Shown piece by piece: positions 1 to 64,000 of a DNA stretch of 64,000 bases. The DNA is from Methanothermococcus okinawensis IH1 (GTDB lineage Archaea; AGJL01; Methanococci; Methanococcales; Methanococcaceae), in assembly GCF_000179575.2 (NCBI RefSeq), contig NC_015636.1, positions 969,495 through 1,033,494 of the forward strand, given 5' to 3'. Made by a program: the position numbers and the translations under genes. The notes below the pieces were generated by a model. The model was not told the DNA's origin and did no database searches. It worked only from the letters and a program-made list of their open reading frames with translations. How positions within the stretch are numbered: position 1 is the stretch's first letter; each line of letters begins with the position of its first letter.

Positions 1-4
1 ACAT
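1..4 (-). CDS. mtrH: Start codon of mtrH (gene continues outside the window)
   Basis: Only the first codon lies in the window. On the minus strand a GGTGAT Shine-Dalgarno sequence at 11-16 is followed five bases later by ATG at 4-2. In methanogens mtrH, the methyl-H4MPT-binding methyltransferase subunit of Mtr, normally follows mtrG, so both position and SD fit. No coding sequence is visible to confirm it. The assignment rests on operon order. Confidence 0.55.
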
Positions 5-15
5 GTATAATCACC

Positions 16-264
16 TCATTTTAACATTGATAGATAATCGATTAATTTTATAATTAATGGGAATATGTTGTATAATATAAGACCTATCGTTAAACCATAT
101 AATATACCAGTATCCCTTCCTACTTTTCTACCAGCTGTTTGATATACTTCTGCATTTGTATTTTCTACTTTTGTTTCGAGCTCATCCAACCGTTGCATCA
201 ATGCCTCATAATCTTTGGGGTCCATTATCACCTGAGGAACAGGCGTTTTTTCATCTTCTCCCAT
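16..264 (-). CDS. mtrG: Tetrahydromethanopterin S-methyltransferase subunit G
   Basis: MtrG, 82 aa, is a small subunit of the membrane-bound Mtr complex, which moves the methyl group from methyl-tetrahydromethanopterin to coenzyme M and pumps sodium ions. The N-terminal half is charged, with a short helical stretch around residues 20-40. One hydrophobic segment near residues 55-75 is the likely membrane anchor. The start is ATG behind AGGTGAAATT. It lies between mtrF (20 bases upstream) and the mtrH start, the usual end of the operon. Family assignment rests on length, anchor and position. Confidence 0.93.
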   Translation of the reverse strand: MGEDEKTPVPQVIMDPKDYEALMQRLDELETKVENTNAEVYQTAGRKVGRDTGILYGLTIGLILYNIFPLIIKLIDYLSMLK

Positions 265-284
265 AATTTCACCTCAAAAACCAA

Positions 285-488
285 TTATTGATATAGTCTA
301 ATAATAATAGGTATTGCCAATAAGACAATTCCAAATATAACGCCTATTGCTAATCCTTTAACTGAAGAAGATTCTATACCTGACTCTAATCCTCTATTTC
401 TTGTAATTAATCCTACTTTATACTCTAATTTATCCATAATAGATTCTATGGATTTAGTGTTTGGTTTATTTGATATTTCTAAACTCAT
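285..488 (-). CDS. mtrF: Tetrahydromethanopterin S-methyltransferase subunit F
   Basis: MtrF, 67 aa, is a small accessory subunit of Mtr with a hydrophilic N-terminus and one C-terminal membrane helix (about residues 45-65, rich in Gly/Ile/Val). It resembles the tail domain of MtrA, its neighbour, as is usual for this family. The ATG follows GTGAAAAC, which overlaps the end of mtrA, so the genes are probably translationally coupled. Its precise role within Mtr is not established from the sequence. Confidence 0.9.
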
Positions 489-498
489 GTTTTCACCA

Positions 499-1224
499 TT
501 AGAACATTAATATGCCTAATACTAATATTGACATAAACAATCCAATAGATATACCTTGAATTTTTCCATTGTAATATCCAGATTGCCATTTTGCTAAGAG
601 GGCATTGTAGTTAATAGCCTCTGAAATTATTCTTAACCTACTTTCAACAATTGCCATTTCAGGAGTTATGGGTTTTATTGCAGTTCCTTCTTCTTCTTCA
701 CCGCCTGCTCCTCCTTCTAACTCTATGATGAAAGGGTCTTCATCTATTGCACCAGGGTCTTTTGAGATACACTCTTTAACTGCTGAACTTATTTTCCCTG
801 TATCTTCACAATCTATCAAATCTACAATTTCAACTATTTGCCTTCTAAATCTATCTATTGCATCTTTTCCTGCGTTTTCAAGAAATGGAATTGCTCCTTT
901 TGCCCCAATAATTCCTCCATCATCTCCAATTCCATTTTCATGAAGTGCTTTAAAACACTGTCCTGTAATATGTCCCTGCACCTCAGAACCACATAATACC
1001 ATAAATCGTATATTTGGATTGGAAATATAATTTGCTACAACCTTTTCAATTCCCAAGTTTTCAGTGTGGCATGGTCCTGATATGGCAGCTCCTGCTGAAA
1101 TAGCTGCATCATCCAATCCATGTGACCCAAGGGTAACAACCCCAACACAACTTTCAGGATTCCCTACCACATATTCACCACTTACTATTGGCCATCCTGC
1201 TGCTGGTTCTTTTTTATCTGCCAT
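499..1224 (-). CDS. mtrA: Tetrahydromethanopterin S-methyltransferase subunit A (corrinoid protein)
   Basis: MtrA, 241 aa, carries the corrinoid that accepts the methyl group from methyl-H4MPT before transfer to coenzyme M. The cytoplasmic domain covers about residues 1-170. The motif [10 protein letters not shown] contains His85, matching the histidine that is the lower cobalt ligand in characterised MtrA. A Gly/Glu-rich linker (about 168-180) leads to a C-terminal membrane helix (about 220-240). The start is ATG after GGTGATAATTT. It lies in the mtr operon between mtrB and mtrF. Length and motif are typical. Confidence 0.97.
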
Positions 1225-1235
1225 AAATTATCACC

Positions 1236-1544
1236 TTAAAATTTTATACCCATTAGTAATGCTAATATCGCACCAATACCTAATGTAATCCATACTCCAA
1301 AAAACATAGGTTTAAAATATCCTGCAATACAATAAACTCCTTCACGGTTATCATAAGATTTTAATGGTTTATATCTTGGGTCTAATGATTGTTCATAGGA
1401 TGATACATATTCTTCCAATCTATCTATTTGCTGGTTAATAGGGTCAGTATCTACAAATATTACATCTCCCAATCCTTTTGTAATCTTCCCATTTTCAATG
1501 TTATAAACCAGAGGAATTTCTTTATCGATATACAATATTGCCAT
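1236..1544 (-). CDS. mtrB: Tetrahydromethanopterin S-methyltransferase subunit B
   Basis: MtrB, 102 aa, is a single-pass subunit of Mtr with a C-terminal membrane helix (about residues 78-100, GVWITLGIGAILALLMG). The start is ATG with SD GGTGAAATT directly upstream. It is 11 bases ahead of mtrA. Unlike most junctions in this operon it has a long structured leader (1545-1613), in which the SD sequence is duplicated and a complementary anti-SD lies between the copies. MtrB could therefore be translated under its own control. Confidence 0.94.
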   Translation of the reverse strand: MAILYIDKEIPLVYNIENGKITKGLGDVIFVDTDPINQQIDRLEEYVSSYEQSLDPRYKPLKSYDNREGVYCIAGYFKPMFFGVWITLGIGAILALLMGIKF

Positions 1545-1613
1545 AATTTCACCGATTTATGTTTTTTTAGGTGAAATTTAATGAAATTTTTTATTTCATC
1601 CGATAATTTCACC
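1545..1613 (-). promoter_or_regulatory. mtrC-mtrB intercistronic SD/anti-SD switch
   Basis: Read on the minus strand, the nonamer GGTGAAATT occurs twice: at 1613-1605 and again at 1553-1545, where it is the mtrB SD. Its exact complement AATTTCACC sits between them at 1578-1570. The upstream copy can form a nine-pair stem with the anti-SD, reinforced by an inner seven-pair stem (ATGAAAT, loop AAAAA, ATTTCAT). Alternatively the anti-SD can pair all nine bases of the mtrB SD across a 16-base loop. These pairings are seen in the sequence; a regulatory role is inferred. Confidence 0.55.
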
Positions 1614-1650
1614 AATTATTATATTCTATTAATGATATACTACTACGGGA

Positions 1651-2442
1651 TTATTCCTCTTTTTTAGGTAATTCTGGGGTGTATAATACACAACATGCAT
1701 CGTTAAGTGATTGTTTTACGAATTTGTAGTATGCTATTGCAAACAATATTAATGATACCACAATAGATATTGCATCTAATTTTGCCATTGAAAATATAAA
1801 CCAGGTTAATAATCCACAGGCTATTGCATTAATAAATGTTCTTTTATGACTTTCGTTTGGACCTAAACAAGCGTTAAATGGATGTAATATAGCCATACCT
1901 GGTGCTATAAATGCCAAGGCTATAATTCCGTTTTTTATTGCTCCTGGTATAATTATGTCTGGGGAAAATCCACCAGCATATGCTGAACAGAAACCAAGTA
2001 TTGAGAGTGTTCCCATAAGTGAAAGTTTTGTCATGGATTGAACCATAATTGGAATCTTCATACCTATTGGTTTTACTGTTAATTTACCAACGATTAAACC
2101 TAATATAACAGCCACAACTGCTGCTACTATTGGTATAGTAACATTAGGGATTCCAAATGCTTTTGGTAATAATACCCCTGCAATTGCGGAGATAGTACCC
2201 ATACCTAAACTAACCATACCTATGGATGGGACACCAGTCCCTAATCCGTATGCTGCTACCTTCCTTGTAACATTTGCTCCTGCTACGGTAGCTGCTACTG
2301 CCAATAATCCTCCAATTAACATAGATATTTGAGGCACATATTGTGAAATATACATACCAATAATTGAGAGAACAACACCTGCTATTAAAACCTGATTTTC
2401 AGGATAAAGTTCAGCGGCGTGACCTCCACCACCATGACTCAT
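1651..2442 (-). CDS. mtrC: Tetrahydromethanopterin S-methyltransferase subunit C
   Basis: MtrC, 263 aa, is a polytopic membrane subunit of the Mtr sodium pump with about seven hydrophobic helices throughout. The N-terminus [15 protein letters not shown] is followed at once by the first helix. Helices are rich in Gly, Ala and Ile, with conserved-looking loops such as [15 protein letters not shown] near residue 195. The start is ATG with SD AGGTGTAATC. It lies between mtrD and mtrB, matching EDCBA order. Membrane location is direct from hydrophobicity; a part in ion translocation is family knowledge. Confidence 0.95.
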
Positions 2443-2546
2443 GATTACACCTCATATTTATTTCATAACATTATTTCATATATATTTCAAATATACCCAT
2501 TTTTAATTCAACTAATTTTAACTAAGAAAGTTAAACTTCCTATTTA

Positions 2547-3254
2547 TTAAATTCCAAGAGACATTCCTGCTATAACAATACCAGCTATTACTGAACCTAC
2601 TGTTGAAGCTATAATTCCATTTGGTATTTTTTTGAATTTTGGGTCGTGGAATCCTTCTATTGTTCCTCCTATGTTGTATGATGCAAGAACTGCATTCATG
2701 AAGAAAAATCCAACAGCAATAATACCTGCAACCTCTGAACTAAACCCTAACAATTTAAATGCAACATAAGCCAATCCTCCACCGATACCACCTAATGCTG
2801 CTCCAATTAAACCACTAATAAAACATACAGTTGGTATTCCATGCCCAGTAGTTCCAGGAGTTATATATGATTTTTGATAATCTCCGGTAATTGGGTCTTT
2901 ATCACATTTATCAGCAGCTGGAACAACACCTACACCATAGACATAAATCAATTGACCAATTAACATTGTTAATCCAAGCATTATCATAGAGCCTACTGCT
3001 CCTGATAACAATATCAAGGTTAAATGCACAGGATTTGAAAGTGAAATACCACTTTGAGCGGCCATTACCGCAGCAGCCATTAAACCAGTAAATCCAGCAC
3101 CTGCTGCCAACTGAGTAGTTCCTGTTCCTACCCCAGTTGATGTAGCCATTGCCGCAGGAGCTCCTCCTACTGGAACAAAATGCACACTTGCATTAATTAT
3201 AGCACCTGCAACTGTAATCTCTGCAATGGGTATTATCAAGCTTACAGCATCCAT
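2547..3254 (-). CDS. mtrD: Tetrahydromethanopterin S-methyltransferase subunit D
   Basis: MtrD is a polytopic membrane subunit of Mtr (about six helices), with a soluble loop near residues 115-145 containing [17 protein letters not shown] place the start at ATG 3254 (MDAVSLI, 235 aa) because GGTGAT ends five bases upstream. A longer frame could open at TTG 3266, but that codon would precede and include the SD, so it is rejected. mtrE lies 43 bases upstream. Confidence 0.94.
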
Positions 3255-3297
3255 AATTATCACCAAATTTATAATTTAAATTATTGTTATAATATTT

Positions 3298-4200
3298 TTA
3301 CCTATCCGTATATGGACCATATTTTTTTCTTGCATATACTTCAATTACTCTATTTATATATGCAGCTATTGCTACGAATATTATTCCGATTACAATGGCA
3401 ATTGATGATTTTGTTACCAAATCACCACCTAATATATCTCCCATTAATCCTCTCCATCCATCCAAAAATACTATTCCTCCAAAACAAAGACCTGTTAATG
3501 GACCTCCTAATTTTGAACAGAAATAGGATGAATCTATACCATTTCTTAAACCATATTCTGCTTTAATGTCAATATCACCTTGATTGGCAACAGGAATACC
3601 TCCACCAAATGGGTATTTTTGATATTCCCTTTCAGCACCATAATGTACATCCCCTGTTGATGAACCGATAGCACCTACTGTAATACCAAATATAAATGCT
3701 ACCAATGGTAATGGGAATGGATTTCCTAAAATAGTGGTTGCCAAATATGCGACAAAAAGCATACAAAATACAGCTATAAAACCATGACCAACAATAGGTC
3801 CAACATGACTTAAAATAACATCCATATATACAGGTTGACCAAAATTCTTTGATTGACCTACAATTCTTCCCAAATATGCACTAACAGCATATGCTCCATG
3901 AACAAATGCAGCTACTCCTGCCCCTATAATCAATGCAAGAATGGGGTTTAATCCAATATGCATAATAGCCCATGCTACTGAACCTGCAACAGCAACATAT
4001 AATCCATAAGCTACAGGTTCCCCAGATATAGCTTTATTAAAGTATCTGTGAATATTACCCATCTGTGGCCCTAACTGAACCTGAGAATTAGGGTTTGATT
4101 GAGAACCTACATCAGATTCCAAATCTTCGGCACATCCAGAAACAGTAGCAGCAGCTCCTGCAAGTGCCAATGCTCCAAGTGTAATTATTGTTGGGTCCAT
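3298..4200 (-). CDS. mtrE: Tetrahydromethanopterin S-methyltransferase subunit E
   Basis: MtrE, 300 aa, is a polytopic subunit and normally the first gene of the mtr operon, as here. Several hydrophobic helices are visible (about residues 5-22, 65-95, 130-185, 230-290). The cytoplasmic loop around residues 185-225 contains GDVHYGAEREYQKYPFGGG, typical of the family. The start is ATG with SD AGGTGAAAC. The 360-base gap upstream separates it from mcrA, so mtr probably has its own promoter in addition to any readthrough from mcr. Confidence 0.96.
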   Translation of the reverse strand: MDPTIITLGALALAGAAATVSGCAEDLESDVGSQSNPNSQVQLGPQMGNIHRYFNKAISGEPVAYGLYVAVAGSVAWAIMHIGLNPILALIIGAGVAAFVHGAYAVSAYLGRIVGQSKNFGQPVYMDVILSHVGPIVGHGFIAVFCMLFVAYLATTILGNPFPLPLVAFIFGITVGAIGSSTGDVHYGAEREYQKYPFGGGIPVANQGDIDIKAEYGLRNGIDSSYFCSKLGGPLTGLCFGGIVFLDGWRGLMGDILGGDLVTKSSIAIVIGIIFVAIAAYINRVIEVYARKKYGPYTDR

Positions 4201-4559
4201 TGTTTCACCTCATTAATACGATAATCCACATATTATATAACAACATTAATAATATATATTATTTTCTATTTAATTTGGCAAATAATATATAAATATCCTT
4301 TATTTTAAATAAAAAATTCTTTAATTGTATTCTTATAATCATATCTCTAAATTATCACTATATTTACCAATTAAGGCATATTTAACATTTATATTTATAA
4401 ACATTATAATGTTGATAGATTAAGTATGGCCAATTAATAATAAGTTATTAAAATAAATAAAATAAATAATTTTAATTAAAATAGGTTTTTTGTTAAATAT
4501 GGGTAATAATAGGTATATAATGTATAAAATATAAATAAAATTATAAAATATAAAATAAT
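4201..4559 (-). promoter_or_regulatory. mcrA-mtrE intergenic region: U-rich terminator tracts and likely mtr promoter
   Basis: No gene is visible in this 359-base gap. On the minus strand, just after mcrA, there are several T-rich runs (for example TTTTATTTATATTTTATAC near 4520-4540 and TTTATTTTATTTTATTTTAA near 4445-4465), compatible with archaeal U-tract termination. Two TATA-like elements follow, TTTATAAATATAAAT near 4389-4402 and TTTATATATT near 4283-4292. Either could start an mtr transcript with a long leader. Which one is used cannot be decided by eye. Confidence 0.4.
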
Positions 4560-6218
4560 TTAATGTGCAGGAATGATTGGGTCTCTTTCTCCTGCTGGTT
4601 CGAATTCTCTTAGAGCTCCTCTTGCACATTCTTTTCTTGGGTGAGCAAAGTCAAATACCAATGAAGGGTCTGCAAATGCAATTTTAATTAATGGGTTCGT
4701 TGCAAACGCATCTCTTCTTGCTGAGTGAGCTGCCTGGGTAATACCTGCGTATTCTCCCTGGTGACCTACATTCATTGCATAGTTTGGATAGTTTGGACCT
4801 CTCAATTCTAATGGTGATGATTCATCGTTTCTAATTGAAAGTGAGTTTGAAGCACCACACTGGTCTTGCAAGTCGTATCCATAGAATCCTAATCTGCTGT
4901 GGTATTCTTTGTGTAATATCTGGCTTAAATACCATCCATTAACCCCAGCATTTGAGTTTCCTGTTGCCATACATACTGAGATACCAGATGCAGCTGCTAC
5001 AACACCAGCTCTTTGAGAACCTCCAAAGTGGTCTTCCAATAATGCTGGGAACTCATCATACTGTTCTAATCCATAGAGTGTAACTTCTGTTGCAATATCC
5101 TCTACAACATCCATTGTTGGTTTTGTACCATTTATTCCGTATTTTTTCTCTACATAGTCATATCCATAGTATGAGAAATCATCCAAGATGTCATCAGTGT
5201 ATGTTGCACTTGCATATTGTGTGAATCCTACTCCTCCTGACATGTATGAACCGAGCCATATCTGGTCGTATAACATACAGCCCATTGCAACTACTTCTAA
5301 TGACTGTTCTACTGGGTCATCACTTACTCTTGTTGTTTGCACTACATCTGCCAATACCCCAAATGGAATACCTCCTGGCTCGTTTGCTCCTCTTGACCTT
5401 CTTGCTGGAAGTGCAGTACCCATTCCAATAACATCAGCGTGTTTTGCAGCATATGAGAAATCAGCAATTGCAGCTTCTCCTGCACAGAGTTTGTATGCTG
5501 TAATGAATGACATTCCAATCTGCATAGCAGACCATCTTGCTATGGTACCTCCATCACATACCCTACCTACTAATGTAGGAACTCTTGATACCTGATAGGT
5601 TCTTTTACCAATAGCAGCTTTTAACTGTTCTGCTTGTTCTTCTGGGAACAATTTGTTAATGTCAATTAATACTCTTTTGTCGAGCTCATCTGCTAATTCA
5701 TCATCCCCAGTGAATATCTTAGCGTAGGAATCCCATGCTAATGCAGGGTCTACCTCAACCATGTGTTCCTGAACAACAGCACCACCAGGTAATGCGTGGT
5801 TTATTGTTTCCATATATTCATTTATTGTTTCTGGTGTAACCTCTACACCAAGCCTTTTTTCAAGAACAGCGTGTCCTGTATCCATACCAACAATAACTGT
5901 TCTTCTGATATCATCCCACATTTGCTGGATAGCAGCATTGTTCATGAAGTGTAAGTCATCTCCTTCTACAATGGCATCAGTATTTGAGATTTTGTAAGGC
6001 ATTAATTTTCTCTGTCCTAATGGAACTCCAATATCTGGGTTATATCCAGGAATACCTCCTCTTTTCTCAGATAATTCTTTCGCATGTTCAACAAACTCAG
6101 TTTTTCTTTTAGACTGTCTCCATCCACCAAAGGTGTAGAATTTTGTATATTTTTCTTTTGGATCTTCTTCAAATTTTTCTTTCAATGCTTTTAAGAACAA
6201 TTTCTTTTCAGCTTCCAT
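4560..6218 (-). CDS. mcrA: Methyl-coenzyme M reductase I, alpha subunit
   Basis: McrA, 552 aa, is the catalytic subunit of the enzyme that reduces methyl-coenzyme M with coenzyme B to methane, using nickel F430. Seen here: Gln150 in GGAVVQEHM (F430 axial ligand position), His260 in AAKHADVIG (N-methylhistidine site), Arg274 in [13 protein letters not shown] (methylarginine site), and [13 protein letters not shown] with Gly447 (thioglycine site) and Cys454 (methylcysteine site). Site roles come from characterised McrA. The start is ATG after AGGTGAATATTT. It is last in mcrBDCGA. The adjacent mmp10 product is expected to methylate Arg274. Confidence 0.99.
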
Positions 6219-6225
6219 AAATATT

Positions 6226-6248
6226 CACCTCAAAAGTTTATAGAGGTA
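6226..6248 (-). promoter_or_regulatory. Possible anti-SD hairpin before mcrA
   Basis: On the minus strand ACCTC (6247-6243) can pair with GAGGT (6231-6227), the mcrA SD, across an 11-base loop. An AT-only inverted repeat (TTAATTAA, TTTAT spacer, TTAATTAA) lies just upstream. The pairing is only five base pairs and may be chance, but it resembles the stronger SD/anti-SD arrangements before mtrB and the UPF0179 gene. Confidence 0.3.
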
Positions 6249-6316
6249 ATAATAATTAATAAGTTAATTAAATAAATTAATTAAGAAAGTTATATTTAAT
6301 TATTTAGTTATTTTAA

Positions 6317-7099
6317 TTACAATCCTTCAAATATTTTCTCAGAAGGCATATATCCTCCTAATGTCCTTGCTCTATGGATTCTTTTAACTACTGCAATAAC
6401 TTCTTCGTCATCTCTCATCGGAGTTCCATCTTTTCTATATATTGTTGTAATTTCTGCTAACTTTTCAGCAGGTAATGGTTCTCCAACATCAACAGGCTCA
6501 TCCAATGGTCTTCCAACCTGGTCTTTTACATACAAAACATGACCTGTCTTTTCATCATATACATATCTTTGAAGAGCATCAAACATTAATCCATTCTCAT
6601 CCAATCTTAATGAGTGCCCATGCACAGTAGCTCCTCTCATACCACAGGTTGCAGGGTCAAAGAATGCTGTATCAATACAGAAATTCTTTGAAACTTCTTC
6701 AAGGTTACTTTCTCTCATTTCAATAACCTGTCTTCCTGAAAGTGTTCCAGTATCTACTCCTCTGAATCTCCACATGTAAGTTCTTGCTCTGTCATAAGGT
6801 TGAGCAGGTGCATTATACATGGAATCTGCAAACTGTATATACCTGATTCTATGTCCTTCCTTAGCTCCTGTAATAGGTTCAACTAAGTCTCTTACATAAT
6901 CTTCTGGCAAGTCCATTTCTTCCAATGGAGGGTGAACTGTTTTATAATCTTCACCAGGTTGCCTGTGTCCCATGACTTTTACAACTTCATCATCTGGAAT
7001 TTCTCTTAATTTTTCCAATTCAATTTCTGGGTTCATGTGATTTCTTCTGTTCTGTGCAATTTTTGTTGCACCAGGGTAATATTGAGGCTTGTATGCCAT
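6317..7099 (-). CDS. mcrG: Methyl-coenzyme M reductase I, gamma subunit
   Basis: McrG, 260 aa, is the gamma subunit of the (alpha-beta-gamma)2 reductase and helps form the F430 and coenzyme M/B channel. It begins MAYKPQYYPGATKIAQNRRNHMNP. Family-typical stretches include DDEVVKVMGHRQPGEDYKTV and GCHG-like residues at CGMRGATVHGHSLRLDENG (about residues 150-170). The length is normal. The start is ATG with SD AGGTGATTTT, which overlaps the end of mcrC. mcrA lies about 100 bases downstream. Confidence 0.98.
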   Translation of the reverse strand: MAYKPQYYPGATKIAQNRRNHMNPEIELEKLREIPDDEVVKVMGHRQPGEDYKTVHPPLEEMDLPEDYVRDLVEPITGAKEGHRIRYIQFADSMYNAPAQPYDRARTYMWRFRGVDTGTLSGRQVIEMRESNLEEVSKNFCIDTAFFDPATCGMRGATVHGHSLRLDENGLMFDALQRYVYDEKTGHVLYVKDQVGRPLDEPVDVGEPLPAEKLAEITTIYRKDGTPMRDDEEVIAVVKRIHRARTLGGYMPSEKIFEGL

Positions 7100-7110
7100 A
7101 AAATCACCTC

Positions 7111-7707
7111 TTAAATTAAATGCTTCTTAATTTTTTCAATTACTTCATCAATTTTTGATTGTGGAGCTGATTCACCCCTAACAACCCCTGTAATAATATC
7201 TACAATCATGCCTCCTGTTTTAGGTTCAATAGGCATAACCTCTTTGGTTTTAACACCCACTTTGGCAAAATCTTCCATATCCACAGGCGTTTGGCAGACT
7301 ACTATCGTAGGTATATGCACATACCTTAAAAATAATCTTGCCTTATATACGATATGGCTCTTAACATTCCCAAAGTGAATAACGCAAAGTTTATGCCTAT
7401 TTACCTGCTCGGCTTCTTTTGGTTTTAACCCAAATGTTGAACCGAGGCTCCCATGAGGGGCATCATGAGGAATACCAGTACCTGCATCCAATACAAGAAC
7501 ACTTGTTTGGATTCCTGCTTCCCTTATTCCATAGGTAATTTCACAAACTGGTTTTGTAATATGCCTCCTTCCAGGAGACATAGCTACAACTACAACATCA
7601 TTTTTCAAACCTTCTGCGAAGGTTCCTCTTTGAGCTAATCCACCACCTTCGCCCAATCCCATTACGGACCTGCAATCCACAATTTGTTCTCTTCTACCTA
7701 CTGGCAT
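7111..7707 (-). CDS. mcrC: Methyl-coenzyme M reductase operon protein C
   Basis: McrC, 198 aa, is not part of the purified reductase but belongs to the ATP-dependent McrA activation machinery in characterised methanogens. Visible features include [30 protein letters not shown] at the start (in part), a Gly-rich loop near residue 20, and the conserved [12 protein letters not shown]. The start is ATG after AAGTGATTAT. It sits between mcrD and mcrG. No cofactor motif is obvious apart from scattered Cys residues. Confidence 0.95.
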
Positions 7708-7728
7708 ATAATCACTTTAAATTTCTTT

Positions 7729-8235
7729 TTACTTTTCTTTTTCATCCTTTTCTGTTTTATTGTCTTCTTCATCTTTTGGAATAATTTTCACTGCGGATTC
7801 ATATTTACTCCTTGGGTCGGTCAAACCTATCATATTTTTGTCCATCATATTTACCAGCTTCTCACCGTATTTTATATAATCTGTTACGGTTGCTTTATCC
7901 CTAGTAAATTTGCCGACCGATATATTGTATCCATACGGAAACAGTGATTTACAGATTTCTTCAATTTTATCTACTTCACTGTCATCCTTTAATGTTATCC
8001 AAAATCTTCCTGCCATTACTGTGAGCTCAACAGGAACTCCATGAACATTAATTTCCTTTCTCTCAGGATGATTTACGGGAGTTCCTTTTGCAGGACCGTA
8101 ATATACGGTTTTTGGCAAAGGTTCGCCGTGGATTATAATTCTTTCCACAGTATCTAATGAATAAGCTTTATTAAGGAATTTTTCGGTAGTTTTAGCTTTT
8201 AAATACCTATGGGGGAAGACTTCTATTTCTATCAT
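7729..8235 (-). CDS. mcrD: Methyl-coenzyme M reductase operon protein D
   Basis: McrD, 168 aa, is a non-structural protein that associates with Mcr and is thought to act as an assembly or F430-delivery chaperone. The N-terminus IEIEVFPHRYLKAKTTEKFL and the central VHGVPVELTVMAGRFWITL are family-like. The C-terminal tail is highly charged (Lys/Glu/Asp-rich, about residues 148-168) and probably disordered. The start is ATG after AGGTAATAAA. It lies between mcrB (110-base spacer) and mcrC. Confidence 0.95.
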   Translation of the reverse strand: MIEIEVFPHRYLKAKTTEKFLNKAYSLDTVERIIIHGEPLPKTVYYGPAKGTPVNHPERKEINVHGVPVELTVMAGRFWITLKDDSEVDKIEEICKSLFPYGYNISVGKFTRDKATVTDYIKYGEKLVNMMDKNMIGLTDPRSKYESAVKIIPKDEEDNKTEKDEKEK

Positions 8236-8345
8236 TTTATTACCTATTTAGTTTAGTTAATTGGCATGATTGATAAATTATTATTAATTATTATAATCAA
8301 TATATTGAGTATCATTAAGCATAAAAGTTATTAACTTATAATTTA

Positions 8346-9677
8346 TTATAATTTATCTTTTATTTCAATAGCACCTTCAATTACATGCTTCAAAGGTTCT
8401 CTAAATTCATCAATAGCACTGTATACTGCACCAACTAATGCTGATGTTTTTTCAGGTGAAAACATCTGAGTTCCTGCATCTACACATAATGCGGCACATA
8501 CTGGTGGAATAGCAAATCCTTTGGAGTGTCTTGTAACGATGTGGTTTCCTGTGAATATACCTGGACCACCACCACCATAGATGGAGTGTGAGAAGAAACT
8601 GAATCCTACCGCAGTACCTTCTGCTCTACCGAAATCAACACCTGGCAAACCAGTTTCATATTCTATTATATCGTTGTAGTATAAGATTGTTGAAGCAACA
8701 TTTTGAGCAGCTCTTGCTGCACCACAATTTACAATAGCTGCTGCTGCTAAACCTGCTGCTGCATAAGCATTCCACTTAGCAACATCTACTGGTTTATACA
8801 TTGTAAATCCTGAATCTAGTGTTTTATCTTCTACAATTACATTATCTTCAAGAGCTCTTTCAACTAATGAAGCAACAACTGTACCAACTGTACCTTTACC
8901 GTTTGCTTTTACAAGGTCAATTACTATGTTATCTGCATTTAAACCTTGGTATCCAAGACCTAACAAGTGCATTCTTTCAAATTCACCTATTGCATCTCCC
9001 ATTTCAAACATTGCTGTTTGTTCCATGATTGATGCAAATGCAATAGCGTTCATGATGTTTTTCTTTGTTGTGGCTACATAGTGGTTTACCATAATGTTTC
9101 TCAATGCGTAGCCTAAACCTTCCATGTTTGAAGGAGCTCCTAATAATGAAGCAATGTTTCCTCCCATATAATCCATAACTTGTGGGTATCTTCCGATAAT
9201 TGCGGCATGCACTGTTGAACCTTCAAACATATCTATGTCAAATGTTTTAATAATAGCTTCTTTCAAAGCCATTGCTGTGTTTAACATAGATACTGAATAT
9301 TCTGCTGCTACCTCTAATCTTCTGGATGGCAACTGAACAACTGCCTGTTTTCCACCGTTAATTGTTCTAATATTTGTATCATCATCTGGTGAAATTCTTA
9401 ATGTTTTTTCAACTTCTTCCATAATAGCGTCAGCATTTTCTACTATTGGCAAATCCAAGGTTCTTCCTGGAATTTTGCAACCTTTGCCTCCGAGAGCTCC
9501 GGTTTTTAAACTGTTTTCTATACCTGCTAAATTAACTGCTACTGTTCTCTTAACATCGGATACTATCTTCTTTACAACTGGGTTGTACAATGGGCTTATA
9601 GCCTCCAACGGTACATTTTCTGCTGCAAGATTACCTTTCGCATCATACAAATTTATCTTATCTTCATACTTTACCAT
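8346..9677 (-). CDS. mcrB: Methyl-coenzyme M reductase I, beta subunit
   Basis: McrB is the beta subunit of the reductase and contributes to the coenzyme B and coenzyme M sites. I choose ATG 9677 ([15 protein letters not shown], 443 aa) because SD GGAGTG lies just upstream. The GTG at 9686 would fall inside the SD. The Gly-rich segment [21 protein letters not shown] near residue 365 is the family signature region (given here in part). It is first in mcrBDCGA and divergent from mmp10. Confidence 0.98.
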
Positions 9678-9721
9678 AGGAACCACTCCTATTATTTGAT
9701 ATATGCACTACATCCTATATT

Positions 9722-9740
9722 TTTATTTATATATTCCTTT
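9722..9740 (-). promoter_or_regulatory. Probable mcr operon promoter (BRE/TATA)
   Basis: On the minus strand AAAGGAATATATAAATAAAA shows a purine-rich BRE-like AAAGGA followed by the TATA-like TATATAAATA. It lies about 50 bases upstream of mcrB ATG 9677, which would give a short leader of about 25 bases. A second TATA-like CTATATATAG lies further upstream near 9763-9772. The assignment is by pattern only. Confidence 0.55.
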
Positions 9741-10025
9741 TTCCATTGAATTCAAATCGAAAACTATATATAGGAGATATTTTTTAAAGGAATATTATAA
9801 AAAATTTATTCATATATTTAAATTTATTATTTTAATTTAATTTTATTTATTTTTAATTATTCTTTACAATATATGGTTTTTTGAGAGTTTTAGCAAAATT
9901 TTATATTTATTTTATTATATTTATAATTATATTATTTTTTATATTATATTATTTTATTTTTATTCATAAAACTATGAGATACTAAGGATACTAAAATAAC
10001 CAAAATAAAACATTAGAGGATATTT

Positions 10026-11360
10026 ATGAATTTCAATATTAATAATGATTTAGATGTTAATTCCAATCTTGATATATTTAGCATGGGTTTTGATGATTCA
10101 AAACATGACAATGATATCTTAAAATCTCAATCTCAACTTTTGGTTGATTTAAAAGGAGAGCCTGGTAAAAATTGCGGAGGATTTTGCAAATTTTGCTACT
10201 TTAAAAAAGTGGATAATTCCAATCCAACACCATTCGGGTGTAAAAACTGCACATTTAATATAGGTTGTGATTACTGCACCTATTCTGTAAGGGAAATTAA
10301 TGGAGATTTTATACCATTACCTCTTGCTATCCAGCAAATTCAAAATGCATTATTTTTCCAAAAATACGATAAGGTAAATATTACAAGTGGTGGGGATGTT
10401 AGTTTTTATCCCAATTTAGAGGAGCTCTGTAAATATATAGGTAATATGGGCTTAAAGATTCATCTTGGATATACCTCTGGAAAAGGTTTTAATTCTATTG
10501 AAACTGCCAAAAATCTTGTTGATTATGGGGTCGATGAAGTTACATTTTCAGTATTTTCTACAAATCCGAAACTTAGAAAAGAGTGGTTATATGATAAAAA
10601 CGCAGAAGAATCATTAAAATGTTTAAAATACTTCTGTGAAAACTGCGATGTCCATTGTGCCATTATATTAGTTCCTGGAATAAATGACGGTGAAGAGCTT
10701 AGAAAAACCATTAATGATTTGATAGAGTGGGGAGCTCATGCAGTAATATTAATGAGGTTTGCAAATAAAACCGAGCAAGGACTTATTCTTGAAAATGCCC
10801 CAATAGTAGAAGGAATTGAAACTCACAATATTGAAGAATTTAAAGAAATTGTAAAGAAAACTTTTGAGGAATTTGGAGATAAAATAAGAATTACAGGCAC
10901 ACCGCTTTATGACCCTTTGACAAATGCACCATTTGCTCTATCTTATGAAGAGAGATTACTGAAAAAATTAAGAAATAAAATAAAATCGGAAGCTACCATA
11001 ATTACAGGAAATATATCTTATCCATTTTTAAAAAATATATTTAAAGATACTCCAATTAATGTAGTTAAGGTTAATAAAGATATTTCAGATTTAATTACTG
11101 CAAAAGATTTAAAAACTGTTGATTTAAATGAACTAAAAGATACGGTATTTATACCCCCAATGGCCTTTGTTCATGACAGAATTGCAGAAGAAATATTGAA
11201 TAGGGATGGAAAAGATAGGATGATTTTAAGGGGCATTGATAAACTATCGGTGGATGGAGAAGTAAGTGGAATATTGACAAAAGAAGAGGTTTTAGAATTC
11301 GAAAAAAATGCTTTTGAAGAACTAATTGAAAAGATAAATTTCTTTGGAAAACCTATTTAA
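10026..11360 (+). CDS. mmp10: Mmp10, radical SAM McrA-arginine C-methyltransferase (methanogenesis marker 10)
   Basis: This 444-aa protein has a radical SAM cluster motif [10 protein letters not shown] (about residues 55-64) and a second Cys group [13 protein letters not shown] (about residues 77-89), followed by [16 protein letters not shown]. This layout matches methanogenesis marker 10, a cobalamin-dependent radical SAM enzyme known to form 5-methylarginine in McrA. The start is ATG after AGAGGATATTT. It is divergent from mcrBDCGA, whose McrA contains the target arginine, which supports the call. The first ~35 residues are Asn/Asp-rich and look like a poorly conserved extension. Confidence 0.88.
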
Positions 11361-11470
11361 TCCTATTTTGATTTATTTTTTATATTTTATATAACATTTT
11401 TTCTATATTTTTTATTTTAAAAAAATTAATTTTAATATATACATATATAAATTAATAGACCTATAAAAAA

Positions 11471-11588
11471 TGCCGAGGGGGGGACTCGAACCCCCGACCT
11501 CTCGGTTTCCCAGGACCCAAGGAGAGTATTTGCTCCTTGGGAATATCCGTATGAGCCGAGCGCTATAACCAGCCTAAGCCACCTCGGC
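11471..11588 (-). tRNA. tRNA-Met (CAT), elongator type, with 43-nt intron
   Basis: The acceptor stem GCCGAGG/CCTCGGC, T-arm GGGGG TTCGAGT CCCCC and anticodon stem CTCGG/CCGAG are all paired. The anticodon CAT is at 11553-11551. The intron is 11549-11507, between positions 37 and 38. A canonical bulge-helix-bulge is visible: exon CTCA pairs with intron TGGG (four pairs), flanked by three-base bulges TAC and AAA, and cutting after the second base of each gives exactly this intron. The intron also holds a nine-pair hairpin (CCCAAGGAG/CTCCTTGGG). No CCA is encoded. tRNA-Met introns are known in Methanocaldococcus. Confidence 0.95.
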
Positions 11589-11637
11589 ACTGTTAATTCT
11601 GTAATATTATTAAATGCATCACTAAATAATAGTATCT

Positions 11638-11671
11638 CATATATATACTTTTCGCCGAAAGATTTATATAG
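11638..11671. promoter_or_regulatory. Back-to-back BRE/TATA promoters for tRNA-Met and tRNA-Leu
   Basis: Between the divergent tRNA genes are two near-consensus archaeal promoters. On the plus strand CGAAAGATTTATATAGC (about 11655-11671) reads toward tRNA-Leu. On the minus strand GCGAAAAGTATATATATG (about 11655-11638) reads toward tRNA-Met. The two BREs are fused in the palindrome TTTCGCCGAAA. Spacing to each tRNA leaves room for a short 5' leader. Confidence 0.75.
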
Positions 11672-11723
11672 CATTATGTAAAACTACACTATGCGTTTTT
11701 AAACTATAAATTAATAGTATATA

Positions 11724-11808
11724 GCGGGGGTTGCCAAGTCTGGCCAAAGGCGCTAGGTTGAGGGCCTAGTCCCGTAGGGGTTCGAGGGTTCAAATCCCTT
11801 CCCCCGCA
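11724..11808 (+). tRNA. tRNA-Leu (GAG)
   Basis: An 85-nt class II tRNA with acceptor GCGGGGG/CCCCCGC, anticodon stem CTAGG/CCTAG, loop TTGAGGG (anticodon GAG), a long variable arm (TCCCGTAGGGG region) and T-loop TTCAAAT. The discriminator is A at 11808 and no CCA is encoded. The last 23 bases of the tRNA and the next three are repeated 194 bases downstream at 11980-12005. Confidence 0.95.
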
Positions 11809-11811
11809 CTA

Positions 11812-11979
11812 ATTTTATTTTGATAATTATCAGGCTCCAAAACTCACTTCGTTCGTTTTAGACTTTCGGTAGCATCCTTTTCGAGCGATAGCGAGAAATC
11901 AGAAAAAAACCCTACGGATTTTTTTACTGCCTAAGGCATCGTATAATTCACGAAGTGAATTTTGAGATTTTTAAAGGAT
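11812..11979. repeat. Hairpin-rich insert between the tRNA-Leu 3' end and its duplicate
   Basis: No gene is visible. The stretch is richer in GC than its surroundings and holds several short hairpins: CCC TAC GG flanked by A- and T-runs (about 11905-11930), TGCC TAA GGCA (about 11933-11943) and TTCAC GAA GTGAA (about 11948-11960). Its segments GAGCGATAGCGAG and CGAAGTGAATTTTGAG resemble GAGCAATAGCGAG and CGAAGGGATTTTGAG in the IS-like remnant at 55430-55485. I read it as a relic of the same mobile-element family. A weaker copy of parts (TAGCATTTTTTTAAAGGATG) follows at 12082-12101. Confidence 0.5.
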
Positions 11980-12005
11980 GCGTTTAAATCCATTCCCCCG
12001 CACTA
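11980..12005 (+). repeat. Duplicated tRNA-Leu 3' end (possible attachment-site scar)
   Basis: The 26 bases at 11980-12005 match 11786-11811 (T-arm, acceptor stem and flank of tRNA-Leu) at 23 of 26 positions, including CCCCCGCACTA exactly. Such partial tRNA duplications are typical of att sites left by tRNA-targeted integrative elements. Only 168 bases of hairpin-rich DNA lie between, so any element has been almost wholly lost. From 12006 to ubiX I see no gene. Confidence 0.55.
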
Positions 12006-12194
12006 TTTTTTTAATTATAAATCCATTAATTTATATATATTATTTTCAAGTCTCGACCGAAGCAAAACAAGGTTATTTTGTAGCATTTTTTTAAAGGATG
12101 AATTGAATTTTAAGATTTTTATTATTTTTAATTAAAATATTATATAAATAATAATTCTCTAAATATAATACAATAATAATAATGGAGAATTGAT

Positions 12195-12755
12195 ATGAAA
12201 AAAATAATAATATGTGTAAGTGGTGCAAGCGGAGCTCACTATGCTAAAAGACTTCTTGAAGTTTTAAAGGATAATGAAAATGTAAAAACCTGTTTAATAA
12301 TTTCCAATTCGGCAAAGAAAATAATACAGCATGAGCTAAATATTACAGTCGATGATTTTATAAAATTATCGGATGAATACTATGAAAATAACAATTTCTT
12401 TTCACCTGTTGCATCAGGTTCAAATATATTTGATGCTGCTGTTGTAGTTCCATGTTCCATGAAAACCTTATCATCAATAGCAAATGGATACACTAGCAAT
12501 TTGATATGTAGGGTTTGCGATATAGCCTTAAAAGAGCAGAGAAAATTAATAATAATGCCAAGAGAAATGCCTTTTAATGCCATACATCTTGAAAACATGC
12601 TAAAACTCTCAAAATTGGGGGTTTTAATAATGCCTCCAATTCCAGGATTTTACAATGAACCAAAAACAATAGATGATATTATTGATTTTGTAGTTGGAAG
12701 AATATTGGATAATTTAGGAATAAAAAACAATTTATTTAAAAGATGGAAAGGATAA
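12195..12755 (+). CDS. ubiX: UbiX-type flavin prenyltransferase
   Basis: This 186-aa protein matches the UbiX/Pad1 flavoprotein family, which prenylates FMN to make the cofactor of UbiD-type decarboxylases. The N-terminal VSGASGAHYAKRLLEVL is the flavin-binding signature. CSMKTLSSIANGYTSNL (about residues 93-109) and MPREMPFNAIHLENML (about residues 121-136) are also characteristic. The start is ATG after GGAGAATTGAT. In archaea prenyl-FMN is needed by anhydromevalonate phosphate decarboxylase, the step after the AcnX-type dehydratase encoded at 48704-49957, though the genes are not adjacent. Confidence 0.93.
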   Translation: MKKIIICVSGASGAHYAKRLLEVLKDNENVKTCLIISNSAKKIIQHELNITVDDFIKLSDEYYENNNFFSPVASGSNIFDAAVVVPCSMKTLSSIANGYTSNLICRVCDIALKEQRKLIIMPREMPFNAIHLENMLKLSKLGVLIMPPIPGFYNEPKTIDDIIDFVVGRILDNLGIKNNLFKRWKG

Positions 12756-12821
12756 TTAAAAATATTAAAATATTAAAATGTTAACTTATGATATTAGAAC
12801 TTTATGGTATTAGGTGGAATT

Positions 12822-14174
12822 ATGCTTGATAAATTGGGACAAAATATTAGTAGTGCATTAAATAAAATAAAAAATGCTACATTTGTGGATAAAAAACTCA
12901 TAAAAGAGGTAATTAAAGACATTCAAAAGGCACTAATCCAGGCTGATGTAAATGTAAAACTCGTATTTAAAATGAGCAAAGAAATAGAAAAGCGGGCAAT
13001 AAATGAGGATATACCAAAGGGGCTTTCGAAAAAAGAACATATTATTAAAATTGTCTATGAGGAGCTCGTAAAATTACTTGGTGAAGAAGGGCAAAAATTG
13101 GAGTTAAATCCAAAAAAACAAAATATCATATTACTCGTGGGTATTCAAGGTAGTGGTAAAACTACAAGTGCTGCAAAACTGGCAAGATATATTCAAAAAA
13201 GAGGTTTAAAACCTGGATTAATAGCAGCGGACATATACAGACCTGCGGCATACCAGCAGTTAAAACAGCTTGCAGAGAAGATACATGTTCCATTATATGG
13301 TGATGAAACTAAAACAAAAACTCCAATGGAAATTGCAAAAGAAGGTATTAAAAACCTTAAAAAGATGGATGTTTTAATAATAGATACCGCAGGAAGGCAT
13401 AAGGAAGAAACTGGACTTTTGGAGGAAATGAAACAAATAAAAGATGTTGTAAATCCTGACGAAATTATACTTGTAATTGATGGAACACTTGGACAGCAGG
13501 CAAAAAATCAGGCTAAGGCATTTAAAGATGCCGTAGGCGAAATAGGGAGCATACTTGTTACAAAATTGGATGGTTCTGCAAAGGGTGGAGGAGCTCTAAG
13601 TGCTGTGGCTGAGATAAATGCACCTATAAAATTTATAGGTACCGGTGAGAATGTAGATGATTTGGAGCCATTTGACCCAAATAAATTTATTTCAAGACTT
13701 TTAGGAATGGGGGATTTAGAAGCTCTTCTTGAAAAAACTGAGGATTTAATAGATGAAGATACGGAGGAAAGTATAGACGCTATATTAAAAGGAAAATTCA
13801 CACTTAATGAATTATACTCTCAGTTGGAGGCTATATCTAAAATGGGACCTATGAAACAAATAATGAGTATGATTCCAGGATTTGGAGGGGCTATTCCAAA
13901 AGATGCTGCAAATCTTACAGAACAGAAATTAAAAAAATATAAGATTATAATGGATTCTATGACTAAGGAAGAGAAAGAAAATCCTGAAATAATTAAAACT
14001 TCAAGAATGAAAAGAATATCAAGAGGTGCAGGAGTTAAACAGGAAGAGATAAAGGAGCTCCTAAAATATTACGCCACAACCAAAAATGCATTCCAAAATT
14101 TAAAACGAGGAAAAATGCTTAAAATGGGAGGTCCGATGGGCAAAATAATGAGGCAGTTAATGTTTAAAGAATAA
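12822..14174 (+). CDS. srp54: Signal recognition particle protein SRP54
   Basis: SRP54 is the GTPase that binds signal peptides and 7S RNA and targets ribosomes to the membrane. Visible: helical N-domain (about residues 1-85), P-loop [15 protein letters not shown] (about 106-120), [17 protein letters not shown], and a Met-rich M-domain from about residue 300 ([26 protein letters not shown]). I choose ATG 12822 (MLDKLGQN, 450 aa) because GGTGGAATT lies directly before it. An earlier in-frame ATG at 12804 has no such signal. Confidence 0.96.
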
Positions 14175-14198
14175 AATAACAGATAAAAGGGGAATATT

Positions 14199-14648
14199 AT
14201 GAAAACATTGATTATTTGCAAATCCATACACCATGGAAACACCAAAAAAATAGCTAATGCCATGGCAGAAATATTAAATGCTGAGGTTATTGCCCCTGAA
14301 AATGTAAATTTGGAAGATATTGGAAAATACGATTTGATTGGATTTGGCTCTGGAATATACTTCGGAAAACATAATAAAGAACTCTTAAAACTCGCGGATA
14401 GCCTTCCATGTGGGCATAAACCCGTATTTATTTTTTCAACAAGTGGCTTTTGGTTGAATAAATTTCATAAGCCCCTTGTGGATAGATTAAAATCCAAGGG
14501 ATATGACATATTGGGGGAATTTAACTGCAAAGGATTTCATAACTGGACGATATTTAAATTAATAGGGGGTATAAATAAAGGACATCCAAATAAAAAGGAT
14601 ATTGAAAATGCAAAAAAGTTTGCCGAAGATTTAAAAAATAATATTTAA
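14199..14648 (+). CDS. Flavodoxin-domain protein
   Basis: A 149-aa flavodoxin-like protein. The phosphate-binding loop near the N-terminus reads SIHHGNTKKIANAMAE, followed by DLIGFGSGIYFGKHNKELL and FIFSTSGFW. It probably binds FMN and carries electrons, or is a HemG-like domain; the substrate cannot be told from the sequence. The start is ATG with SD AGGGGAATATT, 24 bases after srp54, so the two may be co-transcribed. Confidence 0.85.
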   Translation: MKTLIICKSIHHGNTKKIANAMAEILNAEVIAPENVNLEDIGKYDLIGFGSGIYFGKHNKELLKLADSLPCGHKPVFIFSTSGFWLNKFHKPLVDRLKSKGYDILGEFNCKGFHNWTIFKLIGGINKGHPNKKDIENAKKFAEDLKNNI

Positions 14649-14664
14649 TTTTTTAATTATTAAT

Positions 14665-15339
14665 TTATTCTTTTAATCCTGTTATTCTTATTCCTGAACC
14701 TTTTAATTTATATTTTATATTTAATCCAATTAATAACGGTGTAATTTGTTCTATGTATTTTGATAATTCCAATTTCCCGCAGTCTATGGCTCTAACTCCA
14801 TCTATTTCCTCCGCAAGAGACTTTATGATATTTTTTGATTCAACATCATCTCCACATACAAGTATATCGCAGTCCACTGGATTACCTACGTCTTCGAGCT
14901 CCTTACAACATACATTTTGAAATGCACTTACTACCTTTGAATCCTTTAAATAATCTTGAACCATTTCAGCCACCGAGCCCTGTGGTGGTAAAACTACCCT
15001 TGTTGCCTTGTCTCCTATTGCAGTTGCCAGTGGAACTCCAATGGATACAACTATTTTACCTTTTAGTTCTTCTTTTAAGTCTTTTAATGTTGATAATATG
15101 TGTTGATATGGCAATGATAATATAACAATATCCCCCTCTTTTGAAGCTTCTTTATTATCCAAACCTATTATATTTTTGTAGGTTAATCCCTTTGAAGATA
15201 ATATCTCCTTTGCTTTATTTGAAGCCTCTTCTGCCTTTTCCTTCTTTCTTGAACCTATTATAACATCATGATTCTTAGCAAATCTAAGTGCCAAACCAAA
15301 ACCTTGGTCTCCTGTTCCTCCTAAAATTGCTATTTTCAT
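14665..15339 (-). CDS. npdG: F420H2:NADP+ oxidoreductase
   Basis: This 224-aa enzyme transfers hydride between reduced coenzyme F420 and NADP+. The N-terminal ILGGTGDQGFGLALRFA (residues 4-20) is the dinucleotide-binding fold with the family's extra Thr-Gly, and GSRKKEKAEE follows the second strand, as expected for NADP 2'-phosphate binding. LSLPYQH and VVSAFQNVCCKEL are also typical. The start is ATG with SD GGTGATAAA. It ends convergently, 16 bases from the flavodoxin gene. Confidence 0.93.
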   Translation of the reverse strand: MKIAILGGTGDQGFGLALRFAKNHDVIIGSRKKEKAEEASNKAKEILSSKGLTYKNIIGLDNKEASKEGDIVILSLPYQHILSTLKDLKEELKGKIVVSIGVPLATAIGDKATRVVLPPQGSVAEMVQDYLKDSKVVSAFQNVCCKELEDVGNPVDCDILVCGDDVESKNIIKSLAEEIDGVRAIDCGKLELSKYIEQITPLLIGLNIKYKLKGSGIRITGLKE

Positions 15340-15469
15340 TTTATCACCAAATGGGTTATACCCATATTAATTATAATCTTATAGATTATTATTATTTTAT
15401 AGATTAAGATATATAGTTTATGATATAATTTATAAAGTATAATTATATGTTATTGAGTTATTAATTATT

Positions 15470-16306
15470 TTATATTTTTATATTCAATATGCCTTTTTTA
15501 TCCAATTCTATATTAAATATTAATTCCTTAACAATCTCTCTACTTTTAACTGCATCTCTTATATTTTTAGATTCAAATGATATAACGCCTTCATAGTCTA
15601 TATTCTTTAATTCCCCAAATACGCTGAAAAAATCAATATTCCCCTCTCCAACAGCCAAATGTTCATCGTCATTTCCACTATTATCATGGCAATGGACATG
15701 AACAATACCCTGTCCTATTTTATTCAATTCTTTAACATATTTACTTGGATTTCCGCAGGCAGTATTTGCATGACCAATATCAAAGGTGATGCCTAAATAT
15801 TTAGAGTCTATATCCTTTATAATCTCTTTCAAACTCTCAGGAGTTATGCCTAAAACCCCCATATAATTTGGCATATTTTCCAAACCAATCATAACTTCAT
15901 AATCTTCCGCTACTTCAACTATATCATTTAATGTTGAAAAATTGTTATCCAGGAGCTCCTCCACATAGCTTGACCACAAAGGTGGAATATATCCAGGATG
16001 CACTGTCACAACATTTGCGTCAAGTTCAAATGCCCCCTCAATTGCTTCTATTATACAGTCAGTAGTTAATTGTCTCACTTTGGCGTTCATTGAGGCAGGA
16101 TTTAAATCTGAGAATGGAGCATGAACAACAATTTCTACCTCATACCTGTTTTTTAACTCCATAAGATATTTTATATTTTTTGGGGTTAATTGATGACTTC
16201 CCTCACATACGATTTCCCAACAATCAAATTTATTTTCAGCAACCTTTTCTATGGATGATTGCAAGGTTTCAGGTAAAAATACAAGAGAAGATACTCCGAA
16301 TTTCAT
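15470..16306 (-). CDS. Sugar phosphate isomerase/epimerase-like TIM-barrel protein
   Basis: A 278-aa member of the AP endonuclease 2/xylose isomerase-like TIM-barrel family. Metal-site-like motifs: VVHAPFSDLNP, VTVHPGYIPP, IGLENMPNYMG, GITFDIGHANT, VHVHCHDNSG and VISFESKN, giving the His/Glu/Asp pattern of this superfamily. The reaction is unknown; sugar isomerase, epimerase or endonuclease IV-like activity are possible. The start is ATG after GGTGATATT. A second member of the superfamily lies at 44559-45389. Confidence 0.8.
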   Translation of the reverse strand: MKFGVSSLVFLPETLQSSIEKVAENKFDCWEIVCEGSHQLTPKNIKYLMELKNRYEVEIVVHAPFSDLNPASMNAKVRQLTTDCIIEAIEGAFELDANVVTVHPGYIPPLWSSYVEELLDNNFSTLNDIVEVAEDYEVMIGLENMPNYMGVLGITPESLKEIIKDIDSKYLGITFDIGHANTACGNPSKYVKELNKIGQGIVHVHCHDNSGNDDEHLAVGEGNIDFFSVFGELKNIDYEGVISFESKNIRDAVKSREIVKELIFNIELDKKGILNIKI

Positions 16307-16438
16307 AATATCACCACATTAAATAAAATATATATTAAATAAAATAAATAATAATCTATAAAATAAGATATAAATAAGATAATTATAAGGCATAATATAA
16401 TTATAATTTAGTTAGTATAAAAATATTAAAAAATTATT

Positions 16439-17794
16439 TTATTCATACTCCTTATATATGCCTTTGAATATTACGGCATTTTCAGGAGAAACATATTTAG
16501 GATACGAAATTTTCTTTTTTAATTTACCTTCTGCAATAGCCTCGAAGAGCTCATCTACATTTTTATAGTTTCTCTCAACATAGGCACATACATTGCAATC
16601 CTTAACAAAATATTTGTCATTCTTTTTTATAAAATTATCTACGCCTTTTTTATTGAATACGGGAGGACCTATTTTAAGCTTAATATTTGGCAGTTCCCAT
16701 ACTAAAAATTCCCACGAAAGATAACACATATCATCATCTGCATAATTTCCACATCTTAAAAATTCAAAATCATTTTCAATTAAAATTTTATTGATACTTT
16801 TTTGTAGTTTTTCCATTTGAGGATATATTACATCATCAACAATATCTTTGTTTCTTCTAATACCCAATGTAAATAGCATTCCTTTTTTTCTATTGCCAAG
16901 TTTTTCATTTAAATTTTTATGATAATCATAAAAAAAGTCTTTTGAAGGATTTTTTAAAAACTGATATGAATAAAATATAAATTTGCAAAAATTCTCTTTA
17001 CTCAGGGCTGCGGCTACATTTCTATTTAAATCCACAGGGTCATAAACTACAAGCGGGTCTTTGAAATCGGCAAATTTGTAATCTTTATTTAATTTATAAA
17101 TATTGTATATTTCATTTAATATTATTTTCTTTCCAAGTTTCCATTTCTGAGCTCCGATTAATGTGTTTATAAATCCACCGTAATGTATTATTAGGAGCTC
17201 ACATAGATATCCAGAAAATCCCTTAGTTTTTAAATCAGAGCCGTAAATACCAATACCTTTTAAGAATTTTTTTAAAAGTCTAACCTCATTATTTAATGTG
17301 TTTGATTTCAGCATTTTCTTTAAAAACTCGTTATGTAGGGGCGTTCTATCCACAGCAGACACTATATTTTCCCCCCAATTCAGTTTATAACAGGGCACTA
17401 TATCTATGTCATACCTTCCAATCTTTGCTGATATATATGGATGTTCTGCATACTCTATCCAATATTTACCGTTTAATTTTTCTATTACCTTTTTACCTAT
17501 TTTTAAAACAGTCTCTTTTAATACTTCTTTATCTACACCTTTTTTGAATCTTATGAAAATATCTATGTCGTAATCATTTTTTAAATTGGTATTTCGAGCA
17601 GTAGAGCCTACTTGAACTATATCCACAATTAAATGCCTTAATTTTTCATTGTTTAATTCATCATATAATTCATTTATTATTTTTTTAGAGAATTCCTTTA
17701 TTTTCGTTTCTTCTTCTTTACTAGGAGATATATCATTTAATAATCCATCCAATACTTCTTTAACATCCTCCAATTCAAAATTTTCCTTATCCAT
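16439..17794 (-). CDS. cca: CCA-adding enzyme (archaeal class I tRNA nucleotidyltransferase)
   Basis: This 451-aa enzyme adds or repairs the tRNA 3' CCA end. The class I nucleotidyltransferase signature QVGSTARNTNLKNDYDIDIF (about residues 62-81) carries the catalytic Asp pair, and YDIDIVPCYKL (about 132-142) supplies the third carboxylate. The length fits archaeal enzymes. The start is ATG after GAGGGATTCACT. Three of the four tRNA genes in this window lack an encoded CCA, so the enzyme is needed for maturation as well as repair. Confidence 0.95.
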   Translation of the reverse strand: MDKENFELEDVKEVLDGLLNDISPSKEEETKIKEFSKKIINELYDELNNEKLRHLIVDIVQVGSTARNTNLKNDYDIDIFIRFKKGVDKEVLKETVLKIGKKVIEKLNGKYWIEYAEHPYISAKIGRYDIDIVPCYKLNWGENIVSAVDRTPLHNEFLKKMLKSNTLNNEVRLLKKFLKGIGIYGSDLKTKGFSGYLCELLIIHYGGFINTLIGAQKWKLGKKIILNEIYNIYKLNKDYKFADFKDPLVVYDPVDLNRNVAAALSKENFCKFIFYSYQFLKNPSKDFFYDYHKNLNEKLGNRKKGMLFTLGIRRNKDIVDDVIYPQMEKLQKSINKILIENDFEFLRCGNYADDDMCYLSWEFLVWELPNIKLKIGPPVFNKKGVDNFIKKNDKYFVKDCNVCAYVERNYKNVDELFEAIAEGKLKKKISYPKYVSPENAVIFKGIYKEYE

Positions 17795-17898
17795 AGTGAA
17801 TCCCTCGATATTGATATAAAAAATAAAAATAATAAATAAGAAAGTAAAAGAATAAAAGAATAAAAAGCTATCAATAATATACTATAAAAAGATAAAAT

Positions 17899-18252
17899 TT
17901 AGATGGCACTTTCCATATCATCTGATTCTTTATTTTCCAATACCTTTAAATGCTCGATATATCTTTTCATGTTTTCAGATTTTGGATTTATGTATTTAAA
18001 TGCATTTTCCAATAATTTCATAGATAAATTTTTTGAAATTGCATCATCCTCATGAGAGAGATAATTGGCAATACATGCAGATAATAAAAAAATAGCAGCT
18101 CTCTGTTCAGTCTTTAATTTATGGATATGGTGAGGTCTAACATCCAATTCTTCATAAATCTTTATATATTCACAGGAATATTCACTTGGGACGAGCTCCC
18201 TATATACATGAACAAAGAATTGGTGGAGCTCCATAAGTTGCTCTTTATGCAT
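17899..18252 (-). CDS. UPF0058 family protein
   Basis: A 117-aa helical archaeal protein of unknown function. Its start MHKEQLMELHQFFVHVYREL and the central HIHKLKTEQRAAIFLLSACI are typical of UPF0058. There are no catalytic motifs or membrane segments. The start is ATG with weak SD AAGTGATAAA. It lies beside the AT-rich divergent region with 30-bp tandem repeats (18315-18409). Confidence 0.85.
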   Translation of the reverse strand: MHKEQLMELHQFFVHVYRELVPSEYSCEYIKIYEELDVRPHHIHKLKTEQRAAIFLLSACIANYLSHEDDAISKNLSMKLLENAFKYINPKSENMKRYIEHLKVLENKESDDMESAI

Positions 18253-18314
18253 TTTATCACTTCGATATAAAACATGAAAAAAATAATAAAATAATAATTA
18301 TAGTTAAAAAATGA

Positions 18315-18409
18315 AAATTTTCACATGTTTAAGTATAATAAGATAAATTTTCACATGTTTAAGTATAATAAGATAAATTTTCACATGTTTAAGTATAATA
18401 AGATAAATT
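18315..18409. repeat. Three tandem 30-bp direct repeats in the UPF0058/pus10 divergent region
   Basis: A 30-base unit built from AAATTT, TCACATGTTT, AAGTATAATA and AGAT occurs three times head to tail without mismatch, with a fourth partial start (AAATT). CACATG lies at the same place in each unit. The rest of the 386-base gap (18253-18639) is extremely AT-rich with TATA-like stretches before pus10 and shows no gene. Iteron-like binding sites or simple slippage expansion are both possible. Confidence 0.95.
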
Positions 18410-18639
18410 AAATATTATAAATGAAATCTTTTTATAATCATCCATGTTTAATATGTTGATGTATTATATATCTTTATATATATAATTTAGTGTTAAATAT
18501 ATTTCTATTCTATTTTATAAAAATTTAAAAATAAAAAAATCAAAATTATTTCTATTTTATTATTTTTTTATTTTTATCTTTTATTATATATTTTTAAGGA
18601 TAACTACTATTATACAGTAGCAATAAAGGAGGTCATTTA

Positions 18640-20067
18640 ATGAATACTACAAACATATTAAAAAAATATCCGTTATGTCATCGATGTTTTGGAAGACTCT
18701 ATGCAAAATTACTCCATACATCAAACTATGAACGAGGGAAATCGCTAAAAATTGCAAAAGCTATTGAATTGGAATCAAAACTACGAATACTAATGGAAAA
18801 TTATAACAATAAATTAAATAATAAAAAAGAAGAAAATAACGAAGAATTAAAAGAATTAGAAAATAATGGGATAAAAGGACTAAAATCAGAGATATCCGAA
18901 ATAAAAGAACAGTTAAAATATCTCTATAAAAGTGGATTAACTGAAATAAAATTAATGGATATATTAGAAGAAGAAATAAGCGAAGAAATAGATGAAAAAA
19001 AGGAAGAAAATGTAGAACCATGCCCTTGGTGTAAAAATATTTTTGATAAGGAAAATTTAGAAATCATTTCAGAAAAGGTAATGAGTTTATTAAATGATTA
19101 TGAATATGAAAAATTTTTAGTGGGAACTATGCTCCCAAAGAGCATAAAACAACTTGAAAAAGAACTTGAAACACCTTATATGGAAAGTATAAGACAGGAA
19201 TTCAACAGAATTATGGGTAAGATATTGGTTGAAAAAACTGGAAAAATCGTTGATAAAATCAGTCCCGATATCGTTGTTATGATAAATCCATACAATAAAA
19301 AAATAAAATTGCAAGTAAATCCAATATTTATAAAAGGACGATATAAAAAGCTTGAAAGGGGAATTCCACAAACACATTGGCCTTGTAGGAATTGTAAGGG
19401 AAAAGGATGCGAAAAATGTAATTACACTGGAAAACAGTATCCAACCTCTGTGGAGGAGATAATAGCAGAACCTTTTATGAAGGTATTTAAAGGAGCAGAT
19501 GAAGCGTTTCACGGTGCTGGTAGGGAAGATATTGATGTTAGGATGCTTGGAAATGGAAGACCTTTTGTTCTTCAAATAAAAGAACCAAAAATAAGAAAGG
19601 CAGATTTAGAAAAACTCAAAGAAGAAGTAAATAAAAGTGGAAAGGTTGAAATTCTTGATTTAGATTACGGCGTTAGAAAAGATGTTGTTTTCTTCAAAAA
19701 TGAGCCCCATAAAAAAACCTATCTCGCTGTTGTAGAATGCGAAGAAGAAATAAGTGATGATGAAATTTCAGAGCTCGTGAATAAACTTGAAAATTTAACC
19801 ATAAATCAAAGAACCCCTATAAGGGTATCTCACAGAAGAGCAGACTTGGTAAGGGTTCGTAAAGTATATAAAGCAGATGCTAAAAGGATAGATGCCAAAA
19901 CCTTCGAGCTCACATTATACTGTGATGGTGGATTATATATAAAGGAGCTCATAAGTGGAGACGAAGGAAGAACATCTCCATCGGTTTCAGAGTTATTAAA
20001 TAAAAAATGCATCTGCAAAATGCTCGATGTGTTAAATGTTCATGATATAGAAAATGAAGAAAATTAA
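18640..20067 (+). CDS. pus10: tRNA pseudouridine synthase Pus10
   Basis: Pus10 (475 aa) makes pseudouridine 54/55 in archaeal tRNAs. The N-terminal zinc-binding Cys pairs are CHRC (about residue 13) and CPWC (about 127), followed by a THUMP-like domain. Catalytic-domain motifs are GREDIDVRMLGNGRPFVLQI (Asp of the DVR motif is the expected catalytic residue) and HRRADLVRVRKVY. There is an extra Cys cluster CRNCKGKGCEKC near residue 250. A Lys/Glu/Asn-rich stretch at about residues 45-85 looks like an expanded coil. The start is ATG with the strong SD AAGGAGGTC. Confidence 0.93.
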   Translation: MNTTNILKKYPLCHRCFGRLYAKLLHTSNYERGKSLKIAKAIELESKLRILMENYNNKLNNKKEENNEELKELENNGIKGLKSEISEIKEQLKYLYKSGLTEIKLMDILEEEISEEIDEKKEENVEPCPWCKNIFDKENLEIISEKVMSLLNDYEYEKFLVGTMLPKSIKQLEKELETPYMESIRQEFNRIMGKILVEKTGKIVDKISPDIVVMINPYNKKIKLQVNPIFIKGRYKKLERGIPQTHWPCRNCKGKGCEKCNYTGKQYPTSVEEIIAEPFMKVFKGADEAFHGAGREDIDVRMLGNGRPFVLQIKEPKIRKADLEKLKEEVNKSGKVEILDLDYGVRKDVVFFKNEPHKKTYLAVVECEEEISDDEISELVNKLENLTINQRTPIRVSHRRADLVRVRKVYKADAKRIDAKTFELTLYCDGGLYIKELISGDEGRTSPSVSELLNKKCICKMLDVLNVHDIENEEN

Positions 20068-20220
20068 GTTTTTATTATGAATATAATTAAATTTATGAAT
20101 AAATATAGAATAAAATAATAACTTTTAAAACAATAACTTTTTATAGTTAAAATAAATATTATAGTGAAATTATTTATAAGATAGTATATAGTTATTATAT
20201 AAAATATATTTATATATAAA

Positions 20221-20256
20221 ACGATATATGTTAATAACATTATATTTATATATCGT
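20221..20256. promoter_or_regulatory. Nested inverted repeat overlapping the rpl21e promoter
   Basis: ACGATATAT (20221-20229) is repeated inverted as ATATATCGT (20248-20256), nine of nine matches with an 18-base spacer. Inside lies the perfect small palindrome ATGTT AAT AACAT. The right arm contains the TATA-like TTTATATATCG, about 50 bases before the rpl21e start. A repressor or activator could bind here. The palindromes are direct observation; function is inferred. Confidence 0.45.
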
Positions 20257-20306
20257 AAATGGTTTATACTGAAACACATTAAACATAAAATATAGGAGGA
20301 ATGATT

Positions 20307-20603
<297 letters not shown>

Positions 20604-20683
20604 TTATTTTAAATATAATTTTTATGATATTTATAATTATTAATTTTTAATTTATAAAAATCTTTTTTAAGATGGGTATTATT

Positions 20684-21007
20684 ATGATTGGAAAAGAATT
20701 AATCTCTGAAAGGTATGTTACAATATCTCATGCCAAAGAGATAATGACGAATAAGGCAAATGTTAGCGAGTTATCTTATGAACACGGGTGTGCATTGGAT
20801 TACTTAGAAAAATTTGCACAGTTGAGTGCAGAAGATGCAGAAAATCTCGTTAAAGAATTAATCAATCTTGGATTAGATGAAAAAACAGCAATTAAAATAG
20901 CTGATATACTTCCAGATGATGAGGAAGATTTAAAGTTAATATTCTATAAATCCGATATTCCAAAGAATTCGGAAGAAATATTGGATGTTGTAAGCCAATA
21001 TAAATAA
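20684..21007 (+). CDS. rpoF: RNA polymerase subunit F (Rpo4)
   Basis: RpoF/Rpo4 (107 aa) forms the RNA polymerase stalk with RpoE. Sequence marks: MIGKELISERYVTISHAKEI at the N-terminus and the HRDC-like LGLDEKTAIKIADILPDDEEDL (about residues 68-90, given in part). I use ATG 20684; an upstream in-frame ATG at 20672 adds only MGII and lacks an SD. It follows rpl21e in conserved order. Confidence 0.93.
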   Translation: MIGKELISERYVTISHAKEIMTNKANVSELSYEHGCALDYLEKFAQLSAEDAENLVKELINLGLDEKTAIKIADILPDDEEDLKLIFYKSDIPKNSEEILDVVSQYK

Positions 21008-21187
21008 ATAATAAAATAATAATATATAATTTAATAAAAACATAATAATTATATAATTTCTCTTTTTAGTTCCATTATTAAGATTGCTGTTAAAATTTTA
21101 AATCCATATTAAATAAAAATATATATAATTTTAATTTTAATAACATTTAATTTATAATTTATAATTTTAATTTACAGGGTGTATAGT

Positions 21188-21772
21188 ATGAAAAAATATA
21201 AATCTAAAAAAAGAAAATTTGAGAATTATGCCTATGTCTTGGATTTCCTTGAATATGGTTATCCCGATGATAAAAGACCTCTTCATCAAAGAAAGCCTAT
21301 TGCACAGGGTTTTGGTGAAAAACAGTTTGTTCTAATGGAATTGGTGTTAAAAGATGATAAAACTGTTGAAATAGGGGAAAGGGTGTATATTGGAAAAGGT
21401 AAGAGGGATAAGGTTGAATATATTTCAAGAATGTTAAAATATGAAGAACTAACACCCACTGCAAAAACAGAGTTATTTTATGTTATAAAAGAGGCAGTTA
21501 AAAGGAATGAAAAAAAATTTATCCAATTTATAAATGAATGCGGACCAATAACGAATAAAATGCACTCTCTTCAACTTCTTCCAGGTATCGGTAAAACTAC
21601 TATGTGGAAAATAATCGAGGAAAGGGAAGCCAAACCTTTTGAAAGTTTTGAAGATGTTGAAAAAAGGGTTCATAGAAATTTATTAGACGCCATATCAAAA
21701 AGGATAGAGGAAGAATTAAAAGAACCTCAAAAATACTATTTATTTGTGCAGTGGAAAGAACATCAACAATAG
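21188..21772 (+). CDS. DUF655 family protein with helix-hairpin-helix motif
   Basis: A 194-aa archaeal protein of unknown exact function that habitually sits after rpl21e and rpoF. It has an OB-like N-terminal half (YAYVLDFLEYGYPDDKRP) and a helix-hairpin-helix LLPGIGKTTMWKIIEERE near residue 135, which suggests nucleic-acid binding, perhaps in RNA processing or ribosome biogenesis. The start is ATG 21188; a GTG at 21179 lies inside the SD GGGTG and is rejected. Confidence 0.85.
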   Translation: MKKYKSKKRKFENYAYVLDFLEYGYPDDKRPLHQRKPIAQGFGEKQFVLMELVLKDDKTVEIGERVYIGKGKRDKVEYISRMLKYEELTPTAKTELFYVIKEAVKRNEKKFIQFINECGPITNKMHSLQLLPGIGKTTMWKIIEEREAKPFESFEDVEKRVHRNLLDAISKRIEEELKEPQKYYLFVQWKEHQQ

Positions 21773-21890
21773 AATAAATATTTTTATATTATATTTTATT
21801 TAATTTAGTTTTATTATTTTTAATTTTATTAATCTATTATAACTTTATAACTTTATAACTTTATTGTTAGCTTTATTTTTAAGGGATATT

Positions 21891-23006
21891 ATGAAGATAC
21901 TAATGCCTACAATATTTCACCCATATATAGGAGGAATTACATTTCATGTGGAAAACATAATAAAAGAATTGAATAAACTAAATAAACTAAATAATAGTGA
22001 TTATGAATTCCATATTCTAAACTATAAATCAAAAATCAATAGTAATAATAGCAATAATAGAGATAATAACAGCTATAACTTCAATAGTTCCAATATTTGC
22101 ATACATAATGTTCCCTACATCCCAAAAATTAGGGGGATAAGTTATGTTTATAACGGATATAACATTGGAAAGGAGCTCCTACATAATAAGGATATCGATA
22201 TAATCCACAGTCATTATGCATTTCCTCAGGGGTTTTTAGGAGCTATTTTAAAAAATAAATACAATATTCCACATATATTGACACTTCATGGAAGCGATAT
22301 ATTGAGATTATCAAAAAATCCCCTAGGAAAACTATTTTTTAATTATGTCGTAAAAAACTGCGATAAAATTATCTGTGTAAGTGAATTTTTAAAATATCAA
22401 CTTCCAAAAGCCTATCAAAATAAAACAGAAGTGATATATAATGGCGTGGATTTTGATTTATTTTATGATATCAATAGGGATGAAAATTATGGACTTTTTG
22501 TTGGTTCATTTGTTCCGCAGAAAGGTATCGATATTTTAATTGATGCTGTTAAAGATATCGACTTCAATTTTAAACTCATTGGGGATGGTATTTTATTTAA
22601 TATCATTAAAACTAAAATTGATAGGGAAAATATATCAAACATCGAACTTCTTGGGAAAAAGAATCAGAAAGAAGTAGCAGAATATATTAAAAAATGCAGT
22701 TTTTTAGTGCTTCCATCCATTTCAGAAGGTCTTGGAATGGTATTGCTTGAAGCCATGGCATCGGGAAAAGCTGTTATTGGCACAAATGTTGGGGGAATTC
22801 CTGAACTAGTTAAAGACAATTTTAACGGTTTTTTAATTGAACCAAAAAATCCAAATGTATTAAGGGAAAAAATAAATATTCTAATTAATGATAAAGATTT
22901 AAGAAGAGAAATGGGAAAAAATGGGAAAAGATTTTCAAAAGGATTTTCATGGAAAGAATCTGCAAAAAGAGTAAATGAAATATATAATAATTTAGTAATT
23001 GAGTAA
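21891..23006 (+). CDS. Glycosyltransferase family 4 protein
   Basis: A 371-aa GT-B fold glycosyltransferase. The N-terminus MKILMPTIFHPYIGGITFHV shows the typical Gly-Gly acceptor loop. VSEFLKY, YNGVDFDLF, GSFVPQKGIDIL and the C-terminal E-x7-E signature SEGLGMVLLEAMASGKAVIGT (in part) bind nucleotide sugar. Donor and acceptor are unknown. I choose ATG 21891 after AAGGGATATT. An Asn/Ser-rich low-complexity stretch (about residues 45-65, 22037-22095) interrupts the N-terminal domain. An 8-bp tandem repeat (AACTTTAT, three copies, 21841-21864) lies upstream. Confidence 0.9.
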   Translation: MKILMPTIFHPYIGGITFHVENIIKELNKLNKLNNSDYEFHILNYKSKINSNNSNNRDNNSYNFNSSNICIHNVPYIPKIRGISYVYNGYNIGKELLHNKDIDIIHSHYAFPQGFLGAILKNKYNIPHILTLHGSDILRLSKNPLGKLFFNYVVKNCDKIICVSEFLKYQLPKAYQNKTEVIYNGVDFDLFYDINRDENYGLFVGSFVPQKGIDILIDAVKDIDFNFKLIGDGILFNIIKTKIDRENISNIELLGKKNQKEVAEYIKKCSFLVLPSISEGLGMVLLEAMASGKAVIGTNVGGIPELVKDNFNGFLIEPKNPNVLREKINILINDKDLRREMGKNGKRFSKGFSWKESAKRVNEIYNNLVIE

Positions 23007-23138
23007 TAATAAATATCTAATAAATAATAAATAATAAAAAAATATAATAAATAAAGAAATAAACTAAAAATAAAAATAAGAATTATAATAAACTAAAATA
23101 ACTAAAAAATTAAAATTAAAAATTAAAATTAAAAGTTA

Positions 23139-23771
23139 ATGATTAATATGATGATACCGATATTTGTTAATTTAGAGAAATTTAAAGTATGTATTTTTGG
23201 ATTTGGAGATGTTGGGAAAAGGAGATTTAATAAACTATTAAATGCCAATCCTTATAAAATAACCATCTATTCAAAAGATATTGACCAAGAGGAAATCAAT
23301 AAATATGAAAATAATTATAGAAATGTTGAATTTATAACATGCGATATAAACAATCTATCCAATGACGATTTAAAAAATATTATTCAAAAATACGATTTTA
23401 TTATTTCTGCAATCGATGAAAAAAATAATAAAAGAATAGTTCATATTTCAAAAAAATTAAATAAATTTATCAGTTCCTCTACTTTTGAAAAGAATATAAA
23501 TTTAATAATACCTGCCTACTGCAATGTGGATGATATATATTTTACAGTATATACGCAAGGAAAAAGCCCTTTAATAGCTAAAAATATAAGAAAACTTGTT
23601 GAAAACTACCTAAAAAATCATGAGTATGACATAGATGCCCAAAATAGTATAAGAGATTTTTTAAAAAATAATATTTCTTCGCAGAAGGATAGAAAAAGGA
23701 TTCTTGAAAAGATATTTAAAAATAAAGATTTTAAAAGAGAATTTTTAGAATTGGTTGATAAATACAAATAA
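23139..23771 (+). CDS. Precorrin-2 dehydrogenase / siroheme synthase-type protein
   Basis: A 210-aa protein of the CysG-N/Met8 family, which oxidises precorrin-2 to sirohydrochlorin with NAD+. The dinucleotide-binding loop [16 protein letters not shown] is at about residues 19-34, with [15 protein letters not shown] (about 86-100) next. Sirohydrochlorin is the precursor of F430 and corrinoids, which Mcr and Mtr need. No SD is clear; ATGs at 23139, 23148 and 23151 are all possible. It ends 13 bases before hemA, so the two probably form an operon. Confidence 0.88.
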
Positions 23772-23784
23772 AATTGGTGTAATT

Positions 23785-24954
23785 ATGTTGTTGTTCATGG
23801 CCGATTATAAAAAATATTCTATACCTGAGCTCGAAAGATTAAGGTTTAATGAAGAAGAATTTTACAAAAAATATGATAACTGTATCTTGCTCCAAACCTG
23901 TAATAGAATAGAAGCTTATTTTGACAAATCATATTGTGGGGGAGAATTGAATGGATTAAAGAATGATTTTAAAGATTTCAAGGTTTTAGAAGGTCATGAT
24001 GCTATAATTCATCTTTTAAGAACAGCATCAGGACTTGAGTCAATGATTGTTGGTGAAGACCAAATTATCGGTCAAATAAAAAAGAGTCATTATAATGCAA
24101 AAAAACTTGGAAAAACCACAAAATATTTAGATACCATATTTTTAAAGGCTGTGCATGTAGGTCAGATGGTTAGGAGAAAAACAAAGATAAACAAAGGAGG
24201 GATATCCATAGGAAGTGCTGCTGTTGAGCTCGTTGAAAAAACTGTGGGTCTGGAAAACAAAAATATATTGGTTATAGGGGCGGGAGAAATAGGAACGCTT
24301 GTGGCAAAGGCACTGATTGAAAAGAATGTAAAGGCAATAGTAGTTGCAAATAGAACTTATGAAAGGGCAGAAAGGCTTGCAAATGAGTTAAAGGGCATGG
24401 CAGTTCATTTTGACAAACTTAACGAGGCTTTGAATTTTAGTGATATAATCATTTGTGCTACATCCTCTCCGCATTATATATTAAATAAATCCCATCTTGA
24501 AAATATTGTGGGAAAAAAGATAATTGTGGATATTGCAAATCCTCGTGATGTAGATGATAATGTGAGGGAGCTCCCAAATGTTGTGCTATATACCATCGAC
24601 GATTTAAAATTAGTATCGGATGAAAATCTAAAAAAGAGAAAAAATGAGATACCTATTGTCGAAGCTATTATTGAAGATGAGTTCAGAGCTCTTTCAAAGC
24701 AACTTAAAAAACTTGATGTTGAAGATGTTATAAAGAATTATGATAATTATATTGAATGTATCAGAAAAAAAGAGCTTAAAAAAGCCCTAAAAATGGTGGA
24801 TAATGGTAAAGAACCAGAAAAAGTTTTAGAAAAATTTTCAGAAGTTTTTGCAAAAAGAATAATCCATGATTTCGTTAAATTGGCATATAATGAAGATATT
24901 GAAAAAAATACTATTAAAAACATTGTAAATATATTATCAAAAAGAAATCAATAA
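23785..24954 (+). CDS. hemA: Glutamyl-tRNA reductase
   Basis: HemA (389 aa) reduces glutamyl-tRNA to glutamate-1-semialdehyde, the first committed step of tetrapyrrole synthesis. The catalytic Cys is in [12 protein letters not shown] (about residues 38-49). [17 protein letters not shown] and the NADPH-binding [15 protein letters not shown] follow, and the C-terminal dimerisation helices are present. I choose ATG 23785 with SD GGTGTAATT; a longer frame from 23755 lacks support. Confidence 0.96.
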
Positions 24955-25046
24955 ATCTTTAAAAATAATATTAAAAATATAATATAAAAATAAAAAAAGT
25001 TAAAAAAATTAAAATATAAAAATAGCGTTTATATTTACTATTATGG

Positions 25047-25361
25047 TTATTTTAGCTGTTTTTCAGCTATATCTCCAAATATTGGGAATTTATACATTTC
25101 TCCTTTATATGCTTTATACATACCCAATATCCACAATATAAAACTTAATATATTTACCAACCATGCAAGAGCTCCGGATATATAACCCAATATATATGCC
25201 AATATACTTAAACTTAAAAATGTTATTAAGGATTGCATTGCATGGAACTTAACAAATTTACTGTCTTTTTCTATCAATAAAAATATAATGCCAGTTATCC
25301 AGCCAAGAACATAACATAACAAACCTTCAATATTTTCATCCAAACCCAATGAAGTTTTCAT
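25047..25361 (-). CDS. DUF4870-like small membrane protein
   Basis: A 104-aa protein with three or four hydrophobic helices (about residues 10-28, 42-62, 63-85) and the motif KFVKFHAMQSLITF, typical of DUF4870/Tic20-like proteins. Function is unknown. The start is ATG with SD AGGAGGGGC. It is transcribed toward hemA (convergent), 92 bases from its end. Confidence 0.82.
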   Translation of the reverse strand: MKTSLGLDENIEGLLCYVLGWITGIIFLLIEKDSKFVKFHAMQSLITFLSLSILAYILGYISGALAWLVNILSFILWILGMYKAYKGEMYKFPIFGDIAEKQLK

Positions 25362-25574
25362 ATTGCCCCTCCTAAAATAGTTTATATATTTACATATTTA
25401 TTACTACATTTATATTATCAATTGCTAATATATATAATTTTTTGCATTATAAATAAATGCAAAAAATTATACGGGTAAAAAAATCGTTAAAGTAATAAAA
25501 ATAAAAAATAATAATATTAAAATTAATAATAAATGCAGGATAATTATAGGGAAAAATTTAGATAGAGGTAAATT

Positions 25575-25958
25575 ATGGATGTAGATGCTATAATTAAAAA
25601 TTTAAACTTAAAATTTAGAAATATCGATGGAAATAAGTTATTAATTGCCATAGCCACAGATAAAGATAAAAATGTTTTAATGACGGCATTTATGAGTAAA
25701 GAATCTCTAAAAAAAACTTTTGAAACAGGGTATATGCATTATTACTCAACCAGTAGAAAAAAACTTTGGAAAAAAGGGGAAGAAAGTGGAAATGTGCAAA
25801 AAGTTAAAGAAATTTACAGAGATTGTGATGGAGATGCCTTATTATTTGTTGTGGAACAGACTGGATGGGCATGTCATGAAGGCTATTACTCATGTTTTCA
25901 CTATAAATTAGATTTGGAGAATAACAGGATATATACAGTTGGAGATAAATTTGATTAA
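25575..25958 (+). CDS. hisI: Phosphoribosyl-AMP cyclohydrolase
   Basis: HisI (127 aa) opens the purine ring of phosphoribosyl-AMP in histidine synthesis. Signatures: [56 protein letters not shown] and SCFHY. The Asp and Cys residues bind magnesium and zinc. The start is ATG after AGAGGTAAATT. It encodes the cyclohydrolase only, without a fused HisE domain. Confidence 0.96.
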
Positions 25959-26115
25959 GTATAAAAATATTAAAAAATCTTAAAAGTATATAAATGATAA
26001 AAATAAATAAAAGTAAATAATTACTTTTTTAAAATCATAATATATAATTAATAATTAATATAATATTAACATATTTAATAAACAATATATATTATAGGAT
26101 AGAGGAGGAGCTCAT

Positions 26116-26778
26116 ATGATAAACAATGACCACTACAAAGAATACATGAAAGGGACTACCACCATAGGCATGGTATGTAAAGACGGAGTAGTATTGGCCA
26201 CCGATAAAAGAGCTACAATGGGTAACCTTATAGCAGACAAAGAAGCGAAAAAGTTATATAAGATAGATGACTACATAGCAATGACCATAGCAGGAAGTGT
26301 TGGAGATGCTCAATCTCTTGTTAGAATGATATCAGCAGAAACAAAAATATATAAGATGAGAACAGGAAACAATATGCCTCCACATTCCTGTGCAACATTA
26401 TTGAGCAATATATTACATGGGAATAGACATTTTCCTTTTTTAACTCAGCTAATAATTGGCGGATATGACAACCTACACGGTCCAAAGTTATTTTCACTTG
26501 ACCCTGTTGGAGGATTAAATGAAGAAACTTCATTTACATCCACAGGTTCTGGCTCACCAACAGCCCTTGGTGTTTTAGAGGCAGAGTATAAAAAGGATAT
26601 GACAATAAATAAAGGAAAAGAGCTTGCAGTTAAAGCACTTATATCTGCCATGGAGAGAGATGCATATTCTGGAAATGGTATTTCTCTCGCAGTAATTGAT
26701 GAAAACGGAGTAAAAATCTATTCAGACGAAGAAATAGAAAAAATGGTAGAAAAAATAAGAAAAAATAGGAGAAAGTAA
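26116..26778 (+). CDS. psmB: Proteasome beta subunit
   Basis: PsmB (220 aa) is the catalytic subunit of the archaeal 20S proteasome. A 13-residue propeptide ([13 protein letters not shown]) precedes the TTTIGMV motif, so Thr14 is the expected nucleophile after self-cleavage. [10 protein letters not shown] supplies the catalytic Lys, and [12 protein letters not shown] and [10 protein letters not shown] are conserved. The start is ATG with SD GGAGGAGCTC, an instance where GAGCTC falls within a ribosome-binding region. Confidence 0.97.
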
Positions 26779-26917
26779 AATAAAAAATAACAGATATAGT
26801 AAATTAAAAGAAATTAAAATAAAAAATTAAATAAAAAATAATAATAAAAGTATTAATTAAAAGTAATTAAAATAAATAAAAGCATTAAATTAATCATTTT
26901 TCTTATTTGAAATTAAT

Positions 26918-26960
26918 AAAACCTTTTGGTTTTAACATCTAAAATAATATATTATTTTTT
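26918..26960 (+). terminator. Possible hairpin and T-run downstream of psmB
   Basis: A perfect hairpin AAAACC TTTT GGTTTT (26918-26933) is followed by a T-run at 26954-26960. It lies in the 326-base psmB-fttA gap, which otherwise shows no gene, only A/T-rich DNA with a TATA-like TTTTATAAAAAG near 26968. It could terminate psmB or sit in the fttA leader. Archaeal termination does not require hairpins, so the call is weak. Confidence 0.3.
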
Positions 26961-27104
26961 TATTATTTTATAAAAAGTTATGATTTTTAAAAATATGTTA
27001 TTATAAAAGAAATAATATATGCAGTTATTTTAAATGATATTCAATTTTTCAACAATTTCAATAATTTATTAAGAATTTATATAATTTTAATAGGAGGGTC
27101 TATT

Positions 27105-29012
27105 TTGTCAGCAGAGGATATATTAAACGAGATAAAACAGTATGTAATAAAAAATTCGCCGGGGAATGCACTAATTACTGATGTGCAATTTGAAGGTCCT
27201 GAGGTAGTGATATACGCGAAAAATCCTGAGATATTTTCCAATTCTTTTGTTAAGGAGCTTGCAAGAATATTCAGAAAGAGGATAGCTATAAGGCCTGACC
27301 CATCTGTTTTAATGGAACCTGAGATTGCCAAGGATAAAATTTTAAAAATCGTTCCAGAAGATGCTGAAATAACCAACTGTATATTTGATGCAAATACGGG
27401 TGAGGTTATTATAGAGTCAAAGAAACCTGGACTGGTAATTGGAAAAGATGGAAGCACACTGGAAGAGATAAAAAAAGCTATAAAATGGGCACCCAAACCA
27501 GTAAGAACCCCCCCAATATCTTCTGAAACGATTAAAGCCATAAGAGCTACAATGTATAGGGAAAGAACTGATGTAAAAGAAATCCTGAGAAGAATAGGTA
27601 GAAGAATACATAGGGATGTTAAACTAAGAGAAGATTGCTGGATAAGGATGTCTTTTTTAGGCGGAGCTCGGGAAGTTGGAAGGACCTGCAATTATCTTCA
27701 AACACCAGAAAGTAGAATTTTAATAGATTGCGGAATTAATGTTGCTATTGATGGGGATAAGGCATTTCCACATTTTGATGCCCCTGAATTTTCAATAGAG
27801 GAAATCGATGCAGTGGTAATCACCCATGCCCATTTAGACCATTGCGGGTTTGTTCCAGGACTTTTTAGATACGGATATGATGGTCCTGTTTATTGTTCAA
27901 AACCTACAAGGGATTTAATGACTCTTTTACAAAAGGACTATTTGGATATTGCAGAAAAAGAAGGTAAAGTGATGCCATATTCTTCAAAAGATATTAAAAA
28001 ATGTGTGAAACATACAATACCAATAGATTACGGGGTAACTACTGATATTGCACCAGCTATAAAATTAACAATGCACAATGCTGGGCATATATTAGGTTCT
28101 GCAATAGCTCACTGTCATATTGGAGATGGATTATATAATGTGGCATATACTGGGGATATAAAATTTGAAGCATCGAGGTTGTTAGAACCGGCTGTATGCC
28201 AATTTCCACGATTAGAAACCATTATAATAGAATCCACATACGGCGGATATGATGATGTGCTTCCAGATAGGGCAGAAACAGAAAAAGAGTTTTTAAATGT
28301 TGTTGCAGAAACCATAAAAAGAAAAGGTAAGGTAATAATTCCAGTGTTTGGTATAGGTAGAGCTCAGGAGCTCATGCTTGTTTTGGAGGAAGGATACAAT
28401 CAAGGTATATTTAATGCCCCAGTTTATTTGGATGGTATGATTTGGGAGGCTACTGCAATTCATACGGCATATCCAGAATACCTCTCAAAGAACATAAGAA
28501 ATAGGATTTTCCATGAGGGAGATAATCCATTTTTGTCTGAGGTATTTAGAAAGGTAAAAAACACAAACAACAGGAGAAATATTATCGATAGCAATGAACC
28601 CTGTATAATATTAACCACCTCAGGTATGCTTAGCGGAGGTCCAAGTGTAGAATACTTTAAATCCCTTGCAGAAGACGAAAAAAATGCCATAGTATTTGTA
28701 GGTTATCAGGCAGAGGGCACCCTTGGAAGAAAGATTCAAAGGGGATGGAAGGAAATCCCTATAATGAATAGAAATGGAAAATCTAAGGCTGTAAAGGTAA
28801 ATTTAAGCGTTCATACATTGGAAGGATTCTCGGGACATAGCGACAGAAAACAGCTTATAAAATATTTGAGAAAACTTAAACCTATGCCCGAGAGAATATT
28901 AACCGTTCATGGTGAAGCTTCAAAATGTGTGGATTTGGCAAGCACAGCCTATAAATTATTTAAGAAAGAAACAAGAGCTCCTATGAATTTAGATGCTATT
29001 AGAATGAAGTGA
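27105..29012 (+). CDS. fttA: KH/beta-CASP ribonuclease FttA (aCPSF1), transcription termination factor
   Basis: A 635-aa archaeal CPSF73-like nuclease that ends transcription by cleaving nascent RNA at U-rich sites. Domains: N-terminal KH region (about 1-175) with GLVIGKDG at 109-116; metallo-beta-lactamase domain with HAHLDHCG at 241-248 and later metal ligands (HNAGHILGSA, YTGDI); beta-CASP insert; and C-terminal SVHTLEGFSGHSDR and LTVHGEASKC. The start is a TTG (27105) with SD GGAGGG, since MSAEDIL aligns with the family N-terminus. The T-rich tracts after many genes here suit its known preference. Confidence 0.95.
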   Translation: MSAEDILNEIKQYVIKNSPGNALITDVQFEGPEVVIYAKNPEIFSNSFVKELARIFRKRIAIRPDPSVLMEPEIAKDKILKIVPEDAEITNCIFDANTGEVIIESKKPGLVIGKDGSTLEEIKKAIKWAPKPVRTPPISSETIKAIRATMYRERTDVKEILRRIGRRIHRDVKLREDCWIRMSFLGGAREVGRTCNYLQTPESRILIDCGINVAIDGDKAFPHFDAPEFSIEEIDAVVITHAHLDHCGFVPGLFRYGYDGPVYCSKPTRDLMTLLQKDYLDIAEKEGKVMPYSSKDIKKCVKHTIPIDYGVTTDIAPAIKLTMHNAGHILGSAIAHCHIGDGLYNVAYTGDIKFEASRLLEPAVCQFPRLETIIIESTYGGYDDVLPDRAETEKEFLNVVAETIKRKGKVIIPVFGIGRAQELMLVLEEGYNQGIFNAPVYLDGMIWEATAIHTAYPEYLSKNIRNRIFHEGDNPFLSEVFRKVKNTNNRRNIIDSNEPCIILTTSGMLSGGPSVEYFKSLAEDEKNAIVFVGYQAEGTLGRKIQRGWKEIPIMNRNGKSKAVKVNLSVHTLEGFSGHSDRKQLIKYLRKLKPMPERILTVHGEASKCVDLASTAYKLFKKETRAPMNLDAIRMK

Positions 29013-29194
29013 TAAAATAATATATAAAATAATATAAAATATTATAAAAAAATTATAATATTATAAAAATTTTTTAGATTATTTACTCCATTTAATTTAT
29101 TTATATATTTTTTATTTATTATCTCTTTATTTTTTATCTTTAAGTTATTATTTACATATAGTTTATTTTAACATTAAGTTTTAAAAGTGAAATT

Positions 29195-30565
29195 ATGGGA
29201 ACTTCATTGATTGATGAGATTATAAAAAATGTGAAATCTCCATATCTAAATCGTAAAATTTTAACAAAAGTCAATAAAAATAAGGTTTTTTATACATCCC
29301 AGCAGGCTGATAAAAATATAAAGGTGGTATTGCCGTTTATCTTTAAAAGGGACGATTTAATAGATTTAAACAAAAGAGGATTGGAGGGAAGCACGGCAAG
29401 GATTATTGAATGCATTAAAGAGGAAATGAAAAAGAAAAAATTTTTAGAGTTGTCAGGAAATCTTGGAAAACGATATGCTGCATTGTATGAACCTATAACA
29501 GTAATAAATAGTGATTTAAATATAGGTTGCGATTTATGGAGGGCGGATAGCTATAATTTTATTGATAATGGTAATAATAATATTAGTAATAGTAATAACA
29601 ATACTGCTGAAATTCATTTACTTTTAAGGATGATATTTAAAGACAAAGCTCCGAAAATAATGTCGAAAAGAATTGATGAACTATCTTATGAATTAAATGA
29701 TTTTATCCAAAAAATACCCTATAAACTTCTTGAAAAAGAAAATATAAATACAATAAATCAAAAGGATTTAAGGGATAAATTAAAGGATTTAGGTATTGTA
29801 TCATTTATAGGTGATAATTCAAAACCTGCGAGAAGTTATACAAAGGTGAGAAGACATTATAGAATTGCAGGACCAAAAAACGGCATAAATGTTCCATTTA
29901 AAACTCCTGAGGAATTGAATCCAATAGAGGTAGAGCTCTACGATGGTAATATTATTACAGGGCTTGGTATTAAAGAAAAGGAAATATTTATTATTACTGG
30001 AAGAAACGCTCAGGGAAAAACGACATTAATTGAGGCTATTGACAGCGGACAAGATGACCATTTAATAGGAGATGGGCGGGAATATATCATCACTACAAAA
30101 AACTTATCAAAGGCAACCACTGGAAGTATGCAAATGTATGGAAATGACATTAGCCTGTTTTTTGAAAAACTGCCAAAGGGAATAGCTGGCACCCCAAAGG
30201 ATGTTCATGGAACAGCATCAGGCTCTATGACTATGGCATACCAAATTCAGAAAGCATTATCCACAGGTGTAGATTTAATATTAATCGATGAAGATAATTC
30301 TGCTGTAAATTTGCTTGTAAGCGGGTTATTATCCAATTGGTTTGAAGGAGTTAAACCACTTTCTGAAATTATAATGAACGAAAGGGAGAAATTAACAAGC
30401 GCTTTTATAATTATTACAAGTAGTTTAGATTTATTAACGGCATCTGGTGATAGAGGCATATATTTAGAAGAGCATGAGGCAAAATATTTAGACATGGATA
30501 AATTTAGGAAAGAACTAAGCAATTACTACTTAAAATTGAGTAATAAAGTTTATAATAAAAAATAA
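29195..30565 (+). CDS. Predicted ABC-class ATPase
   Basis: A 456-aa protein of the family annotated as predicted ATPase of the ABC class. The P-loop GRNAQGKTTLIEAI is at about residues 268-281, an ABC-signature-like HGTASGSMTMAYQIQ at about 342-356, and Walker B VDLILIDEDNSAVNLL at about 364-379. There are no membrane segments, so it is not a transporter by itself. An Asn-rich insert (NGNNNISNSNNN, 29565-29605) lies in the N-terminal domain. Role unknown. The start is ATG after AGTGAAATT. Confidence 0.82.
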   Translation: MGTSLIDEIIKNVKSPYLNRKILTKVNKNKVFYTSQQADKNIKVVLPFIFKRDDLIDLNKRGLEGSTARIIECIKEEMKKKKFLELSGNLGKRYAALYEPITVINSDLNIGCDLWRADSYNFIDNGNNNISNSNNNTAEIHLLLRMIFKDKAPKIMSKRIDELSYELNDFIQKIPYKLLEKENINTINQKDLRDKLKDLGIVSFIGDNSKPARSYTKVRRHYRIAGPKNGINVPFKTPEELNPIEVELYDGNIITGLGIKEKEIFIITGRNAQGKTTLIEAIDSGQDDHLIGDGREYIITTKNLSKATTGSMQMYGNDISLFFEKLPKGIAGTPKDVHGTASGSMTMAYQIQKALSTGVDLILIDEDNSAVNLLVSGLLSNWFEGVKPLSEIIMNEREKLTSAFIIITSSLDLLTASGDRGIYLEEHEAKYLDMDKFRKELSNYYLKLSNKVYNKK

Positions 30566-30723
30566 TATAAAAAAGATATAAAAAATATAAAAAAGGAAGT
30601 ATTAAATGATAAATAAAGATAAACATAGATAATAAATATTAAAAAATTAAATTAAAAAAATAATAAAGTAATAATAAATAAAGTGATAGAATAATGGAGT
30701 AATAAAAAATAAATGAGGATAAC

Positions 30724-32343
30724 ATGTTCAATACAGACGATATTTTAAAGATGGCTAATAAAGATTTTGAAAAGGCATGGCGGGAAACAAAGGAGCTCAT
30801 ACCAAACAAACATATCGATAGAAAGCACCCCAGAATAAAACCTGAATTTGGGAAATCTCATCCTGTAATTGATACGATAGAAAGATTAAGACAGGCATAT
30901 TTGAGAATGGGATTTGAAGAATATATAAACCCTGTAATAGTGGATAAAAAGGAAATATATAAGCAATTTGGACCTGAGGCTATGGCTGTGCTTGATAGGT
31001 GTTTTTATTTAGCGGGACTTCCAAGACCTGATGTTGGATTGAGTGATGAGAAACTAAAAAAAATAGAAAAACTTGGAATAAAAATAGACAATGAAGAGAA
31101 AAAGGAAAATTTAAGAAGAATACTTCACCAATATAAAAAAGGAACCCTTGATGGTGACGATTTAGTATTTGAAATAGGAAATGCATTAAATACATCCAAT
31201 GAAATGGGATTAAAAATATTGGAAGAGGTATTTCCTGAATTCAAGGAGCTCATCCCAGAACCATCAACCCTTACTCTAAGAAGCCACATGACATCTGGAT
31301 GGTTTATTACAGTATCGGAGCTCATACATAAAAAACCATTACCATTTAAATTATTCTCAATAGATAGATGTTTTAGAAGGGAGCAGAAAGAGGATAAAAG
31401 CCATCTTATGACATATCACTCCGCATCGTGTGTAATAGCAGGTGAGGATGTTTCCATCGATGATGGGAAGGTTGTTGCAGAGGGACTTTTATCGCAGTTT
31501 GGATTTACAAAATTTCAATTTAGACCAGATGAGAAAAAAAGTAAATATTATACGCCAGAAACTCAAACTGAGGTTTATGCCTATCATCCAAAATTAAAGG
31601 AATGGTTGGAGGTTGCAACATTTGGGGTATATTCTCCTATTGCATTAAGTAAATATGGTATAAATGTGCCAGTTATGAATTTGGGGCTTGGTGTTGAAAG
31701 GCTCGCCATGATAACTTACAATTATGACGATGTAAGAAAAATGGTTTATCCACAGTTCTATGAATATATATTAAGCGATAGGGATATTGCATCCATGATT
31801 AATGTTGATAAAGTTCCTATAACCGACGAATTGTATAATTTAACATATAATTTAATAGATATTTGTATAAAAAACAGGGACAAAAAATCCCCATGTGAAA
31901 TCAAAGTAGAAAAGAAAATAAGATTTTACAATGCAGAAAAAACCATAAAAATAACAGTATTTGAAAGGGAAGATAATAAAAAATTACTTGGACCTTCAAT
32001 ATTAAACGAAATCTATGTATATGATGGAAATATTCTTGGAGTTCCAGCATCTTTTGAAGGCGTTAAAGAGGAATATTTGGAACTTCTTAAAAATGCAAAG
32101 GAAAATGGTATTTCAACAGGTATAAGATATATTGACGCACTATGCTTTAAAATAACATCAAAAATAGAAGAGGCTCTTATCTCAAATACCAAAGAGTTAA
32201 AAATCAGAGCTCCGATTGTAAGAAGTTTAAGCGATGTAAATTTAAAAATAGATGAGTTGGCTTTAAAGCAGGTAATGGGAAACAATAAGGTCATAGATAT
32301 ACGAGGTCCCGTATTTTTAAATGTTAAATGTGAAATTGATTAA
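30724..32343 (+). CDS. sepS: O-phosphoserine--tRNA(Cys) ligase (SepRS)
   Basis: A 539-aa class II aminoacyl-tRNA synthetase that charges tRNA-Cys with phosphoserine, later converted to Cys by SepCysS. The N-terminus contains HPRIKPEFGKSHPVIDTIER, and LDRCFYLAGLPRPDVG is characteristic. Class II motif 2 lies at FSIDRCFRREQKEDKSHLM and motif 3 at MNLGLGVERLAMITY. Length is normal for the family. The start is ATG after GAGGATAAC. The pathway is typical of methanogens. Confidence 0.97.
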   Translation: MFNTDDILKMANKDFEKAWRETKELIPNKHIDRKHPRIKPEFGKSHPVIDTIERLRQAYLRMGFEEYINPVIVDKKEIYKQFGPEAMAVLDRCFYLAGLPRPDVGLSDEKLKKIEKLGIKIDNEEKKENLRRILHQYKKGTLDGDDLVFEIGNALNTSNEMGLKILEEVFPEFKELIPEPSTLTLRSHMTSGWFITVSELIHKKPLPFKLFSIDRCFRREQKEDKSHLMTYHSASCVIAGEDVSIDDGKVVAEGLLSQFGFTKFQFRPDEKKSKYYTPETQTEVYAYHPKLKEWLEVATFGVYSPIALSKYGINVPVMNLGLGVERLAMITYNYDDVRKMVYPQFYEYILSDRDIASMINVDKVPITDELYNLTYNLIDICIKNRDKKSPCEIKVEKKIRFYNAEKTIKITVFEREDNKKLLGPSILNEIYVYDGNILGVPASFEGVKEEYLELLKNAKENGISTGIRYIDALCFKITSKIEEALISNTKELKIRAPIVRSLSDVNLKIDELALKQVMGNNKVIDIRGPVFLNVKCEID

Positions 32344-32448
32344 ATTTATTTTATTTTTTAAATTATTTAAAACTATATTATTTTTTAATTATTGCTTATA
32401 TTTTAATTTTGTTATTTATATTTTTTAATTTTATTATAAATACTATTA

Positions 32449-33606
32449 TTATTCTAAATGGGAATTGATATGATATACAATTTTATTTCCATCTTCCTTA
32501 GCACCGATAATATCCAATTCCTCCATTTTTCTTAGATTGTATCTAACAGTTTCAACATTCATATCCAAATCTTTGGCTATTTTTCTTAAATGGGCATCAT
32601 TATTTAACAGGTATTGGTATATCTCATTTTGAGTATCATTTAGATATAACAAAAGTAAATCATTTTTATCCATTCCCACCGGGTGGTATATTATTTTATT
32701 GCCTATCTTTTTACTTTTTATTAATTCTGCCTTCTCCAATATTCTTAAATGCCACGATAATGTTGATAATGGCGTATTTAGCTCTTCCGATAATTTTCTT
32801 AAATGACACCCGGGGTTATCTATTATATAATCATAAATTTCTTTTCTCTTTGTATTTAAAAGAACCTTATCTCTGCTATTTGTGTTTATCCTCAATATTA
32901 CAAATACCGATGTGGATGCCATATGTAATAGAAAGTTTGCTAATTTCTTTTTTAAAGCTTCAAAAATGCTTACAATGGATAATAATGAGGCTAATATAAG
33001 CAAAATCATTGTTATAGGGGGAGTAAAAACCTTTTTAATCATGAAAATATATATAAAATTAGCCAAACTTAATTTGTCTGGTTTAAATCCCGCATATATT
33101 TTATTCCCTATCTTTATCGCAGCAGGTTCTCCATTTGAATATGTTGCAATAATTTCTCCCTTTTTAGGATAGGTGTAATAACCAATAACTTGGGTTTTGT
33201 TGAGTTTTAAAGGGTCTTTTACCCAATATATTGTAGTTGATGTATTGATTTTTTTAGAGCTTGGCAATGGGGCAAATATTATGGCATTGGTTGATGTATT
33301 AATATCTTTATGAGATATAATTAAATTTACTAGTTTGGAATTATTTGTAATTTTAAATTTAAGTTTTTTAATCAAAGGAATTTCTATATCTGCATTTATA
33401 TAGGGTGGTGTTATAATATATTCCTTTTTTTCTCCTACATAGAATACAGGGCTGTTATTTACATAATCCAAATAAACTGTATTATTGTAAATATTAATAT
33501 CTACGCCGTCAATAGTATGATGTGTGCAATTATTAAATGCATAGGTGCCACTAAGTAAATACATTGCAATTAGTATAGTAACTATTATGCCATAAAATTT
33601 TTTCAT
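32449..33606 (-). CDS. Membrane-anchored transcriptional regulator with two winged-helix domains
   Basis: A 385-aa protein: signal/anchor helix (1-23), outside domain with several N-x-S/T sequons (about 24-190), two hydrophobic segments (about 188-220 and 225-242), then two cytoplasmic winged helices. The first reads GCHLRKLSEELNTPLSTLSW with a wing at KKIGNKIIYHP. The second reads AHLRKIAKDLDMNVETVRYN with a wing at KEDGNKIVYHI. It looks like a one-component receptor that senses something outside and binds DNA inside. The start is ATG after GGGGATTATT. It is last of three genes (35484 to 32449), the first of which has the shared surface-gene promoter motif. Confidence 0.72.
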   Translation of the reverse strand: MKKFYGIIVTILIAMYLLSGTYAFNNCTHHTIDGVDINIYNNTVYLDYVNNSPVFYVGEKKEYIITPPYINADIEIPLIKKLKFKITNNSKLVNLIISHKDINTSTNAIIFAPLPSSKKINTSTTIYWVKDPLKLNKTQVIGYYTYPKKGEIIATYSNGEPAAIKIGNKIYAGFKPDKLSLANFIYIFMIKKVFTPPITMILLILASLLSIVSIFEALKKKLANFLLHMASTSVFVILRINTNSRDKVLLNTKRKEIYDYIIDNPGCHLRKLSEELNTPLSTLSWHLRILEKAELIKSKKIGNKIIYHPVGMDKNDLLLLYLNDTQNEIYQYLLNNDAHLRKIAKDLDMNVETVRYNLRKMEELDIIGAKEDGNKIVYHINSHLE

Positions 33607-33632
33607 AATAATCCCCTAGGGATATAATAAAA

Positions 33633-33923
33633 TCAGTGATTATTTAGAAAAATACCGACAGATATTAAAATTGAAGCCATTACTAAGCTTATAATTCCAA
33701 ATGACATATTGGTATTAATACCACCCATAAATATCATTAAAGAAATCTCTAAAAATATTATTGAAATACCTATTGATAAAGAACCCAATAATGTATTTTT
33801 TCTTCTTTTCTTATATCTTTTTTCTAATTTTACGACAATATCCTCTTCTTTATCTTCGATACTTATCAATTCAGGGGAATTCTCATTATTCAATTCAATT
33901 TTATGTTTTTTATCATCTTCCAT
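33633..33923 (-). CDS. Small two-helix membrane protein
   Basis: A 96-aa protein of unknown function: charged cytoplasmic N-terminus (MEDDKKHKIELNNENSPELI), a basic patch KRYKKRRKN and two hydrophobic segments (about residues 48-66 and 72-92). I choose ATG 33923 because GGTGA, which overlaps the stop codon of the upstream gene (33928-33930), is then a proper SD. This implies translational coupling. It lies between the 518-aa receptor-like protein and the winged-helix regulator and may be an accessory to them. Confidence 0.65.
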   Translation of the reverse strand: MEDDKKHKIELNNENSPELISIEDKEEDIVVKLEKRYKKRRKNTLLGSLSIGISIIFLEISLMIFMGGINTNMSFGIISLVMASILISVGIFLNNH

Positions 33924-33927
33924 TTTT

Positions 33928-35484
33928 TCACCAATTGCCATGTTTTCCATCATTATAATGCACCTCCAAGCCTATATTAATTGCAATTTCATAGGATTTT
34001 TTACTTGACAAATATACAACAGTTCGAGTAGTATTTAATGCTGATATAATTGCCTTTGCATCATTTAGTGGTATATCCTTTAATTCATGCAAATCCCTAA
34101 TATCCATTCGTTCTTCGTCACTAAATTTATATATTATAGGATTGTATAGATTTTTATAATTACAACCCTCAGGAACATATATATTTTTGAATTCTAAGTA
34201 TATTAGCTCTGCCAATTCATCGGGCAATTCGCCACTAATGATTAAAGTTTTCCTTCGATTTAGGTATAGCAACGGCAATAATGCCAATATAATTGGCGAT
34301 ATAACACCATTAAGCACAACTGCGGATTTTATTTTTTTTGGTGAATTAGGATGTTTTATTACCACAGCAAATAGTTTTAATTCTTTTGGTTTAACTTCCT
34401 CGTGTTCTGTATTTTCAGAAGTTTCTTTATCTTTATTATTATTTTCTTTGGTTTTTGTATGCTGGTGGGATGGCGTATTTTTATTATTTGGAGGATTTAT
34501 AGTGTTATGTGGATTATTTGAGGGAGTAGTAGTTATGTGATGTTTGGGAGGACTTGGTATGTAAGTAGTTTGGGGAGGACTTGGAGGATATGTATTATAG
34601 GGTATGTAAAAATCCAAACCTTTAACTTTGGCTATTCCAATGATATATTTATTATTAATATTAAATGCAGGCTTTATAGTAATATTTTCATAAGTATCAT
34701 GCCATGCTTTAAAATTTATATAAAATACAGGAACTCCACCATTAGGTATATCTACATTAAATGTCCTAATGATACTTTGATTTGGTTTTAATATAGAGCT
34801 CTCATTTCCAAGATTAATTTTTGAGTTATTTACAACAGCCCAGTAGGTAATATTGGTATTTAATGTTATACTTTGGGTGTTATTTATATTATAAGTAGCA
34901 ATCCATTTCGTTGTTCCGTTATTTAAAGGACGAGATGATTTTGTTATTGAAAATGGGATGGATTTTGAATATCTTACTTTAATCCTTGAAGGCACTTTGA
35001 AACTGATATTGCTATCATTGAAATGTAGTTTATCCGAATTTAAATATCGTTTTAATTTAATTAATTTATATGAGCTCGGAGGAATTTTAATACTAACATT
35101 TTTAATATCATAACCTTCTGGAAATGATACATTGATAGATATATTAAAATTATAATTGTTATATATTTTGTAATATATAGTCCATATATTGTTGTTTCTA
35201 CTTGCCGATATATTTATTGATATATTTATTTTCTTAGGCGGGACATCAACCGTTATATTTTTTGGATATGGAATATAATTTGTTGCATTGTTGTAATATA
35301 AGTATATACTAAATGCATTTGGATTACTGTAATCGATATAAAGTTTGGAAATATTTATCGATTGAGTTTCATTTGGATAAAAAATTATATCCTCGTAGCT
35401 ATATATTTTAGGAAAACCTTTTGGTAAGGAAATAAACATTAAAATTATTATTAGTAAAACTATTATAGAATTGTAATATTTCAT
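33928..35484 (-). CDS. Surface/transmembrane protein with Pro/Thr-rich stalk and cytoplasmic domain
   Basis: 518 aa, not recognised. It has a signal helix (about 1-22), a sequon-rich outside beta domain (about 25-310), then a Pro/Thr/Asn/His-rich stalk (PPSPPQTTYIPSPPKHH and following), a charged stretch, one membrane helix (about 405-425, LNGVISPIILALLPLLYL) and a cytoplasmic tail of about 95 residues. The tail (ISGELPDELAELIYLEF ... NDAKAIISALNTTRTVVYLS) faintly resembles a PIN-like fold, but acidic residues are too scattered to claim it. ATG 35484 has SD GGTGTT. It is preceded by the shared promoter motif at 35545-35579 and leads into the regulator gene. Confidence 0.6.
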   Translation of the reverse strand: MKYYNSIIVLLIIILMFISLPKGFPKIYSYEDIIFYPNETQSINISKLYIDYSNPNAFSIYLYYNNATNYIPYPKNITVDVPPKKINISINISASRNNNIWTIYYKIYNNYNFNISINVSFPEGYDIKNVSIKIPPSSYKLIKLKRYLNSDKLHFNDSNISFKVPSRIKVRYSKSIPFSITKSSRPLNNGTTKWIATYNINNTQSITLNTNITYWAVVNNSKINLGNESSILKPNQSIIRTFNVDIPNGGVPVFYINFKAWHDTYENITIKPAFNINNKYIIGIAKVKGLDFYIPYNTYPPSPPQTTYIPSPPKHHITTTPSNNPHNTINPPNNKNTPSHQHTKTKENNNKDKETSENTEHEEVKPKELKLFAVVIKHPNSPKKIKSAVVLNGVISPIILALLPLLYLNRRKTLIISGELPDELAELIYLEFKNIYVPEGCNYKNLYNPIIYKFSDEERMDIRDLHELKDIPLNDAKAIISALNTTRTVVYLSSKKSYEIAINIGLEVHYNDGKHGNW

Positions 35485-35544
35485 AGATAACACCAAATAG
35501 GCAATACTCAGCACTACATATTATTATAATAAAATTAGATGGTA

Positions 35545-35579
35545 TAATATATATAATTTATAGAACATTTATTGGACAA
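35545..35579 (-). promoter_or_regulatory. Surface-gene promoter motif, copy 1
   Basis: On the minus strand TGTCCAATAAATG is followed directly by TTCTATAAATTATATATA. It ends about 60 bases upstream of ATG 35484. It contains a TATA-like element (TATAAATTATATATA) and an upstream conserved half that basal promoters do not need. Nearly identical sequences precede the 610-aa and 1510-aa surface protein genes. Confidence 0.7.
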
Positions 35580-35659
35580 TAAAAAAATAAAAATAGAATT
35601 TTAATTTCTTTAAAAAAATAGTTATTGTTTTAGTTATTTATTATTATTTTATTATTATA

Positions 35660-36433
35660 TTACTTGGTGTCGCTTTTATTATTTTTTTCATATTCCTTAT
35701 TATCGTCGTTTTTCCCCATTCTTCTAATCTCCAAGTAGATAAATATTATAATCAATACTACAAGGATTATTAACCAAAATATCACATAACCATAAGTTGG
35801 CAATTTTGGTAATGGCAATACTGAAAACTCCGCATTTACAATAAACAATGTATTTTTTGGAACTTTAAAGTTATTTCCCTCTGGTTTTAAGTATGTTAGG
35901 TGATAGGGTGAATCGAACTTTATATTTAAATTATCTATATCCATATCACAACCTATTGGCAAGGATACAGTTTTAAATAAAATTCCATTATCAACGATAT
36001 CGGCATCATAAGTTAAATATACCGTTACATTGGAATGTTTATCAATTGGTTCCCATATTTCATAGCATATAGTTGTAAAATTAGCCCCATTGTTATTTTT
36101 CACATATAACTTCATAGGTGTTAATTTTCCGTTTCCAATTTTGTAGTATCCTTTTAAATGGCTTACATCAATAGATTTAACCTCTTTTGTAAAAGGAATT
36201 GGTACAATTAAAATTTTTTTAGGTCCCTGCTCCTGCAATCTCAACTCCCCAATACCTGGGACTAATGGGTAGGATACGAGGTTTTTTATTACAAAAGTAT
36301 TTTTAATATTGGCCTGAGCTCCGTTATTAACATTTACATCCATAGTATAATTGGTAATTTTTTCAACATCGGCATAACTGTAAGACAGTGTAGATAGCAA
36401 TAATAGTGAAAATACTAAACCTATTTTTTTCAT
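35660..36433 (-). CDS. Secreted membrane-anchored protein of unknown function
   Basis: 257 aa: signal peptide (about 1-21, KKIGLVFSLLLLSTLSYSYA), an outside domain of about 190 residues with a few sequons (NYTMDV, NVTVYL), one C-terminal membrane helix (about 212-234, VIFWLIILVVLIIIFIYL) and a short charged cytoplasmic tail. The family is not recognised. The start is ATG after GAGGGAGAGT. It lies in the surface block, but its own upstream region lacks the shared promoter motif. Confidence 0.62.
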   Translation of the reverse strand: MKKIGLVFSLLLLSTLSYSYADVEKITNYTMDVNVNNGAQANIKNTFVIKNLVSYPLVPGIGELRLQEQGPKKILIVPIPFTKEVKSIDVSHLKGYYKIGNGKLTPMKLYVKNNNGANFTTICYEIWEPIDKHSNVTVYLTYDADIVDNGILFKTVSLPIGCDMDIDNLNIKFDSPYHLTYLKPEGNNFKVPKNTLFIVNAEFSVLPLPKLPTYGYVIFWLIILVVLIIIFIYLEIRRMGKNDDNKEYEKNNKSDTK

Positions 36434-36667
36434 ACTCTCCCTCAGCCCTTAATTTATTTTAATTTTATTTATAAAATTTTACATATATATCATTATTATT
36501 GTAAAATTCCAAATATTATGGTGAAATAAAACTAACATTAATAATAATATTATAAAACATATTTAAATAATATTCTATAAATTTCTAATACAGCTAAATT
36601 TTAAATTATTACTACAAAATAAAATTAAAATAATTAAAAAAAAAGAAATAAAAAATTTATTATTTAT

Positions 36668-38500
36668 TTAGTTATTTTTCCTTCTTCTTATTATACAACC
36701 TATACCAACTAAACCACTCAATAACATCAATAACGGTTCGTAGTTCTCTGCTATTGCACCACTAACAAGTGTTATCTTTGGAGAGGTTGTAGGAAGTAAT
36801 GAATGCGTAGGGTCGATACCTACAATGAATGCATCTGATGGATAGAATGTACCAGTTCCGTTAAGTTTGTAGTGTATTACAACTGTTTCATTATTTTGCA
36901 TCCCAGTTGAATCGTTATAACTTCCATCACCATCTGCTCCTCCATTAAGAGGATTCAATGCCCAATATATGCTCATGTTATATTTTGGGTTAGATACTGA
37001 ATGATTTCCAGTGTTGTTTAACATGTATGATTCATTTACGGATATATTGCCAATAATTGAAAAGTTTTGAGGTATTAAATCATAGGCATATATATAAGGT
37101 GATTTTGCACTTCCAATGTTTTCTACTACAATGTATATATCGTAAGTTCCATCTTTATTTGGTATGATGTGTTTTGTTACCTTGATTAAATAACCTCCAA
37201 CAATTTGCATATATTCGGTAATTATATATGTACTACCATACTTTGTGCTGTATTCATTTACTGATCTATTTAATATTGTAATATTATTATCTGCTACTTT
37301 AAATGTGCAGTTTGCCCAAACTACTGGGACATTACTAAATGTGAAGTTATATTTGGATGTATTCCAATGAGCTCCTGGTGCAAGTGATGTGGGCAATGGA
37401 CTACCATAAGTATGATTTGAACCATTTATTAAATAAGTGGTATTGAATGGGTCCAATGTTGTTGGATTACTTCCATTTACAGCCCAAATATTGACATTTG
37501 TTAGATTGAATGAATATGATTTTGCTTTATTTTTAAATGTTGCATTTTCATACCATACGACATAGTTTCCATTTGCGTCTTGTTCAGGACCTTGCTTATC
37601 TGCACTGATTTGTCCATAACCCGATGCAAATATTCCAGGAATTACATCAGTTGCATTGTAATGTGTATTGCTATAATTAAAGTAAATTACTGCAAATCCA
37701 TAAGGTATTTCTGATGCATTTCTATTACTATATGAACTATTTGCAGTTACTGTAAAGTTTAACTGCTGTATAGAATTATCAGATAATAATATATCCGTCC
37801 AATTTAAAGCATCATTGTTATTTGATGTATATGGTCCATTCCAAACTACTGTTGAACCAGTACTGCTTTCATTTTTTGATATGTTTAATAATGTCCAAGT
37901 GCTATTTCCATAGTTATTATAGTCATTACTCAAATATTTTGTTATCTTTACACTCACATCTGATGTTGTATTTCTTTGTAATGTCATGTGCACGGTCCAA
38001 TTTACTATTTCATTGGCAGAAACTTTTGTTGTTGAGTAAGATTCATTTACAATAATAGGAGCTCCTACATTAGGCACATTGGATACATTGTAGCTAAATT
38101 TGTATATAATCCAGCTGTTATTTCCAAGAGTGCATATATGTATATATTTATTACCTCCTGAAAGATTAGTTTTTGGGTCAGGAGAATCTGCTACATTATT
38201 TCCAAGAACTATTCCAGATTTGTTATAATATTCTAAACCTGTTATGTTATTGTTTTGCATATTTACTGCAACCCATACATCATTTAATGTATCATTTACA
38301 TCAGTTGCAGTGTTGTTTATGATGATGTATGCTGTAATATTATGAATATTTGAAGTTATCCCATTTGCTGTGGCATTTCCAGTTATATTGTATTTCTCTT
38401 CATAGGTTACTTTTAGTGGTCCATTTGTGCCATAGGCAGATACCGCAGATATTGCCCCTATGATGCACAATAGACTTATTAATGCAATATATTTTTTCAT
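36668..38500 (-). CDS. Large surface protein with C-terminal membrane anchor
   Basis: 610 aa, probably an envelope glycoprotein. It has a signal peptide (1-22, ending SAVSA), a long beta-rich outside region with dozens of N-x-S/T sequons, and a C-terminal anchor helix followed by RRRKNN (about 587-610, LLMLLSGLVGIGCIIRRR). Short internal similarity (DALNWTDI and DATDVIPG type segments) hints at repeated domains. The start is ATG after AGGTGAGCTCTA. The shared promoter motif lies at 38672-38706, with a 12-bp tandem repeat in the leader. S-layer-associated or adhesive roles are possible. Confidence 0.7.
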   Translation of the reverse strand: MKKYIALISLLCIIGAISAVSAYGTNGPLKVTYEEKYNITGNATANGITSNIHNITAYIIINNTATDVNDTLNDVWVAVNMQNNNITGLEYYNKSGIVLGNNVADSPDPKTNLSGGNKYIHICTLGNNSWIIYKFSYNVSNVPNVGAPIIVNESYSTTKVSANEIVNWTVHMTLQRNTTSDVSVKITKYLSNDYNNYGNSTWTLLNISKNESSTGSTVVWNGPYTSNNNDALNWTDILLSDNSIQQLNFTVTANSSYSNRNASEIPYGFAVIYFNYSNTHYNATDVIPGIFASGYGQISADKQGPEQDANGNYVVWYENATFKNKAKSYSFNLTNVNIWAVNGSNPTTLDPFNTTYLINGSNHTYGSPLPTSLAPGAHWNTSKYNFTFSNVPVVWANCTFKVADNNITILNRSVNEYSTKYGSTYIITEYMQIVGGYLIKVTKHIIPNKDGTYDIYIVVENIGSAKSPYIYAYDLIPQNFSIIGNISVNESYMLNNTGNHSVSNPKYNMSIYWALNPLNGGADGDGSYNDSTGMQNNETVVIHYKLNGTGTFYPSDAFIVGIDPTHSLLPTTSPKITLVSGAIAENYEPLLMLLSGLVGIGCIIRRRKNN

Positions 38501-38516
38501 TAGAGCTCACCTCAAT

Positions 38517-38552
38517 AAATATGTAAGTAAATATGTAGGTAAATATGTAGGT
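38517..38552 (-). repeat. Three 12-bp tandem repeats in the leader of the 610-aa surface gene
   Basis: AAATATGTAGGT (plus strand) occurs three times in tandem, the first copy with one change (AAATATGTAAGT). It lies 17-52 bases upstream of the ATG and downstream of the shared promoter motif, so it would be in the mRNA leader. Copy number could vary between strains. Confidence 0.85.
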
Positions 38553-38671
38553 AAGATTTTTTATATATTGTATATATTTCAAACAGATAATTAACTATGA
38601 TTAAAAAATATATTAAAAAAATAAATAAGTTTTATAAGTTTTTTTTCATTACAAAGAAATATAATGTGATT

Positions 38672-38706
38672 ATAATATATATAATTTATAGAACATTTTT
38701 TAGACA
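38672..38706 (-). promoter_or_regulatory. Surface-gene promoter motif, copy 2
   Basis: On the minus strand TGTCTAAAAAATG continues into TTCTATAAATTATATATA. It lies about 170 bases upstream of ATG 38500 and 30 bases past the end of the 1510-aa gene. It differs from copy 1 at two positions in the conserved stretch and matches copy 3 completely. Confidence 0.7.
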
Positions 38707-38737
38707 TTTTTATTTTTAATAATTATTATAAAAATAG

Positions 38738-41700
38738 TTATTTAGGGTCTATACCTATATTGTATATATTAGAGAGCTCACAGTTATTTGATATATTGAG
38801 AATTATATTTATATTTTTCGATTCTCCAGCATTTAATCTGGTGAACTTAAACCAATAGACATTGTTGGTATTATTACCATAAGCATTGAAATCTCCAGAA
38901 ATATTTGTTACATTTGAATTATTTGGTTTTACCCAATAAACATAGACATCTCTTGCATTGTTATATGATTTAACCGTTATTGTTATATTTAAACTGTTAT
39001 TTTCCCAAATTGCAGAAAGTCCAGCTGAGATATTTATTTTTTTAATTAATAAATTATTTACAACTGTAATATTAATATTTTTAGAATCATCAAAATCCCA
39101 ATGGACATAATCATTTGTTGTATTTACAGTTATTATATAATTTCCAGGACTTGAAGGAGCAGTTAATGTAAAGTTTAATACAACTGTTTGATTTGGTAAT
39201 ATATGTGGAATAACTTTGTTAGTTTCCCCACTCCAACCATTTGGAAGTGTTATATTTACAGATATATTTGACATGTCCATAGTTCCTGTATCTTTAACAT
39301 ATACGGTAATATTAAATGTTTCAGATGTATTAACCGAAGATTTGGTACTGGTATCAACTATTGATAGATTATACCGAGGATTACCAGAAAGAATGCCTGT
39401 TTTTGTTGTTGTAGCTATTTTATACATATTTCCCCCAGTTAAGTAATCGTCATAGTCGCTTATTTCCCGAACAACAATCTCCCAGATACCATAAGTTTGA
39501 TTTGGATTACTTATATTAATGGTATAGTTATCCCAAGTTTCATCTCCAATTGCTGTAAATTCTTTATATTTAGTTCCATTTGGGAAATATATTGAAACAT
39601 TTATTGCTCCATCTCCATCATAAATAGATAGATTAAATGAAGAAAGACCCTTTGGTGTTGATATATACCATGTTTTACTTCCCAAGGTAGATGTATTATC
39701 ACCAACAATCATTGCATCTGGAGTTCCATAGTATCCGCTATGATTCGTATATGTATGGTTCAATTTTAAAACTGGGGAATTTATAGCTGATAATGAATAA
39801 TAATTGCCATTTTTAGATGGCCAACTGTCTTCAGAGATGTTTATAATCCACCACCCATATTTATTATTTGTATCAATTTGGAAGTAATTTGGAGGCTCCC
39901 CATTTTGTGCGTTATTTGGTGCAGTATAACTACCATATAATGTTCCATTTGGATAAGATATATTAACACCTAAACCATCCCCATCACAAATGCCAATAGT
40001 ATAATTTGAAGTTCCATAAGGTATTATAGTATAGTATCTATGCACCATGTTAGTTTGAGAATCTCTACATATTGTTGCAGTTCCTGAATCCGCTGCTAAT
40101 GATTTTGGCCTTTTAAACCATAATCCATCTGATATATTTGTTGCAAGAATTATTTGGTTTTCTCCAGTTTCATTATCGCCATAGTTCTTCTCCTGAGTTA
40201 ATTTTATCATCCACCATCCTTTATATCCATTAATTGATATATGCTTAGTAACCCATACTGGATTATCTTGTTCTATCAACCAAGACCACCACCCCCACCT
40301 TATTATTGTATAATTATTATCATAGGGATAAAATGAGTAATATAATGTTCCATTTGGATAATAGATACTAACATTTAGTCTATCTCCATACCCTGAATAA
40401 TTGTAATTATCAGGGTCAAATATAGATATATTAAAATCTGATGTAGCATAAACATAAAATTCATGAGTTGAAGAAACTATATCAGAAGAATGATTTAACA
40501 ATGTTGCATTAGGTGTTCCATAATATGTTTCTCCGTTTTTTATTGTATAGGTCATATTTACTTTCAGATTTAATCTATCATCCCCACTAATATTTAGATT
40601 ATAATAATTCCCTCCCGGATAATTAGACTTGGTATTATTAATAACAATTTTCCAAAGACCATAATTTCCGTTTGTATATATTTGTGTATAATTCCAATTA
40701 CCATTTGCAGATTCATTTAATGTTGTATATAATGTTCCATTTGGAGAATAGATATTTACAATAAAACCATCTCCATCAAAAACCCCAAAACTAAAATTTT
40801 CAACACTTTTTGGAACATAGAGCCAATAGGTATGTATTTGCTGGTTAAATAAACTACCTATTACAGCATCCCATTCACTATAATATCCTACCCACCCTAC
40901 ACCTCCATCATCTGCAATAATTCCATTGCTTTTATTGTCATCATCCCCTAATTTACCATCAGTTAAAGTAAATGAAATTGTATTGTTGTTAATTAATGTT
41001 GCATTTATTGAATACTGTTTTAAGTTATTAGGATTAAATTTATAATAATAAATCTTGCTATTATCTCGAATTTTCAATATATCCTTAGAATAGGTTATAT
41101 TAATATTAACACTTTCTCCCTTTGAAATGTTTGATATTCTAAATTTAATTAAGTTAAATGGCAAATTGGCATGTGGTTTAATAGGAATATTATTTTTATC
41201 AACAAAAGCCAAATAATTTAATCTTCCTTTACTGATTTTTACAGTTATATTGTATAATTCATTTTCAGTTGAATAATCATAAACATGCAAAATTCCAGTT
41301 TTATTATTTTTAAATGCTGTTTTTACATTATATCTTGGAATATAAAACATCATCGGGTCTATAATTCTTCCATTCTTTTTTCCATCTTCATCTAAAACTC
41401 CATCTTTCAATGTAAATGTTATCTTTGTTCTATCTTTACTTATGCTATAATTAACAGCTTTTAATGTTCCACTTACATTTTTCCAATAATAGATATACAT
41501 ACCTTCAGGGATTTTAAAAGGAAGTTTAACCGTTATATTTACAGAGCTCCCATTGGTTATGTTGGTAATATTTAGATATAATTTCTTATCTTTAAATTTT
41601 AACTGCTCAAATTTTCCTCTATTAATAGTGAAGTTTATTGAATAATTTCTATTTCCATTAGAAATATTTATGGTTTCAAAGTTTGATTTTTTATTATTCT

Positions 41701-43270
41701 CTTTGGTTTTGTTATTTACTACTGACAAATTAACAAAGGCATTACCACATCTTATTTTTACAACTTTTATATCATTTGTAAGATTTATTTTAAAGCTGTT
41801 ATTTTTTATTTCAGCTCTTCCTCTAATATTTTTAGGCAATAAGGTATAATTAACATACTTTGGCTGAATTAGATGCCAACTAATATTACCAATAATTATA
41901 GAGCTGTTTAAGGATACATTTATTTTATAATCATCAACATAAATATCCTTTGTTAAGTTATCTACAACTACTTTATAAACTCCTACATTTTTAGCTTCAA
42001 ATTCTGCAATATAATTATCTTTATCCCCTGAGAAATTTAGAGTTATGGTTTTATTGTTTGGAGTTATAATAAATGCTTTATTTGGTTTAAAGTTGGTTTT
42101 TGTGGTTATATTCTCTAATAAGAAATAAATATTTTTTAATATTATTGATTTATTTTTCTCTTTCTTATTATTTATTAAAACGATAGTTTTGGCATTTCCA
42201 CAGGTTAAAATTACACTATAATTATTATTTGTAAGATTTATAGGTATGCAGAAACTACCATTTTTAATAGAGACATTTCCACTTAAATTTATCGGCATAA
42301 TATTATATTTAACAGTCTTTGGCATAATATAATAATAGGATATATTACCAAAAATACAACTATTGTTAAAATTAGCGTTAATTTTGTAGTAATCTACAAC
42401 AAACGATTTTTTAATTCCATCAATTATCACTGTGTAATTTCCCAATATAATATTTTTATTTATTTTTGTCGATAAAATGTAATTTTTTCCTTTTTTATGG
42501 ATTTTTAAATCAATAATTTCATTATTTGGAGCTATTATGTATGCGTTATTTGGTTTAAAGTTGGTTTTTATAATTATTTTTTCTGATGGGAAATAAATAT
42601 CTTTTACTATTATTGTTTTATTTTTTACTGTTTTATTTTGGGTGTAATTTAAAAATATGGTTTTATTTAGTGTTTCATTTCCAAATCTTGAATAAATTTT
42701 AATAGCATTATTTAAAATCACGGGGGATAATATATACTCATCACTATTGTTTATTCTAATAAATTTTAAGGGGATGTTATTCGCAACTCCACAGAGCTCA
42801 CCATTAGTTTTTACTACAACTTTATATCCATCAATTTTTATATTTAAATAATGTGTGCTTTTTAGGGCATTATTTTTGTTGATTTTATTAGTTTTATTAG
42901 TTTCAGAGTTATTAATTTTAGAGCTCCTATTAATTGTGACATTATTATTTAAATTTTTTGAAGTTAATTTTATAGTATAATTTTTAGTAAAATTACTGTT
43001 GTTAATATTATTGTAAATATTGGTAATATTTTTAGATAAATTGACTAAATTTGAAGTGAAATTTTTATTATGATTGTTTAATTCTGTAATATTTTTATTT
43101 TCTAAACTATTATTATTGTTAAAAGATATTGAGGCATTATTGCATAAATTGGTAAAATTGGAATAATTATCATCCGATATATTGTATAAGCTTGATAAAT
43201 TATCCCCTGTTGCAAAAGTTGATATTAACAATAAACATACCACTATCAAAGCAGATATTTGAAATTTCAT
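38738..43270 (-). CDS. Giant secreted surface protein with repeated PPC-like domains
   Basis: 1510 aa, with a signal peptide (1-24) and an extremely Asn-rich outside region full of N-x-S/T sequons. About residues 25-150 are low-complexity. Then come repeated Ig-like units (each ending with phrases like NFKPNNAYIIAPNNE and NFKPNKAFIITPNNK). Four PPC-like repeats follow (from about 810; each has YPNGTLY or similar and YGWWIINI or similar), then a CARDB/NEW3-like domain (about 1290-1400). There is no C-terminal anchor, so it may bind the 610-aa anchored neighbour. ATG 43270 has SD AGGGTGTG; the GTG at 43279 is inside that SD. Confidence 0.72.
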   Translation of the reverse strand: MKFQISALIVVCLLLISTFATGDNLSSLYNISDDNYSNFTNLCNNASISFNNNNSLENKNITELNNHNKNFTSNLVNLSKNITNIYNNINNSNFTKNYTIKLTSKNLNNNVTINRSSKINNSETNKTNKINKNNALKSTHYLNIKIDGYKVVVKTNGELCGVANNIPLKFIRINNSDEYILSPVILNNAIKIYSRFGNETLNKTIFLNYTQNKTVKNKTIIVKDIYFPSEKIIIKTNFKPNNAYIIAPNNEIIDLKIHKKGKNYILSTKINKNIILGNYTVIIDGIKKSFVVDYYKINANFNNSCIFGNISYYYIMPKTVKYNIMPINLSGNVSIKNGSFCIPINLTNNNYSVILTCGNAKTIVLINNKKEKNKSIILKNIYFLLENITTKTNFKPNKAFIITPNNKTITLNFSGDKDNYIAEFEAKNVGVYKVVVDNLTKDIYVDDYKINVSLNSSIIIGNISWHLIQPKYVNYTLLPKNIRGRAEIKNNSFKINLTNDIKVVKIRCGNAFVNLSVVNNKTKENNKKSNFETINISNGNRNYSINFTINRGKFEQLKFKDKKLYLNITNITNGSSVNITVKLPFKIPEGMYIYYWKNVSGTLKAVNYSISKDRTKITFTLKDGVLDEDGKKNGRIIDPMMFYIPRYNVKTAFKNNKTGILHVYDYSTENELYNITVKISKGRLNYLAFVDKNNIPIKPHANLPFNLIKFRISNISKGESVNINITYSKDILKIRDNSKIYYYKFNPNNLKQYSINATLINNNTISFTLTDGKLGDDDNKSNGIIADDGGVGWVGYYSEWDAVIGSLFNQQIHTYWLYVPKSVENFSFGVFDGDGFIVNIYSPNGTLYTTLNESANGNWNYTQIYTNGNYGLWKIVINNTKSNYPGGNYYNLNISGDDRLNLKVNMTYTIKNGETYYGTPNATLLNHSSDIVSSTHEFYVYATSDFNISIFDPDNYNYSGYGDRLNVSIYYPNGTLYYSFYPYDNNYTIIRWGWWSWLIEQDNPVWVTKHISINGYKGWWMIKLTQEKNYGDNETGENQIILATNISDGLWFKRPKSLAADSGTATICRDSQTNMVHRYYTIIPYGTSNYTIGICDGDGLGVNISYPNGTLYGSYTAPNNAQNGEPPNYFQIDTNNKYGWWIINISEDSWPSKNGNYYSLSAINSPVLKLNHTYTNHSGYYGTPDAMIVGDNTSTLGSKTWYISTPKGLSSFNLSIYDGDGAINVSIYFPNGTKYKEFTAIGDETWDNYTINISNPNQTYGIWEIVVREISDYDDYLTGGNMYKIATTTKTGILSGNPRYNLSIVDTSTKSSVNTSETFNITVYVKDTGTMDMSNISVNITLPNGWSGETNKVIPHILPNQTVVLNFTLTAPSSPGNYIITVNTTNDYVHWDFDDSKNINITVVNNLLIKKINISAGLSAIWENNSLNITITVKSYNNARDVYVYWVKPNNSNVTNISGDFNAYGNNTNNVYWFKFTRLNAGESKNINIILNISNNCELSNIYNIGIDPK

Positions 43271-43412
43271 AAAACACACCCTAAATTTAATTAAAAAGTA
43301 ATATTGATGGATAAATAATTTTTTAAAATAAATATATTAAATTTTAATATTTTAATCTTTTTATATATTCTTATCGCTATATATTTTTCTTTTATTTAAT
43401 TATAATTTAAGA

Positions 43413-43446
43413 AAATATATATAATTTATAGAACATTTTTTAGACA
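43413..43446 (-). promoter_or_regulatory. Surface-gene promoter motif, copy 3
   Basis: On the minus strand TGTCTAAAAAATG continues into TTCTATAAATTATATAT. It lies about 140 bases upstream of ATG 43270 and 50 bases after the UbiA-family gene. Identity with copy 2 runs through the whole motif and stops on both sides, as expected for a conserved regulatory site rather than a longer duplication. Confidence 0.7.
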
Positions 43447-43497
43447 GTTTATAAAAAATATAAAAATAAATAATAAAATAAAACATCATATAATATA

Positions 43498-44349
43498 TTA
43501 TTTTAAAATTGAACCTATTACAAAGCATAAAAGCACTAAATTCATAATATACTTTATATTTTTCGATGATTTTTTAGCACCACTTTTTGAAGGGGCTCCT
43601 ATCAATTTAAGTATTGAGTATATAAACAATATATCACAAATAGTTATTCCGATTAAATAAATATCTCCAAACATGCCCATAATATAAGGTAATGGACTTA
43701 AAATAACTGCAACTATTAAAAAAATCCCTGCAATATATAATGATTTATCTCCATATCTTATTGGAAGAGACATTACCCCTTCTTTTAAATCCCCCTCTGT
43801 ATCTTCAAAATCCTTTATTATCTCCCTACTCCATGTCGCAAACATTGCACATAAAAATAAAATCAAAGTAATACCAACATTATTAACGGATGCACCACCA
43901 AATATAAATACCGAACCAGTAAGATAAGCCACTATTAAATTTCCAATTATTTTATTTTTTTTATATTTTTTAGCATATAGATATAGTGCAATGGCATTAA
44001 TAATAGCTATTACAAAACATATCCTATTGAATATGGAGATTATTATACCAAAAGATACCAATAACCATGAAAATATCTTAGCATTTTTTAAGGATATTTT
44101 ATTTGATGGAAGTGGTCTAAAAGGTTTGTTTATTTTATCTATTTCAATATCGTATATGTCGTTAAGGGCGTTCCCAAATCCACATATCAGAAATACGATA
44201 AATGATGCAATAAGTATATAATATATATTATTATTCACTAAATTTAAGTTAAAACCTGAGGCTATTAATCCACCAATAATAGTTCCAAACGATGCCGTTA
44301 AACAGTTTTTTGCTCGCATTAAATCTAAATAATATTTTAAATGTTTCAT
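43498..44349 (-). CDS. Digeranylgeranylglyceryl phosphate synthase (UbiA family)
   Basis: A 283-aa UbiA prenyltransferase with about eight membrane helices. The first Asp-rich motif NALNDIYDIEIDKINKPFRP (about residues 62-81) and the second REIIKDFEDTEGDLKEG (about 175-191) bind magnesium and prenyl diphosphate. In archaea this family attaches the second geranylgeranyl chain in ether lipid synthesis, the probable role here. The start is ATG after GGGGTATGT. Confidence 0.88.
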   Translation of the reverse strand: MKHLKYYLDLMRAKNCLTASFGTIIGGLIASGFNLNLVNNNIYYILIASFIVFLICGFGNALNDIYDIEIDKINKPFRPLPSNKISLKNAKIFSWLLVSFGIIISIFNRICFVIAIINAIALYLYAKKYKKNKIIGNLIVAYLTGSVFIFGGASVNNVGITLILFLCAMFATWSREIIKDFEDTEGDLKEGVMSLPIRYGDKSLYIAGIFLIVAVILSPLPYIMGMFGDIYLIGITICDILFIYSILKLIGAPSKSGAKKSSKNIKYIMNLVLLCFVIGSILK

Positions 44350-44558
44350 ACATACCCCAATCTATATTTTTTAAATTTTAAATTTATAAATTAATTTAAT
44401 TTTAAAAGTTATATCTGTTAATAGTTATTTTAAAATTATAATTTAGAATTATTATTTATGTAATCATATATATTTAGTAAATAGTTTATAAAATAGTTCA
44501 TAAAATTTCCGTAGATATTTTTAATTCCTATTATCTATTATAATATAAATGTGATAAT

Positions 44559-45389
44559 ATGCTAAACTTTGGAACAGCGGGGATACCCATAAATGTAAAA
44601 CCAAGAACCACCATTGGGGCTTTTGATTTTTTAAAAAAAATAGGTTTAAATGCCATGGAAATAGAATTTGTAAGGGGGGTTAATATAAAAGAAGAAAAGG
44701 CGGAAGAATTAAAAGATTATTCAAACGATATCATATTAAGTGTTCATGCCCCTTATTATATAAATCTAAATGCAAAAGAGCCGGAAAAGGTTAAAAGTAG
44801 CATGGATAGAATAATAAATTCGGCAAAGATAATAAGCATATTCGGAAAAAAATCCAAAAAAAATAAAAATGTAGTTTTTCATCCAGGGTATTATCTTAAA
44901 CAGGATAAGAACAAAGTATATAGAACCATGGTTAAAAATATAAACACAATATTAAGTTATTTGACTGAAAATAAAATAAATGCAATGTTAAGACCAGAAA
45001 CTACGGGAAAAATAAGTCAATTTGGAAATGTAGATGAATTAATAAGATTATCCGAAGAACTAAACATATTGCCCTGCATAGATTTTGCCCATATATATGC
45101 GAGAAGTTTGGGAAAAATAAATGACTATGATTCCTTTTATAAAATCATGGAAAACATGGAAAATACCCTTGGAAAAAAAGCCATAAATGATATGCATGTC
45201 CATTTATCTGGTATAGAGTTTGGAAAAGGTGGAGAAAAAAACCATCTTCCTTTGGATAACTCCAATTTTAACTATAAAGATGTATTAAAGATATTAAAGG
45301 ATTTTAATACTTCAGGAACGGTAATATGTGAAAGTCCAAGAATGGAATATGATGCATTGATTTTAAAAAGGGTTTATATGGAGCTTTAA
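44559..45389 (+). CDS. Endonuclease IV-like TIM-barrel protein
   Basis: A 276-aa member of the AP endonuclease 2 superfamily. Metal ligand motifs in order: LSVHAPYYINL, VVFHPGYYLKQ, MLRPETTGKISQFG, CIDFAHIYAR and DMHVHLSGIEFG, with TVICESPRME near the C-terminus. This set is closer to Nfo-type deoxyribonuclease IV than the protein at 15470, but DNA repair activity is not proven. The start is ATG with SD GTGATAAT. Confidence 0.82.
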   Translation: MLNFGTAGIPINVKPRTTIGAFDFLKKIGLNAMEIEFVRGVNIKEEKAEELKDYSNDIILSVHAPYYINLNAKEPEKVKSSMDRIINSAKIISIFGKKSKKNKNVVFHPGYYLKQDKNKVYRTMVKNINTILSYLTENKINAMLRPETTGKISQFGNVDELIRLSEELNILPCIDFAHIYARSLGKINDYDSFYKIMENMENTLGKKAINDMHVHLSGIEFGKGGEKNHLPLDNSNFNYKDVLKILKDFNTSGTVICESPRMEYDALILKRVYMEL

Positions 45390-45403
45390 AATAATTTTTA
45401 TAA

Positions 45404-47305
45404 CTATTCAACCGTGACACTTTTTGCGAGACCTCTTGGTTTATCCACATCTCTTCCGAGCTCTACTGCTTTATAATATGCCAATAATTGACAGGCAGGA
45501 GCATAAACAAAAGGACTTACTTCTTCCAATACATTAGGTATTTTTATTAAATAATCAACCATATCGATATCCACTGGTGATATACCGACTACCTTTCCAT
45601 TTCTTGCCTTTATCTCCTCAATATTTGACACCACAGAATTGAATAAATTTGAATTTGAAGGTGGAACTAAGGCGATGGTATCCATATTTTCATCGATTAA
45701 CGATATTGTGCCGTGTTTTAAAAATCCACTGCTCATACCTTCGGCATGTAAGTAGGTAATTTCTTTAAATTTCAGAGCTCCCTCCAATGCATTTGGTAAA
45801 TTTATTCCTTTGGATATAAAGATGTAGTTTTTGGCTGTTAGTTTTTTGGCTATATTTTTTATATTTATTCTTTCCTTTTCAGATATAACTTCTTTTATAT
45901 ATTCTGGGATATTTTTAAGTTCATTTCTATACAGACTCATATCTTTTCCAATTATTTCCCCATACTCAATAAATAATCTATACAGTATCATCAATTGGGA
46001 TAGGTAGGTTTTTGTTGCACAGACGGATATTTCAATACCCGAGCCCATCATAATGGTAATATCAGCCTCTCTTGTTGCTGTGGAACCTAATACATTTACT
46101 ATTGTGGCAGTTTTAGCTCCTTTTTCTTTGGCGTATTTTATAGCTTTTACTGTGTCGTATGTTTCACCACTTTGGGTTATGCCTATTACCAAGGTGTTTT
46201 TATCAACTATACCTTTTATTAAAAATTCAGATGAATCACAGGCTATTACTAATTTATTTAATTTTGAAAACCAGTATTCTGCTATCATTGAAGCATGAAG
46301 TGAAGTTCCCATAGCAACGATATATATCCTATTGTATTCATGAAGTGCTTTTGCCAGTTCCTTTATTTCATCGTTGCATATTATTGAAGAATTTTTAACA
46401 ACATCAGGCTCCTCCATAATCTCTTTTAACATAAAATGGTCATATCCTGCTTTTTCTGCACTTTCTATATCCCAATTTATGGTAATTTTTTTTCTTTCAT
46501 TTGTAATATTGTTGTTTTTATTGTATATACTATATGATACTGATACTGCCCCTATTTTATCACTTTTATTATTATTTTTATTATTAATACTTTTATTATT
46601 AATCTTACTACTATTACAATTATTGTTTGGATTATATTTTCTTAAAACTACTATATCTCCATCTTCCAAAGGTATTATTTCTTTTGTCCATTCTAAAAAT
46701 GCCGAAATATCACTTCCTAAAAAGCATTCATCCTCTTTTACTCCAAGAATAAGAGGACTTTCATTTTTCAATCCAACAAGTAAATGTGGAAAGTTTTTAT
46801 TTAATATTAATATTGCATAGGAACCCTCCAATTTTTTTGAAACTTCTTTGACTGCATTTATATAATCTTCTTCTGATGGATTTTTATACTTTTTCAATTC
46901 TTCTTCGATTAAATGGACTATTACCTCACTATCCGTTTGGGATTTAAATTTATGACCTTTGCTTATAAGTTCTTTTTTTAATTTTTTATAGTTGCTTATA
47001 ATTCCATTATGAACAATACAGAGCTCAGCCTTGCAATCGGTATGAGGGTGGGCATTTTCTTTTGATACATGTCCATGCGTAGCCCATCTATTATGACCTA
47101 TGGCAACATTTCCATTTAATCCCAAAAAATCCTCTTTTTTAGCAACTTCTTCTACCCTTCCCACATCCTTTTTTATAATTAAGTTATTGTTATCGATTAT
47201 TCCAATTCCGCAACTATCATAACCCCTATATTCCAATCTTTTTAATCCTTTTAATAGGATTTCAGACGCTTTTCTGTTTCCAATATATCCAATTATTCCG
47301 CACAT
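45404..47305 (-). CDS. glmS: Glutamine--fructose-6-phosphate aminotransferase (isomerizing)
   Basis: GlmS makes glucosamine-6-phosphate for amino sugars and glycans. Cys2 in MCGIIGYIG is the glutaminase nucleophile, and GHNRWATHG is typical. Two SIS domains follow (GTSLHASMIAEYW, ITQSGETYDTV and later) with the C-terminal LAKSVTVE. At 633 aa it is longer than usual: about 45 Asn/Lys/Ser-rich residues (about 225-269) replace the linker between domains. The start is ATG after GGTGTAAAA. Possible link: UDP-sugars for N-glycans on the sequon-rich surface proteins. Confidence 0.95.
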   Translation of the reverse strand: MCGIIGYIGNRKASEILLKGLKRLEYRGYDSCGIGIIDNNNLIIKKDVGRVEEVAKKEDFLGLNGNVAIGHNRWATHGHVSKENAHPHTDCKAELCIVHNGIISNYKKLKKELISKGHKFKSQTDSEVIVHLIEEELKKYKNPSEEDYINAVKEVSKKLEGSYAILILNKNFPHLLVGLKNESPLILGVKEDECFLGSDISAFLEWTKEIIPLEDGDIVVLRKYNPNNNCNSSKINNKSINNKNNNKSDKIGAVSVSYSIYNKNNNITNERKKITINWDIESAEKAGYDHFMLKEIMEEPDVVKNSSIICNDEIKELAKALHEYNRIYIVAMGTSLHASMIAEYWFSKLNKLVIACDSSEFLIKGIVDKNTLVIGITQSGETYDTVKAIKYAKEKGAKTATIVNVLGSTATREADITIMMGSGIEISVCATKTYLSQLMILYRLFIEYGEIIGKDMSLYRNELKNIPEYIKEVISEKERINIKNIAKKLTAKNYIFISKGINLPNALEGALKFKEITYLHAEGMSSGFLKHGTISLIDENMDTIALVPPSNSNLFNSVVSNIEEIKARNGKVVGISPVDIDMVDYLIKIPNVLEEVSPFVYAPACQLLAYYKAVELGRDVDKPRGLAKSVTVE

Positions 47306-47462
47306 TTTTACACCATATAAATTAAATAAAATAATAATAATAAAAATTAAATAAAAATTCTATACTTTTAAATATAGTTTTATAATGTAGTTATATAATA
47401 TTACACTTTTAAATATTTTATTATTTATTTTTTATTATTAAATAATGATTAAAAAACTTATT

Positions 47463-47576
47463 ATTTCATTCAGGTGATTGAATAAAATCCTATGGGATTT
47501 TATAGCTCACCTTCATTTCATTCAGGTGATTGAATAAAACTCTAAGTTTTATAGCTCACCTTGATATTTAGGTGAT
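47463..47576 (+). promoter_or_regulatory. Two tandem covarying hairpin repeats ending in an SD/anti-SD switch
   Basis: Repeat 1 (47463-47513) and repeat 2 (47515-47562) share TTCATTCAGGTGATTGAATA and TTTTATAGCTCACCTT. Within each, AGGTGA pairs with TCACCT. The inner stem differs but stays paired: TAAAATCC/GGATTTTA in the first, TAAAACT/AGTTTTA in the second, a compensatory change. Bases at the internal loop (TTGAA and TAGC) are invariant. The second TCACCT (47556-47561) can instead pair with AGGTGA at 47570-47575, the SD of the next gene. This suggests a structured leader RNA that controls translation. The rest of 47306-47462 shows only AT-rich DNA. Confidence 0.65.
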
Positions 47577-47579
47577 ATT

Positions 47580-48038
47580 ATGAAAAAGAGGATTACATTG
47601 ATTGGTAGCAATATAGCAAAAACAGGAAATGAATTTATTTATTGTGGTTTGTTAAAAGAATGTGAATCGTGCAGATTTAAAAAAATCTGTCATGATGGGT
47701 TGGTGAAAGGAAGAAGATATAGAATTGTAAGTGTGAGGTCTGCCAACCATCCATGTAAGGTTCATGAGGGAGGGGTTAAGGTCGTGGAGGTGGAGCCTGT
47801 AAAAGATATTATTATATTAATAGAATCAAAAAAAGCATTAGAAGGGCTTACCATATCCCATAGAGACATACAGTGCAATAATATCTTATGTAAAAATTAT
47901 ATGTTGTGTCATCCAGAGGGTATTTGCAACAAATACAAGATATTGAAAGTGTTCGACGAAAAGGTAAAATGTCCAAAGGGGTATTCGTTAAAAAAGGTTT
48001 TGGTATCTCCTATTGATGATAAACCTGAGAAACCTTAA
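47580..48038 (+). CDS. UPF0179 family Cys-rich protein
   Basis: A 152-aa archaeal protein of unknown function. Cys pattern: [16 protein letters not shown] near residues 23-38, HPC, and [19 protein letters not shown] near residues 98-118, with a later C in KCPKGYS. This suggests one or two metal or Fe-S sites. No catalytic motif is recognised. The start is ATG after AGGTGATATT. Its leader contains the duplicated hairpin element, so it is probably regulated, perhaps by metal or redox state; that is inference. Confidence 0.85.
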
Positions 48039-48098
48039 TTATTTTTAACAAAATATGAATATTAAATACATGTTAAAAAAATATAAGGGGGTTATAAA

Positions 48099-48659
48099 AT
48101 GGGTCAGCAAAATTCTCCAAAATATGACTGTATTATTTGTATTATATTGATAACAACAATGACAATATGTTTATGTGTGGTTATACATTGTATATTACAA
48201 ATATGTTGCATATCACAAGCTGCCCATTTCAACAATACCTATATATACTGCGGGATTATTTCAGTAGTTATCATGTTGATGTCTCTTGTAGTTCAGGGGT
48301 ATCTTAATAAATCTGAAAGAGGTTTTGTATTAACAAAAGGGGAGGTTAGAAGGTCATTGGCTATATCCATAACAACTTTTTACTTTTTAACGATGTCTTT
48401 AATATTAAGTGGAGTTAATACAACATTACTAAATAATAACATAAATACTCAGATTATTAACAATTTACATTGGGTTATAATGTCTGTTTTTGGTTTTTAC
48501 TTTGGATTTAGATATTTGGATAGTTGGGCAAGACAGAAAACTTTAAAGGAAATTCTTGGTAAATCTCCTGAATCATTAAAATCTGAAACTAAATTAAAAC
48601 TCAAAGATGAAGAGATTAAGAATATTCTATATGAAGTTTTAAATATTAGGAAGAAATAA
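48099..48659 (+). CDS. Hypothetical four-helix membrane protein
   Basis: 186 aa, not recognised. Four hydrophobic helices are visible: about residues 8-34 (Cys- and Ile-rich), 46-66, 85-105 and 122-140. A charged C-terminal tail (about 145-186, Lys/Glu-rich) is probably cytoplasmic and helical. The start is ATG after AAGGGGGTTATAAA. It follows the UPF0179 gene by 60 bases in the same direction and could share its transcript. Confidence 0.7.
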   Translation: MGQQNSPKYDCIICIILITTMTICLCVVIHCILQICCISQAAHFNNTYIYCGIISVVIMLMSLVVQGYLNKSERGFVLTKGEVRRSLAISITTFYFLTMSLILSGVNTTLLNNNINTQIINNLHWVIMSVFGFYFGFRYLDSWARQKTLKEILGKSPESLKSETKLKLKDEEIKNILYEVLNIRKK

Positions 48660-48703
48660 TGATGATTTTATATAAATTAATATATAATTATAAAATTATA
48701 AAA

Positions 48704-49957
48704 TTACAATCCTTTTTTTAATATCTCTATTATATCGCCATAAATCACATTACTATTGCAGAAATTAGGTAGATATTTTGCAGCTTTTCCAGAGTTTGTG
48801 GCAATGTTTTTATAATCCATATCCTCAATTGGTGCCACGACCATGCAGGTATCACATACAATTTTTCCACCGGCATTTTCTATAATCTCCGTATATCCCA
48901 TTCTATCGGATATGGATTTTATGTAAATCGATGTGCATATCCATAAATCGCATTTAAATTTATTATTTTTATTTAGGTTATTTTTTAATATAAAATCTAC
49001 AACTTCCTTTATTTCCTCCAAACTACAATGTGGGCATCCTATACATATTAAATCTGGACATTCAGCAGAATTTAATGATTCATATTCATTTTTAATGTCA
49101 TCCTCAGTTATGGTTATCTTTTCAATATTACAATTATTTCCTTCAATTTTCTCAATCCTTTTTAATACAATATTGGCTTCTGGTGTGATATTCTCAATAT
49201 GATACAGAGCAACACCACCACTTGCGGCAAGGGCAGCTCCAAGAGCTTTTAATTTATATGATTTGTATGAGCTCACATTATTAATATCTAACTTTTTAAA
49301 TTTAAAGTATGGAACCCCATTTTTTACAATTCTTCCAACGATAGAACCAAGAGCTCCGTAATCGGATGATTTTGTTATGTTTGCCTCTACCTCAACTATA
49401 TGTGTGGGCAATCTATTTTCATCAAGATGATACCCATAATATGGAGTTTTTCCAATTATGGCGGATGCTAGTGCAGAAGGTCCCCCCTCACGATTTGTGC
49501 GAGCTCCGATTACTGAATTTGCATAAGCCACAGCTGAGGATTCAGCCCATGAAATATGAGAACCAAATAATGGAACATTTCCTGATAAATAAGGTGTGCA
49601 TGTGCATCCTAATTCTATGTCCATTCTCTTAAAACATTTAATTATTTCAAGCTGTTTTTTAGCAAATTTTTTTGGAAAACCCAATTTTTCATAATTGGTT
49701 AAGTCCATCCCAGCAGGATTCAATGTTGTGGGAACAGATACCTTAACATTACTACTAGATATGTCTTTTAGGAACTCTAAACCTTTTTCTCCTATTGTTT
49801 TATAGGATACGCCAGAAACCTGAGCAGATGATATGGGAATTAATTTTTCTGCACCGTATATATCCCCAAGAGATACCAGGAGATTCATACAGGTTTCAAG
49901 GACCTCACCATATTCTCCGTTGTATATTTTTTCCTCTTCCTTTGTAAGAAACATCAT
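48704..49957 (-). CDS. Phosphomevalonate dehydratase large subunit (aconitase X type)
   Basis: A 417-aa AcnX (former DUF521) protein. CTCTPYLSGNVPLFGSHISW and ANSVIGARTNREGGPSALAS are signature stretches. Family knowledge: in archaea the large and small AcnX subunits dehydrate 5-phosphomevalonate in the modified mevalonate pathway. The small subunit is not in this window. The start is ATG; two adjacent ATGs follow SD AAGGTGAT. UbiX at 12195 would supply prenyl-FMN for the next enzyme. Confidence 0.87.
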   Translation of the reverse strand: MMFLTKEEEKIYNGEYGEVLETCMNLLVSLGDIYGAEKLIPISSAQVSGVSYKTIGEKGLEFLKDISSSNVKVSVPTTLNPAGMDLTNYEKLGFPKKFAKKQLEIIKCFKRMDIELGCTCTPYLSGNVPLFGSHISWAESSAVAYANSVIGARTNREGGPSALASAIIGKTPYYGYHLDENRLPTHIVEVEANITKSSDYGALGSIVGRIVKNGVPYFKFKKLDINNVSSYKSYKLKALGAALAASGGVALYHIENITPEANIVLKRIEKIEGNNCNIEKITITEDDIKNEYESLNSAECPDLICIGCPHCSLEEIKEVVDFILKNNLNKNNKFKCDLWICTSIYIKSISDRMGYTEIIENAGGKIVCDTCMVVAPIEDMDYKNIATNSGKAAKYLPNFCNSNVIYGDIIEILKKGL

Positions 49958-50073
49958 ATCACCTTCTAAAATAATCTAAGTAATTAATATAAGTATTAAT
50001 TTAAATAAAAAATAATAATTATGATAAAAATATTAATATAATTAAATGTGATATGTAATTGTTAAATAAAAAA

Positions 50074-51015
50074 TTAAATCAATTCAGACACTCCTATTAT
50101 TCTAATTTTTGCACTTCCATCTATAAGAACAGCTTTTTCTTCCCCTAGTTCATAAACTACTGGTTTAATTAATTTTAATGTAATTTTATCCTTTTCTTTT
50201 TCTATTACCTTACAGCTTACAACCTGTAATCCAATTGCTACCTGATAACCTTCACCTACACCGAGCTCCTTTTTAACATAAGGATTCCACTTCATATTAA
50301 GTGTAAGTTCATCGGATACCCCTAAATCGCCATTTGATAATATCATACCTCTTTCAAGCTCTTCGGATTTTATACCCTTCAATGCAAGCCCCACCCTTGA
50401 AAATGTTGGTGCTTCGTCGTAATTTTTATCATTTACCTGTATGCTTTTTACCATTACATTATGCTCCATTGGATAAACCCTCAAATTATCGTGAATCTTT
50501 ACAATCCCTTTTTTAACTCTACCCAATATAACAGTCCCCACACTTCTCACTGTGAAAAAATTATCTATTGGTATTTTTGTAAAGCTCAAATCTGGTTTTC
50601 CTGCAATTTCCTGTGGAAGTGTTATCATATCTTCCCTTATTTTGATATAATCCTTATCTCTAATTTCAAAATTTTTCATGGATGTATTGGATATTATAGC
50701 CTTCAATTGCTCTATATCCACATATTCACCAACAACAAAAGAACCCTTATCTACACCCATCATGTCCAATAAAAGTAAAGTTTCTGCGAGCTCAGGTTTT
50801 ATCTCATCGATAAACACAAGTGCATAATCCGTCATATTTATGGTATATAGCAATGGTGTAATTTTCTCAGGGTATTTTGTAGGTTCTACAAAAAATACTG
50901 CATCATCACCCTGTTTGTAGTTATACATTGTAATATCTGTTGAAGTTCCCTTTTTTCCTAAGTTCTTTCCTGCATCTTTAAAATCACCGTATAATCCTAC
51001 ACCAATGTTTTTCAC
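50074..51015 (-). CDS. EF-Tu/SelB-like protein with degenerate GTPase domain
   Basis: About 313 aa. The C-terminal part has EF-Tu domain-2-like features (VRSVGTVILGRVKKGIVKIH, then MVKSIQVNDKNYDEA, and GLALKGIKSEELERGMIL). The N-terminal part keeps the shape of a translation GTPase but its P-loop region (GLYGDFKDAGKNLGKKGTS) does not fit GxxxxGK[ST] cleanly and NKxD is absent. It may be a SelB or EF-1-alpha paralogue that no longer hydrolyses GTP. I suggest GTG 51015 (SD GGTGAAACT); an upstream ATG at 51033 has no SD but is possible. Confidence 0.7.
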   Translation of the reverse strand: MKNIGVGLYGDFKDAGKNLGKKGTSTDITMYNYKQGDDAVFFVEPTKYPEKITPLLYTINMTDYALVFIDEIKPELAETLLLLDMMGVDKGSFVVGEYVDIEQLKAIISNTSMKNFEIRDKDYIKIREDMITLPQEIAGKPDLSFTKIPIDNFFTVRSVGTVILGRVKKGIVKIHDNLRVYPMEHNVMVKSIQVNDKNYDEAPTFSRVGLALKGIKSEELERGMILSNGDLGVSDELTLNMKWNPYVKKELGVGEGYQVAIGLQVVSCKVIEKEKDKITLKLIKPVVYELGEEKAVLIDGSAKIRIIGVSELI

Positions 51016-51198
51016 AGTTTCACCGTATATCATTATTTATGACTTAGACTTTTTATAATGTTTTAATTAATTAAGTATATTTCTGTATATTTTTTAATTT
51101 TAATTTAATTTTAATTTAATTTTATTCTTTAATTATTTTTTTATTTTTTATTGATATTTTGGCTATCGTTATAACAATAAATAAAAAAATATATAAAA

Positions 51199-52434
51199 TT
51201 ATAAGTTATTAACCAATTCATCCTTAATTTTTTCCACAATCTCTGATTTTTTTCCTTTAAATTCTTTTAGTGTGTTTTTACCAATTAATATTACTTCGTT
51301 GGAGTCATCTCCAAAATAATGTTTAGATAAATCATTAGCCACAATATAGTCCAAATTATATTCTTTTAGTTTTTTTGTAGATATATTTAGTAATTCATCC
51401 TTATTAAGTCCATATTCTGCCTTAAATCCTACTATAATTTTATTTGGAAATGCCTTTCGAAGCTCCGATAATACCTTTGGATTTCTTTTTAATTTTATCA
51501 CAATGTCCTTATCTGATTTAATCTTTCCTTCAATCTGCTTTTCAGGTATAAAATCAGATATTGCAGCACAAGATATAATAATATCGGCGTCCTTTCCATA
51601 TTTTAAGGCATTATTTAGCATTTCTTTTGCAGTAAGAACTTTATGAGATTTTATATAATATGGTGGTTCTATCCCTGAACCATATATTACTTCCACATCA
51701 AAGCCATCTCTACAAAATGCCTCTGCAAGTAGATAGCCTGTTTTTCCAGAGGATAGATTGCTTATAACCCTAACCTTATCTATGAATTCAGTAGTTCCTC
51801 CTGACAATATTAAAACTTTTTTATTGGTATTTTTATAAGTATTTTTATAATTATTATTACCATCTTTATTTTTCTTTTCATTTCCATTTAATTTTTTAAT
51901 TACTTCCAATACAACCTCCTCAATAGAGGGAACCTTTGCCTTTTCTTCCTCCATCTTTGGGGATACAATATATACATTTTTTTTATTTTTTAAATTGGTT
52001 AAATGATTACTTATAGTGTCAAGCATATTTTGGTGCATTGCTGGAACTATAAATATAGGTTTTTTTTCAAAAAACATTGTAGATGTGGTATTTACAATAT
52101 TATCTGCAATATTTAATGATATTTTGCTTATTGTATTTGCAGTGGCAGGGTAAATTACCATGGCATCACATATATCGTATAACATCACATGCTCTATACT
52201 TCCTGTGATATTGTAGAATACCTTATTTCCACAACCAAATTCCAATGAACATTCTCCAATAATCTTTTTAGTTTCTTCCGTGGCTATACAATACACTTCC
52301 GCTCCATGTCGTATGAGCTCCCTCATCAATCTTGGGGTTTCTATTGCAGCTATGGATGAAGATACTGCAACTACTATCTTTTTTCCATAGAGTAATTTCG
52401 ATTTTGAACCTTTTAATTTCTTTGTAGGGTGCAT
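51199..52434 (-). CDS. coaBC: Phosphopantothenoylcysteine decarboxylase/phosphopantothenate--cysteine ligase
   Basis: CoaBC, 411 aa, performs two steps of coenzyme A synthesis. The N-terminal flavoprotein half has AVSSSIAAIETPRLMRELI, YPATANTISKISLNIADN and PAMHQNM. The C-terminal ligase half (from about 208) has LILSGGTTEFIDKVRVISN, SSGKTGYLLAEAF and IVANDLSKH. The two domains are joined by an Asn/Lys-rich insert (NKDGNNNYKNTYKNTNKK, about 51835-51890). The start is ATG with SD GTGATTAT. Confidence 0.93.
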   Translation of the reverse strand: MHPTKKLKGSKSKLLYGKKIVVAVSSSIAAIETPRLMRELIRHGAEVYCIATEETKKIIGECSLEFGCGNKVFYNITGSIEHVMLYDICDAMVIYPATANTISKISLNIADNIVNTTSTMFFEKKPIFIVPAMHQNMLDTISNHLTNLKNKKNVYIVSPKMEEEKAKVPSIEEVVLEVIKKLNGNEKKNKDGNNNYKNTYKNTNKKVLILSGGTTEFIDKVRVISNLSSGKTGYLLAEAFCRDGFDVEVIYGSGIEPPYYIKSHKVLTAKEMLNNALKYGKDADIIISCAAISDFIPEKQIEGKIKSDKDIVIKLKRNPKVLSELRKAFPNKIIVGFKAEYGLNKDELLNISTKKLKEYNLDYIVANDLSKHYFGDDSNEVILIGKNTLKEFKGKKSEIVEKIKDELVNNL

Positions 52435-52642
52435 ATAATCACTTTTTAATTTTTTATATCATTTTATAGGCAATTTATATATCAAACTACTAAATTAATA
52501 TATTATTAGGTTAATACATATTTTAAATTAATATATTCATATTTTAGGTTAATACATTATTACTTAAATATAATAAATATAATGGAGATGGATATAATTA
52601 GTGAATACGATTATTAATGAATATACCTATTTGGTGGGATAT

Positions 52643-53965
52643 ATGAAAAATATGGAAAATGTAAAAATAGCTGTTGTAGGTTGCGGTCCTGCTGGAAAAT
52701 CCTGTGCTATTGAATTGGCAAAAAAAGGCTTTGATGTAGATATTTATGAAAAAAACAAGGTAGGGGGCACCTGTTTAAATTACGGCTGCACATATATAAA
52801 TGGATTGCGGGAAATGGCTGATATAATTAATAATTTGAATTTAATAAAAAATAATAATTATGATAAAAATAAAAAAATAGTTTTAGAAGATATTATTTCA
52901 TTTAAGGAACTCCAAAGAAAGATTTCAGATATTCAAAACAAAATAAGATTAAAACTTGAAAACAGTGTAACGGAGCTCCCAAATATAAATATATATTACA
53001 AAGAATTTAAGGATAGATATGAAAATAACTATGATTATGTAGTTTATGCCACTGGAAAAACCTATACCTCAGAGTATAATGGAATAAAATGTTTGGGTTA
53101 TTACGATATTGTAAATTTGGAGGAGCTCCCTGATAAGATATTGATAATTGGTGGAGGAACAGTGGCTGCGGAATATGCCTCCCTATTTTCAAACTTTGGA
53201 AGTGAGGTTGTTGTATATGTCCGTTCTAAATTTTTAAAGATGATAGAAGATAAAGATATTAGGGAATACATCTATAAATTTATTGATTTTAGGATTACAA
53301 ATAACAACAGCGAATTAACTAAATTATTAAATGATGAAGACTATACAAAGATACTTGCAATTGGTGGAAAACCTAAATTTGAAACAGATGACTATATGAG
53401 GATAATAACTAATAAAAACAATAATAATGGTAAAAATGATAAGAATAAGATAGATAATGATGGGAATAAAAGTAATAATAAGAATAATAATAAAAACAAA
53501 AATTTTAATGAAAAAACCAATGAAATAGAAAAAAATATTTATGCCTGTGGTGATTGTGTTGCTGGAAAAGGTGGGATTACTCCAATAGCAAGAATGGAAG
53601 GAAGGGTTGTGGCTGAGAATATATATAATGAATTAAATAACAAACCCCTTATAAAACCAAAATATGAGCTTATACCTCATACAATACGAATGGATTTAAA
53701 TATATCCTATGTCGGGAAACAGACAAATAATTATAAAATAATTCCAAATAGTGTTGGAAAAGGGGATTTTTTCAGAGTTTCAAACCATATTGGAATAAAT
53801 AAAATATACTATGAAAATAATAGGGTAGTTGGTGCTATCTCCATGTCTCCCTCTATGGAAATAATGCCATATTTTGCACAGTATCTAAAAGGTATTGATA
53901 TTTATAAAGATTTTGTGGAAATTCATCCATCAACTGACCCATTTTACAGCATATTTAGGAGATAA
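52643..53965 (+). CDS. FAD-dependent pyridine nucleotide-disulfide oxidoreductase
   Basis: About 440 aa, of the dihydrolipoamide dehydrogenase-like group. FAD loop AVVGCGPAGKSCAIEL (about residues 9-24), redox-active CLNYGC (CX4C), NAD(P) loop LIIGGGTVAAEYASLF and YACGDCVAGKGGITPIARMEG for FAD. The C-terminal HPSTDPFYSIF carries the expected catalytic His. Substrate unknown; an extra ~40-residue Asn/Lys run (53405-53525) splits the NAD domain from the GD motif. ATG 52643 has SD GGTGGG; a GTG at 52601 is less likely. Confidence 0.87.
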   Translation: MKNMENVKIAVVGCGPAGKSCAIELAKKGFDVDIYEKNKVGGTCLNYGCTYINGLREMADIINNLNLIKNNNYDKNKKIVLEDIISFKELQRKISDIQNKIRLKLENSVTELPNINIYYKEFKDRYENNYDYVVYATGKTYTSEYNGIKCLGYYDIVNLEELPDKILIIGGGTVAAEYASLFSNFGSEVVVYVRSKFLKMIEDKDIREYIYKFIDFRITNNNSELTKLLNDEDYTKILAIGGKPKFETDDYMRIITNKNNNNGKNDKNKIDNDGNKSNNKNNNKNKNFNEKTNEIEKNIYACGDCVAGKGGITPIARMEGRVVAENIYNELNNKPLIKPKYELIPHTIRMDLNISYVGKQTNNYKIIPNSVGKGDFFRVSNHIGINKIYYENNRVVGAISMSPSMEIMPYFAQYLKGIDIYKDFVEIHPSTDPFYSIFRR

Positions 53966-54090
53966 TAATATTCATTTATATGAATTAATACATATTTTAT
54001 AAATATATCCTATAATATTTTATACAAAATAATAAAATATGGAATAAATAATAAATCTTAAAAGTATGAAATTATATAAAAAGGAAAAAC

Positions 54091-54612
54091 ATGGTAGATT
54101 TTGAAATATTCAAAGCCATAGGGTTTAAACTTGTTAATGAATATGGAATATTAGGTATATTTTTAATAGGATTTTCAGAACCAATATTCCAACCATTACC
54201 AACTGAAATATTCATGATAGCAGGAATAGCCCTTGGGCTTAATTGGATATATGTTTTACTTGCAGGTGCATGTGGCACTGTTGCAGGTTCTGTGGTTACT
54301 TATTATTTATCCTCTAAATATGGGGAAAAATTAGCATTAAAATTATTTAAAGAAGAAGAATATAGGAAAGGAGAGAATTTTTTTAAAAAATATGGGATTT
54401 TAGGATTTATAGTCATAAGTTTCACACCACTACCATTTGAAATTATGTGCTGGGTCTGCGGTGCTTTTGAAATGCCCTTTAAAAAATACATTTTAGCGGT
54501 ATTTTTGAGTAGGGTAATAAAACATGGTTTAATTGTATTACCATTCGTATTATGGGGTTCTACAAATATATCCGATATTTTTAAATATATTTTAGGTCAT
54601 ATACACTTATAG
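54091..54612 (+). CDS. VTT-domain (DedA/YqaA-like) membrane protein
   Basis: 173 aa with about four or five hydrophobic helices and the VTT-domain pattern: FSEPIFQPLPTEIF near residue 30, the Gly-rich LLAGACGTVAGSVVTYYL near 55-72, KKYGILGFIVISFTPLPFEI and GAFEMPFKKYILAVFLSR. Members of this superfamily include lipid scramblases and transporters; the substrate is unknown. The start is ATG after AAAAGGAAAAAC. Confidence 0.82.
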   Translation: MVDFEIFKAIGFKLVNEYGILGIFLIGFSEPIFQPLPTEIFMIAGIALGLNWIYVLLAGACGTVAGSVVTYYLSSKYGEKLALKLFKEEEYRKGENFFKKYGILGFIVISFTPLPFEIMCWVCGAFEMPFKKYILAVFLSRVIKHGLIVLPFVLWGSTNISDIFKYILGHIHL

Positions 54613-54780
54613 AATTATTGGTAAATTATAATATTTATACTATGAAATATAATTAAAAAATATAACTAACTCTAATAAATTAACTTCATATCAATATAAA
54701 AATATTTAGATAAATAATTAAATACCATATATATAAAATCATTATATTACTGTATTATTACATTTATTTGGTGATAATTT

Positions 54781-55044
54781 ATGTGTTTGGCAATACCTTG
54801 CAAAGTTGTAGAAATATACGAAGAAGATGGAGAAAAATACGCCATTGCAGAATATAAAGGTGTTAAACAAAAGGCAAAATTGGCACTTCTTGAAAATGTC
54901 CATATAGGGGATTATGTGTTGATACATACAGGATATGCATTAGAGGTTATGAGTGAAGAGGATGCAAAAATAAGCTTAGATACTTGGGAAGAACTGTTCG
55001 AAGCCCTTGATGAAATGGATAAAATTAAAGCAGAAGAAAAATAA
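54781..55044 (+). CDS. hypC: Hydrogenase maturation factor HypC
   Basis: HypC, 87 aa, is a chaperone that with HypD delivers the Fe(CN)2CO unit to NiFe hydrogenases. Cys2 in [12 protein letters not shown] is essential in the family. [19 protein letters not shown] is also typical. The start is ATG with SD GGTGAT. No other hyp gene is next to it. Downstream lies the IS-like remnant. Confidence 0.95.
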
Positions 55045-55143
55045 TTAAAGGATGTATAATATTATAATTTAAAAATAATAATATAGAATGTGGAATAACT
55101 AAAAAAATAAAAAATAACTTAATAAAAAAATAATTAATATAAA

Positions 55144-55290
55144 CGTGAAGTACCACTCCCTTACGGGAGGGGCTTCCTGACTCATAGGGGATACTTGCCC
55201 AGAGATTACCCTTATATAAGATATAACTCTGAGTAGAGGTTTCCCCTCCGCAGGCACAACGGACTCTCCCAGCCCTGACTTAATACCGTT
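55144..55290 (-). pseudogene. tnpB: Decayed 3' end of an IS200/IS605-type tnpB with omega-RNA-like end
   Basis: This is a GC-rich island in AT-rich surroundings. On the minus strand a frame from 55290 has no start but reads SGLGESVVPAEGKPLL then GQVSPMSQEAPPVREW, which resembles the variable C-terminal tail of TnpB proteins. It ends in a hairpin CTCCCGTAAGGGAG (55155-55168) close to the element edge, where IS605 elements keep a subterminal hairpin and the guide RNA (omega RNA) scaffold. An in-frame TAA directly before 55290 shows it is broken. Assigned by recall of tail composition and end structure, so tentative. Confidence 0.5.
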
Positions 55291-55525
55291 TTAGAGAACT
55301 CAAACAAAGAATGGTTATAAAATAATTTATCATCTGAGTAGCACTCTCAGCCTTCTCAAATGATAATAGTGTAGATACTTCTATAATTACATGGTTATAT
55401 ATGATAATACTACTATATAAATGTTTTGCCCGCATTTCCGAGCAATAGCGAGGAAACCGTATAAATCCCGAAGGGATTTTGAGGATTCATCCCCTCCCTT
55501 ACGGAAGGGGACTTCTTGCGGAATA
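55291..55525 (-). mobile_element. Remaining part of the IS605-like remnant, with second end hairpin
   Basis: There is no intact gene in this stretch. The outer end holds a second hairpin CCCCTTCC GTAAG GGAGGGG (minus strand, about 55491-55510), similar to the one at 55155-55168, so the two bracket about 380 bases. Inside are TTATCAT-TTGAG paired with CTCAGATGATAA (about 55328-55367) and ATCCC GAA GGGAT (about 55465-55477). GAGCAATAGCGAG and CGAAGGGATTTTGAG are shared with the tRNA-Leu insert. I read the whole as an internally deleted, non-autonomous element. A structured ncRNA gene is an alternative. Confidence 0.5.
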
Positions 55526-55556
55526 AGTTAAAATTAAATTAAAATTAAAAATAAAT

Positions 55557-55745
55557 TTAATCTTCTTTAACCTTTACTGCACCTGTTGGACATACATCCT
55601 CACATACTAAACAAAATGTGCAGTCTTCTTCTCTAACTACCACTACTTTGTCGCCCTGAATTTCAAATACTTCCATTGGGCATGCATTTACGCATTCTGC
55701 ACATTCTGGACCATTACATTTATTATAATCAATTGTTACACTCAT
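55557..55745 (-). CDS. 2[4Fe-4S] ferredoxin
   Basis: A 62-aa ferredoxin with two Cys motifs: CNGPECAECVNACP near residues 10-23 and CTFCLVCEDVCP near residues 42-53. It carries electrons in the cytoplasm; the partner is unknown. The start is ATG after AGAGGTGTATTA. It is last of the minus-strand genes following the ribosomal/polymerase cluster and is about 95 bases from the enolase-like gene. Confidence 0.93.
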   Translation of the reverse strand: MSVTIDYNKCNGPECAECVNACPMEVFEIQGDKVVVVREEDCTFCLVCEDVCPTGAVKVKED

Positions 55746-55841
55746 TAATACACCTCTTATTTTTTAATAAATAGGAAATATATTCCCATATAATATATTG
55801 GTATTTATATTTTTTTATTTTATGGTTTTATAATTTATTTT

Positions 55842-56804
55842 TTAAAATCTGTTTATATTCGGATTATTCAATATCCTTTCAATGTCCCATAATTCATTCA
55901 AAACATTTGAGTTTATATTGCTTCTTAAAAATGGAACTCTCAATCCTACTGCTATATGAGAGAATGAAGTATTATTGCTTACAATTATTGGTGTAAGTCC
56001 TTTGTCAAGTATATAATTTATATAATGATACATTTCAGTTAGTGTTCCCATTGTATATGGCTCTATCTTAGAAAAATCTGCTGCTTCATCTATACCATCG
56101 ATGGCAAGTGTGCCGTCAAATTCCACGAGCTCGGGACTTTCCATATAATCCAAATTAGAAATTTTTTCATAAATGTTCTGATTTTTGATATTAGTATAAT
56201 TAAGTATCGAAGCTCCAATAAGTATTTTAATATCTTCTTCCTCCGATACATAATTTAATACATCCCTAAAATTATTTAGCTCATCGAAAATATTATTGCA
56301 TACATATTTACCATGGATATTTACTATATCATATTTTAAAGAGAGCTCCGATAGTATTTTCTCATAGCAGGTTATCATCTCATCAATGGATTCAGCCATA
56401 GGTATAGCAATTAATTCGTTGTTATTTTTATCTGTTAAAAGAGAACAGCCTACAACTGGTAATTCTGTGGATAATGGTCCCCCAATATACCTAAACAAAG
56501 GCATACCAAGACTATTGGCAGCAGCTCGTGATATGCTTATAGAAACTCCCATTGTAATGTTGGGACTATCTATTGAGGTATCGCAGATAATGGAATCTAT
56601 AAAATCTTGGTCTGATGCAGGATATCCTAAGAGCTCAGGCGCTATTATATTCTCTATATCTGAAATAACATAATCAGGATTTTCCACATCTATAATATCA
56701 TAGCCTATTCCAGTCCTTGTTAGGGTTGTTATTTTCACGCTTATTTTTGAATTTTTAAAAACTTTTTTTGCAGTAATTCTTTCAATAGTGGTCTCATCTT
56801 CCAC
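55842..56804 (-). CDS. Enolase-like protein lacking catalytic residues
   Basis: A 320-aa protein with enolase-family segments ITMGVSISISRAAANSLGMPLFRYIGG-type (given in part: GVSISISRAAANSLG) and MGTLTEMYHYINYILDKG, but about 100 residues shorter than enolase. The SGAST loop and the NGGxHA His are absent. The catalytic Lys before NQIGTLTE aligns with Glu. SHRSGETED is replaced by SNNTSFSHI, and the second Lys (IKTG) by LRSN. It should not act as enolase. It occupies the position where many archaea have eno, after rpoK. The start is a GTG with SD GTAGGGGAT. Confidence 0.75.
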   Translation of the reverse strand: MEDETTIERITAKKVFKNSKISVKITTLTRTGIGYDIIDVENPDYVISDIENIIAPELLGYPASDQDFIDSIICDTSIDSPNITMGVSISISRAAANSLGMPLFRYIGGPLSTELPVVGCSLLTDKNNNELIAIPMAESIDEMITCYEKILSELSLKYDIVNIHGKYVCNNIFDELNNFRDVLNYVSEEEDIKILIGASILNYTNIKNQNIYEKISNLDYMESPELVEFDGTLAIDGIDEAADFSKIEPYTMGTLTEMYHYINYILDKGLTPIIVSNNTSFSHIAVGLRVPFLRSNINSNVLNELWDIERILNNPNINRF

Positions 56805-56866
56805 AAAAATCCCCTACATATTTTAGAAAGTAGATATATATGTATTATATAAAATAGTAAAACTTT

Positions 56867-57037
56867 TTATTGTTTATTGGACTTAACTTTCAGTGGAATT
56901 TTTCCTTTTTCAAATTCTTCCATAGCTATATCCAAAGAGGAATATTTTTCTGTATCTATTGTCAAAAAAGCTCCATCAGAAATCTGCAAAGACCTTGCAC
57001 CAATTATTCTTGCCTTTTCAAATTTTGTGCATTTCAT
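56867..57037 (-). CDS. rpoK: RNA polymerase subunit K (Rpo6)
   Basis: A 56-aa gene found by translating the minus strand from ATG 57037 to TAA 56867-56869. The product starts MKCTKFEKARIIGARSLQIS and continues DGAFLTI and EEFEKGKIPLKV, matching archaeal RpoK/Rpo6, an assembly subunit of RNA polymerase. The ATG has a weak SD (GTGAT). It is separated from rpoN by tRNA-Pro, an arrangement that places a tRNA inside the polymerase gene series. Confidence 0.93.
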   Translation of the reverse strand: MKCTKFEKARIIGARSLQISDGAFLTIDTEKYSSLDIAMEEFEKGKIPLKVKSNKQ

Positions 57038-57148
57038 AGAATCACGCTTTTATTTTATATTGCCATATTTATAAATAATTATGTTATTTTAAACATATAA
57101 ATAGTATATTATGGACAGTAGTAAAATAAACTATAATATTATTATAAA

Positions 57149-57226
57149 TGGTGGGACTGCCGAGATTTGAACTCGGGTTGCACGCCCCCCAGACGCACAG
57201 GATGGACCAGGCTACCCCACAGTCCC
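57149..57226 (-). tRNA. tRNA-Pro (probably TGG) with encoded CCA
   Basis: 75-nt body (57226-57152) plus encoded CCA (57151-57149). The acceptor GGGACTG/CAGTCCC and T-arm CCGAG TTCAAAT CTCGG are perfect, and the D-arm GGGGTAGCCTGGTCCATCC is typical of archaeal tRNA-Pro. By standard numbering the loop is TCTGGGG, anticodon TGG. The anticodon stem GTGCG opposite GGCGT is weak (one mismatch and G-T pairs); an alternative pairing GTGCG/CGTGC gives a nine-base loop and leaves GGG possible. It is the only tRNA in the window with a genomic CCA. Confidence 0.85.
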
Positions 57227-57250
57227 TAATAATAAATAAATAATATATAT

Positions 57251-57460
57251 TTAGTATTCCATAATATCATCGAACAATTCCCTTCCGTCTTTATCTACTC
57301 TATGGGATATAAACATTCTCCTACAACAGTATTTTTTAATTCCTAAATCATCCAATATTTCATCTGGTTTTTCACCATTTTTTAATCGTGAAATGTATTC
57401 TTCATACACCTCTGATATTACATTACCACATGAAAAACATCTAATTGGGAACATTACCAT
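57251..57460 (-). CDS. rpoN: RNA polymerase subunit N (Rpo10)
   Basis: Rpo10, 69 aa, is a small zinc-binding subunit. Zinc ligands: FPIRCFSCGNVI near the N-terminus and KKYCCRRMF near residues 42-50. The ATG at 57460 follows GGTGATATATT; ATG 57454 (MFPIRC) is an alternative start two codons in. It is followed by tRNA-Pro and rpoK. Confidence 0.96.
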   Translation of the reverse strand: MVMFPIRCFSCGNVISEVYEEYISRLKNGEKPDEILDDLGIKKYCCRRMFISHRVDKDGRELFDDIMEY

Positions 57461-57564
57461 AATATATCACCAATACTAAAATAACCATATATATCCATAA
57501 TTATTAAATCAATAATAAATAAATAAGAATTCTTAAAAATAGATAATATATAAAAGTTATAATT

Positions 57565-57969
57565 TTATCTGTATGATTTCTGTCTTTTAGCTCTTGGTCC
57601 TTTTGTGGATTTACTTGGTTTGTGTGGCTCTGTTCTTCTTGCATCGCTAACAAGAATAGTCCTGTCATATTCTAAATATCTTTCTTTTATTTCCATGCTT
57701 CCAGTATATTCCACAATTGCTTTACCTAAGGCGGTTCTTGCTGCATCCATCTGACCTGCAATACCTCCACCTTTAACTGTAATATCGATATCTATATTGT
57801 CAATGGCATCCCCAGCTAATATTACCGGTTCCATCAACTTTGCATTGACATATTTTGGTTCGATTATTTCTACTGGTTTTTTGTTTATTCTAATTCTGCC
57901 TTTACCTTCCTTTGCAGTAGCTCTTGCAATAGCAGTTTTTCTTTTACCTACTGTATGAATAACTTTCAC
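57565..57969 (-). CDS. rps9: 30S ribosomal protein S9
   Basis: S9 (uS9), 134 aa. Signatures: [20 protein letters not shown] at the N-terminus, [20 protein letters not shown] and the basic C-terminal tail [15 protein letters not shown] that reaches the ribosomal P site. The start is ATG with SD AGGTGATTAG. The L13 stop is only 13 bases upstream. Confidence 0.98.
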
Positions 57970-57982
57970 CTAATCACCTCAA

Positions 57983-58396
57983 TTAAAATTTAGCTCCTAA
58001 GTATTTACTGAGCTCCCCTACTGTTACATATTTATTTGTATTTGGCATTTCATTTAATACTATATCAATATTTACATCTTTCGGAGCTCCTACCATAACT
58101 TTAATTCTTTTAAAGGCGTCTTTTCCTTTTGGTTTTTTGTATGGAACCATTCCTCTTATAATTCTTCTTACAATATCATCAGGTCTTCTAGGAAATTTTG
58201 GACCCATTCTTTTAGGATTTGTAATACTTTTTCTATTTCTTTTTTGAGCGTATTTCTCAAATATATAGTCTTTATTTCCTGTCATTATTGCCTTTTCAGC
58301 GTTTATGATAACTACTTCTTCCCCTGATAAAGCTAATTTTGCCGCATAAGATGCCAATCTTCCAACAACTGCATTTTCTGCATCTATAACAACCAT
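57983..58396 (-). CDS. rpl13: 50S ribosomal protein L13
   Basis: L13 (uL13), 137 aa. VVIDAENAVVGRLASYAAKL opens the protein, and RRIIRGMVPYKKPKGKDAF is typical. The start is ATG with SD AGGTGAAATT. It lies between rpl18e and rps9, the standard archaeal order. Confidence 0.98.
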   Translation of the reverse strand: MVVIDAENAVVGRLASYAAKLALSGEEVVIINAEKAIMTGNKDYIFEKYAQKRNRKSITNPKRMGPKFPRRPDDIVRRIIRGMVPYKKPKGKDAFKRIKVMVGAPKDVNIDIVLNEMPNTNKYVTVGELSKYLGAKF

Positions 58397-58446
58397 AATT
58401 TCACCTAATTGGTTTTTCGTGTTTAATATATCTAATAATTTAATAT

Positions 58447-58809
58447 TTAAGCCATGATTTTTACTAATGAACCTTTTGGATTTTCCTTAGCTAACTCCTC
58501 AATGGTTAAACATTTTCCGCCAGCTTCTTCAATTGCTTTCTTAGCACTTTCTGAAAATGAAAATGCTGCAACAGTTACTTTATGTCCTAACTTTCCAGCT
58601 CCAAGAACTTTACCTGGAACGATTACAACATAATCCTCTTTTGTATATCTATTTATCCTACTTATATTAACTTCTGCTCTTCTTCTAGCAGGTTTTGACA
58701 ATCTTTTAGCTATGTCTTTCCAAATTTTCGCATCGTTTTTGTAGGATTCTACTTTAAGATTTTGAACCAATTCAACGATTTTTGGATTGGTAGCCATCAA
58801 TTTTCTCAT
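58447..58809 (-). CDS. rpl18e: 50S ribosomal protein L18e
   Basis: L18e (archaeal/eukaryotic, homologous to bacterial L15), 120 aa. Signature: SKPARRRAEVNISRINRYT and VIVPGKVLGAGKLGHKVTV. The ATG at 58809 directly follows GGTGAAATC. The family often starts at MATNPK, four codons later (58797), so the first residues MRKL may or may not be present; the SD favours the longer form. Confidence 0.96.
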   Translation of the reverse strand: MRKLMATNPKIVELVQNLKVESYKNDAKIWKDIAKRLSKPARRRAEVNISRINRYTKEDYVVIVPGKVLGAGKLGHKVTVAAFSFSESAKKAIEEAGGKCLTIEELAKENPKGSLVKIMA

Positions 58810-58855
58810 GATTTCACCATTATTATATATATTTTATATTTATTATATGTTATAT

Positions 58856-59449
58856 TTACGCCTGTTCTGTATCATTTACTTCAAGACTTTCTAATTCATA
58901 TAGAAATTTTTCAGCCTTATTTTTTAATATTTCTACCGATGATATTAAGAGGTCCTCAGAATCCATATTTCCATAAGATTCCACTAAAAACTCTACTTCA
59001 TCATTATTTAGTAGTTTATAAACTGCATTACATGGTTGCCATTTTGCATGGGTTTTTCCTGTCCCTACTAAAGCTTCACATTCCAATTCCAATTTTTGCC
59101 CTTCTTTTAATTTAACGATTGGTATATGTTTAAATACCACTTCCCCAGTTTCTGACTCTAAATCACCAGAATAAACCACACAAGGACCTTCTTTTATAAG
59201 TGCAAAAATTATTACCTCATCATTGCTAACTGGTTTTCCTTTTATAGGTATCAACCCTAACCTATGTGCAATTAATTCATCATACATTGAGGACGTGTTT
59301 TCATAAAAATATACATTTTCAATGGCATAAGTTGGAGTTTCTGAAATCATTATCCTCCTCAATGCACTGGAAAAAGATAATGGGGCTTTTAAGTTAAATT
59401 TAAGTCTTTCCCCAATCCTTGTCTTTTCTTTTTGAATGTTATTTATCAA
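58856..59449 (-). CDS. rpoD: RNA polymerase subunit D (Rpo3)
   Basis: Rpo3 corresponds to the bacterial alpha/eukaryotic RPB3 assembly subunit, about 197 aa. Motifs: FSSALRRIMISETPTYAIENV and ELIAHRLGLIPIKG. I place the start at TTG 59449 (MINNIQKEKTRI), seven bases after GGTGGT, since this aligns with related N-termini. GTG 59458 and TTG 59461 would be inside the SD. There is no 4Fe-4S cysteine set, as in other methanococci. It lies in the usual cluster between rps11 and rpl18e. Confidence 0.93.
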   Translation of the reverse strand: MINNIQKEKTRIGERLKFNLKAPLSFSSALRRIMISETPTYAIENVYFYENTSSMYDELIAHRLGLIPIKGKPVSNDEVIIFALIKEGPCVVYSGDLESETGEVVFKHIPIVKLKEGQKLELECEALVGTGKTHAKWQPCNAVYKLLNNDEVEFLVESYGNMDSEDLLISSVEILKNKAEKFLYELESLEVNDTEQA

Positions 59450-59525
59450 AGATACCACCAAGTTTCATTATCCTATGTGAGGTATATATTATTTATCATC
59501 CTCAAACCACAGGAAATGTGCTAAA

Positions 59526-59900
59526 TTATCTATTTCTTTTTTTAGGAGTTGTTCCATCGTGTGGAATTGGTGTTGCATCTTCTATTCTTCCAATTCTTAT
59601 CCCTGCTCTTGCCAATGCTCTAATGGCTGCCTGAGCTCCTGGACCTGGATTCTTTGATTTATTTCCACCCTGAGCTCTTACCTTTACATGAACTTTTTCT
59701 ATTCCTTTTTCTCTTATCATATCTGCTATTTTAAATGCACCTTGCATAGCAGCATATGGTGAAGATTCATCTTTCTGGTTTTTTACAATCATACCACCAG
59801 AAATTTTTGCAATTGTTTCTGCTCCTGTAATATCTGTAACATGTATAATTGTGTTGTTGTATGACGCATAAATATGGATTACGCCCCACTTCTCACTCAT
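59526..59900 (-). CDS. rps11: 30S ribosomal protein S11
   Basis: S11 (uS11), 124 aa. Conserved: [39 protein letters not shown] and [19 protein letters not shown] with the basic C-terminal TTPKKRNR. The start is ATG with SD AGGTGATTTA. It is followed 76 bases later by rpoD, with the short spacer holding its SD. Confidence 0.98.
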
Positions 59901-59984
59901 TAAATCACCTTATTTTACTTTATATCAGTCATGACTATATATGGATTATATGCCTAAATAAATTTTAATAAATTTTTAAATAAA

Positions 59985-60518
59985 TTAGTTATCTTCACTT
60001 ACTACATTTGTTCTTTCAGGATGACTTTCAGAAGCTAGAGGTGATGTTGGCATGTATGTTATTAAATCTTCCTCATCAGAAGGAACCAAATAACTTGGTG
60101 AAGTTACTCTTCTTCCATTTACTGCAATATGGCCATGAACTATAAATTGTCTAGCTTGTTTTGGTGTTTTTGCAAGTCCTTTTCTAAATACAAGTGTTTG
60201 CAATCTTCTATTAAGGATACTTTCTACATTCAAGGATAAAACATCATCCAATGAGGCATCTTCTTTAATCAATATACCGTATCTTTTTAAAATACCAAAT
60301 AACTGAACAGCCTCTTTTGCACCCTGTTCTGTTGTATCACTTATCAATTTTCTAGCCTGTCTTCTGAATGTCCTTAATCGTGTTTCCATTTTCCAAAATT
60401 CTTTCTTATTCAATAATCCATATTTTATTGCCAATTCTCTTTCTCTTTTAATTCTTTCTCCAATCCATGGATGATTTGGGGTATCGTATTTTTTGCTCAA
60501 TTTTCTTGGGTCACCCAT
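59985..60518 (-). CDS. rps4: 30S ribosomal protein S4
   Basis: S4 (uS4), 177 aa, binds 16S rRNA early in assembly. [18 protein letters not shown] is the archaeal N-terminus, and the S4-type RNA-binding segment ([20 protein letters not shown], then [13 protein letters not shown]) lies near residues 105-145. The start is ATG with SD AAGGTGAAATA. Confidence 0.98.
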
Positions 60519-60622
60519 TATTTCACCTTTTTTAGTTGATAATATTTAAATGAAAATAAAGTTTTGAAATTAATATTTTTAGTTTTTTATGGCAATATTA
60601 TTATATTATTTATATTATGATT

Positions 60623-61072
60623 TTATTTTCTTCTTTTAACTCCTACTATGGAACCTCTTCTAAATGAACCTCTTGTTCTCTGTCCTCTGCATGGCAATCC
60701 TAATTCATGCCTTATTCCTCTATAACATCTAATCTTTTTCATAGTTGTTATATCTTCTTGAACTGTGAGCATTAAATCTGTTTCAATAAGATGTTTATCT
60801 TCACCTGTATAGGTATCTTTTTTTCTGTTGAACATCCATGATGGAATCCCATGTTTTGCAGGGTCGTTTAAAACTTCCTCTATTTTTTGAACATCTTCAT
60901 CTGATAAATAACCTGCCTGTTGTTTTCCATCTAATTTGGTGATTCTCAATATTGCCTTGGCCATTGCCTTACCAATTCCTTTTATATCTTGTAAGGCATA
61001 TTCCAATGGAAATTCACCAGTAATATCTGTCTTTGATATTCTAATTCTGTGTTTGAATTCTGTTTGAGTCAA
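60623..61072 (-). CDS. rps13: 30S ribosomal protein S13
   Basis: S13 (uS13), 149 aa from a TTG start at 61072 (MTQTEFKHRIRI). The SD GGAGGTG lies six bases upstream. A longer frame opening at ATG 61129 would add 19 residues not seen in the family and has no SD. Motifs: IKGIGKAMAKAIL and CYRGIRHELGLPCRGQRTRG. It is first of the cluster; the leader contains repeated GCTAATGGC-like words and a GCTAA/TTAGC hairpin. Confidence 0.94.
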   Translation of the reverse strand: MTQTEFKHRIRISKTDITGEFPLEYALQDIKGIGKAMAKAILRITKLDGKQQAGYLSDEDVQKIEEVLNDPAKHGIPSWMFNRKKDTYTGEDKHLIETDLMLTVQEDITTMKKIRCYRGIRHELGLPCRGQRTRGSFRRGSIVGVKRRK

Positions 61073-61185
61073 TGTCTGCACCTCCGAGAGATAATCGTGT
61101 TTTATAGCACTGCTAAGGTCATTAGCCATATTAGCATATATTCTTATTTGCCATTAGCAATAATATTAATTAAAAAAATAAAACA

Positions 61186-61270
61186 CGCAGAGGGGGGGAT
61201 TTGAACCCCCGAGGGGCAAAGCCCCATGGGATTTCCAGTCCCACGCCTTTCCGAGCTAGACTACCTCTGC
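61186..61270 (-). tRNA. tRNA-Ser (GGA)
   Basis: An 85-nt class II tRNA with acceptor GCAGAGG/CCTCTGC, anticodon arm GGGA CTGGAAA TCCC (anticodon GGA), long variable arm (TGGGGCTTTGCCCCT region) and T-arm GGGGG TTCAAAT CCCCC. The discriminator G at 61186 fits serine identity. No CCA is encoded. A T-run (GTGTTTTATTTTTTT) follows on the minus strand and probably ends the transcript before rps13. Confidence 0.95.
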
Positions 61271-61301
61271 AAAAAATTTAAACCAATATATCAATTACTC
61301 C

Positions 61302-61317
61302 TATATATACTTTTAGT
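61302..61317 (-). promoter_or_regulatory. tRNA-Ser promoter
   Basis: On the minus strand CTAAAAGTATATATAG combines a BRE-like purine run with a TATA box, about 32 bases ahead of the tRNA-Ser 5' end. Its form resembles the promoters at 11638-11671. Confidence 0.55.
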
Positions 61318-61498
61318 TAAATAAACATAGATGTAATAACGACAACATTATTTACGCGTTACTACTTATGTTATCCCGTGTTTAATATAATATTAATATA
61401 ATTTTATTAATATAATTTCTTCGTTCAATAACTACTATTAGTATAATCTATAATTTACTATATATATGTTTCTATTTTTATTTATTTTTTAAGTGTTA

Positions 61499-61555
61499 TT
61501 GATATAGGATTAAAGATATTATTATGTTATCATTATAGCTATTATCCTATATCAA
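61499..61555. promoter_or_regulatory. 12-bp perfect inverted repeat upstream of mptN
   Basis: TTGATATAGGAT (61499-61510) and ATCCTATATCAA (61544-61555) are exact complements separated by 33 bases, about 72-128 bases before the mptN ATG. The rest of the 356-base gap between tRNA-Ser and mptN shows no gene. It may be an operator or a stem in the leader RNA. Confidence 0.55.
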
Positions 61556-61626
61556 CAATATGTTTTATATATACTTTATTTTAAATATTTTATTTAAATT
61601 TTATAAAAATATTTTAATGTGAAAAT

Positions 61627-62496
61627 ATGAAAATGGGAATAATATCAGAAGAAAAAGATTGGATTACCTGCGAATTAGAAAGGGCGATGATAAAAAAGGA
61701 TATAACCCCCATATATATTAAACCATCCAAAATTGCTTCTTTTACAGGAATGGATATTAAATTTAAGCATAACAAAGAAAATATCATGGATTTAAAATGT
61801 GCATTTGTTAGAAACCTCGGTAATGTATCCAATTATTATAGATTCGATGTTCTCAAATATATAGAATATTATATTCCATTAATAAATCCAACAGAAGGAC
61901 TTGAAAATGCAGGTAATAAATATAGAACTTCCATACTGCTAAATATAAATAATATATCTCACCCAAAAACAGTTATTACAGAGGATATTGATAAGGCATT
62001 AATATGGTCAGAAAAGTTAAATGATTGTGTTTTAAAACCATTATTTGGAAATCAAGGGAAGGGCATTGTTAGATTAAATAATAAAAATCTAATTTCTAAG
62101 ATAAATATATTAAACGAATTTAAAAAGAAATATGGTGTATTTTATATCCAAGAATTTATAAATAATCCAAATAATATTTATAGGGATATTAGGGCTTTTG
62201 TTATTGGAGATGAAGTAGTATCTGCAATGTATAGAGTTTCTGACAATTGGATAACAAATATTCACCAAAATGGAAAGGCAGAAAAATGTGAGCTCACCGA
62301 TGAAATAATAGAGCTCGCAGTTAAAGCAAAAAATGCAACTGGATTGGTATATGGTGGAGTGGATTTAATGGAAAGTAGTGATGGTTTGAAGGTAATTGAA
62401 GTTAATGGAGCTCCTTCATGGGAAGGACTTTCAAGGGTTTCAGATGTAAATATAACTGAGAAATTAATAGATTATGTTTTAAATAATTTAATTTAA
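61627..62496 (+). CDS. mptN: RimK-type ATP-grasp ligase, probably tetrahydromethanopterin:glutamate ligase
   Basis: A 289-aa ATP-grasp enzyme. VLKPLFGNQGKGIVRL (about residues 138-153) binds ATP, and YRDIRAFVIGDEVVSAMYR and GGVDLMESSDGLKVIEVNGA carry the metal ligands. Closest recalled relatives are MptN, which adds glutamate to tetrahydromethanopterin to give tetrahydrosarcinapterin, and CofF, which caps F420. I favour MptN but cannot exclude CofF. The start is ATG after GTGAAAAT. Confidence 0.75.
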   Translation: MKMGIISEEKDWITCELERAMIKKDITPIYIKPSKIASFTGMDIKFKHNKENIMDLKCAFVRNLGNVSNYYRFDVLKYIEYYIPLINPTEGLENAGNKYRTSILLNINNISHPKTVITEDIDKALIWSEKLNDCVLKPLFGNQGKGIVRLNNKNLISKINILNEFKKKYGVFYIQEFINNPNNIYRDIRAFVIGDEVVSAMYRVSDNWITNIHQNGKAEKCELTDEIIELAVKAKNATGLVYGGVDLMESSDGLKVIEVNGAPSWEGLSRVSDVNITEKLIDYVLNNLI

Positions 62497-62522
62497 TTTT
62501 TAATTTTTTAATATAATACTTT

Positions 62523-63611
62523 TTAGTTTTTTAATTCTTCTTTCATCTTCTTTATTATTTCTGAGGAATTTAAATCAAGTTTTTGAATATTTAGAAATTT
62601 TTCGTCTATTTTGCCAAGTTTTACCTTTTTTGTAGAATAGTATTTATTTATTTTAGATAATTCTTCTTTTAATTTTTTCCTCTCATTTTCCCTATTTATT
62701 ACTATTGCATCATGGTCTAAATTTAAGTTATCATCTCTATAAGGAACACCAACAGTTGATAAAGCTATTAATCTCTCATCAACCTCAGAAATTCTTTTTA
62801 AATCCCTATCTAATGAAGGATTTTTATATGCAAGTGTTATACCTCTTTTTCTTCCAATAGGAGCTCCTTCTGATAACACAAAGCCAACTTCCACCAAAGC
62901 ACTTCTAAATGGAATAGAAGAAGAGTAGGAAATTAAAACAGAGTTATTGTCCATTTTTTTATAAATTTCCTTCAAAAAATCCACAGTGTATAAAACGGCG
63001 TCTCTCTGCGGTGAAAATGCATCATGAAATACGATATTATATGTTTTATTTAGATTTTTAACGATTTTTCTAGCATCTCCCAAATATAGTGTTATTTTAT
63101 CGTTTTTACTGCATGCACCCACATTATTTGTCCTGTTTAAATTATTTTTATTATTGTTATAATTATTATTTTTTAAAAAATAATCTTTTATTAATTCTTT
63201 TATTAATTCATGCTCTTTATAAGGTATATTTAAACATAATGATAGAAAAAGCGTTTCTTCGCTGTATTCTACCATGTCAATATTGCAATTTTTATTAAAA
63301 TGGAGTGCCGCTATTGTGTTATACCCCATTCCACTACATAAATCAAGTATTTTTGGATTATCCATGTCTTTTAAATTTGAAGGTATTACAAATTTCTCTA
63401 CACTTTCAGTCAGAGCTCCGATTCGTGAGTGCATGAGCTCATCTTTTTCTTCTGATACCAAAGTATAGGTTCCATCGTCAGTTTTAACAAGCATTCTATT
63501 ATTTATAAGATTATTTATTAATTCTTCTTTAAATTCTTCAATATCTCTCTGTTCCTTAAATATGGTTATATATTTTCTAATTAATTTCAGTGCAGTTTTG
63601 TTTGGAAGCAT
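62523..63611 (-). CDS. MnmC-like SAM-dependent methyltransferase
   Basis: 362 aa. The SAM loop is ILDLCSGMGYNTIAALHF (about residues 88-105). NIVFHDAFSPQRDAVLYT and SSSIPFRSALVEVGF and GAPIGRKRGITLAY match the MnmC/DUF752 methyltransferase family, which acts on wobble uridine in bacteria; the archaeal substrate is not known. An Asn-rich insert (about residues 145-165, 63110-63185) splits the domain. The start is ATG with SD AGGTGTAATT. It converges with mptN, 26 bases apart. Confidence 0.85.
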   Translation of the reverse strand: MLPNKTALKLIRKYITIFKEQRDIEEFKEELINNLINNRMLVKTDDGTYTLVSEEKDELMHSRIGALTESVEKFVIPSNLKDMDNPKILDLCSGMGYNTIAALHFNKNCNIDMVEYSEETLFLSLCLNIPYKEHELIKELIKDYFLKNNNYNNNKNNLNRTNNVGACSKNDKITLYLGDARKIVKNLNKTYNIVFHDAFSPQRDAVLYTVDFLKEIYKKMDNNSVLISYSSSIPFRSALVEVGFVLSEGAPIGRKRGITLAYKNPSLDRDLKRISEVDERLIALSTVGVPYRDDNLNLDHDAIVINRENERKKLKEELSKINKYYSTKKVKLGKIDEKFLNIQKLDLNSSEIIKKMKEELKN

Positions 63612-63741
63612 AATTACACCTGTATGTAAATTAATAAAATTAATAAAAAAATAAAACTAAATTACACCTATAAAAATAAAACTAAAAAAGATATATTTAT
63701 TTAAAAAATAAAATTAAAATAAAAATAAATGATAGAAATAA

Positions 63742-64000
63742 TTATTTATTTTCGATTTTTTCAACGATTTTCTCAACAACCTTTTTAAATTCTTTCGTTG
63801 CTGTGCAGTCAAGAGATACCATAGGAATTCCTTTGTCAGAAGCCTCTCTAGCCTTTACATCAAGTGGTATTCTACCTAAGAACTCAACACCAAGTTCCTT
63901 AGCAGCTTTTTCACCGCCACCTTTTCCAAATATATCAACAACCTTATTACAGTGCGGACATACAAAACCGCCCATATTTTCAATTATGCCTATAATTGGA
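63742..64000 (-). CDS. Mrp/NBP35-family Fe-S carrier ATPase, C-terminal part (gene continues outside)
   Basis: Open from the window edge to the stop at 63742; 85 codons visible. It reads IIGIIENMGGFVCPHCNK, where the Cys pair CPHC binds the shared Fe-S cluster in Mrp/ApbC proteins, then LGVEFLGRIPLDVKAREASD, typical of the family C-terminus. The ATG at 63975 is internal, not the start. P-loop and Walker motifs lie outside the window. Confidence 0.9.
   Translation of the reverse strand, partial: PIIGIIENMGGFVCPHCNKVVDIFGKGGGEKAAKELGVEFLGRIPLDVKAREASDKGIPMVSLDCTATKEFKKVVEKIVEKIENK

Follow-up and report, generated by a model that had tools for sequence, protein, structure and literature searches.

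Which factor controls the surface-protein genes that cluster in the heat-loving methanogen Methanothermococcus okinawensis IH1, and through which DNA site does it act? To our knowledge, only a handful of archaeal surface-protein regulators have been matched to a site and a regulon. The biochemistry of membrane-bound regulators in archaea was, as far as we know, first studied in 2019 with ArnR, and that work is still the main one. The original prediction, made for a stretch of 64,000 nucleotides of contig NC_015636.1 (hereafter the window; the genome measures 1.68 Mb), held that three genes in the region 32449-43446 share an upstream motif and form a regulon under a membrane-bound winged-helix protein that also regulates itself. 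Comparison with other Methanococcales genomes indicates that the locus probably encodes a one-component, membrane-tethered transcription activator together with its regulon.

Genes and sites of the locus

Open reading frames confirm the named genes at their predicted places, and a shared motif with unrelated flanks lies upstream of each of three transcription units. The features, in window coordinates, are as follows.

32449-33606, minus strand: predicted membrane-anchored regulator, 385 aa (open reading frame; Pfam, NCBIfam, hydropathy, AlphaFold2)
33633-33953, minus strand: 106-aa protein with two hydrophobic helices, in the regulator's transcription unit (open reading frame; orthologues)
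33928-35484, minus strand: 518-aa protein, first gene of the regulator's transcription unit, with a signal, a beta-rich outside part, a Pro/Lys-rich linker, a membrane helix and an inside domain of ~110 aa (open reading frame; orthologue alignment)
35549-35578, minus strand: Site 1, TGTCCAATAAA/TGTTCTATAAA + TTATATAT, 94 nt upstream of the 518-aa start codon
35660-36433, minus strand: 257-aa protein, secreted and with a membrane helix at its C-terminus, encoded downstream of the 610-aa gene (open reading frame; orthologues)
36668-38500, minus strand: 610-aa surface protein, designated A, with a signal peptide and a C-terminal hydrophobic anchor ending in RRRKNN (open reading frame; orthologues)
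38677-38706, minus strand: Site 2, TGTCTAAAAAA/TGTTCTATAAA + TTATATAT, 206 nt upstream of the 610-aa start codon
38738-43270, minus strand: 1510-aa secreted adhesin-like protein, designated big (open reading frame; NPCBM_assoc and choice_anch_U domains)
43417-43446, minus strand: Site 3, TGTCTAAAAAA/TGTTCTATAAA + TTATATAT, 176 nt upstream of the 1510-aa start codon

The regulator is the sole DNA-binding protein encoded in the cluster. Orthologues of the 106-aa protein occupy the matching position in six other genomes, and those of the 610-aa protein are 52-84% identical. The 257-aa protein, which the original prediction did not mention, has orthologues in 16 of 36 genomes, exactly the 16 that carry the 610-aa gene. 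Relatives of the big protein reach about 2,950 aa, and a giant of 2,894 aa (L042:9703-18387) combines an L-type lectin domain (PF18483, 1.2e-99) with a beta-helix (PF13229, 1.4e-36). The 518-aa protein gave no match in Pfam, NCBIfam or PHROG, no known domain was found in the 610-aa protein, and PDB profile searches with the families of the 518-aa and 257-aa proteins returned nothing convincing.

A rare, two-part promoter site

The motif consists of a directly repeated element, TGTCtAAaAa(a)/TGTTCtATAAA, with a period of 10-11 bp and a fixed distance to the TATA box. The second half-site extends up to the BRE (CTATAAAtt ahead of TATA), which appears to be weak, given that it lacks a CCGAAA-type core. 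When the whole genome is scanned for the 30-base motif with up to three mismatches, exactly three matches are found, all in the window and each ahead of one of the three named units. The reversed control pattern gave no match in the same scan, and the full pattern was absent from six simulated genomes of the same size (third-order Markov). On the strength of these counts, controls and simulations we reject a chance origin. The first 13 bases alone, with two mismatches allowed, occur 20 times in the window against 22.5 expected, which is not above chance, and the evidence therefore rests on the whole two-part site.

The putative regulon comprises the three units of the window, as predicted, and extends beyond the cluster. 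The one-base-shorter, period-10 variant has two more perfect, unlinked sites at chromosome positions 1,051,632 and 1,278,911, located before genes for a 77-aa protein and a secreted CWB2-domain protein, respectively. A ClC channel gene near the former was rejected as its target, since the site lies downstream of that gene and ahead of the 77-aa gene. An unlinked site with two mismatches (G000:C2:1566524; L053:2555) is excluded from the counts, and a match with one mismatch (G000:C2:1590003), which is inside a coding frame and has no TATA part, was likewise left out.

The motif follows the regulator gene

A total of 27 sites were identified in 11 of 36 Methanococcales genomes. TGTC and TGTTC are near-invariant among them and the distance from half-site to TATA box is fixed, while the flanks are not conserved. 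Every genome with the regulator carries the motif (9/9), and does so at all 22 assessable cluster promoters, whereas only 2 of the 27 genomes without the regulator have it. In each assessable genome the motif precedes the regulator's own transcription unit, which supports the predicted autoregulation, with Site 1 as the putative promoter element of the 518-106-regulator unit.

In seven genomes the surface genes persist although the regulator is missing, and there the motif is present at only 3 of 16 promoters and is otherwise absent or decayed (Fisher p 1e-7 against 22/22, uncorrected for kinship). The same holds for the A promoter alone, where the motif is found in 8 of 8 cases with the regulator and 1 of 7 without it (p 0.0014), and its absences have at least two independent origins on the tree of A. 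The regulator-less lineage of genomes G013, G017 and G021 shows the decay in steps. At the 518 promoter of G013, TGTC...TGTTC is lost while TATA and the downstream flank are kept; G017 retains one good site and G021 two. Genomes G006-G009 have neither the motif nor the regulator gene. The big gene has moved between genomes along with its motif. The motif follows the regulator and not the target genes, and its retention with the regulator and predominant decay without it argue that this protein very probably switches the surface genes on upon some cue at the cell surface. The shared regulon of the original prediction is borne out by this pattern, and a one-component membrane path gains comparative support.

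The regulator protein

The regulator begins with an N-terminal signal or anchor helix (about residues 6-24), followed by an outside domain (about 24-190), a membrane helix (about 197-215), a juxtamembrane hydrophobic helix (about 222-240) and two winged-helix domains (about 250-310 and 325-380). Membrane helices were called from hydropathy in seven orthologues and not from a dedicated topology predictor; a segment at about 193-219 has a mean Kyte-Doolittle value of 1.8-2.7 in all seven, in addition to the N-terminal helix. Two stretches match Pfam HTH_24 (8e-14), with further matches to HTH_5/HTH_20, and residues 247-308 match the ArsR/SmtB model NF033788 of NCBIfam with 61.5 bits (cut-off 55). 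An AlphaFold2 model reaches good confidence, with pLDDT values mostly of 76-93, only over residues 250-380, which cover the tandem winged helices, and the recognition helices STxxWHLRILEKA and VETVRYNLxKxE are invariant across the seven orthologues.

Foldseek matches of the whole model to winged helices of TFIIIC, ScpB and SelB merely reflect the tandem winged helices, and more remote relatives, encoded in Asgard archaea (L069, L070) and on plasmids of haloarchaea, are similar in the winged-helix part only. The outside domain recalls a reduced GATase1-like fold, for which we make no claim, as the mean pLDDT of its model is 33. No relation was found between this domain and the 257-aa protein.

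Proposed mechanism and alternatives

Site, rarity, conservation, gene order, domain make-up and co-loss are there in the sequences; from them we infer direct binding, activation, membrane location and sensing by the regulator. The 385-aa protein would be held in the membrane with one domain outside and two winged helices inside. These helices, or those of a dimer, would bind the direct half-sites TGTC and TGTTC, which are one helical turn apart. Bound just upstream of a weak BRE and TATA box, the regulator would aid TFB/TBP assembly and turn on the giant adhesin-like protein, the 610-aa and 257-aa surface proteins, its own unit and, in the M. okinawensis genome, the two unlinked units. The outside domain, possibly together with the 518-aa and 106-aa membrane proteins, would act as a sensor of the envelope or of the surface structure once assembled. 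The regulator may work as a whole protein in the membrane or after proteolytic release. What the original prediction termed an operator is more aptly described as an upstream activating element composed of two direct half-sites.

Could the membrane-bound protein instead be a repressor of the same regulon, which covers the BRE-proximal half-site and leaves upon a signal? Its first winged helix is of the ArsR/SmtB group, in which many proteins are repressors, and the second half-site runs into the BRE. However, the element lies wholly upstream of TATA, and in G017 the A promoter was disrupted once the regulator had been lost, which fits genes that had already fallen silent. The BRE also appears weak in genomes that have the regulator, and strong BREs, of the GGCGAAA type, stand at both A promoters of G008, a relative without it. 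We favour activation because the site adjoins the BRE and TATA box and because of these strong BREs, an argument whose basis is the single genome G008. Repression thus seems to us rather unlikely.

It is more doubtful still that another, unlinked regulator binds the motif while the linked protein has a different role, such as sensing the surface without touching promoters. The sites that persist in G017 and G021 require that either a recent loss of the regulator or another binder be assumed, and our profiling of transcription factors in the 36 genomes was partial. Motif decay in G013, G017 and G021 and motif absence in G006-G009 nevertheless follow the linked gene. No other gene of the cluster encodes a DNA-binding protein, and in every assessable genome the linked gene belongs to a unit transcribed from the motif. 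We give very little credence to a third reading, in which the motif serves no dedicated regulator and is just a core promoter of uncommon type, either a strong or an alternative BRE, that gene duplication or transfer has copied around. In its favour, the motif abuts BRE/TATA, and the surface genes have been reshuffled and duplicated among genomes. Against it stand the unrelated flanks, the two-part structure with a variable period of 10 or 11, the loss in G013 of the upstream part alone, with TATA kept, and the way in which the motif tracks the regulator gene.

The membrane-tethered activator thus remains the probable reading. More tentatively, it might represent a family, not described so far, of euryarchaeal activators embedded in the membrane. 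From there they would position TFB/TBP on promoters, with two winged helices bound to a direct repeat of one turn. Through the outside domain and the two co-transcribed membrane proteins they would monitor the state of the surface structure that they build, in a closed feedback loop on adhesin assembly. The system offers one protein, one 30-bp site and natural losses resembling deletion experiments across a whole order. It makes directly testable by what means a membrane-held protein can activate TFB/TBP promoters and what leads methanogens to display giant adhesin-like proteins.

Comparison with known systems

Surface genes under transmembrane one-component regulators are already known as a general kind, with ArnR as an example; the regulator family and its site are absent from the literature searched, and no papers were found under the Methanocaldococcus jannaschii locus names. 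The protein unites a DNA-binding domain and at least one membrane helix, as do the transmembrane transcription regulators (TTRs), which are a broad class and not a family. A survey counts 1,384 TTRs in 404 archaeal species (PMC10269533), and the literature searched describes no member with this site or regulon. The ArsR-type winged helix (NF033788) is a likeness to ArsR/SmtB proteins from which we claim no metal function.

The nearest described case, as an archaeal membrane one-component regulator of surface genes (a role predicted here), is ArnR/ArnR1 of Sulfolobus acidocaldarius, which are membrane-bound and activate surface-structure genes through promoter boxes (PMC6396743). In ArnR a single HTH lies at the N-terminus and a pair of membrane helices at the C-terminus, along with a HAMP-like and sensor part, and its boxes are inverted repeats, TCGAC-N5-GTCGA (PMC6396743). 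In contrast, our regulator has the reverse order, with an N-terminal outside domain and membrane helix and two C-terminal winged helices, and its site is a direct repeat, TGTC/TGTTC. ArnR targets type IV pili, whereas the candidate targets here are adhesin-like proteins.

EarA, which we take to have been described without a membrane or outside domain, is likewise a winged-helix regulator of euryarchaeal surface-structure genes. It activates the archaellum operon in Methanococcus maripaludis and Pyrococcus furiosus through the site TACATA, present up to four times (PMC5512572, PMC10665913). Our motif is not an EarA site, as the 27 sites have TGTC/TGTTC and not TACATA (PMC10665913). EarA sites adjoin a weak BRE on its upstream side, and a strong BRE makes EarA dispensable: a mutant promoter that works without EarA has acquired one (PMC5512572), a parallel to the strong BREs of the regulator-less G008. 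The site described here is similarly placed immediately upstream of a BRE that is probably weak. TFB-RF1 of P. furiosus binds the palindrome TCTG-N5-CAGA immediately ahead of a weak BRE, where it recruits TFB (PMC5937170). Like our candidate, it acts on its own operon as well as on an unlinked operon, but it is not a membrane-anchored surface regulator. The known archaeal activators EarA, Ptr2 and TFB-RF1 all take a position just upstream of BRE/TATA (PMC5512572, PMC10665913, PMC5937170), and the same position of our motif counts toward its reading as the site of an activator.

A direct repeat at three surface-gene promoters

The window (G000:C2:969495-1033494) lies on the larger (1,662,525 bases) of the two contigs of a 1,677,455-base genome whose relatives are the Methanococcales; G-numbers denote genomes in a set of 36 members of this order, and L-numbers the loci extracted from them. 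Six consecutive minus-strand genes code for a giant secreted protein (1510 aa), the surface protein A (610 aa), proteins of 257 and 518 aa, a two-helix protein of 106 aa and a 385-aa regulator. The original prediction, that three surface-gene units share an upstream motif with unrelated flanks, is borne out. The named genes were found at the places given, and the sites lie on the minus strand, with the motif preceding the giant gene, A and the 518-106-regulator unit. When the whole genome was searched with the 30-base motif, allowing up to three mismatches, matches were found at these three promoters only, and there were none to a reversed control pattern or in simulated genomes of equal size.

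Alignment of all sites reveals a direct repeat, with TGTCtAAaAa(a) followed by TGTTCtATAAA, then 2-3 bases and the TATA box. The TGT and C of each half are invariant except for one base, whereas the flanks vary without conservation. The half-sites are spaced 10 or 11 bp and thus face the same side of the double helix; the distance from the second half to the TATA box is constant.

Relatives usually carry the order A, B (a longer relative of A), 257, giant, 518, small two-helix protein and regulator. B is missing from the window genome, and the giant gene has relocated to the front of the cluster here and to another contig in G003, with the motif moving along both times. In G019, the 257-aa gene is interrupted (L042:8861-9570) and the remaining cluster genes are intact.

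Co-occurrence of regulator and motif

Regulator orthologues are present in G010 (88% identity), G003 (62%), G019 (55%), G020 (54%), G018 (51%) and G035 (46%), and the gene is incomplete in three more genomes, being cut by a contig end in G022. In G025 the frame is broken into an outside piece and a membrane-plus-winged-helix piece that overlap by 4-5 bases (L049:3619-4801), either an assembly error or a sign of two separate proteins. An open frame in G014 (G014:C1:217738-218205; L050:15757-16230) retains only the winged-helix half, and no motif is left in that genome; the entire cluster and the membrane half of the regulator were apparently lost by deletion.

The motif is present in all nine regulator-bearing genomes, at 22 of 22 assessable cluster promoters. 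Among the other 27 genomes, it occurs only in G017 and G021. Seven genomes (G006, G007, G008, G009, G013, G017 and G021) keep surface genes but are missing the regulator, and the motif stands at 3 of their 16 promoters. Fisher tests, which ignore kinship and serve only as a guide, give p values of 1e-7 (promoters) and 0.0014 (A promoter, by genome). In the A tree, genomes lacking the regulator split into two separate, well-supported groups, and absence therefore arose at least twice.

Within G013, G017 and G021, the decay of the motif is readable base by base. G021 has good sites at its A and 518 promoters, and in G017, which is 97% identical, the A site is destroyed by a 14-base deletion. The 518 promoter of G013 has lost TGTC...TGTTC and kept the TATA box and following bases. 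All three carry a mere remnant, TATAGAAATTGTTTTATAAAT, at the giant gene.

The predicted autoregulation is most clearly indicated by G035, which lacks the giant, 518 and small genes, because the motif there stands directly before the regulator gene itself.

In G022 (C39), the motif upstream of A occurs as a tandem duplication that includes its upstream flank (L064:1429 and 1484), and the second copy lacks the remainder of the promoter.

Additional candidate regulon members

A search with a period-10 form of the motif located two additional perfect sites in the window genome.

108 nt upstream of L055:8292-8525, a gene for a 77-aa protein
208 nt upstream of L056:7637-8704, a gene for a secreted protein of 355 aa that carries a cell-wall-binding repeat

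The 77-aa protein has a strong homologue in only one other genome of the order, G003 (96 aa, L057:3359-3646), where the gene lies directly downstream of a motif and upstream of a giant-protein gene. In the G003 protein, likeness to Roadblock/LC7 is weak and below threshold (E 0.017). The regulon of G020 may be wider. Three weaker motif-like sites with 1-2 mismatches (G020:C1:340461, 656640 and 943521; L060, L061 and L062) precede a type IV pilus-like operon and genes for a FIST-FIST_C-TrmB protein and a Roadblock-like protein.

Activation or repression

Three lines of evidence favor activation, and none is proof. First, the element lies upstream of BRE/TATA, where the archaeal activators Ptr2, EarA and TFB-RF1 bind (PMC5512572, PMC10665913, PMC5937170). 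Second, the BRE beside the motif, CTATAAAtt, is presumably weak, as it lacks the CCGAAA-type core of strong methanogen BREs (PMC5512572), whereas the two A promoters of regulator-less G008, a single case, carry GGCGAAATTTATATATA and GGCGAGATATATAT. These adjacent A copies (G008:C43, L110) carry strong BREs of the GGCGAAA/GGCGAGA type in place of the motif. The same kind of BRE change makes the fla promoter of M. maripaludis EarA-independent (PMC5512572), and G008 is possibly a natural case of promoters freed from their activator. Third, one A promoter was broken after regulator loss, as expected of genes that are no longer expressed.

The regulator, its targets and known systems

Structure prediction gives good models of both winged helices of the regulator (residues about 250-310 and 325-380), which are similar to ArsR/SmtB and to winged helices of other proteins. 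Seven orthologues, down to 46% identity, show no change in the two recognition helices, which fits the invariant two-part site. Hydropathy indicates an N-terminal signal or anchor, a strong membrane helix (~197-215) and, at ~222-240, a second hydrophobic helix that is weaker. Because the winged helices have to lie in the cytoplasm, this weaker helix probably rests on the membrane surface. The outside domain (about 24-190) matches no recognized family.

The window giant protein has NPCBM-associated and choice-of-anchor U domains, and in its 2,894-aa counterpart in G019 an L-type lectin domain (1.2e-99) occurs together with right-handed beta helices. These domains suggest that the giant protein is an adhesin. 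A, B, 257, 518 and 106 match no known family.

A literature search that covered few subscription journals found no paper on this locus. Regulators of the transmembrane one-component type are widespread (PMC10269533), and the membrane-bound ArnR/ArnR1 of Sulfolobus acidocaldarius were already tied to surface structures (PMC6396743). The 385-aa regulator belongs to none of the families tested, and it differs from ArnR/ArnR1 in its domain order, its two winged helices, its site and its targets.
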